The notes below the pieces were generated by a model that was not told the origin of the DNA, made no database searches, and was given only the letters and a program-made list of their open reading frames with translations. A program made the position numbers and the translations under genes. 29,191 bases of DNA from a virus: the IMG/VR virus record IMGVR_UViG_3300043438_000084, positions 1 to 29,191 of that record; one strand, 5' to 3'. Positions 1 to 29,191 of the stretch are shown in pieces; position 1 is the first letter of the stretch; the number at the start of each line of letters is the position of its first letter.

Positions 1-170
1 TATACTTTCAAATGAGTAACAACTATACTTTTGATATTATTGGTATACCTACATTCACACCGCTTAACAATGATTTATTAGACTACGCTGCAGGGTGGCA
101 AATGACTATCACAATGTGCGTAAATGATTGGACTGATTGTGCTGTACCTTTACTAAACAATATAGACTAA
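1..170 (+). CDS. Tail terminator-like protein, C-terminal part only (cut by window start)
   Basis: The reading frame is open from the first base (first full codon at base 3) to a TAA at 168-170, giving the last 55 residues of a protein. It matches the last 55 residues of the complete 149-residue protein at 28392-28841 with three substitutions (M/L, T/S and L/V). It is followed after 15 bases by the receptor-binding gene, exactly as at the other end of the window. The function is inferred from the full copy: a small protein directly after the tape measure gene, where tail terminator or tail completion proteins often lie. The identity of the frame is certain; the function is not. Confidence 0.8.
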   Translation, partial: YFQMSNNYTFDIIGIPTFTPLNNDLLDYAAGWQMTITMCVNDWTDCAVPLLNNID

Positions 171-174
171 TCCT

Positions 175-188
175 ACAATATAGTTATG
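175..188 (+). promoter_or_regulatory. Start-codon motif ACAATATAGTTATG, copy 1
   Basis: The 14-base string ACAATATAGTTATG ends in the start codon of the receptor-binding gene. The identical string also ends in the start codons at 6570 and 19404, and a 12-base form occurs at 28857. There is no Shine-Dalgarno sequence here. It may be a translation initiation element or a leader or promoter part. Confidence 0.5.
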
Positions 189-908
189 AGCATACCTAAC
201 AATTGGGGAGATTGGAGGCCTAACCTAACACCTCACACTGGAGATTTACAGGCAACTGATTTAATTGAGTGTACTATGATTGTGGGCGGTGTACCTGTTA
301 ACACAGCTATTACAGGCCAACAGATTATAGATGCAGCTTCGGGTGGTGGGTTAACTACTGCAGATAGGATGGTGATTGTAGGTAGAAACTCTACAGGTGT
401 AACTCTATATGCAGGTACAATTATATATATTTCGGGAAGCACTGGCAACAGGCCTAACTATGTTAAAGCACAGGCAAACACTGAGGCAACAAGTGCGGGT
501 ACTTTTGGTGTAATTGTAGCGGACATTGCTAACAACTCAGACGGTAACGCTTTAATAATTGGAACGCTAGATAATTTAGATACTAGAGCCGTAGCTACCC
601 ACCCATTTACAACTGATACTTTAGTAGATGGTGACACGCTTTATTTAAGTCCTACTGTTGCGGGTTATGTTACAAGGGTAAAACCTTCTGCACCTAATCA
701 TATTGTATATATTGGTAAGGTAATAAGAACACACCCAAATTTAGGTACTATAGTTTATAGAATTCAAAACGGTTATGAGCTTAACGAAATACACGATGTA
801 GAAATAACCTCAGTAGCAAATAATGATATAATCCAATATGATAGTGCTACGCTACTTTGGAAAAATACACAACCTTTAGATATTTTACAAATACAAATTT
901 TTTCATAA
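186..908 (+). CDS. Probable receptor-binding / tail appendage protein
   Basis: This 240-residue protein lies right after the tail module and before a lectin-like gene, the usual place for tip and fibre proteins. It has no signal peptide or membrane segment. The sequence is rich in G, T, N, V and I with short beta-strand-like stretches, for example around residues 55-130, as expected for a beta-structured virion protein. The start at 186 follows the recurrent ACAATATAGTT element and is confirmed by the second, diverged copy beginning at 28857, whose first 111 residues are identical. Its stop overlaps the next start (TAATG). I recognise the type from Bacteroidota phage genomes but cannot assign a named family, so host recognition is an inference from context. 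Confidence 0.6.
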   Translation: MSIPNNWGDWRPNLTPHTGDLQATDLIECTMIVGGVPVNTAITGQQIIDAASGGGLTTADRMVIVGRNSTGVTLYAGTIIYISGSTGNRPNYVKAQANTEATSAGTFGVIVADIANNSDGNALIIGTLDNLDTRAVATHPFTTDTLVDGDTLYLSPTVAGYVTRVKPSAPNHIVYIGKVIRTHPNLGTIVYRIQNGYELNEIHDVEITSVANNDIIQYDSATLLWKNTQPLDILQIQIFS

Positions 909-1270
909 TGGCTACATTTACAAAAGTATTATTAAGCGGTTCTACAAATGGACAACCTATTAAGGTAGTAGCTACTGCTACAGTTGGTACAACAATACAC
1001 GCTACACAAACAAGCTCAAGTATTATTGATGAGGTTTGGCTATATGCTTGTAATACAAATACAGCTACAGTAACTTTAACTATTGAGTATGGCGGTGTGA
1101 TTAGCCCTGATAATAAGATAGTAGTTTCTATACCGCCTCAAAGTGGTTTGGCTATTGTAGCACCAGGTTTAGTTTTAACAGGTACAGGTGCAGCTGCTAG
1201 AAATATTACTGCCTTTGCAAGTGTGGCTAATGTTATTACTGTTGTAGGTTATATTAATAGAATTTCCTAA
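908..1270 (+). CDS. Small tail appendage protein (hypothetical structural)
   Basis: This is a 120-residue protein starting MATFTKVLL. An upstream in-frame start at 857 would lie inside the preceding gene. The ATG at 908 fits better because it overlaps the previous stop as TAATG, the same coupling seen at its own end. The protein is rich in T, V, A and I with alternating polarity, suggesting a beta-sandwich. It has no charged linker, signal peptide or membrane segment. It lies between two probable appendage genes, so a structural role at the tail tip, for example as a fibre-attached or decoration domain, is likely but inferred from context only. Confidence 0.6.
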   Translation: MATFTKVLLSGSTNGQPIKVVATATVGTTIHATQTSSSIIDEVWLYACNTNTATVTLTIEYGGVISPDNKIVVSIPPQSGLAIVAPGLVLTGTGAAARNITAFASVANVITVVGYINRIS

Positions 1271-2091
1271 TGAGTAGGTTTGGCTATAGGACTAGATTAG
1301 GTTTAATATACGATGATATATTAAGCAGTAGCTTTGACGCAGATGCACAGGCTTTTATTACTGCAGCAAACATAACAGATGTAACGCAACAAAGTGCTAT
1401 AACTAATTTTGTAATAGGTTTAAAAACTGATGGACTTTGGACTAATTTAAAAGCAATCTACCCATTTGTAGGAGGAAGTGCAACAAGTCACAAGTATAAC
1501 CTTAAAGACCCTAGAGACTTAGATGCTGCGTTTAGATTATCTTTTGTAGGAGGTTGGACTCATACAAGCGGAGGAGCTCAGCCTAATGGTACTAACGGTT
1601 ATGCAGATACTTTTTTAACGCCTTCAGGTAATTTATTACAAAATTCAACTCATTTAAGTGTTTACTCTAGAACCAACTCTAATAATGGTGTTGATATTGG
1701 TGTCAATATACCTAATGGTTTATATATTATAAGTAGGTATACTGCTGGATTTTATCGTGCAAACAATAGTTTGGAAAGTAATGTAGGTTTAATTGCTCCT
1801 ACTACTTCATTAGGTTTATTTTTAAATAATAGAATTATATCAACTGAAATGTCTTATTGGCAAAATGGAGTAAAACAAACTGACAATACTAGTCCCGCTA
1901 GAAATTCAACAGGATTATCAAGTTATAAAATTTATATAGGAGCTTATAATGTAAATGGTACAACAGCTTTTCAATTTTCAAATAGACAGCAAGCTTTAGC
2001 TTCTATAGGTAATGGATTTACAGATATTGAAGGTTCTAATTTTTACACAAGGGTTCAAACTTTTCAAACAGCTTTAGGTAGACAAGTATGA
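1270..2091 (+). CDS. Lectin/LamG-like tail appendage protein
   Basis: This protein has 273 residues. The first ~70 residues are helical and resemble the N-terminal part of tail proteins common in freshwater Bacteroidota phages (the stretch ending LKAIYPFVGGSA). From about residue 80 to the end the pattern of alternating strands, with NGTNGYADT, SVYSRTN, YWQNGV and YKIYIGAYN, fits a concanavalin A/LamG-like lectin sandwich, which in phages binds host glycans. The start overlaps the previous stop (TAATG), and its end overlaps the next gene by four bases (ATGA). The fold is assigned by eye from strand rhythm and length, so lectin is probable and the ligand is unknown. Confidence 0.6.
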   Translation: MSRFGYRTRLGLIYDDILSSSFDADAQAFITAANITDVTQQSAITNFVIGLKTDGLWTNLKAIYPFVGGSATSHKYNLKDPRDLDAAFRLSFVGGWTHTSGGAQPNGTNGYADTFLTPSGNLLQNSTHLSVYSRTNSNNGVDIGVNIPNGLYIISRYTAGFYRANNSLESNVGLIAPTTSLGLFLNNRIISTEMSYWQNGVKQTDNTSPARNSTGLSSYKIYIGAYNVNGTTAFQFSNRQQALASIGNGFTDIEGSNFYTRVQTFQTALGRQV

Positions 2092-2294
2092 TAGCAATTT
2101 TAACAATAGAACAAAAGGATTTATTAGTAGGTCAACAATATACTGCAGATAGTTTTTTTAATCCTATACAAGACTTTGATAATAATTGGGTAATTTCACA
2201 GGAAGAAATACAGCAAAACACGAATACAAATTTTACTTGGTTAGCTGACTTAGAACTAACACAATACAAACCAAAAGAACAAATAAACTTATAA
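2088..2294 (+). CDS. Small hypothetical protein downstream of lectin-like gene
   Basis: This 68-residue protein is translationally coupled to the lectin-like gene through an ATGA overlap. It is hydrophilic, rich in Q, N and D, and has no membrane segment. The segment around residues 20-40 (FNPIQDFDNNWVISQEEI) is followed by WLADLELTQYKP. The tight coupling and the next gene starting two bases after its stop make it a real gene of the tail operon. It could be a chaperone or accessory for the appendage protein, as small genes directly after fibre genes often are, but no family is recognised. Confidence 0.55.
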   Translation: MIAILTIEQKDLLVGQQYTADSFFNPIQDFDNNWVISQEEIQQNTNTNFTWLADLELTQYKPKEQINL

Positions 2295-2295
2295 A

Positions 2296-2739
2296 ATGGC
2301 ATACGCAAACAACGGTGAATTCAATGTACTTTATGGTACTCGCAGAAAAATGGCTAATGTACTTAAGAAGATAATCTTAAAGGAAGGTTTAATTGATTAC
2401 GGTACCCTATATGAAAGTGTAAGGATTAACGCAAAGGTACCCGCTTTAGGTAACTTAGAAATTCAGATTATAGCAATGTATTACTTTGGATTCTTAAACA
2501 ATGGTGCTAACCTTTGGAACGGTGGGGTAATCGAACCGTTTTTGTTATGTGCTCAATTAACTACAGAGCTAGATAATCAAGGTATCACTAATGAGATTTA
2601 TGCTCAGTACACTGATTGGTTAACTAAGCGTTACCCTATTTTGCAAGTAGCTACTATTCTAGAAAGTCAAAAGAAAATTACTTATTCATTTGAGCCTATA
2701 GGTGGAAGCTTCACAGGTACTTTAACTTTTAGAGGCTAA
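2296..2739 (+). CDS. HK97 gp10-like neck/tail protein (tentative)
   Basis: This protein has 147 residues. The N-terminal half reads like the gp10-type tail-completion fold: a basic helix (RRKMANVLKKIIL), then LIDYGTLYESV, a strand pair (NLEIQIIAMYYFGF) and NNGANLW, parallel to the usual 'gal.dSi ... yA.fvE.Gt' layout of that family. The C-terminal half is less typical. It is the last plus-strand gene before two minus-strand genes, and its 3' end overlaps the end of the first by 11 bases, tail to tail. I see no terminator between them. The family call rests on pattern only. Confidence 0.4.
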   Translation: MAYANNGEFNVLYGTRRKMANVLKKIILKEGLIDYGTLYESVRINAKVPALGNLEIQIIAMYYFGFLNNGANLWNGGVIEPFLLCAQLTTELDNQGITNEIYAQYTDWLTKRYPILQVATILESQKKITYSFEPIGGSFTGTLTFRG

Positions 2740-3466
2740 GCTCTTTTTTCATACCTAACATATTAAACACTAACACCAGGGGTAACTCTCCTAATGCTTC
2801 GTATTTTGTTAAGTCACCACCACAAAGATTATATATCATTAACTCCCAACTCCATTTTGTAGACTTCTTAGTCTGCTCAATTTCTTTTACTTCTTCGGGG
2901 TCCATCTCTAGCTTTTCTTCGGGTGTTAAATCTTCTTCACCTTCAGGGTTAAATAGATTTTCGTAGGTCTTTAGAAAGTTATCCCTGTATTGTAGAAACT
3001 CATTAATAAGACCGTACACTTCAGTAACAGGTAACTCTAGAAATAAGTCTTGTCTATCTTTAGGACTATAGCTGTAAGGCTCATACACTAGATTAGAGAA
3101 CTTATCTACCTCAGTACGCTTATATCTTATACCCGCAATAATTGCAAGGTTCTTAACATAGTCACTAGCGAAATAATGCTCAAGGTCTATGTACTCGTAT
3201 AGTGTAAGCTTACCAATTGGCTTAGCCACCATGTCTAAAAGCTCATTTTTAAATGAATTCTTAGGCTGTGACTTAGTAAAATCTAGCTCATACATTAAGT
3301 CGGACATATCCTCAATATCTATATCTTCAATATCTTCTAAAGGTATGTCACAAAGTATACTCAATGCCTCACTATTGTAGGAATAGGACCCGCCTGTAGT
3401 GTCTAAAGTACTTAATTCAATGAACTGCTCTACAGTAATATCACTCCACGATTGGGGTAGTTTCAT
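2729..3466 (-). CDS. Tail assembly chaperone-like protein, larger partner
   Basis: This 245-residue protein is on the minus strand. It starts MKLPQSWSDITVEQFIEL, a pattern (LP..W..IT..QF) seen in phage assembly chaperone-like proteins. It parallels the start of its upstream neighbour (LPN..TELSIAQFEAI), so the two look like paralogs. The middle is acidic (IEDIDIEDMSD, GEEDLTPEEKLEMDPEEVKEI) and the C-terminal part is helical. Its start lies 26 bases inside the end of the upstream gene, in the +1 frame. Tail chaperones of siphoviruses (lambda G and G-T type) are usually two overlapping frames, which supports the call. They usually sit before the tape measure gene on the same strand, which does not hold here. 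Confidence 0.5.
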   Translation of the reverse strand: MKLPQSWSDITVEQFIELSTLDTTGGSYSYNSEALSILCDIPLEDIEDIDIEDMSDLMYELDFTKSQPKNSFKNELLDMVAKPIGKLTLYEYIDLEHYFASDYVKNLAIIAGIRYKRTEVDKFSNLVYEPYSYSPKDRQDLFLELPVTEVYGLINEFLQYRDNFLKTYENLFNPEGEEDLTPEEKLEMDPEEVKEIEQTKKSTKWSWELMIYNLCGGDLTKYEALGELPLVLVFNMLGMKKELSL

Positions 3467-3977
3467 TTTTGGCTTGTTGGTTAATCTTTTGTGCTATAAA
3501 ATGTAAGTAAGGAATTGCAATATTAGCTTTTAACTCCTTAAACAACTTTGCTTTATGCTTCAAATGGGCCTCAGCGTAGTGTTCTGTGTTACTCAAATCT
3601 TCACGCTTAAACATTATAGCTGTAATTTCTGCAATATAACCAGGTGCTTTAAGGATTACACACTTTTCAATTAGCTTAGTGTCACGAACTGACAGCTTAA
3701 ACTCACCAACATACTTATAACCTTCAAGCTCGAATTCAGTAACTTGTGTTAAATCTTCTTTTGCACTTACATTAAATTCTTTTACCATCTCTATAAAAGT
3801 ATCAATATCTGTATCTTGAAAATCTTTCTCAGGAATACCTAAATATTCAAAAACCTTTAAATGCTTTTCGATAGGGTCAAGCTCTTCATTTGAATTGATT
3901 GTAGTGATTGCTTCAAATTGTGCAATGCTTAATTCAGTTACTCGGTTAGGTAACTCCTTGTCTAAAATTGTTATCAT
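3441..3977 (-). CDS. Tail assembly chaperone-like protein, smaller partner
   Basis: This 178-residue protein is on the minus strand and is the first gene of a two-gene divergent operon. The ATG at 3977 (MITILDKELPN) is preferred over an upstream TTG that would add six residues. It is a mixed-charge, mainly helical protein with a conserved-looking opening (TELSIAQFEAITTIN) shared in outline with the larger partner. Residues 95-125 (KLSVRDTKLIEKCVILKAPGY) could form the second half of a small alpha/beta chaperone fold. The arrangement with an overlapping downstream frame resembles gpG/gpGT pairs. The function is inferred; the coding status is solid. Confidence 0.5.
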   Translation of the reverse strand: MITILDKELPNRVTELSIAQFEAITTINSNEELDPIEKHLKVFEYLGIPEKDFQDTDIDTFIEMVKEFNVSAKEDLTQVTEFELEGYKYVGEFKLSVRDTKLIEKCVILKAPGYIAEITAIMFKREDLSNTEHYAEAHLKHKAKLFKELKANIAIPYLHFIAQKINQQAKNETTPIVE

Positions 3978-3992
3978 AGTTTCTTTTTTTAA

Positions 3993-4000
3993 CAAATATA
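3993..4000 (-). promoter_or_regulatory. Possible -7 box for the minus-strand pair
   Basis: Read on the minus strand this is TATATTTG, a full match to the Bacteroidota -7 consensus TAnnTTTG. It lies 15 bases before the ATG at 3977, so the transcript would have a very short leader. The nearest upstream TTG is about 23 bases away, longer than the usual 17-20, so the -33 element is doubtful. Confidence 0.35.
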
Positions 4001-4010
4001 TAAATAAATT

Positions 4011-4022
4011 AATATAGACATG
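4011..4022 (+). promoter_or_regulatory. Variant start-codon motif AATATAGACATG
   Basis: This matches 10 of 12 bases of the AATATAGTTATG element found abutting other start codons, and it again ends exactly in the ATG. It is the first plus-strand gene after the minus-strand island, so a transcript or translation start signal is expected here. Confidence 0.3.
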
Positions 4023-4982
4023 GCAAAAGATTTACCAATTTATAAAATTACCATCGACCCGCAATATGCTGAAGATGGCGAAGACTTAGGAATTGAACAA
4101 ATAGCATTCACAAATATGCCCGCCATAAAGGTTAAAGGTATGGCTTTCAATAGCGAAGTAAAGGTAATGAAGTACGCTGATGATTTGAAGTATAGAATTG
4201 TAGCACCCGCTATGATACCAATGCAAATCTACAGATGTGATGATGATGGCTTTGAATATGAAGTTGAATTTTCAGTCGCAGAGATTGAAGCTATACATGG
4301 TAAGTTTATGCAAGACATGCGTAACAAAGACTTATTTAATTTAGAGCACGATCAAAGTAAAACGGTACCCGCTTATATTCTAGAGTCTTGGATTGTAGAT
4401 AATCCTAAGCAAGATAAAGCTTATAGTACTTATGGTATTGAAGTACCAACAGGTACGCTAATGGTAACGGCTCAAGTTACTGATACTGAATACTACAACA
4501 AGCTTGTAGAAAACGACCAGGTAGGCTTTTCAATTGAAGGGTTCTTAGGTCTCAAATTAAAGGAACAATTAAAACTAAATAGTATGAACAAATTACCCGA
4601 TGGTGAACACTTAATCGAAGGTAAAGTCTATGTCGTAAAAGGCGGAGAAGTTATCGAAATTAAAGATGTGCCTGTAGAAGATGTAGCCGCTACTGAAGAA
4701 GTAGAGATGGCAGAAACAGTAGTCGAAGAAGAAGAAGTTGAAACTGAGACACCAGCAGAAGAAGAAATGGCGGTGGACCCTACAGCAGATGCAGAAGCAA
4801 TTTTAGCTATAGTAACTCCTGTTATCGAAGAGCAGGTTAATCAATTGCTTGCAATTATTGCAGACTTGAAAAACCAATTTGAAGAAGCAATGGTTACAGA
4901 AACAACAGAAGAACTAATGAGCGAAAATGTAGCTTTGTCTGTTCACGAAAAATTTAAAGCGTATAATAAATTAAACAACTAA
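4020..4982 (+). CDS. Prohead protease (XkdF-like, S78_2 type) fused to scaffold-like C-terminus
   Basis: This 320-residue protein removes scaffold during head maturation. Residues 30-190 match the XkdF-like serine protease family: the stretch around NLEHDQSK (His110) and VGFSIEGFLG (Ser171) supplies the expected His and Ser catalytic residues. In between is AYILESWIVDNPKQD and GTLMVTAQVTD, typical of the family. Residues 215-255 are extremely acidic (runs of E with EVEMAETVVEEEEVETE). They lead into a helical segment (VTPVIEEQVNQLLAIIADLKNQFEEA) that would suit an internal scaffold. The major capsid gene follows after 12 bases, the usual order. The family call is strong; the scaffold role of the tail is inferred. 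Confidence 0.88.
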   Translation: MAKDLPIYKITIDPQYAEDGEDLGIEQIAFTNMPAIKVKGMAFNSEVKVMKYADDLKYRIVAPAMIPMQIYRCDDDGFEYEVEFSVAEIEAIHGKFMQDMRNKDLFNLEHDQSKTVPAYILESWIVDNPKQDKAYSTYGIEVPTGTLMVTAQVTDTEYYNKLVENDQVGFSIEGFLGLKLKEQLKLNSMNKLPDGEHLIEGKVYVVKGGEVIEIKDVPVEDVAATEEVEMAETVVEEEEVETETPAEEEMAVDPTADAEAILAIVTPVIEEQVNQLLAIIADLKNQFEEAMVTETTEELMSENVALSVHEKFKAYNKLNN

Positions 4983-4994
4983 ATAAAAAACAAA

Positions 4995-5909
4995 ATGAGA
5001 AAATTAAAATTTGATTTGGATGTACAGCCAGAAGCGTTATTAGCGGCTAATCCTGAGGCGTTTTATTCAACGGCTTATTTAACAGAAGATGTAGTTGATA
5101 ACTACCGTACTTTACCAGGTGTAAAAAGTAAAACAAAATTATCTAATGTAGTATTCGGACAAATCTTACAAACTTCTACTTGTGCATTTACTGCACCTAC
5201 AGATGATTTAGGAGCTATCGAAATTGATGTTTGTGCGTTGTCTGCAATGGCTCAAATTTGTCAATTTGACTTAGAGCAGTCTTTTGTTTCTTTGCAAATG
5301 GCTAAAGGTTCAAACGGTGATTTCACTGTAGCTTCTTTTATGGATTACTATTGGAATGAAATGGCCAACAAAATTCAAGGTGACCTTGAGCTTATTAGAT
5401 GGCAAGGTGATACAGAAAGTGAAGATGCTACTTTATCTTTGTGTAATGGTTATATCGTAAACCTTCAAGGTGATGTTACTGTAATTGACGGTGGTACAGG
5501 TGCTGTAAACTTAGGTAATGTACTTGCTAAAATGGCGGGTGTAGTTAATGTAGCTCCTGCTGCAATTATCCGTAGAAAATCAGACCTTCGTTTTTATGTT
5601 TCTTCTAATGTTGCTAATGCTTATGAGCTTGCAGCTGCACAAGGTAACACACAAACTTATGTAACTCTACCTTTAGGATTGACTTACTTAGGTATCAAAG
5701 TTGTTGTTTGTCCAGGTATGGATGATAATACAATGGTATTGACACTTAGAGATAACCTTATCTATGCATTTGATGCTGAAGGTGATTCTAAAGCGTTAAA
5801 AGCTGTTAACTTATCTGATACTGTTGCTGAGCCTTATTTAAGAACTCGTGCTAACATGAAAGTAGGATTTACACATGTTAACGGTGCTGAGATTGTTTTG
5901 TATATCTAA
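4995..5909 (+). CDS. Major capsid protein
   Basis: This 304-residue protein lies directly after the protease/scaffold gene and directly before a terminator, as expected for the most abundant head protein. It shows the mixed alpha/beta profile of HK97-fold coat proteins: an N-terminal arm, a helical region around residues 90-150 (FDLEQSFVSLQMAKGS, FMDYYWNEMANKIQGDLELIRWQGD) and a C-terminal strand-rich A-domain (LGLTYLGIKVVVCPGMDDNTMVLTL ... DNLIYAFDAEGD). Codons are rich in favoured AT-ending types. Family homology is judged by pattern; the position gives most of the confidence. Confidence 0.88.
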   Translation: MRKLKFDLDVQPEALLAANPEAFYSTAYLTEDVVDNYRTLPGVKSKTKLSNVVFGQILQTSTCAFTAPTDDLGAIEIDVCALSAMAQICQFDLEQSFVSLQMAKGSNGDFTVASFMDYYWNEMANKIQGDLELIRWQGDTESEDATLSLCNGYIVNLQGDVTVIDGGTGAVNLGNVLAKMAGVVNVAPAAIIRRKSDLRFYVSSNVANAYELAAAQGNTQTYVTLPLGLTYLGIKVVVCPGMDDNTMVLTLRDNLIYAFDAEGDSKALKAVNLSDTVAEPYLRTRANMKVGFTHVNGAEIVLYI

Positions 5910-5921
5910 TTAATTAACCTT

Positions 5922-5943
5922 AAGGGGGGCAACCCCCTTTATT
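5922..5943 (+). terminator. Rho-independent terminator after capsid gene
   Basis: The stem AAGGGGG/CCCCCTT (5922-5928 with 5933-5939) closes a GCAA tetraloop and is followed by a short T-rich tract (TTTATT). It lies 13 bases after the capsid stop. It could cap the abundant capsid mRNA while letting some transcription pass to the tail genes. Confidence 0.8.
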
Positions 5944-5957
5944 AAAACCCTATAATT

Positions 5958-6482
5958 ATGGCTTGTGATGCTTTAGAAACGATTGTAAAATCGTGCGACA
6001 ACAACAGCGGGGGTATATACGGTATTTGGATTAATCAACAAGACAATATCGCAAGTATCACCCCAACTGATCCCTCCGCTTCAACATGGGAGATTTCAGC
6101 AATTACTTTAGAGGCTTTAGCTCCTAACTTTACTGAGTTTCAAATTAAAAGAAATACAGGTAGCTTTACTGAAGAGGCTGCAATTGATTTAATTAATGGT
6201 TCTTCTTATGTAACTCAAACTATTACTTTGATGTTTCACCGAAGAGACAAAGATAAATCCAATGCAATTAAAATCTTAGGTTCAGGTCAGCAATATTTGA
6301 CTGCTATTGTTTTAGATGCTAACGGTACTTATTGGTATTTCCCATACCTACAAGTTACAGGTGTTGGTGAAGGTTCTGGTACTGCTAGAGCTGACGGTTC
6401 TAAGTACTCAGTTACTTTACTATCTGAAAACGAGTATTTAGCTTATGCAATTGACCCTGCTGCAGTTACTGCGGTTATCTAA
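5958..6482 (+). CDS. Probable major tail tube protein
   Basis: This 174-residue protein is isolated as its own unit between two terminators, a layout that fits a highly expressed virion protein. It begins MACDALETIVKSCDNNSGGIYGIWI and continues with beta-rich segments (STWEISAITLEALAPNFTEFQIKRNTGSF, SSYVTQTITLMFHRRDKD, KYSVTLLSENE), consistent with the beta-barrel tube fold of siphovirus tail proteins. No signal peptide or membrane segment is present. The expected neighbours of a tail tube (portal and adaptor) follow downstream. The function comes from size, fold rhythm and context; a second capsid or decoration protein is the main alternative. Confidence 0.6.
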   Translation: MACDALETIVKSCDNNSGGIYGIWINQQDNIASITPTDPSASTWEISAITLEALAPNFTEFQIKRNTGSFTEEAAIDLINGSSYVTQTITLMFHRRDKDKSNAIKILGSGQQYLTAIVLDANGTYWYFPYLQVTGVGEGSGTARADGSKYSVTLLSENEYLAYAIDPAAVTAVI

Positions 6483-6505
6483 TTACTGAATTACTCTATT
6501 AAATT

Positions 6506-6532
6506 ACCCTGCCAATTTAGGCGGGGTTTTTT
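6506..6532 (+). terminator. Rho-independent terminator after tail tube gene
   Basis: ACCCTGCC (6506-6513) pairs with GGCGGGGT (6520-6527) over eight base pairs including one G-U, with loop AATTTA and a run of six T from 6527. It lies 23 bases after the stop of the preceding gene. Confidence 0.88.
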
Positions 6533-6558
6533 ATTTGTAAACAAATTGAACTTTTATA

Positions 6559-6572
6559 ACAATATAGTTATG
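6559..6572 (+). promoter_or_regulatory. Start-codon motif ACAATATAGTTATG, copy 2
   Basis: The motif is identical over 14 bases to 175-188 and 19393-19406 and again ends in the start codon. This copy is just downstream of a terminator, so a new transcript probably begins nearby. Confidence 0.5.
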
Positions 6573-6911
6573 ATTTATTTAGAACAAGGCGAAATAAACA
6601 AGGTAATTTTAACACTTAGCGAAGTATCTACTTTAGTTAATCCTTACTATTTGTTTGTCTTTACTAATGAGATGGACACCACAAGCACACCTATTTTATT
6701 TACTACACTAGACACCAGTGCATATACTGAACGGTACAATTTATTTTTAATAGATGAACCTACAGATGTTATTTTAACTAAGGGACAGTATGTTTATGAA
6801 GTCTATGAAAGTACAATTATACCTGTTACAATAGAGGACACTACAGGCATAGTAATAGAAGAAGGTAGAATGGTGGTTAGTGGTCCTGTAATTAATACAA
6901 TATACTCTTAA
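6570..6911 (+). CDS. Hypothetical structural-region protein
   Basis: This is a 113-residue protein. The ATG at 6570 is chosen over a TTG at 6546 because it carries the recurrent ACAATATAGTT element. The sequence is beta-rich (NKVILTLSEVSTL, YYLFVFTNEMD, ERYNLFLID, GQYVYEVYES) and resembles a single Ig-like or beta-sandwich domain with no membrane segment. It is coupled to the portal gene, which begins two bases after its stop. A virion accessory such as a head decoration or adaptor-associated protein is possible; no family is recognised with certainty. Confidence 0.55.
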   Translation: MIYLEQGEINKVILTLSEVSTLVNPYYLFVFTNEMDTTSTPILFTTLDTSAYTERYNLFLIDEPTDVILTKGQYVYEVYESTIIPVTIEDTTGIVIEEGRMVVSGPVINTIYS

Positions 6912-6912
6912 T

Positions 6913-8241
6913 ATGGCGTGGTACGATATTTTTAAAGCAAACAAAGCAGAAGTAATAGAAGGTTATCAATCTTTTAGTACACCCTTCCAAAAAGTAGGCG
7001 GTGCTAACCTATCTTTACCTTATGTAAATGGTAGATTTTCTACAGCTAACTACATACCCTTTGGTGAGGGCAACTTATACCCTGAGCTGCTTAATCAAAT
7101 GTACTATTCTAGTCCTTTACATGGTGCAATTTGTGACTACAAAACTAATGCTGTAATTGGTGGTGGCTTTGAACTTGTAACTGACAACTTAACACCTCAG
7201 CAGAAACTAGACCTTTACACTTTTGAGCGTAAAACAAAACTAGATAAAATGGTGAAGGCTACCACAAGGCAGTTAGTGATCCATAACAGAGTATATTTTA
7301 AACTATGCTTTAACGAAAAGCGTGAGCTAGTTAAGATTGAAAATTTAAGTCCTGAAAAGATACGAGTAGGTAGAGATAAAAAGACATATTTTATTTGTGA
7401 TGATTGGGCCTCTAGAATAGATGTAAGACAAATCAAAAGATACCACATAACTTGCCAGGACTCTGAACAATTATACTGCTATGAAATTGAAAGCATTGGA
7501 CAAGACTACTATTCATTACCTCAATATTCAAGTGCTTTAAACTTTGCTTTTTTAAGCGGTGAATTAAGTTACTTTGCAAAATCTAATATTCAAAATAGTG
7601 TATTTCCATCTTTTGCTATGATGTTTCCTAAACGACCACAAAGCGAAGAGGAAAAAGATGTACTAAGAAGAACTATAGACAAGCTTAAAGGTGCGGCTAA
7701 TGCGGGTAAAGCTGTAGCGTTCTTTGCTAACTCAGCAGAGCAACTACCTAAAATTGAAAGCTTACCTACAAATGGAAACGACAAGCTTTTTGCTGAAGCT
7801 TCACAATTAAACACAGAACAAATTTGCTTTAGTCACACGATTGACCCGATATTAATGGGTGTGAGAACTACAGGTAGTTTAGGAAGTGGTAGCGACATTA
7901 AACAAGCTTATGTAATCTTTGAAAAGAATGTAGTAATGCCTTTAAGAGGTATGGTAACTGACATCTTTAACGAACTTTTACATATATCTAAGCTTTCTGC
8001 TGAATTCAGTATCAATAATTTTCAAATTATCAATGAAACGATTGTACAATTAGAAGGTGATACCTCTAAAACAAACGACGCTTTAAACTCTTTGAGTCCT
8101 TTGGTAGCAACTAAAGTGCTTGAAAATATGACTGTAAACGAAGTGAGAGCTTTAGCTTCTTTACCTCCTATTGAAGGTGGTGATTTAACCCAAAGTGCTG
8201 CGGCTGCTGTTGCTGTTGCTACTCCAATACCTGTAATATAA
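6913..8241 (+). CDS. Portal protein
   Basis: This 442-residue protein has the usual size for the ring through which DNA enters and leaves the head. Recognisable portal features are an N-terminal stretch leading to NLYPELLNQMYYSSPLHGAI, the stem region with KATTRQLVIHNRVYFKL, and LSPEKIRVGRD. Toward the C-terminus are QICFSHTIDPILMGVRTTG and GSDIKQAYVIFEKNVVMPL, characteristic of HK97/SPP1-type portals in Bacteroidota phages. It ends in an Ala/Val-rich tail. Its stop overlaps the start of the adaptor gene (TAATG). The portal lies downstream of the capsid gene and far from terminase, which is not the common order. Confidence 0.87.
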   Translation: MAWYDIFKANKAEVIEGYQSFSTPFQKVGGANLSLPYVNGRFSTANYIPFGEGNLYPELLNQMYYSSPLHGAICDYKTNAVIGGGFELVTDNLTPQQKLDLYTFERKTKLDKMVKATTRQLVIHNRVYFKLCFNEKRELVKIENLSPEKIRVGRDKKTYFICDDWASRIDVRQIKRYHITCQDSEQLYCYEIESIGQDYYSLPQYSSALNFAFLSGELSYFAKSNIQNSVFPSFAMMFPKRPQSEEEKDVLRRTIDKLKGAANAGKAVAFFANSAEQLPKIESLPTNGNDKLFAEASQLNTEQICFSHTIDPILMGVRTTGSLGSGSDIKQAYVIFEKNVVMPLRGMVTDIFNELLHISKLSAEFSINNFQIINETIVQLEGDTSKTNDALNSLSPLVATKVLENMTVNEVRALASLPPIEGGDLTQSAAAAVAVATPIPVI

Positions 8242-8798
8242 TGCTATACTTTATAACTGAAACCTACTTAAAAACGAATACACCTATAACAGCTAATGTA
8301 GATGTAACAGATGTAACGCCTTACATAGCTACACAGGCTCAACTAAGAGTACAGCCTATCTTAGGTACTACTTTCTACAATGGATTGCTTACAGCTTATA
8401 ATGCTCAGACCTTAAGCCCTAATGAAACTATTTTAGTAGGGTTTATACAGCCTGTAATAGCTTGGCGTTCTGCAGAAGATGCAGTATTCGGTTTAACTTA
8501 CCAATTAAAGAACAAAGGATTGCAAACTCAAAGCGGTGATTACAGCGGGTCAGTAGGTAGGAATGAGGTAGCGTTCGGGATGGAACACTATGCACAAAAA
8601 GCAGCTTTCTTTGAACAAAGATTAATAAACTATTTACTAGCTAATAAAGATTTATTCCCTGGCTTTACAGATGAGGCGAATAGAGATACTGATTTACGCC
8701 CTATGATAGATAGATGTAACTGCAATGGTACCTGTATTGGTAACTGTGGCGGGTTCCAAAGAGATAACGGTTATAACAATAATATACTTATACTATGA
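8241..8798 (+). CDS. Head-tail adaptor/connector-like protein
   Basis: This 185-residue protein directly follows the portal, where gp6/gp15-type adaptors lie. Residues 20-120 are helical: VTPYIATQAQLRVQPILGTTFYNGL, a long helix around IQPVIAWRSAEDAVFGLTYQLKNKG, then AQKAAFFEQRLINYLL. This fits the helical bundle of connector proteins and the type annotated as DUF6712 in Bacteroidota phages. The C-terminus has a short Cys cluster (CNCNGTCIGNC, about residues 153-163) which may bind metal or form disulfides and is unusual for an adaptor. The name is assigned from context and pattern. Confidence 0.6.
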   Translation: MLYFITETYLKTNTPITANVDVTDVTPYIATQAQLRVQPILGTTFYNGLLTAYNAQTLSPNETILVGFIQPVIAWRSAEDAVFGLTYQLKNKGLQTQSGDYSGSVGRNEVAFGMEHYAQKAAFFEQRLINYLLANKDLFPGFTDEANRDTDLRPMIDRCNCNGTCIGNCGGFQRDNGYNNNILIL

Positions 8799-9061
8799 GC
8801 GTAAACTTAATTAAAGATTGGCAAGATAAAACAATAGGTGATATAGAAACCAATAACAGCTTATTTGAAATAGCTGAATTTTACGGTGTAGATGCAAAAA
8901 TTAGTTTTGATTTATTAGGTGATATTGCTGTAGCTTTAGGTTATAGATATGATTATCCTGAAAATTTTGGTATGCCTTATATTCAATTTATTAGTATAAC
9001 AATAGCAGCTAAAGACCCTGAAGGCGGCTCATGGCTTCAAGCAATAGTTAATAATATATAA
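8795..9061 (+). CDS. Small hypothetical protein of the connector region
   Basis: This 88-residue protein overlaps the adaptor gene by four bases (ATGA), and its stop overlaps the holin start (TAATG), so it belongs to one coupled operon. It has no signal peptide or transmembrane segment. It is mildly acidic with alternating helix and strand (LFEIAEFYGVDAKISFDLLGDIAVALGYRYDY). It could be a small neck protein or a lysis accessory; I do not recognise a family. Confidence 0.5.
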   Translation: MSVNLIKDWQDKTIGDIETNNSLFEIAEFYGVDAKISFDLLGDIAVALGYRYDYPENFGMPYIQFISITIAAKDPEGGSWLQAIVNNI

Positions 9062-9525
9062 TGCGACTACAACTGTTCATTTTACTAGCGTCAATTCGCA
9101 CAAGCTTACCTAAACTCATTGCTGTTTTGTGGACATTTTTTTTACCTGTTACCAACTTACTTTTTTTAGTAGGTTTTTGTATCTGCTTGGATACAGTTTT
9201 CGGATTGTGGAAGGCTAAGAAATTAAAAGAGAAAATATCTAGCAGAAGATTATCTAGTATAATATCAAAAATGATGCTTTATCAAATCACCGTTATACTA
9301 TTTTTTCTTATAGATAAATTTATTTTAAATGCTATAATGCTAACCTTCTTTTCAGTTCCGTTAATGCTTACTAAAGTGATTGCTTTAATATTAATTAGCA
9401 TAGAAATATTTAGCATAGATGAGAATTATCGTGCTGTTCATAAGTACGGCTTATGGCACGCATTTAAAAGGGCAGTAGGTAGAGCAAAAGAAATTAAAAC
9501 CGATATAGATGGACTCAAAGATTAA
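9061..9525 (+). CDS. Phage holin (Bacteroidota phage holin family)
   Basis: This 154-residue membrane protein has about three hydrophobic segments, around residues 18-45, 70-90 and 90-120. After the first comes LDTVFGLWKAKKLKEKISSRRL, followed by IISKMMLYQITVILFFLIDKFI. This hydrophobic-GLWKAKK-SSRRL-hydrophobic layout is typical of the holin_4-type family. It forms the membrane lesion that starts lysis. It directly precedes and overlaps the endolysin gene by 17 bases, and the basic, polar C-terminus (KRAVGRAKEIKTDIDGLKD) fits a cytoplasmic tail. Confidence 0.85.
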   Translation: MRLQLFILLASIRTSLPKLIAVLWTFFLPVTNLLFLVGFCICLDTVFGLWKAKKLKEKISSRRLSSIISKMMLYQITVILFFLIDKFILNAIMLTFFSVPLMLTKVIALILISIEIFSIDENYRAVHKYGLWHAFKRAVGRAKEIKTDIDGLKD

Positions 9526-10078
9526 TGCATTTGTACACTTTATTCGTAAATGGGAAGGTGGACTAAGTAGGCACACCGCAGACAGTGCGAGCTCTTACCC
9601 TTGTCCTACAAGTTTCAACGGCAAAAGCGGTTACCATACTAACGCAGGAATTACCTACGCTGCATGGGTTCACTCCTTTGGTAAAGCTAATGATAGTAGG
9701 TTCTTATCTATGAATAGCGAAGATTGGTTTAAGGTCTTTAAGGGTTCTTATTGGGATGGTGTTAAAGCTGACAAAATCAACGATATTACTGTAGCTATAT
9801 TCTTAACTGAAATAGCGTGGGGTTCAGGTACAAGTCAAGCAATTAAGACTGTACAAAAGTGTGTTAACCAGTGCGGCTTAAAGGTAACAATTGACGGCTC
9901 AATAGGACCGCAAACAATTACCGCCATAAACTCACTAAACGGTAAAGAATTGCTATTTGTAATGTTTGTAGAGCGTGAAAGATTTTTCAGAGCAATAGCT
10001 AAAGGTAAAAATTCAGTATTTCTTAAAGGGTGGTTGAATAGATTAAATGATTTTAAAGCGTGTTTTTATGCGATTTAA
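9509..10078 (+). CDS. Endolysin, GH108-type N-acetylmuramidase with C-terminal binding domain
   Basis: This 189-residue protein cleaves the glycan backbone of host peptidoglycan. Residues 1-105 show the GH108 signature: FIRKWEGGLS with catalytic Glu16, then YHTNAGITYAAW. Residues ~108-185 (AIKTVQKCVNQCGLKVTIDGSIGPQTITAINSLNG ... LKGWLNRLNDF) match the PG_binding_3 domain that usually accompanies it, with the 'DG.iGpqT..a.n' core clearly visible. It has no signal peptide, so export depends on the holin encoded directly upstream. The downstream spanin-like gene overlaps its end, giving a compact lysis cassette. Confidence 0.92.
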   Translation: MDSKINAFVHFIRKWEGGLSRHTADSASSYPCPTSFNGKSGYHTNAGITYAAWVHSFGKANDSRFLSMNSEDWFKVFKGSYWDGVKADKINDITVAIFLTEIAWGSGTSQAIKTVQKCVNQCGLKVTIDGSIGPQTITAINSLNGKELLFVMFVERERFFRAIAKGKNSVFLKGWLNRLNDFKACFYAI

Positions 10079-10514
10079 GACACTTATAATAGTTTTAAGT
10101 ACAATCACATTACTTTTTGCTTGCAGTCAATCTAAGCGTGCTGTATGGCATTATAATAAAGCTGTTAAAAATGGCTTATCTGTAGACACCGATACTATAA
10201 GAGTAGCAACTATTGACAGCGTAGCAGTAGCGTATAATGATACTATCATATTTGAAAAGATTTTAAGGTACAAAGATACTGTAATAAGAATTTTAGAGCT
10301 ACCTAAGACCAGGTGGCAAACACGAATAGAATACAGGTACAAAACACAACTAGTTAAACAGGATGTATTGAAGTACAAGTATATCTACAAAGATAAGAAA
10401 CAAGAAAAGACAAAAACAAATTGGCGTTTGTTCTTTTGGGGGTTGTTAGTGGGGTTCATTTTAAACTTTGCTTTACGAATTTTAGACAAATTATACAACC
10501 CATTCAATAAATAG
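10068..10514 (+). CDS. Probable unimolecular spanin (lipoprotein with C-terminal membrane segment)
   Basis: This is a 148-residue protein. The start at 10068 gives a classic lipoprotein signal, MRFKTLIIVLSTITLLFACS, with the lipobox Cys at residue 19. An ATG at 10047 would add seven residues. The mature part is charged and periplasmic-looking, and a single transmembrane segment lies at about residues 120-138 (LFFWGLLVGFILNFALRIL) with a short basic cytoplasmic end. An outer-membrane lipid anchor plus an inner-membrane anchor in one chain is the architecture of a u-spanin such as T1 gp11, which fuses the two membranes at the last step of lysis. It sits right after holin and endolysin, overlapping the latter. 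A simple lipoprotein is the alternative. Confidence 0.75.
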   Translation: MRFKTLIIVLSTITLLFACSQSKRAVWHYNKAVKNGLSVDTDTIRVATIDSVAVAYNDTIIFEKILRYKDTVIRILELPKTRWQTRIEYRYKTQLVKQDVLKYKYIYKDKKQEKTKTNWRLFFWGLLVGFILNFALRILDKLYNPFNK

Positions 10515-10516
10515 TT

Positions 10517-10528
10517 TACATTTACACT
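10517..10528 (+). promoter_or_regulatory. Possible promoter -7-like motif TACATTTACACT
   Basis: TACATTTACACT lies 16 bases before the exonuclease start at 10544. It differs from TAnnTTTG by one base and is echoed by TATATTTACACT before the gene at 18464, another unit boundary. No TTG lies at the right distance upstream, so this is weak. Confidence 0.25.
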
Positions 10529-10543
10529 AAAAAAATTAAGTGT

Positions 10544-11320
10544 ATGAAAAGAAACCGTTTATTTTTCGACATAGAAACTAGCTTTAATGTAGGTATATTT
10601 TGGCGGTCAGGTTACAATCTTACTATTAACCCTGGCGACATTATACATGAGCGGGCAATTATTTGCATTTGCTATAAATGGGAAGGTGAAGAGGAAGTAC
10701 ACTCATTAGAGTGGGATAAAAACCAAAGCGACAAGGCAATGCTTAAGAAGTTTTTAAAGGTAATTGCACAAGCTGAAGAAATTGTAGCCCATAACGGTGA
10801 TCGTTTTGATATGAAGTGGCTAAGAACTAGATGTATATTTCACGATCTAAAAATGCCACCTGTATACAATACTATTGACACCCTCAAAGAAGCAAAAAGA
10901 TACTTTAACTTTAATTCAAATAAGCTAGATTACATAGCTAAATTTTTGGGAGTAGGTGCGAAGCTTCAGACAGGTGGTATGGATTTATGGAAGGATATTG
11001 TGTTTAAGAAATCACCTGAAGCAATGGATAAGATGGTAGAATATTGTAAGATGGATGTAACCGTATTACAGGCAGTATTTGATAAGCTTAATGAGTACAC
11101 ACAAACTAAAGTAAACTACGCAGTATTAAGAGGTGGTGACAAGTACGACTGCCCGCAGTGTGGTACAACTAACATAAGATATAATAAGAAGGTAACGACT
11201 GCAGCAGGGACCATACACCATTGGTTAATATGCAACCCTTGTAAAAAATACTATAAGGTCAATAATAAAACATATATTGATTGGTTAAAGTATAGCATTA
11301 AAAAGAAAAATATTTCTTAA
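10544..11320 (+). CDS. DnaQ-like 3'-5' exonuclease with C-terminal zinc ribbon
   Basis: This is a 258-residue protein. Residues 1-185 carry the RNase H-fold exonuclease motifs: Exo I FFDIET (Asp9, Glu11), Exo II AHNGDRFD (Asp89) and Exo III YCKMD (Tyr167, Asp171). All four acidic residues are present, so an active nuclease is expected. Residues 200-240 form a zinc-ribbon-like module with CPQC (Cys203, Cys206) and CNPC (Cys230, Cys233). The exonuclease is the type found as the proofreading domain of family B polymerases, but no polymerase is encoded in the window. It is a monocistronic unit after the lysis cassette and is followed by a strong terminator. It may act in DNA repair, end processing or host DNA breakdown. 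Confidence 0.8.
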   Translation: MKRNRLFFDIETSFNVGIFWRSGYNLTINPGDIIHERAIICICYKWEGEEEVHSLEWDKNQSDKAMLKKFLKVIAQAEEIVAHNGDRFDMKWLRTRCIFHDLKMPPVYNTIDTLKEAKRYFNFNSNKLDYIAKFLGVGAKLQTGGMDLWKDIVFKKSPEAMDKMVEYCKMDVTVLQAVFDKLNEYTQTKVNYAVLRGGDKYDCPQCGTTNIRYNKKVTTAAGTIHHWLICNPCKKYYKVNNKTYIDWLKYSIKKKNIS

Positions 11321-11353
11321 CTTTACGGCACTCTCATAGCGTGAGTTAATTTA

Positions 11354-11387
11354 CCCTCGTTAGTCTTCGGATTAGCGGGGGTTTTTT
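11354..11387 (+). terminator. Strong rho-independent terminator with UUCG tetraloop
   Basis: A 12-bp stem (11354-11365 with 11370-11381, three G-U pairs) is capped by the very stable TTCG tetraloop and followed by six T (11382-11387). It ends the exonuclease transcript and isolates the late/lysis region from the early operon. Confidence 0.93.
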
Positions 11388-11748
11388 GTGCAGAAAACTT
11401 GACATTCTAGTCACAAATCTTGATAGTATTTTCCACTATAACCAAAATTATATTTTAATGTTGTGCCTAAATTATATTTTAACGCTACTTCTAGGTAGCA
11501 AAAAGCCTATAATTTGTAAAGTATATAACACATTATCTATAAACTTTAAAGTAATTGCCTTATAAACTATGCAAAAGTTAAGGGTATAACCTTAAAAAAG
11601 TAAGCGCAATTAAATAAAAATATGGGCATAACCCTAATTCCTGTACAAAATTAAGTGCAATTCACCCTAATTATGTAATTTTTATTTTTTGAAACCTATG
11701 CTGGGCGTAGAACAAATGTTAAAAAATGTTAAAATATTAAATAAGTTA
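11388..11748. other. Non-coding regulatory stretch upstream of the early promoter
   Basis: I find no convincing gene here on either strand. It contains a 14-bp direct repeat AAATTATATTTTAA (11445-11458 and 11469-11482, 24 bases start to start). It also has a small hairpin GCTACT/GGTAGC (11484-11499), the palindromic module listed separately at 11578-11662, and two adjacent copies of AAATGTTAAA (11714-11733). The last lie just upstream of the -33 box and could serve as an UP-like or bending element. The composition is strongly AT-rich. This is the longest gene-free stretch in the window. Confidence 0.7.
11578..11662. promoter_or_regulatory. Duplicated palindrome plus GCAATT module, candidate operators
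   Basis: The first copy is the perfect interrupted palindrome TTAAGGGTATAACCTTAA (11578-11595), followed by TAAGCGCAATT (11601-11611). The second copy is GGGCATAACCC (11624-11634), followed by TAAGTGCAATT (11652-11662). The shared cores are GGGYATAACC and TAAGYGCAATT. An inverted copy of GCAATTA (TAATTGC) lies at 11552-11558. The layout suggests repressor or initiator binding sites; the HTH proteins at 13253 and 18197 and the DnaA-like protein at 13438 are possible binders. Confidence 0.45.
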
Positions 11749-11777
11749 TTGACATATGTAAATAAGTACTACCTTTG
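11749..11777 (+). promoter_or_regulatory. Bacteroidota-type promoter of the early operon
   Basis: A -33 TTG (11749-11751, in TTGACA) is followed by 18 bases and then TACCTTTG (11770-11777), a full match to TAnnTTTG. It is followed by a ~46-base leader that shares AACAATTTAA (11796-11805) and AAACGCTATGAAAA (11817-11830) with the leader of the ERF gene. It drives the run of small genes beginning at 11824. Confidence 0.85.
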
Positions 11778-11823
11778 AATATCTCAAAACGGGAAAACAA
11801 TTTAACTTTTTAATTTAAACGCT

Positions 11824-11940
11824 ATGAAAAAACTAATCGACTACTTTACACCAACAAACGAAGATGATGCTTACTTAGGTAAGGGAATGTTAATAATGAT
11901 AGGGGCAATTTTAATAATAATTTACTTAGCTAATATATGA
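11824..11940 (+). CDS. Tiny membrane protein, first gene of the early operon
   Basis: This 38-residue peptide runs from ATG at 11824 to TGA at 11938-11940, and the next gene starts at 11937 (ATGA overlap). It has a polar N-terminal half (MKKLIDYFTPTNEDDAYLGKG) and one hydrophobic helix (MLIMIGAILIIIYLANI), so a single-pass membrane peptide. The leader shares AAACGCTATGAAAA with the ERF gene, including the start codon, which supports this start. As the first product of a strong early promoter it could act in superinfection exclusion or host membrane takeover, but that is speculation. Confidence 0.72.
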   Translation: MKKLIDYFTPTNEDDAYLGKGMLIMIGAILIIIYLANI

Positions 11941-12149
11941 AAAACTTAAGAGAAAAACACGAAGCTTGTATCAGAACTATTGACTTAATTATTGAAGGTC
12001 AAAGAATAGTTGATGAGATGATTTGGAGTAACGGTAGAAATAATGAGCAAGGCTTAACACCTTACCACACTGAAGAAAACATACAAGCAGAAATAAGAGC
12101 CATTAACAGGCTTAAAGCAAGATACACATTATTAACAGCTAAACTTTAA
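11937..12149 (+). CDS. Small helical hypothetical protein
   Basis: This 70-residue protein is coupled by ATGA to the tiny membrane peptide before it. It is almost entirely predicted helix by eye (REKHEACIRTIDLIIEGQRIVDEMIW, then NIQAEIRAINRLKARYTLLTAKL), probably a helical hairpin able to dimerise. There is no signal peptide or membrane segment. Its position in the early operon suggests a host-interaction or regulatory role, but no family is recognised. Confidence 0.6.
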   Translation: MKNLREKHEACIRTIDLIIEGQRIVDEMIWSNGRNNEQGLTPYHTEENIQAEIRAINRLKARYTLLTAKL

Positions 12150-12152
12150 AAG

Positions 12153-12479
12153 ATGATTGAGAGAGAATACGATTTTACAACTAACCGCAAGTGTGAAGTT
12201 GAATACTACAGCGAAGACGGTGCAATCCAATACATAGTAAACTTTAACTGGAGCTTTGGTGCCTGGAGTTATGAAGGTGACTTAGAAGTAGAAGTTGAAC
12301 TGCAAGATAGCCTACAGGTAATAAACGGAATAAAGCACTATTACTACCCTAGTGTAAGTCAAGTAAACGAAATGGTAGAATTTATACAGGAACATATTTT
12401 AGAGGACCCTAACGATTTTGGTTTTGAAGGCTTTGTAGAAGATGAGCGTGATTTTCAAACCGATAATAATGAATATTAA
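12153..12479 (+). CDS. Highly acidic early protein, possible DNA mimic
   Basis: This 108-residue protein starts three bases after the previous stop. I count 26 Asp/Glu against five Arg/Lys, with acidic residues spread over the whole length, including EVEVELQD and the C-terminal GFVEDERDFQTDNNEY. The N-terminal half is strand-like (CEVEYYSEDGAIQYIVNFNWSFGAW) and the C-terminal half has a helix (VNEMVEFIQEHILED). Strong negative charge, small size and early expression are features of phage DNA-mimic proteins such as Ocr or Ugi-type inhibitors. There is no sequence family match that I recognise, so this is a suggestion only. Confidence 0.6.
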   Translation: MIEREYDFTTNRKCEVEYYSEDGAIQYIVNFNWSFGAWSYEGDLEVEVELQDSLQVINGIKHYYYPSVSQVNEMVEFIQEHILEDPNDFGFEGFVEDERDFQTDNNEY

Positions 12480-12480
12480 G

Positions 12481-12705
12481 ATGGAAAATAAAACAGCAGT
12501 AGAATGGTTATTGGATAACTTAAACTCAGAACCTTATTCAGAAGCAGACTTTAAACACAATAAAGAATGTTGGGATAAAGCTATAGAAATGGAGAAAGAG
12601 CAAATATTAGAAGCTTTTTTTTATGGAACTGAAAATGCTTATGAAGTACCTGTTGAAGGTGTAGATGATGCAGAATTTTATTATAACGATAAATTTAAAA
12701 AATAA
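12481..12705 (+). CDS. Small acidic hypothetical protein
   Basis: This is a 74-residue protein. I chose the ATG at 12481, which follows the previous stop by one base and gives MENKTAVEWLLDNL, over in-frame starts at 12442 and 12469 inside the preceding gene. It is helical and acidic, with AVEWLLDNLNSEPY and KECWDKAIEMEKEQILEAFFYGTEN. The middle part resembles small phage proteins of the 'KAIEMEKEQI..A...G' type that are widespread in Bacteroidota phages and have no known function. It is an early operon member. Confidence 0.6.
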   Translation: MENKTAVEWLLDNLNSEPYSEADFKHNKECWDKAIEMEKEQILEAFFYGTENAYEVPVEGVDDAEFYYNDKFKK

Positions 12706-12708
12706 ACT

Positions 12709-12888
12709 ATGGAAAATATATTTATACCTACGAGCTTCAGCATTAAACGCAAAATGCAATGGTGGCGTAACCAATCCTCACACGAGGATAAAGGCGGGAG
12801 CTTTGACTTAGACTTATACCTGGCTTACTTAGAAGCTCAAGACGATTATTTAAACCCTAAAACACAAGACAATGAGAAACAAAACTGA
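12709..12888 (+). CDS. Small hypothetical protein (59 residues)
   Basis: It runs from ATG 12709 to TGA 12886-12888, starts three bases after the previous stop, and overlaps the next gene by 17 bases. The sequence is polar with a basic, Trp-containing segment (SIKRKMQWWRNQSS) followed by an acidic helix (SFDLDLYLAYLEAQDDYL). The dense packing and common frame usage make it likely to be real despite its size. Its DNA contains a perfect 6-bp hairpin ATCCTC-ACAC-GAGGAT at 12774-12789. Confidence 0.55.
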   Translation: MENIFIPTSFSIKRKMQWWRNQSSHEDKGGSFDLDLYLAYLEAQDDYLNPKTQDNEKQN

Positions 12889-13120
12889 AGAACGCAGAGA
12901 ATTTAACAACGAGGCAATTACGCAACAATGGCTATTTGCAGACATGAACGGCAACCTAACACTTAAGCAATACTTGAACTTTAGGGAGTGGTATGTTAAC
13001 AGGTGTAAAGAGCTGTTTGCTTACAATAAAAACACGATTATGAGACACTTTGATAGTTTCTTTTTAGTGTATGGATTTGACATTTTACAACAACAAACTA
13101 ACGGAGATGAGATCGTATAA
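12872..13120 (+). CDS. Small hypothetical early protein
   Basis: This 82-residue protein is mostly helical, with aromatic-rich helices (LKQYLNFREWYVNRCKELFAYNKNTIMRHFDSFFLVYGF). It has no signal peptide; the hydrophobic stretch near residue 67 is too short for a membrane span. It overlaps both neighbours. No family is recognised; a protein-binding early function is possible. Confidence 0.58.
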   Translation: MRNKTEERREFNNEAITQQWLFADMNGNLTLKQYLNFREWYVNRCKELFAYNKNTIMRHFDSFFLVYGFDILQQQTNGDEIV

Positions 13121-13256
13121 GCTAACCTATGAGATTGAGGGCAATGTAATAGAAACATACTACTTCCCTTCTAGAAATTTAGCACTTTGGAAACAACGGC
13201 AGCTGCATGGTGACGGCAACCATTACCGAGGCATATTTAAAATAGAAATACAATGA
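13107..13256 (+). CDS. Small hypothetical protein
   Basis: This is a 49-residue protein. The ATG at 13107 (MRSYKLTYEIEGNVIETYYF) is preferred to one at 13071 because it gives a normal 14-base overlap and a clean strand-turn-strand start. It looks like a compact beta-beta-alpha-beta domain: two strands, a helix (SRNLALWKQRQLHG) and a last strand (GIFKIEIQ). It overlaps the HTH gene by four bases (ATGA). The function is unknown. Confidence 0.58.
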   Translation: MRSYKLTYEIEGNVIETYYFPSRNLALWKQRQLHGDGNHYRGIFKIEIQ

Positions 13257-13441
13257 ACCAGCGCAGGATGTTAAGAGTAATCAAGCTCATTGAATTTTTA
13301 AAGATTAAACCTAGACCTATAAGCTCAATGTCACGATACTTAGAAATAAGTGAACGGTCAGTTTATAGATACCTAAAGATGTACGAGCAACTAGGGTACA
13401 AATTAAACAAAGATAAATACAATAAATATTTTTTAAAATGA
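13253..13441 (+). CDS. Winged-helix/HTH DNA-binding protein (HTH_11-like)
   Basis: This 62-residue protein consists of little more than one DNA-binding domain. Helix 1 is LRVIKLIEFLKI, helix 2 is SSMSRYLEI, the recognition helix is SERSVYRYLKMYEQLG, and the short wing is YKLNKDKYNKYFLK. This is the DeoR/HTH_11 layout ('i..la..leiS.rtvyRyl..l...Gy.i....'). It overlaps both neighbours by four bases, so it is coupled to the DnaA-like gene. A likely role is control of early transcription, perhaps at the palindromes at 11578-11634 or the promoters at 11749 and 16287. The targets are inferred. Confidence 0.7.
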   Translation: MNQRRMLRVIKLIEFLKIKPRPISSMSRYLEISERSVYRYLKMYEQLGYKLNKDKYNKYFLK

Positions 13442-13791
13442 GCAGAATAGACGAAATAAAACAAGTGATAATTGAAGAAGGCTTACACCTACCCAATAGA
13501 CAAAGAGACAAAGTTTACCGTAGGTTCTACTTAGCTCACCTGTTACGCAAAGAAAAGTTAATGCTTAGAGAGATTGGAGAGATATTTAACAAGTCACATG
13601 CAACAATGATACATTCAATTGAAAGCCATAAGCACTGGCATAGGGTAAGAGACGAGCAGTATTTAAATGTAACTTTAGATTTAAGAGAACGCTTCCCTAT
13701 TCGTGTTACACTAAGACAGGAAATACTTAAAGTAAATTCAATGCGTGAATTAACTGATTTAAAAAAGAAAATAAAAAACTTTTTGTATTGA
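13438..13791 (+). CDS. DnaA domain IV-like DNA-binding protein
   Basis: This is a 117-residue protein. Residues 28-65 carry the DnaA C-terminal signature: YLAHLLRKEKLMLREIGEIF followed by NKSHATMIHSIESHK. This parallels the 'lr.IG..FggRdHsTVihai' helix-turn-helix of bacterial DnaA domain IV. The AAA+ ATPase domains are absent, so it can bind DNA but not melt it by itself. In phages such proteins may compete with or recruit host initiator, or act as regulators. It is the last gene before the structured leader and the replication organizer, which supports a replication role. The domain call is good; the function is inferred. Confidence 0.75.
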   Translation: MSRIDEIKQVIIEEGLHLPNRQRDKVYRRFYLAHLLRKEKLMLREIGEIFNKSHATMIHSIESHKHWHRVRDEQYLNVTLDLRERFPIRVTLRQEILKVNSMRELTDLKKKIKNFLY

Positions 13792-13798
13792 TGCAACT

Positions 13799-13824
13799 TT
13801 GTATTAAATAAATTCGTATATTAG
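13799..13824 (+). promoter_or_regulatory. Weak candidate promoter before the structured leader
   Basis: TTG at 13799-13801 and TATATTAG at 13817-13824 (one mismatch to TAnnTTTG) are separated by 15 bases, shorter than usual. A transcript from here would start at about the first base of the structured region, which is the main reason to list it. Confidence 0.25.
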
Positions 13825-13828
13825 CAGA

Positions 13829-13928
13829 CCCAGTGCAGGGGCATAAAAAACTTTATTAGAAACCTCTTTGGCGATTAGGGCTGCACTCCCGAAAGTTGAA
13901 GGGGTTTTATCATTTTAAGTGCAGTACT
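13829..13928 (+). ncRNA. Structured, pseudoknot-capable leader RNA of the replication organizer gene
   Basis: A hairpin is formed by 13859-13869 with 13898-13908 (core AAACCTCTT/AAGGGGTTT, with G-U extensions). It is continued by GGG 13878-13880 with CCC 13888-13890 and closes a seven-base loop CTGCACT (13881-13887). That loop is perfectly complementary to AGTGCAG at 13832-13838 and to a second identical AGTGCAG at 13918-13924, four bases before the start codon. AACTTT (13849-13854) also complements AAAGTT (13892-13897) in the internal loop. The two rival partners suggest a switch that could hide or expose the start site. This is my pairing by eye; no known RNA family is recognised. Confidence 0.5.
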
Positions 13929-14597
13929 ATGGCAGAAAACAAAAAGGGCTTTATTCTTTACGCCGACCAAAAAGAACTATTTTCACAACTTCCTGATGAA
14001 ATTGCGGGTAAATTAATCAAACATATAATGGCTTATGTTAATGATGAAAATCCTATAAGTGATGATATTTTAATCAATATTGCATTTACACCTATTAAAC
14101 TACAGCTAAAAAGAGACCTTGTTAAATTTGAGGAAACTAAAGATAGGCGTAGTGTTGCAGGTAAAATAGGTGCTGAGAAAAGATGGCAAAGTATAGCAAA
14201 CGATGGCAATCGCATAAATGGTATAGCAAACGATAGCAAACCAAAGCAAACGATAGCAAAAATAGCTGTTAAAGATAATGTTAATGTAAAAGATATACAT
14301 ATATATAGTTTTTATGATTCTTTAATTGAATATGGATTTAAAAAGGATTTAGTTAACGATTGGTTAGAAGTTAGAAAATCTAAAAAATTAACAAATACTA
14401 AAACTGCCTGTGATAAATTTATTATTGAGGTAGAAAAATCTAAACTAGATAAAAACGAAATATTAAAAATGTGTGTTGAAAAAAGTTGGGGAGGGTTTCA
14501 AAATAGTTGGCAATTAAAAAATGAACAAGCAGAAGCTTCAAGCGATGATATTTTATACAACCATCTTATGGCACACGCAGCAAAATATTCAAAATGA
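13929..14597 (+). CDS. Replication organizer/initiator (DUF6291-like)
   Basis: This is a 222-residue protein. The ATG at 13929 (MAENKKGFILYADQKELFSQLP) is chosen over a TTG at 13896 that lies inside the leader hairpin. Residues 1-80 match DUF6291: FILYADQKELFSQLPDEIAGKLIKHIMAYVNDE and FTPIKLQLKRDLVKFEE, then the RRSVAGKIGAEKRWQ linker. Residues ~120-200 are a helical C-terminal domain ending WGGFQNSWQL, as in phage replisome organizers. Between the two lies a 10-bp repeat array in the DNA, as initiator genes of lambda O type carry their origin. The next gene is a RecA-fold ATPase. The initiation role follows from family and context. Confidence 0.75.
   Translation: MAENKKGFILYADQKELFSQLPDEIAGKLIKHIMAYVNDENPISDDILINIAFTPIKLQLKRDLVKFEETKDRRSVAGKIGAEKRWQSIANDGNRINGIANDSKPKQTIAKIAVKDNVNVKDIHIYSFYDSLIEYGFKKDLVNDWLEVRKSKKLTNTKTACDKFIIEVEKSKLDKNEILKMCVEKSWGGFQNSWQLKNEQAEASSDDILYNHLMAHAAKYSK
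14181..14262 (+). repeat. 10-bp tandem repeat array (candidate origin iterons) inside the organizer gene
   Basis: In register from 14181, successive 10-base blocks end in (A/G)GCAA(A/T) at 14181, 14191, 14201, 14221, 14231, 14241 and 14251. One degenerate block lies at 14211 and a partial one at 14261. The best unit is CGATAGCAAA. The period is one helical turn, so all sites face the same side. An A/T-rich stretch free of GC clusters follows (about 14262-14360), as expected for a DNA-unwinding element. Confidence 0.65.
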
Positions 14598-15502
14598 TAC
14601 AGCAAAAAGGAAGCTCAATTAATTACTTGCTAGATTATCGTAACGGCAAAATAAAACAAGGCTTAGGATTAGATTGTCCACTAGATGATAATTTAAGATT
14701 TAAACCTAAACAACTAAATATTATTTTGGGCCACGATAATGTAGGAAAAACTTATTGGATAACCTGGTACTTTTTAGCACTTGCAATTAAACAAAATTTA
14801 AAGTTTATAATTTGGAGCGGTGAAAATCAAAGCGGACAATTAATGCGTGATATGATACAAATGTATTCAGGCAAACCATTTAAAGAGCTTACAGAAAAAG
14901 ATATACATAGCTATTCAACTTATTTAGAACAGTACTTTGACTTTGTAGATAATTCAAAACTTTATAAGCCTGAAGAACTATTGGCTATTTTTGGTAACTC
15001 AAATGCAGATGCTTGTCTTATTGATCCATTTACAGGATTAGATAGAGACTTAACTTATGAAGGTAACTACAGGTTTTTAAATATGGCTAGACAATTTGTA
15101 AACAATACAGGAAAAACAATCTACATAAACACGCACCCTAATAGTGAAAGTGGTAGAAGTGGTAATCTATACCCTGAGCAGCACCATTGGAAAGGACATC
15201 TTAAACCACCATTAAAGGACCACATAGAAGGAGGTAAAGCATTTTTAAATAGGTGTGATGATATGTTTGTAATTCATAGATTAATTAAGCATAAGGATAT
15301 GAAGTTTTTGACTATGATAGGTGTAGAAAAAATCAAAGATATGGACACTGGAGGTAAGCACACTGAATTAGAATTACCTGTTCTTTGTGAATTTAATAGA
15401 GGCTTAGGCTTTACGATTGGAGGTGTTGACCCTTTAAAAAAACACAGGCCAAAACAAAAATTAACAATGATAGAAAGAAAATTAAACGACTTACCATTTT
15501 AA
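14594..15502 (+). CDS. RecA-fold replicative ATPase (RepA/DnaB-like helicase)
   Basis: This is a 302-residue protein. Walker A is GHDNVGKT (residues 46-53, Lys52 and Thr53), followed by IIWSGENQSGQLMRDMI. Walker B is ACLIDPFTGLD (Asp144), and a sensor-like strand TIYINTHPNSE follows. The layout and length match RepA/DnaB-like hexameric helicase domains (AAA_25 type) of phages. It is coupled by ATGA to the organizer gene, so the pair likely forms the initiator and helicase. The extreme C-terminus, KLNDLPF, resembles an SSB-type acidic tip, which is unusual for a helicase. Confidence 0.8.
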   Translation: MIQQKGSSINYLLDYRNGKIKQGLGLDCPLDDNLRFKPKQLNIILGHDNVGKTYWITWYFLALAIKQNLKFIIWSGENQSGQLMRDMIQMYSGKPFKELTEKDIHSYSTYLEQYFDFVDNSKLYKPEELLAIFGNSNADACLIDPFTGLDRDLTYEGNYRFLNMARQFVNNTGKTIYINTHPNSESGRSGNLYPEQHHWKGHLKPPLKDHIEGGKAFLNRCDDMFVIHRLIKHKDMKFLTMIGVEKIKDMDTGGKHTELELPVLCEFNRGLGFTIGGVDPLKKHRPKQKLTMIERKLNDLPF

Positions 15503-15504
15503 AT

Positions 15505-15789
15505 ATGAACTTAGAACTATTAAAACAAAAAGCAATACTTAAAAAAAATATTATTAAGATAGAAATATCAAAAGACGAAATAATTAAGAAGCACCCGAAT
15601 AGAACTGACTTAATAAATTCTATGCAGGAATCACAAACCGAACTAGAAGATGTATATGCTTTTATTCACGAGATGGAGAAGCAATTACGAATGCAGGTTG
15701 AGACATCTTATAGACTTGAACGCTTAAACCTTGAATTGAAATATGAAGTTAAACAAGCAGAATTAAATTTGAAAATGTATGAGATGTAA
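15505..15789 (+). CDS. Coiled-coil hypothetical protein
   Basis: This 94-residue, almost wholly helical protein has heptad-like spacing (LEDVYAFIHEMEKQLRMQVETSYRLERLNLELKYEVKQAELNLKM). It is highly charged and soluble. It lies two bases after the ATPase gene and overlaps NinG by 11 bases. It could be an accessory of the replication or recombination proteins on either side. No family is recognised. Confidence 0.6.
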   Translation: MNLELLKQKAILKKNIIKIEISKDEIIKKHPNRTDLINSMQESQTELEDVYAFIHEMEKQLRMQVETSYRLERLNLELKYEVKQAELNLKMYEM

Positions 15790-16297
15790 AAACTGCAAAG
15801 AACAATTTGATCCTGTTAAATTTCTACAAAAATACTGCCTAAAAGACGAATGTATAAAAGTTTGGGTAAAAGCAGAAAACGAAAAGCAATGGACAAAGAA
15901 GAAAAGTCAAATGAAAGCCGATTTAACAACTTTAAGCGACTATCTTAAGTTAACTCAACAAGTATTCAATAAGTTTATTCGGATGCGTGATGAGGGCTTA
16001 AATTGTATTAGTTGCGATCTACCACCAAAGAAGAAAAATTGCGGACATTATTTTAGTCAAGGAGGGCATTCGGCAGTAAGATTTGACGAGGATAACTGCC
16101 ATTTACAATGCGAACACTGTAACACTTTTTTATCAGGTAACCTGTTAAACTATCAAATAGGAATTGAAAAGAGAATAGGAGGCGAAAGATTAATGCAGCT
16201 TCAAGCTAAAGCACACGATGTAAAGAAGTGGACAAAAGAAGAACTAAAAGAAATAATAGAAATTTATAAAAAAAAGATAAAAAATATTGCTGATTAA
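15779..16297 (+). CDS. ninG: NinG-like recombination nuclease
   Basis: This is a 172-residue protein. The N-terminal Cys cluster (MRCKNCKEQF ... KYCLKDEC; Cys3, Cys6, Cys20, Cys25) is followed by a helical, Lys-rich linker. Then comes the second zinc/HNH-like module CISCDLPPKKKNCGHYFSQGGHSAVRFDEDN and CHLQCEHCNTFLSGN. This is the full order of lambda NinG (Rap), a structure-specific endonuclease for recombination intermediates. The C-terminus is basic and helical. It lies between the replication genes and the ERF/exonuclease pair, consistent with resolving joints made by those enzymes. The promoter for ERF begins inside its 3' end. Confidence 0.88.
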   Translation: MRCKNCKEQFDPVKFLQKYCLKDECIKVWVKAENEKQWTKKKSQMKADLTTLSDYLKLTQQVFNKFIRMRDEGLNCISCDLPPKKKNCGHYFSQGGHSAVRFDEDNCHLQCEHCNTFLSGNLLNYQIGIEKRIGGERLMQLQAKAHDVKKWTKEELKEIIEIYKKKIKNIAD

Positions 16298-16316
16298 AAT
16301 AAAAGTATTATATTTG
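16287..16316 (+). promoter_or_regulatory. Bacteroidota-type promoter of the recombination operon
   Basis: TTG at 16287-16289, a 19-base spacer and TATATTTG at 16309-16316 (full TAnnTTTG match). The -33 element lies within the last codons of ninG. The leader repeats AACAATTTAA (16326-16335) and AAACGCTATGAAAA (16341-16354) of the early operon leader. Confidence 0.85.
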
Positions 16317-16347
16317 TGTATAATTAACAATTTAAAAACAAAACGCT

Positions 16348-16863
16348 ATGAAAAATTTATTTAAAAGTTTAGCTGAATTTCAACAGGAAGTACCTGTTAT
16401 TCACAAAGCAACACAAGGTTACGGTTACACTTATGCAGATTTGCCTAAAATCTTTGAGACTATCAACCCATTACTAAAGAAAAACGGATTAGGTTTTACT
16501 CAGTTAATCAACGGAACTGAATTAATTACTATTTTATTCCATTGTGAAAGTGGTGAAAGTATAGAAAGTAAAACAGCAATACCTCAAGGAGTACAATTAA
16601 AAGGTATGAATGATTTTCAAGTATTAGGAAGTGCTATTACATACCTTCGTAGATACGCTTTATCTTCGATTTGCGGGCTTGTAACTGATAAAGATACCGA
16701 TGCTTCAGGTGAGCAAGTTAAACACGAACCAAAGAAGCCTACAATAGACGCTAAAAGATTTGATAAGGCATTAGAATCTATTTCAAATGGTAGTTACACT
16801 ATTGCGGAACTAATTGAAAAGTTTGATTTAACACCTGCACAAACTAAACTTGTACAACCATGA
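16348..16863 (+). CDS. erf: ERF-family single-strand annealing protein
   Basis: This is a 171-residue protein. Residues 1-120 match the ERF superfamily: FQQEVPVIHKATQGYGYTYADLPKIFETINPLLKKNGLGF, then SKTAIPQGVQ, and DFQVLGSAITYLRRYALSSICGLVTDKDTD. It anneals complementary single strands, and pairs here with the exonuclease encoded directly downstream (ATGA overlap). The last ~50 residues are a charged linker and a small helical domain (SYTIAELIEKFDLTPAQTKLV). It is expressed from its own promoter with the AAACGCT leader, so probably early and strongly. Confidence 0.92.
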   Translation: MKNLFKSLAEFQQEVPVIHKATQGYGYTYADLPKIFETINPLLKKNGLGFTQLINGTELITILFHCESGESIESKTAIPQGVQLKGMNDFQVLGSAITYLRRYALSSICGLVTDKDTDASGEQVKHEPKKPTIDAKRFDKALESISNGSYTIAELIEKFDLTPAQTKLVQP

Positions 16864-17528
16864 AGGTAAGATGCAGCCAATTAGGTAAGATAATGACAAA
16901 GCCTCGTTTAAAAAGCGAGGTACTGTCACAAACTACTAAGACCTATATACAGGAGCTTGTACTACAGGAAAAATACGGAATCTATAAGGAGTTTTGGAGT
17001 AGGTATACAGACAAGGGTAATGCCGTAGAAGATGAGGCTATCAATTTAGCAATGGACACTTTAGAAGTTGGGTTCATATATAAAAACGAAGAAAGCTTTA
17101 GCAATGAGTGGATTAAAGGCACACCTGATGTTAATACAGATATTCTTTTAGATGTGAAATCAAGTTGGGATGCAACTACATTCCCGTTCTTTGAAGATGA
17201 GCTACCTAATAAAGATTATTTTTACCAACTACAGGGTTATATGTGGTTAACAGGTAAGCAAACTTCTTTACTTTGTTACTGCCTGATTAATACACCATTT
17301 GAAATAGTTGAAGATGAGGTAAGGCGTGAACACTGGAAGCAGCAGTCAATAGATGAGAGTCAAGATATTCGTGATTTTGTAGAAGCAAAGCATAACTTTG
17401 ACCATATACCAAAAGAAAAACGAATCAAGACTTTTGTAATTGATCGTGATGAGTCTGTAATAGAAGAGATAAAAACACGAATAGAATTATGCAGAGAATA
17501 CTATAACCAACTAATAGAAACGATATGA
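16860..17528 (+). CDS. PD-(D/E)XK exonuclease (YqaJ/lambda Exo-like)
   Basis: This is a 222-residue protein. The nuclease core is visible as KGNAVEDEA (Glu57), GTPDV (Asp90), ILLDVKSSWD (Asp98 and Lys100) and the helix with QLQGYMWLTG (Gln123), the order of YqaJ and lambda-exonuclease-type enzymes. It makes 3' single-stranded tails for the ERF annealing protein encoded just upstream and coupled by ATGA. The C-terminal third is helical. A stable hairpin, CCTCGTTT/AAGCGAGG type, lies at 16902-16920 within codons ~15-20. Confidence 0.88.
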   Translation: MKVRCSQLGKIMTKPRLKSEVLSQTTKTYIQELVLQEKYGIYKEFWSRYTDKGNAVEDEAINLAMDTLEVGFIYKNEESFSNEWIKGTPDVNTDILLDVKSSWDATTFPFFEDELPNKDYFYQLQGYMWLTGKQTSLLCYCLINTPFEIVEDEVRREHWKQQSIDESQDIRDFVEAKHNFDHIPKEKRIKTFVIDRDESVIEEIKTRIELCREYYNQLIETI

Positions 17529-17617
17529 TAATTTTACTAACAATACTGCTCACACCCGCAATAGTTTGGGGTTGGGTTTGTTCAATAGCTTATTTATTAA
17601 ACCTTAAAAACGATTAA
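17525..17617 (+). CDS. Tiny membrane protein (30 residues)
   Basis: ATG at 17525 overlaps the exonuclease stop (ATGA), and TAA is at 17615-17617. The peptide is one hydrophobic helix from residue 2 to 24 (IILLTILLTPAIVWGWVCSIAYL) with a polar end (LNLKND). Coupling to the upstream gene and the next gene starting one base after its stop make it likely to be translated. The function is unknown. Confidence 0.55.
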   Translation: MIILLTILLTPAIVWGWVCSIAYLLNLKND

Positions 17618-17618
17618 A

Positions 17619-17801
17619 ATGGAAACAAAAAAAGTAACAATTGAAGATGTGGTAAAGAACAATGCTTATTGCCCAATTCCCGTAGATGTATTCCCAAACT
17701 TAATGGGAATCAATTTAGTAAGTGTAGATTCAGTTGAGTATACAAAACAAACAGATGGACAATTAGTGTCTATGACAGTTAATTTTATCCCTAACAACTA
17801 A
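17619..17801 (+). CDS. Small hypothetical protein
   Basis: This 60-residue protein starts METKKVTIEDVV, with a TGTAAT-free A-rich upstream region like its neighbours. It consists of a short helix and about three strands (GINLVSVDSVEYTKQTDGQLVSMTVNFIP), possibly a single small beta domain. It is located in the recombination operon. I do not recognise a family. Confidence 0.58.
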   Translation: METKKVTIEDVVKNNAYCPIPVDVFPNLMGINLVSVDSVEYTKQTDGQLVSMTVNFIPNN

Positions 17802-17813
17802 ATAATATTAAAA

Positions 17814-17948
17814 ATGAAAGTAAAATTAATTAACAGTTATAAAGTATGGAATGTAATTTCTATTACTCCAATGATAGCAATAGACTTTGAAGATAAGTGT
17901 ATTAGAATTGCATTTCTTATGTGTCATTTTGAAGTAACAATTAAATAA
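17814..17948 (+). CDS. Small hypothetical protein (44 residues)
   Basis: ATG is at 17814 and TAA at 17946-17948. The sequence is strand-like throughout (MKVKLINSYKVWNVISITPMIAIDFEDKC), with two Cys residues. It fills the gap between its neighbours exactly and uses the same strand and codon style, so it is probably real. The function is unknown. Confidence 0.5.
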   Translation: MKVKLINSYKVWNVISITPMIAIDFEDKCIRIAFLMCHFEVTIK

Positions 17949-17955
17949 ATATAAA

Positions 17956-18195
17956 ATGGAAACAAAAAACAACAGCGGTGCTATCTTTAAAAATGATAAC
18001 AAAAAGTCCGAAAACCACCCCGACTATAAGGGTAAGGTAAATGTAAATGGTAAAGATATGGAAGTAGCGTTATGGCTTAAGGAGTCTTCAAAAGGAACTA
18101 AATACTTTTCGTGTTCTTTTAGTGAGCCGTATATTAAAACTGATGAGCCACAAATAAGAGTTACTGAACTTGATGCTGATGACTTACCATTTTGA
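17956..18195 (+). CDS. SSB-like small DNA-binding protein (DUF736-like)
   Basis: This is a 79-residue protein. NSGAIFKNDNKKSENHPDYKG, VALWLKESSKGTKYF and SFSEPYI recall DUF736-like/OB-type small proteins found near phage recombination genes. The C-terminus, ELDADDLPF, has the acidic tip ending in hydrophobic residues that bacterial SSB proteins use to contact partner enzymes. This is the likely phage single-strand binding protein, lying in one operon with ERF and the exonuclease. The OB fold is inferred from strand rhythm, not shown. Confidence 0.6.
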   Translation: METKNNSGAIFKNDNKKSENHPDYKGKVNVNGKDMEVALWLKESSKGTKYFSCSFSEPYIKTDEPQIRVTELDADDLPF

Positions 18196-18196
18196 T

Positions 18197-18412
18197 ATGT
18201 ACATAGATGATTATAGTTTACGAGCTTATCTAAGGGAAGCATTAAAGACCAAAACACGAAACCAAATAGTCAAAGAAATACAGGGTAGAGGTGAGAAGTT
18301 TCACCAATACAATATTGATAGGTTTCTGCAGGGAAAAGATGTAAGTTTAGAAACAGCAAAGAAGTTAGACAAGTACATTTACCGAATGAATATAATGAGC
18401 CCCTTTAATTAG
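18197..18412 (+). CDS. Small Cro/XRE-like HTH protein
   Basis: This is a 71-residue protein. The ATG at 18197, directly after the SSB-like stop, is preferred over one at 18170. Helices (SLRAYLREALKTKTRNQIVKEIQ) are followed by EKFHQYNIDRFLQGKDVSLETAKKLDKYIYRM, which fits the recognition helix and C-terminal helices of small XRE/Cro proteins. It is probably a phage transcription regulator. Its last codons and stop (TAG 18410-18412) lie inside the terminator hairpin. Confidence 0.62.
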   Translation: MYIDDYSLRAYLREALKTKTRNQIVKEIQGRGEKFHQYNIDRFLQGKDVSLETAKKLDKYIYRMNIMSPFN

Positions 18413-18421
18413 GGGTTTTTT
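18400..18421 (+). terminator. Terminator overlapping the stop of the HTH gene
   Basis: CCCCT (18400-18404) pairs with AGGGG (18411-18415) over the loop TTAATT, followed by six T (18416-18421). The stop codon of the HTH gene is inside the hairpin. This ends the recombination operon. Confidence 0.85.
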
Positions 18422-18451
18422 ATTTTAAAGCGTTTATATTAAAATTAATTA

Positions 18452-18463
18452 TATATTTACACT
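18452..18463 (+). promoter_or_regulatory. Possible promoter -7-like motif TATATTTACACT
   Basis: TATATTTA matches TAnnTTTG except the last base, just upstream of the ATG at 18464 and downstream of a terminator. It resembles TACATTTACACT at 10517. If used, the mRNA would be leaderless or nearly so. There is no clear -33 TTG. Confidence 0.3.
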
Positions 18464-18712
18464 ATGGAACTAATATTAATTATATCAATGGCGTGGTGGT
18501 TAGTAAACTTTGAGCCATTACAGCTATCAATAGATGCAATATTTAACAAGCTACCTGTTGACAATTTAACCGTCTTTACACACGCAGCTTTAGGGTGTTG
18601 GAAGTGCTGGAGCTTTTGGTTAACTATATTTATCACAGTAGATTTTAGCCTTGCTTGCTTTGCTGCTTTACTTACCTTTATTTTAGATTTATGTTTGAAC
18701 AAACTGAAGTAG
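18464..18712 (+). CDS. Small membrane protein with GCWKCWSFW motif
   Basis: This 82-residue protein has hydrophobic segments at about residues 2-14 and 50-78 (FWLTIFITVDFSLACFAALLTFILDLCL). Between them is a soluble part with THAALGCWKCWSFW, a CxxC motif flanked by Trp that could bind metal or form a disulfide. It is the first gene after a terminator. The function is unknown; such Cys-containing small membrane proteins occur near terminase genes in related phages as far as I recall. Confidence 0.6.
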   Translation: MELILIISMAWWLVNFEPLQLSIDAIFNKLPVDNLTVFTHAALGCWKCWSFWLTIFITVDFSLACFAALLTFILDLCLNKLK

Positions 18713-18894
18713 ACTTAATTGCGTCTATATTTGAAACTGAGGAACTTGTTAGGACTGCAAAGGTTAATCTTAATAAGTTAGCTAAGATAAAAGAAAAATA
18801 TACAGGCGTCAAAGAAAAGGACTGTTTCTGTTCTTCAGTTAGGCGTAAGATTTGGTTTAAAGGTTTTAAATTATGGTATGAAAGCAATACTTGA
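18691..18894 (+). CDS. Small hypothetical protein
   Basis: This is a 67-residue protein. The ATG at 18691 (MFEQTEVDLIASIFETEELV) is chosen over one at 18655 deep inside the membrane protein gene. The helical N-terminal half is followed by a basic Cys/Trp-containing end (DCFCSSVRRKIWFKGFKLWYESNT). It overlaps both neighbours. No family is recognised; a small DNA or protein binder is possible. Confidence 0.55.
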   Translation: MFEQTEVDLIASIFETEELVRTAKVNLNKLAKIKEKYTGVKEKDCFCSSVRRKIWFKGFKLWYESNT

Positions 18895-19414
18895 TAAATA
18901 CATAACTGAGAATTACGCAGAAGTTAGGACTTATACTAACTACTTCCTTGTGCGGTTCAAAAGTTTTATAGATGCTGATACCGTTATAAACAATTCTTAT
19001 ATTCATGTAGTCAATATAAACGATCCATTACCAACAATCGAAAAGGTTAAATCTTATTTATTCAATACAATTAAGTACCAGGTGATATGGACATCTTCAC
19101 TATCAAATAGACACGATAGGATAAATTCAATGCCGTTCATAGTTGACAAAGACGCTGCAGAAGATACCACCGATTTAGATGCTAAGATATTAGCCGATAA
19201 AACTTATAATCTTCAAAAGGCCGTAATAGAAATATATAGACAAAGAATAAAGGATAGCATACAGAAAACAATCTTTGAAGCTTACATTGATAAAGGATAT
19301 AATACAGCCCGAAGTATGGCTAAGTATTTCGATATTACTACAACCTCAGCCCATTACATCATAAAGGATTTGAAACACGAATTAAACGAATTACAATATA
19401 GTTATGAAGATTAG
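18878..19414 (+). CDS. Divergent sigma-70 (ECF)-like protein
   Basis: This is a 178-residue protein. Residues 5-70 resemble region 2: a helix with KYITENYAEVRTYTNYFLVRF, then DADTVINNSYIHVVN and VKSYLFNTIKYQVI, like 'DAEDvvQevfl.v...aYLf.ia.n' of ECF sigma factors. Residues 120-172 resemble region 4: RIKDSIQKTIFEAYIDKGYNTARSMAKYFDITTTSAHYIIKDLKHEL, an HTH with the usual spacing. Such a factor would redirect host RNA polymerase, perhaps to late genes, and it lies just before the terminase genes. The similarity is remote and by eye; a plain HTH protein is the alternative. Confidence 0.55.
   Translation: MKAILDKYITENYAEVRTYTNYFLVRFKSFIDADTVINNSYIHVVNINDPLPTIEKVKSYLFNTIKYQVIWTSSLSNRHDRINSMPFIVDKDAAEDTTDLDAKILADKTYNLQKAVIEIYRQRIKDSIQKTIFEAYIDKGYNTARSMAKYFDITTTSAHYIIKDLKHELNELQYSYED
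19393..19406 (+). promoter_or_regulatory. Start-codon motif ACAATATAGTTATG, copy 3
   Basis: The motif is identical to copies 1 and 2 and again ends in a start codon (19404). Here it lies inside the coding end of the sigma-like gene, so it is kept although it must also encode protein (codons for ...LQYSYED). Confidence 0.5.
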
Positions 19415-19574
19415 TCAAGTACTTAGCACGCTATCTTTACTTGTAGCATTTTCTGCAGGTATTGCTTTGATAGCTTTAGATTACCAATGGGCCGCCAGGT
19501 GTGCAGGTGTTTGGGTATGTATGTATTACACATTTTTAATAGTAGATGAATATGAAAACACGAATCAAAAGTGA
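19404..19574 (+). CDS. Small two-helix membrane protein (56 residues)
   Basis: ATG is at 19404, preceded by the recurrent ACAATATAGTT element, and TGA is at 19572-19574. There are two hydrophobic helices, about residues 5-25 (QVLSTLSLLVAFSAGIALIAL) and 33-47 (CAGVWVCMYYTFLIV), joined by DYQWAAR, with an acidic polar end. It overlaps both neighbours. The motif at its start strongly suggests it is expressed. It could be a second lysis-related or exclusion protein; the function is unknown. Confidence 0.6.
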   Translation: MKISQVLSTLSLLVAFSAGIALIALDYQWAARCAGVWVCMYYTFLIVDEYENTNQK

Positions 19575-19776
19575 ATTTATTGGTAAGACAATAATAAAGC
19601 AATCACAGTACGGTGACCTTAAAATAGTAATAGATGAGATTACACCTGATCGTTACGCTTATGTAACTAACATAGGATTAGGTTACATCTTTGAAGAAGT
19701 AAAGACAGTCACTTACACAGGAGTAGAAGAAGTAAAGAAACCAAAGAAAACTAAAGAAGAAGATGAGAATAACTGA
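19546..19776 (+). CDS. Small hypothetical protein with basic/acidic tail
   Basis: This is a 76-residue protein; starts at 19546 and 19552 (MKTRIKSEFIG) are both possible. A small beta domain (IIKQSQYGDLKIVIDEITPDRYAYVTNIGLGYIFEEV) is followed by a charged tail (KKPKKTKEEDENN). It overlaps the next gene by 14 bases. No family is recognised. Confidence 0.58.
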   Translation: MNMKTRIKSEFIGKTIIKQSQYGDLKIVIDEITPDRYAYVTNIGLGYIFEEVKTVTYTGVEEVKKPKKTKEEDENN

Positions 19777-20026
19777 AATAAAAATAGATAGCGAAATTAA
19801 TCTAAGGAGTAACGAAAGTACTTTAGACTTATATTTAAATGCTGAAAATGATACAGTCTTATTAAATGAGTTAATGTCCTCAAGAGCTTCTAAATTTGAA
19901 GTGCTATTAAAAGACGGATTAATCACAATTAACCTATTTGATACATTGACACCTGAAGAAATTAAACAGGAGAAAGTAAAAGCATTACAAAAAGAAATAG
20001 ATACTTTAACAAGCAAAGCAAGATGA
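19763..20026 (+). CDS. Small hypothetical protein upstream of terminase
   Basis: This 87-residue, acidic protein has a beta-rich first half (ITEIKIDSEINL, STLDLYLNAENDTVLLNELM, FEVLLKDGLITINLF) and a C-terminal helix (TPEEIKQEKVKALQKEIDTLTSKA) that may form a coiled coil. It is coupled by ATGA to the terminase small subunit gene. It could be a packaging accessory; no family is recognised. Confidence 0.58.
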   Translation: MRITEIKIDSEINLRSNESTLDLYLNAENDTVLLNELMSSRASKFEVLLKDGLITINLFDTLTPEEIKQEKVKALQKEIDTLTSKAR

Positions 20027-20442
20027 GACCCAAATTAATTGAGACACCCGAAAAGCTTATGCAAATGTTTGAAGAGTATAAGACCTATGTAGCAAACAAT
20101 CCTAGGACAAAATATGTACTTTCTCAAAAGACAGCTGAGATGATAGCGGAGCCATTACGGGTACCTTTGACTATTGAAGGTTTTGAAGTTTGGGCCTTTA
20201 AAGATTACTCAGATGTACACCATTATTTCGATAATACAGATGGTAGATATTCGGAGTACAGGACAGTCTGCTCGCACATAAAGAAAGAGATACGCAGAGA
20301 CCAAATCGAAGGAGGTATGGTAGGACAATATAACCCGTCAATTACACAGCGTCTAAACGCTTTAAAAGAGCAAACAGATGTAACCTCACAAAATGATAAG
20401 ATAGGCAGTATCACCGTTACAATTGTGAAGCCTACTGAGTAG
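20023..20442 (+). CDS. Terminase small subunit
   Basis: This 139-residue protein lies immediately before the large subunit. The opening (RPKLIETPEKLMQMFEEYKTYVANNP) and the motif near the end (EGGMVGQYNPSITQRLNALKEQTDV) are typical of the DNA-recognition subunit of Bacteroidota phage terminases, with WAFKDYSDVHHYFDNTDGRYSEYRTVCSHIKKEI between them. It recognises the packaging site and hands DNA to the large subunit. The end of the gene runs into a repeat-rich, gene-free stretch that may be that site. Confidence 0.83.
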   Translation: MRPKLIETPEKLMQMFEEYKTYVANNPRTKYVLSQKTAEMIAEPLRVPLTIEGFEVWAFKDYSDVHHYFDNTDGRYSEYRTVCSHIKKEIRRDQIEGGMVGQYNPSITQRLNALKEQTDVTSQNDKIGSITVTIVKPTE

Positions 20443-20524
20443 GGGTACTTATACTCTTATTTTCAAAATTTAAAAAAAATATATAATAATATATAAATAG
20501 AGTAATAGGGGTAGGGGTAACTTA
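20431..20524 (+). other. Repeat-rich gap between terminase genes, candidate packaging site
   Basis: A small hairpin CCTAC-TGA-GTAGG (20431-20443) spans the stop of the small subunit. GGGGTA occurs at 20442-20447 and twice in tandem at 20508-20519, and the longer GTAGGGGTA(A)CTTA is at 20439-20451 and 20511-20524. These flank an almost pure A/T tract (about 20460-20499). ACTCTTATTT and AAATAGAGT on its two sides are near-complementary. Packaging signals often lie in or beside the small subunit gene, which is why I suggest this role. Confidence 0.35.
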
Positions 20525-20537
20525 CCTTGCTTTTGGT

Positions 20538-21686
20538 ATGGAGATAAAGAGCACCGTAATTTTTCAGAAGAACCACGAAGCACTGGAAGGTGATCGTAGG
20601 TTTATAATTAATGAGGGAGGTAGTAGAAGCTCGAAGACCTACAGCCTTTGTCAGCTTGTTATAGTGTATTGCTTGCAGAACCCCAATAAGGTAGTGTCAA
20701 TTATTCGTAAGACTTTCCCTGCATTGAGGGCAACGGTAATGCGTGACTTCATAGAGATATTAAAAGAAACCGAGCTATATAGCCAGGAAGCTCACAATAA
20801 GAGTGAGCATATCTACAGCTTTGGTAATGGTTCAATAGTTGAATTCTTTAGTGTAGATGATGAGCAGAAGATAAGGGGTAGGAAGCGTGACCTTGCCTGG
20901 TGTAATGAAGCCAACGAATTATACTTTGATGATTTCACACAGTTGAATATGCGAACTGAGTCTAAGCTAATCTTTGACTATAATCCGAGTGATAGTGCGA
21001 GTTGGTTATACGAGCTACCAAAAGATGAGAGCATATTAATCAAGTCAACATACAAAGACAACCCCTTCCTACCCGAAAGTATTAAGAAACAAATTGAAGA
21101 CCTTAAACGAACCGATGAAGCTCTTTATCAAATCTATGCTTTAGGTGAGAAAGCTACAAGCAAGAGCAACATCTATTCTCAGTGGACATTTATTCAGCAT
21201 AGGCCCGCAAGGTTTGTTAACTATGTTTATGGCCTTGACTTCGGGTACAATCACCCTACTGCTTTAGTGCGGGTCTATTGGTGTGATAATGACATCTACA
21301 TTGAACCTGTTATCTATGAAAGCTACTTGACTACTACTCTACTAATTGAGCGTATGAATAGCCTAGAGATTGAAAAGCATATAACAGTCTTAGCCGATTA
21401 CTCGCGTCCAGAAATAATCAAAGAGCTGAACAATAGCGGCTACGATGTACAGAACGCTAACAAGGTAGTTAAGAAAGGTATTGATAATGTAAAGAGCTTC
21501 GGGGTATGGTGTGAAGATAGCAAGCCAATTAAAAGAGAATACGAAAACTACAAGTGGAAGAAGATAGGAGATTTTATAACTGATGAGCCTGTTAAATTAT
21601 TTGATGATGCAATGGATGCGGTAAGATATGCGACTACCCACATAAGACAGGAATACTACACCGAAGATAGTTACTATGCATTCTGA
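20538..21686 (+). CDS. Terminase large subunit
   Basis: This 382-residue protein is the packaging motor and nuclease, of the PBSX/SPP1-like type. Walker A is GGSRSSKT (residues 27-34, Lys33). Walker B with catalytic Glu is DLAWCNEANEL (Glu124). The coupling motif FDYNPSD is at residues 146-152. The RNase H-like nuclease carries YGLDFGYNHP (Asp234), VLADYSRPE (Asp287) and LFDDAMDAVRYA (Asp356/357/360). All expected acidic residues are present. The length is slightly short of some relatives but both domains are complete. It acts on concatemers with the small subunit and the portal. Confidence 0.95.
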   Translation: MEIKSTVIFQKNHEALEGDRRFIINEGGSRSSKTYSLCQLVIVYCLQNPNKVVSIIRKTFPALRATVMRDFIEILKETELYSQEAHNKSEHIYSFGNGSIVEFFSVDDEQKIRGRKRDLAWCNEANELYFDDFTQLNMRTESKLIFDYNPSDSASWLYELPKDESILIKSTYKDNPFLPESIKKQIEDLKRTDEALYQIYALGEKATSKSNIYSQWTFIQHRPARFVNYVYGLDFGYNHPTALVRVYWCDNDIYIEPVIYESYLTTTLLIERMNSLEIEKHITVLADYSRPEIIKELNNSGYDVQNANKVVKKGIDNVKSFGVWCEDSKPIKREYENYKWKKIGDFITDEPVKLFDDAMDAVRYATTHIRQEYYTEDSYYAF

Positions 21687-21852
21687 TATACAACACAAGG
21701 TTCAAGTAGTGCAAGCTTACATACACCATAAGACGGGTAAGCAAGTGCATATAGTATTCAACAATCCTATGAGGGTGCAACAGCATTTGATAATGTTAGA
21801 ACAAGCTTACCAGGTAGCGATGCAATCCTTTAGAAACACGAAAGCACAATAG
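21676..21852 (+). CDS. Small hypothetical protein after terminase
   Basis: This 58-residue protein runs from ATG 21676 to TAG 21850-21852, starting 11 bases inside the terminase gene. It is His/Gln-rich with a beta hairpin (QVVQAYIHHKTGKQVHIVFNN) and a helix (MRVQQHLIMLEQAYQVAMQSF). It is the only open frame that fills this gap and shares codon style with its neighbours. No family is recognised. Confidence 0.55.
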   Translation: MHSDIQHKVQVVQAYIHHKTGKQVHIVFNNPMRVQQHLIMLEQAYQVAMQSFRNTKAQ

Positions 21853-21875
21853 CTTAATATAGTAAAATACAATCA

Positions 21876-23318
21876 ATGGCCATAACAAAGATAGCTGAGC
21901 CGTATTCACTGACGCCAGCATACAACCCGATTAAGTTTATTTACAATTCTACCAATAGCAATAACTTAGGTTTCAAATATATCTATGATATCTATGAGAG
22001 TGGAACGGCAAACAAAATTGCTGAATATAGAGTGTTGCCTGAATTCTCTACAGGTAACGGCATAATTGATTTAACGAAATTGCTACAAGCTAAGGTTACA
22101 TTTAACCTAAAAGAAACAGCACCTGTTGCATATACTGCAGTGAACTCATACTACAAGTACGATGTTAAAGTAGGTGAGGAATATTTGACTTCAGTATCTT
22201 ATGTTTTCCCTTTGTCAGCTTCAGCGGGTAAGGTACAAATTAATGTAGCCAATACTTTTGTAGCGGGTCAACAGGTTAATATATTGCAAGCAGATGGCGG
22301 TATAGCTAACCCACAGCTTGAAGGTTTATTTACAGTGATCAGTGCTACGGCAATTGCCTTTGTGGTTAACAGCTCATTTTCAGGCGTAACAAATGTTAAC
22401 ATAGATGGGACTGTTGCCTATGCAGATAACAGAAAAACAATCACTAGAGATATAGCTACTGACTTAAACAACTATGTATTCAATGGTGCAATTAGATGGC
22501 CCGAATTTCCTAGCTATGTACCAGGTACCTATGCTTTAAACGGTGCTAATGATTTATTCTTAACTAACCAACCTTTAGACTTTACAGCTACCTTATCACA
22601 GGATTTAGTTGCACAGGTATACAGCAACAATGGATTAACTGACACAATGTACTTTCAAAATAGTGACGGTGATTTATTCAGTAAAGATGTAACCTTAACA
22701 AGTTTGTTAGGGCATGTAACTGTAGGACCAAACAACTACGGAACTCTTACTGTAGTATCGGGTGCTTTGCCTTTGATTAATCCTACTACTGAGTATTACG
22801 AGTATTGGTATGATAGGGGAGCGGGTCAAGTGTCTGCTAAATATAGAGTAAACATTGACAGGCGTATAAGAGGTGAAGAGTATTCAATTCTATTCTTAGA
22901 CCGGATGGGTTCGTGGTCTTCATTTGCATTCACATTGGCTAACTACGAAACAGGTAATGTCACTAGAGAATTATTTAACAAAGATGTACAGGGTTATATA
23001 TCGGGTACAATGTGGAACTACAAAACAACGGATCGCGGACTAAGCAATGTGTATACTTCAGTTGATAAGTCCATTGAATTAAATGGCAACTATATGAGTG
23101 AGCAAATGGCTGCATACTTTGAGGAGCTAGTGAGCTCACCTGTTACATATATTAAGTACAGCAACTATGCAGAAGATTGTGATAACCCTAGCAGTGATTT
23201 GTACATAAGCTGTAATGTTACTACCTCAAGTTTTAGTATCTTTAAGCAAAAGAATAAAAATTTAATTAGACAATCTATTAATATCACATTTGCAAATAAA
23301 GACTTAGTCAATGGTTAA
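21876..23318 (+). CDS. Large tail/baseplate structural protein
   Basis: This 480-residue protein is the first of two large beta-rich genes between terminase and tape measure. It begins MAITKIAEPYSLTPAYNPIKFIYNSTN and is rich in Y, N, T and V. Residues ~120-180 look like an inserted Ig/beta domain (GKVQINVANTFVAGQQVNILQADGG ... LFTVISATAIAFVVNSSF). The C-terminal end has a Cys pair near residues 437 and 449. It has no signal peptide, membrane span or enzyme motif. I infer a distal tail or baseplate role from its place; the type recurs in Bacteroidota phages without a firm name. An AATATAG element lies at 21856-21862. Confidence 0.6.
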   Translation: MAITKIAEPYSLTPAYNPIKFIYNSTNSNNLGFKYIYDIYESGTANKIAEYRVLPEFSTGNGIIDLTKLLQAKVTFNLKETAPVAYTAVNSYYKYDVKVGEEYLTSVSYVFPLSASAGKVQINVANTFVAGQQVNILQADGGIANPQLEGLFTVISATAIAFVVNSSFSGVTNVNIDGTVAYADNRKTITRDIATDLNNYVFNGAIRWPEFPSYVPGTYALNGANDLFLTNQPLDFTATLSQDLVAQVYSNNGLTDTMYFQNSDGDLFSKDVTLTSLLGHVTVGPNNYGTLTVVSGALPLINPTTEYYEYWYDRGAGQVSAKYRVNIDRRIRGEEYSILFLDRMGSWSSFAFTLANYETGNVTRELFNKDVQGYISGTMWNYKTTDRGLSNVYTSVDKSIELNGNYMSEQMAAYFEELVSSPVTYIKYSNYAEDCDNPSSDLYISCNVTTSSFSIFKQKNKNLIRQSINITFANKDLVNG

Positions 23319-26130
23319 GATACAAATAGGCACAGGATATTTAGAAACACAAGAAGGTACTGCGTTCCCTTTAAACTTTCAAGTAGGGGACATTAGAGAT
23401 TTATCACTTCGCAAAGGTTCGTTTAGTAAAACTATTACCTTAACAGGTAGTAAGAATAATAACGACTTGTTAAATCATTACTACGATGTAAACATACAGG
23501 CGGGGACATTTGACATTAACAAAGTTACTAAGTGTTCAGTTATTCAAAATGGCGTACCTATCATAGAAGATGCCTTGCTTCAATTAGTTAATGTAACTAA
23601 ACAACAGGTAACCAGTGCTCACGAAGAGTATGTAACCTATGAAGTATTAATTAAAGATACTAAAGCTGAATTCTTTACAGCGATCACAAACAAAGAACTA
23701 ACTGACTTAGATTTTACTGACTTAAACCACAGCTTCAACTCTACAGCAATTACAAACGGTTTTAGTAATACAGTAGCAAATGGCTATAAGTATTTCTTAC
23801 CTGGTAGTGGTGACACTACCTACGGCATAAACGAATTTAAACCTGCTATATTTGCTAAGACTTATTTTGATAGGATATTTGCACAGGCGGGGTTTAGTTA
23901 CGATTGGTCCACTTTAAGTGCTGCAAAGTTTGACAAGCTATTTATACCTTACAACGGTGATGCTAATAACTTTGATTACAATGATTTTTTAGTACAAGCT
24001 AGCACAACATACACGACAACAAAGGTACAGCTGTTAGGACAAAACAATAGTTTTCAGCAAGTGATTAATACAGGGTGGGTAGAAACAATAGACACTCAGA
24101 ATTTATTTAATCCTGCTACAGGAAGTTATGCAGCACCGTTTAACACAACGGCTTTACAGTCTCAATACTATTTTTATGAGGTAGTTATTTATTACGATGT
24201 ACTTATAAACAATACAAGCGGTGTGCCCGCATACCCTACATATACACCGAACCAATTAAACGGAACGCCAGGTACACAAACATGGACAAACATACAATAC
24301 AAGCCATTTTTAAAAACTATCACAAACGGTGGTAATGATGTAACCGTATATCTTAACACTTCAGCTCAGCCAATACTAGCAGTAGCACCAATAGTAGGGA
24401 CTACGCTACCAACAGGTACAACAACTTTATATACAGCGACTACAAGCGTAACGGTTTTAGCTACAGGTACAGGAGTGACACCTACAATATTAGCGGGTCA
24501 AATTGTGCAACTTGCAGCGGGTATTGAGATGAGCTATTCAAACAATAGTAACTCTACTTTTAGATGGCGTAAAAATAATGCGTTTGGTCCTAATGCTCAG
24601 GTAAATGTTAACCTAAGAATAAACGATATTAACATAAAGATACTACCTAGCCCTAGTGTTATCATTGGTAGTGGTACTTTAAATGTAAATCAATACATAC
24701 CTTCAAAGATTAAGCAAAGTGATTTTGTTAAGTCTATATTTCAAATGTACAACTTGTATGTAGACATTGATAACGATCAACCGAATAAATTAATCTTAAC
24801 TCATAGAGATGATTATTACGACAACGGTAAGGAAGTAGACTGGACTTACAAGCTTGATAAGAGTAAAGACCAGGAACTAATATTTTTACCCGACTTGTCA
24901 AATAAGAAACTTGTATTAACCTACAAGCAGGATAGTGACGACCCTAACAAAACTTATGAAGAAGTAACTAAGGAAGTTTACGGTCAAGTAACTTATACTT
25001 TTGATAATGAGTATGTAAAAGATGTAGACACCAAAGAATTAATATTCTCACCTACACCAATTACTAAAACAATCTTTGGAGCTTATGTACCCATGTTGGC
25101 AGGAGCTGCACCCAAAACAAATATTCGTATCTTATACGATGGTGGTATGGGTACCTGTTCACCTTATAACATTTATGATTACGGTACTACAGGATTAACC
25201 AACAGAACTACCTACCCAATGGTGGGACACTTCAACAATCCTTTAAACCCAACCTTTGACATTAACTTCGCTACTTGTGATTTTTATTACTACTCACCTC
25301 AAAGCTTAACAAACAACAATCTTTATAATCTATATTGGCGTAGGACCATTAATCAAATCAATGTAGGTAAAATGCTTATAGCTAATTTTAATCTTAAAGA
25401 AGATGATATACAAGCTTTGCAGTTAAATGATAAGATTAGAATAGATAACAGTTGGTGGAACATTAACAAGGTAATTGATTACGATGCAAGCCGTAACACG
25501 CTAACAAAAGTCGAATTAATAAGCATTGACACTGAAATAGATTTCGCTCCATTTATTAGCCATATAGGTACAGGCGTACCCGCTAACCAAACTACTACAC
25601 AGGTAGCAAGTACAAGCGTATTGAATTCTAAGAATGAACATGGTAATATTGTTATAGGCCAGGTCACAGGTGCAGTAGTAGGTGCGGGCAATGTTATCAT
25701 AGGTAAAAAGATTACAGCCACAGGTAACGGCTTGAAGTCTGCTGAAGATGGTATCATAACTGACAACCTAACTTTAACAGGTACGCTTAACGGTTTGCCT
25801 TATGTAGCACCGCCTCAAAAGTATGTAGTTAACTTAACACAGGCAGGAACCGCAGACCCAACAATATCAATACTAGAAAATACTTTTAGTATCATAGAGT
25901 GGACTAGAGAAGCTCAAGGGGTTTATAAAGGTTTCTTAATTGATTATACATACGGTGATATTTTGAATAGTCAAGTAGCTGTATTTGTAGGGAATTATAA
26001 TTATCAAATTTTGATAAGTGCTTCCTACTCAGCAGTTGATAATTGTATATGGGTTTATACAACAACAATAGGAATAGGTTTAGCAGATGACTTGTTAAAC
26101 GGTACAACAATAGAATTTAGAAAATATTAA
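23311..26130 (+). CDS. Very large tail/baseplate hub-like protein
   Basis: This 939-residue protein overlaps the preceding tail gene by eight bases. The N-terminal ~150 residues (IQIGTGYLETQEGTAFPLNFQVGDIRDLSLRKGSFSKTITLTG) resemble the start of hub/distal-tail proteins of Bacteroidota phages. The centre contains T-rich linkers. Residues ~470-620 (FVKSIFQMYNLYVDIDNDQPNKLILTHRDDYYDNGKEVDW) carry the layout of a gp27/hub-like domain with the DVDTKEL and PTP segments. The last ~170 residues (VIGKKITATGNGLKS, LTLTGTLNGLPYV) look like a fibre-type extension. It probably sits at the tail tip beside the tape measure; the exact role is inferred. Confidence 0.62.
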   Translation: MVKIQIGTGYLETQEGTAFPLNFQVGDIRDLSLRKGSFSKTITLTGSKNNNDLLNHYYDVNIQAGTFDINKVTKCSVIQNGVPIIEDALLQLVNVTKQQVTSAHEEYVTYEVLIKDTKAEFFTAITNKELTDLDFTDLNHSFNSTAITNGFSNTVANGYKYFLPGSGDTTYGINEFKPAIFAKTYFDRIFAQAGFSYDWSTLSAAKFDKLFIPYNGDANNFDYNDFLVQASTTYTTTKVQLLGQNNSFQQVINTGWVETIDTQNLFNPATGSYAAPFNTTALQSQYYFYEVVIYYDVLINNTSGVPAYPTYTPNQLNGTPGTQTWTNIQYKPFLKTITNGGNDVTVYLNTSAQPILAVAPIVGTTLPTGTTTLYTATTSVTVLATGTGVTPTILAGQIVQLAAGIEMSYSNNSNSTFRWRKNNAFGPNAQVNVNLRINDINIKILPSPSVIIGSGTLNVNQYIPSKIKQSDFVKSIFQMYNLYVDIDNDQPNKLILTHRDDYYDNGKEVDWTYKLDKSKDQELIFLPDLSNKKLVLTYKQDSDDPNKTYEEVTKEVYGQVTYTFDNEYVKDVDTKELIFSPTPITKTIFGAYVPMLAGAAPKTNIRILYDGGMGTCSPYNIYDYGTTGLTNRTTYPMVGHFNNPLNPTFDINFATCDFYYYSPQSLTNNNLYNLYWRRTINQINVGKMLIANFNLKEDDIQALQLNDKIRIDNSWWNINKVIDYDASRNTLTKVELISIDTEIDFAPFISHIGTGVPANQTTTQVASTSVLNSKNEHGNIVIGQVTGAVVGAGNVIIGKKITATGNGLKSAEDGIITDNLTLTGTLNGLPYVAPPQKYVVNLTQAGTADPTISILENTFSIIEWTREAQGVYKGFLIDYTYGDILNSQVAVFVGNYNYQILISASYSAVDNCIWVYTTTIGIGLADDLLNGTTIEFRKY

Positions 26131-26133
26131 GAT

Positions 26134-28395
26134 ATGAACGAAGTAGAGATACCATTAAAGATAAGTGGCATAGGTGCAATCAAAGCAGAACTAAGAGCTT
26201 TAAAAGGTGAGATAGCCAACGCTACTGATCCCGAATCAATGGCAGCTCTTGCTATGAAAGCAGGGGAGCTAAGCGACAAGTTAAAAGATGCTAATGAGGC
26301 CGTAGCTACATTTGCTACAGGTTCAAAGTTTGAAGGTATAAGTAACTCCTTTGCAGGTATCAAAGATAGTTTGCTATCAATGGACTTCGCAGAAGCTGCA
26401 GAGCGTGCTAAGGTTTTCGCTTCAGCAATGGGACAAATAAAGCCTGATGATATTAGTAAGGCGTTTGGTGGATTAACAAGTACAATCGGTTCAATAGGTA
26501 AGGCGTTTGTTTCATTAGGGCAAACAATGCTAGCCAACCCTATCTATTTAATTGCTGCTGTTATTGCGGGTATCATAGCTATCGTAGTTTTATTGATGTC
26601 TAAGTTAGGATATTTAGAACAAATCACTGAGGGTGTAGGTGTGGCCTTTGATGCACTTATAGAAATTATAAAAGAATTCGGTGAGTCTATGGGTATTGCA
26701 GCTGCAGAAAGCGAAGAGTTTAAAGCAATGCAGGAAGCAAACACTGAAGCTAACAAAGCTTATGAGCAGGGAGCTGTTGACGCTATAATGGTAACTAATG
26801 AAGTAGGTACGGCTTTTGAGATGGCAGCTTCAGGTGTAATGTCTAAAGAAGAAGCACTAGCGGTATACAACGAAAAGTTAGGAGATACTTTTGGAGCGGC
26901 TACTACACTAGAACAAGCTGAGGCAAACTATGTAGCTAAAACAGGTGCTTACATTGAAGCTACAATGGCTAGAGCTCGTGCTGAGGTATTTGCTAAGAAG
27001 GCAGCAGAAGAAGCGGCTAAGGCAATTACAGCTAAAACAAAAGATAACACTACTGCACTAGATAAGACAGGTTCATGGATAAGCAAAAACAAAGCTTTAA
27101 CTGTTGGGCTTACTGTTGTTACAGGTGGTTTAGCGGGAGCTGTATTAGGTGCGGTTACAGTAATGAATACAAGTAATGAGTCTTTACACTCTAAGAATAA
27201 AAAGAGAACTAAGGAGCAGGAAAAACTACACAATAAAACTGCAAACTTATATGAAGAAGAAGCAAAAAAAGCCTTGCAAACAGCACTCGAACTAGAGAAG
27301 GCTAATAAGATTACTCACACTGGACAAAAAACAAAAACTAAAAACCATAAAGCAGAAGCAGAAAAAAGAGCAGCAGAAGCTGAAAAGGAAGCTAAGCGTT
27401 TATACGACATTGAAGTTAAAGCAAATGAAGAGCGTATCAAAATAGAGGATGCTCAGTTTGACTTAATGAATGAGATTACAATGTCAGCACAGGAGAAGGA
27501 AATTTTAGCCATACAAAAGGACTATGATAAAAAGTTTGAGGTAGCTAAGGGTAACGCTGAACTTGAAAAGTTATTAACTGAGAAACAAGCTAAAGAAGTT
27601 TCAGAGGTAAGAGCTAAGGTTGCTAAAGAAGATGCGGAGAAATTAGCAGCTGCACAAAAGGCCGCTAGTGATTTAATCTTTGAACTGAAAGCTACTGATG
27701 AGGAAAAAGAAATAAAGCAACTTGAAACAAAGTATGAAACTGAATTAAAGCTTTTAGGTGATAGCATAGAGGGCAAATTATTACTTGCTGAAAAACTAGA
27801 AAAGGACCGTACAGAAATAGAGAATAAGTACGCACTTGAAAGGATAGCTACAGCAGAAACTGAAAGACAAGCTAAGCTCCAGGTAGCAACCGAAGTAGTA
27901 AACGGTATTGCTACATTAGGTAACGCTTTTATTAAGGACCAAAAGAAACTAGAGAAATTTAACAAAGCAAGTGCTTTAGTACAAATCGGTATTGATACGG
28001 CTAAGGCAATATCTTCTTTGGTAGCTATGTCACAGGCTAACCCATTGAACGCTGTAACAGCAGGAACTGCAGGTATTGCACAATTCGCTAGTGGTATAGT
28101 TTCAATCCTTACTAACATAGCTAAGGCAAAACAATTACTAACTAATCCAGGTGCAAGTGCAAGCGGTGACACAAGCGGTGGTGGTGGTGGCGGTGGTGAT
28201 ACAGGTAACACTTCTACAACTTCAGCAACCCCTTCAATTAATTTGTTTGGACAAGGCAACAACGCTAACTCTATGAGCTCAGGCACTTCAGTAGAAACTA
28301 ACAACGGCATGGTGGTAACAGCTATAGTAAGTGAAACACAAATAACTAATGTTCAAAATAAGATAAACAAAATAAATAAAAACGCAGAACTATGA
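26134..28395 (+). CDS. Tail tape measure protein
   Basis: This 753-residue protein is helical and Ala/Lys/Glu-rich, with long coiled-coil-like segments (about residues 360-620). One clear membrane-like segment lies at residues ~138-155 (LIAAVIAGIIAIVVLLM) and a second hydrophobic stretch at ~321-345, typical of tape measures that enter the host membrane. A poly-Gly segment near residue 682 precedes a polar C-terminus. At the usual ~0.15 nm per residue a tail of roughly 110 nm is expected, which supports a siphovirus. The large open frames on the opposite strand are composition artefacts. No peptidase or muralytic motif is seen. Confidence 0.9.
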   Translation: MNEVEIPLKISGIGAIKAELRALKGEIANATDPESMAALAMKAGELSDKLKDANEAVATFATGSKFEGISNSFAGIKDSLLSMDFAEAAERAKVFASAMGQIKPDDISKAFGGLTSTIGSIGKAFVSLGQTMLANPIYLIAAVIAGIIAIVVLLMSKLGYLEQITEGVGVAFDALIEIIKEFGESMGIAAAESEEFKAMQEANTEANKAYEQGAVDAIMVTNEVGTAFEMAASGVMSKEEALAVYNEKLGDTFGAATTLEQAEANYVAKTGAYIEATMARARAEVFAKKAAEEAAKAITAKTKDNTTALDKTGSWISKNKALTVGLTVVTGGLAGAVLGAVTVMNTSNESLHSKNKKRTKEQEKLHNKTANLYEEEAKKALQTALELEKANKITHTGQKTKTKNHKAEAEKRAAEAEKEAKRLYDIEVKANEERIKIEDAQFDLMNEITMSAQEKEILAIQKDYDKKFEVAKGNAELEKLLTEKQAKEVSEVRAKVAKEDAEKLAAAQKAASDLIFELKATDEEKEIKQLETKYETELKLLGDSIEGKLLLAEKLEKDRTEIENKYALERIATAETERQAKLQVATEVVNGIATLGNAFIKDQKKLEKFNKASALVQIGIDTAKAISSLVAMSQANPLNAVTAGTAGIAQFASGIVSILTNIAKAKQLLTNPGASASGDTSGGGGGGGDTGNTSTTSATPSINLFGQGNNANSMSSGTSVETNNGMVVTAIVSETQITNVQNKINKINKNAEL

Positions 28396-28841
28396 TAAGT
28401 CTACAGGCCTTAATAAACGAAATAAAAACTTTTTACGATGGACATTTACAAGTTAAGAAGTTTGGCTGTGATTTCAAAGAGCAGTTATTTAACTTTGCTA
28501 CTAAAGATGAGCGTTACCCTATTGTGTTTGCTGTACCTAATGGAGCGACACCTACCGAAAATACTACTGAATTTACTTTTGATATTTATTGTTTTGATAT
28601 AATACAAAAAGATAGGGCTAACATACAGGTAATACTTTCAGATTGTCACCAAATATTAAACGATCTATATGTATACTTTCAACTAAGTAATAACTACACT
28701 TTTGATATTATCGGTATACCTACTTTCACACCGCTTAACAATGATTTATTAGACTATGCAGCAGGGTGGCAAATGAGTATAACAATGTGCGTAAATGATT
28801 GGACTGATTGTGCTGTCCCTTTAGTAAACAATATAGACTAA
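28392..28841 (+). CDS. Tail terminator-like protein (complete copy)
   Basis: This 149-residue protein is coupled by ATGA to the tape measure gene. It has a helical start (ISLQALINEIKTFYDGHLQVKKFGCDF), beta strands (YPIVFAVPNGATP, TEFTFDIYCFDII), a helix (NIQVILSDCHQILNDLYVYF) and final strands (WQMSITMCVND). This alpha/beta layout and size fit the small tail terminator/completion proteins that cap the tube. A diverged copy of its last 55 residues begins the window. The function is inferred from fold rhythm and position. Confidence 0.55.
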   Translation: MISLQALINEIKTFYDGHLQVKKFGCDFKEQLFNFATKDERYPIVFAVPNGATPTENTTEFTFDIYCFDIIQKDRANIQVILSDCHQILNDLYVYFQLSNNYTFDIIGIPTFTPLNNDLLDYAAGWQMSITMCVNDWTDCAVPLVNNID

Positions 28842-28847
28842 TAGACT

Positions 28848-28859
28848 AATATAGTTATG
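28848..28859 (+). promoter_or_regulatory. Start-codon motif AATATAGTTATG, copy 4
   Basis: This is the 12-base core of the recurring element and ends in the start codon at 28857. The bases upstream of it differ from copy 1, although the core is unchanged between the two diverged copies of this region. That suggests the core is under selection. Confidence 0.5.
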
Positions 28860-29191
28860 AGCATACCTAACAATTGGGGAGATTGGAGACCTAACCTAAC
28901 ACCTCACACAGGTGATTTACAGGCAACTGATTTAATTGAGTGTACTATGATTGTAGGCGGTGTACCTGTTAATACAGCTATTACAGGCCAACAAATTATA
29001 GATGCAGCTTCGGGTGGTGGGTTAACTACTGCCGATAGGATGGTGATTGTAGGTAGAAACTCTACAGGCGTAACTCTATATGCGGGAACTATTATATATA
29101 TTTCGGGAAGCACAGGTAACAGACCTAACTATGTTAAAGCACAGGCAAACACTGAGGCAACAAGTGCGGGTACTTTTGGCGTAATTGTAGC
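28857..29191 (+). CDS. Probable receptor-binding protein, N-terminal part (cut by window end)
   Basis: The first 111 codons are open to the last base and encode the same residues as the gene at 186, with 15 base differences, all synonymous. It starts after the AATATAGTT element. The rest lies outside the window, or equals the gene at 186 if the molecule is circular. Confidence 0.85.
   Translation, partial: MSIPNNWGDWRPNLTPHTGDLQATDLIECTMIVGGVPVNTAITGQQIIDAASGGGLTTADRMVIVGRNSTGVTLYAGTIIYISGSTGNRPNYVKAQANTEATSAGTFGVIV

Follow-up and report, generated by a model that had tools for sequence, protein, structure and literature searches.

Does a phage leader RNA in which one seven-base loop has two perfect partners, one upstream and one just before a start codon, act as a switch on the gene behind it, and if so at which step of expression? 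The question arose from a first-pass annotation of a 29-kb virus record (the window, that is, the whole 29,191-nucleotide stretch analysed; all coordinates are on its given strand, and all features named lie on the plus strand). The three 7-nt elements on which that proposal was built are located as it had them: L1 (13832–13838), L2 (CUGCACU, 13881–13887) and S (AGTGCAG, 13918–13924), the last a copy of L1 and thus a second candidate partner of L2. S spans −11 to −5 relative to the ATG at 13929, with 4 nt between it and the start codon of a DUF6291 gene (13929–14597; Pfam PF19808, E 4.5e-21) for a putative replication initiator or replisome organizer, which also matches PHROG primosomal protein and O-like initiation profiles. 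The next gene of the replication operon (14594–15502; phrog_18375 and phrog_19) encodes a DnaB-like or primase-helicase-type ATPase. Directly 5′ of the leader lies the gene for a small protein that resembles DnaA domain IV and lacks the ATPase part (13438–13791; Pfam Bac_DnaA_C, E 3e-6, under the curated cut-off), and annotated DnaA proteins are likewise encoded upstream of the leader in Cellulophaga phages phi19:3 and phi13:2. The ends of the window (1–300 and 28672–28971) form a direct repeat of 300 nt at 93% identity, a value that excludes simple assembly overlap.

The leader opens with a promoter-like −7 element, TATATTAG (13817–13824), which differs at one base from the TATATTTG of most homologues and holds the same position relative to the first hairpin as it does there. 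The Bacteroidota −7 box is TAnnTTTG, and a sigma-70 promoter scan of the window leader gave no match, as expected for a box of this type; the predicted RNA would start a few nucleotides 3′ of TATATTAG. Hairpin P1 follows (13829–13841), with CCC and GGG enclosing the loop AGUGCAG, which is L1. Hairpin P2 (13859–13908, computed fold energy −17.9 kcal/mol) has outer arms at 13859–13872 and 13895–13908 and a GGG/CCC inner stem (13878–13880/13888–13890) that closes the 7-nt loop L2. The hairpin, the inner stem and the loop had been recognized at first pass, but the outer stem, given there as about 11 bp, folds as 14 pairs, and it had gone unnoticed that L1 is itself a 7-nt hairpin loop. Because both partners are loops, the L1–L2 core is a loop–loop, or kissing, contact of 7 bp (13832–13887). 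A U-rich stretch, UUUUAUCAUUUUA (13905–13917), comes after P2; a run of 5–8 U stands there in most homologues, and the run of the window, being interrupted, was not called by a strict terminator scan.

Taken alone, the window sequence gives weak evidence for any of this, its elements lying near chance level: the leader folds no better than its shuffles (z = +0.95), and an equally good helix occurs in 12 of 100 shuffles of the region. Single-sequence folding was dropped as evidence for this reason. A further six-base match, AACTTT/AAAGTT (13849–13854/13892–13897), which the first-pass annotation had put forward as an additional link, is present in the letters and is not kept in homologues, and we treat it as a chance match. 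It is the homologues that lift the case far beyond chance. DUF6291 homologues were gathered from viral contigs, named phages and bacterial genomes, and the regions 5′ of their start codons were compared. In the layout they share, a promoter element resembling TATATTTG is followed by P1 and its loop L1; a linker leads to P2 and its loop L2, and a T run and 20–30 nt come between P2 and the ATG. The L1/L2 pairs vary by phage (for example GCTCTCAC/GTGAGAGC, CAATCGAC/GTCGATTG, TTGGGG/CCCCAA and GCGTATCCGT/ACGGATACGC). In 61 cluster representatives, picked by promoter and T run with no use made of complementarity, we measured the longest exact complement joining the L1 and L2 stretches. Its mean is 7.48 nt for own pairs and 5.26 nt when leaders are swapped, and not one of 20,000 permutations attains the observed mean. 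In a type-I alignment of 27 leaders of one subtype, L1 and L2 change jointly with pairing kept: 94.4% of the kissing cells are standard pairs and 67 cells carry double changes, against 22.4 in shuffles, and sliding the partner by 1–3 columns lowers the pairing to 27–40%.

An independent scan of viral contigs with a conserved-backbone pattern, in which neither the loops nor the T run were specified, returned 80 contigs, each with a kissing helix 7 nt or longer. The 55 distinct leaders among them all have 8–9 exact L1–L2 pairs and a run of 5–8 T after P2 (55/55 in both cases); of swaps between leaders of different alleles, 12% attain 7 nt. Counts from an earlier descriptor are partly circular, as it demanded P2 and the U-run, which leaves the 55-leader pattern set unaffected. 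Helix length ranges from 6 to 10 bp among leaders. RNAalifold, run on a mixed type-II alignment, recovered the L1–L2 segment alone, since the kissing pairs compete with P1 and P2 in nested folding. By these comparisons the predicted L1–L2 kissing contact is the universal core of the leader. The 55 leaders carry 11 discrete kissing alleles, which recur before different initiator genes. Two leaders (L059, 1644–1741, and L042, 2629–2725) have the same kissing sequence with the arms exchanged (GTGAGACG/CGTCTCAC vs CGTCTCAC/GTGAGACG), and a leader-like region before a DUF6291 gene of Pedobacter sp. Leaf170 (L144, about 4868–4990) contains an unusually long perfect complement of 18 nt.

The nested stems around the loops covary as well. 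In the type-I alignment P1 (helix 1) is paired in 84% of cells, with all five pairs changed on both sides, and both P2 stems, the apical one included (helices 3 and 4), behave likewise, which argues for RNA; the first-pass view of an RNA leader ahead of a phage replication initiator gene is thus borne out by the comparison of homologues. That the repeats are instead sites in DNA for a replication or regulatory protein, for example at an origin, would agree with their being short and inverted and with the DnaA domain IV-like gene upstream. We hold it to be highly improbable, for stems with G–U pairs covary around the repeats, the loops coincide exactly with the paired segments, and the repeats lie between a promoter-like element and a U-run. 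The arrangement of a terminator-like hairpin with its U-run between promoter and gene, seen in 55 of 55 pattern-found leaders, is that of an attenuator, and this makes transcription attenuation no less likely than a switch acting purely on translation; in the window phage, where the U-run is interrupted, translational control may weigh more. The RNA encoded by HK022 put is a processive antitermination RNA, and a put-like element modifying RNA polymerase could equally present two hairpins at the start of an early operon. Such an element is very unlikely here, however, a U-run right after P2 being the opposite of what it needs.

The leader is found well beyond DUF6291 genes. While it does precede these, as had been noted at first pass, it heads replication operons of several initiator families. 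In Cellulophaga phages phi19:3 and phi13:2 it lies directly before the DUF6291 gene, and in the Flavobacterium Moomin phages, elemoC and Olleya Harreka_1 it lies upstream within the operon; a type-I covariance model often finds it at the operon head where DUF6291 has no adjacent leader. Only about a quarter of the 80 pattern loci have DUF6291 as the next gene. The others encode initiator-like proteins starting MSGW, SKELPFF or MNSYEL, or DUF6291-like proteins of the FYRS type, and the gene after the initiator type is mostly that of a DnaB-like helicase. From their position and general appearance we infer that the non-DUF6291 types are putative initiators, with at most weak winged-helix matches in Pfam. 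Of about 790 Bacteroidota genomes searched with the type-I model, 2 gave a match, which points to an element mainly of free phages.

Neither an Rfam search of the window and 20 loci (no match above the gathering threshold) nor blastn against named phages (no close DNA relatives of the leader) nor the literature on DUF6291 or a matching RNA, in which we found nothing, linked the leader to anything described. The element thus appears to be an undescribed RNA family, in agreement with the first-pass annotation, built on the already known general principle of leader-encoded pairing control of replication genes. One might suppose that the leader binds a protein or ligand, as in autoregulation by a replication protein or in a riboswitch, with the kissing contact merely shaping the binding site. 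In leader types II and III, L2 is indeed flanked by conserved unpaired residues, AGUA opposite GAA, that resemble a bulged-G (loop E) motif. At 13876–13894, however, the window has AUUA, no invariant core is large enough for a typical aptamer, and the same leader stands on operons with unrelated initiator families, so that the initiator itself is unlikely to be the ligand. We regard a binding leader of this kind as unlikely.

The start-site copy S calls for separate treatment. In 12 of the 61 leaders, the last 26 nt ahead of the ATG contain a match of at least 6 nt to the leader's own L1, the maximum over 20,000 permutations being 6 (0/20,000 reach the observed count); two of the twelve (L375 and L025) are unconvincing as leaders, which leaves ten clusters. 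The versions are AGTGCAG in the window, GTGCAG, ATGCAG, AGGCAG, AAGCAG, GTTGCAG, GTCGCAG, CTTCGAC, ACGACC, GGTATCA and, in L101, CACTACAC, so that S matches its own L1 across lineages of differing sequence. Close relatives with GTTGCAG (L113 and L296) and GTCGCAG (L088 and L283) differ by the same base change in all three elements. At other gene starts of the same loci there is no excess of S-like sites (16 vs 15.2 expected). The exception is L024, in which TTAGCAGC precedes the leader-adjacent gene, S standing there instead of at DUF6291. A scan of viral contigs for S with its start codon (TGCAGTAAAATGGC) returned mostly unrelated contigs, and its hits were set aside as chance matches. On this evidence S is a genuine predicted second partner of L2 in a minority of lineages. 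The first-pass proposal of two real alternative partners for one loop therefore holds, L1 and S both covarying with L2 in homologues, and the start-site copy it described is real, but S is no general feature, in contrast to the universal loop–loop contact. On a DUF6291 tree, built from few columns, it takes about 18 gains or losses to account for the distribution of S, six or more of them forced by supported branches, and recombination between the leader and the DUF6291 gene is likely.

What pairing at S would do follows from its place. Translation initiation in F. johnsoniae relies on upstream adenines and low structure, not on Shine–Dalgarno pairing (PMC9976891), and by this rule a 7-bp helix at −11 to −5 should repress. 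The direction given at first pass, in which L2 held by L1 leaves the start free and L2 on S hides it, is plausible. The calculated energies in the window, which ignore loop geometry, are −11.4 kcal/mol for L1–L2 and −13.2 kcal/mol for S–L2; they are comparable, as a switch requires. A translational switch acting purely in cis, with no role for termination, would draw on these similar energies and on the constant linker and spacing in S-bearing phages, where S sits 20–28 nt 3′ of the U-run. Yet most leaders are without S and still keep both L1–L2 and the U-run, which rules out L2–S as the core function, and S is retained far from the leader in four contigs; we find a switch of this purely translational kind improbable. 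In those contigs (L103, L131, L202 and L205) a cassette of metabolic-type genes separates DUF6291 from the leader, some 1.8 kb upstream of it, and the matching S is kept before DUF6291 and absent before the leader-adjacent gene. This leans towards pairing in trans, and a released leader would be the simplest account of a distal S, although the four contigs may share one event; long-range cis pairing or a recent insertion is a possible alternative. The same cassette (an 87–88 aa protein, a MazG-like and a nuclease-like one) stands between leader and initiator in L103 (1207–2978), L131 (1264–2881), L398 and L469, phages with different initiator types. One cassette protein in L103 and L131 resembles, by eye, thymidylate synthase.

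A trans-acting antisense RNA following the logic of P4 CI and P1 C4 would make the leader a terminated or processed, diffusible molecule whose L2 represses S and L1 RNAs that share its specificity; copy control or superinfection exclusion would result. The three-element logic, the distal S with its matching L2 and the small number of discrete loop alleles all speak for it. On the other side, the leader-bearing Moomin phages are virulent isolates (PMC7077304), so lysogenic immunity does not apply there and is not a general role, and the kissing positions do not outpace P1 or the apical P2 stem in their rate of change. Since these stems are equally variable in the type-I alignment, hypervariable kissing arms were rejected as a sign of selection for specificity. 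Antisense control of this kind is a possibility that we entertain tentatively.

The reading that we favour, with slightly more confidence than doubt, is that the leader attenuates the replication operon and that in some phages L2–S pairing also blocks initiator translation, the two acting as a brake on the timing or copy number of replication. The transcript would begin with P1 presenting L1, followed by P2 presenting L2; the loops form the predicted kissing helix, and a U-run follows P2. P2 with the U-run would be an intrinsic terminator, so that the leader attenuates the operon and frees a short RNA of about 100 nt, and the kissing contact may set P2 folding or termination. L2, when free of L1, could pair with S either in cis on the read-through mRNA or in trans from the freed leader, and in S-bearing phages this pairing would block translation of the initiator. 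The net outcome would be a brake on initiator synthesis and with it on the timing or copy number of phage replication. A further extension, which we think rather doubtful, is a diffusible replication-control RNA in virulent Bacteroidota phages, in which L2 of the terminated leader would repress initiator mRNAs and leaders of the same loop type. If this is true, loop alleles would sort lytic phages into incompatibility or superinfection groups, perhaps amounting to RNA-based competition between virulent phages. The leader appears, in any case, to form a widespread family on Bacteroidota phage replication operons, cultivated phages included, across initiator families. Its natural L1/L2 variants are ready-made compensatory mutants and make it a tractable case of RNA control of phage replication initiation in hosts without Shine–Dalgarno use.

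Several known systems resemble parts of this design. In ColE1 replication control, RNA I and RNA II meet through fully complementary 7-nt kissing loops, and both window loops are likewise exactly 7 nt and fully complementary; the ColE1 loops, however, lie on separate transcripts from opposite strands, whereas those of the leader belong to one RNA. As in the repZ leader of IncI and IncB plasmids, the RNA precedes an initiator gene and has a loop that pairs near the initiator start. The repZ pseudoknot reportedly activates translation, and an opposite-strand antisense RNA is said to repress it. At the leader, by contrast, there is no sign of an antisense gene, and repression would be the more likely result of pairing at S. 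For the plasmid pseudoknot we refer to Asano and Mizobuchi 1998, by its title as cited in PMC10286972. The loops of the C4 RNA of P1 and P7 are aimed at the ribosome binding site of ant (PMC12197685), and similarly the leader loop is complementary to a ribosome-binding stretch on the same transcript (L2–S in the window and about ten other versions). The C4 target is an antirepressor and that of the leader a replication initiator. The C4 model RF01695 matched none of seven records at E up to 10, and membership in C4 or another Rfam family was rejected as no model matched. The P4 CI RNA has two pairing sites, seqA upstream and seqC downstream, and by pairing with them it terminates transcription of the replication genes (PMC4825925). 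CI, a processed RNA, acts by early termination in the lysogenic state, unlike the leader, which is known from sequence, has a kissing hairpin as its upstream site and the start region of a protein gene as its downstream one, and belongs to Bacteroidota phages, some of them virulent. The likeness is one of layout logic: in the S-bearing subset, as in P4, a central element is complementary to both an upstream and a downstream site in the leader of a replication gene.
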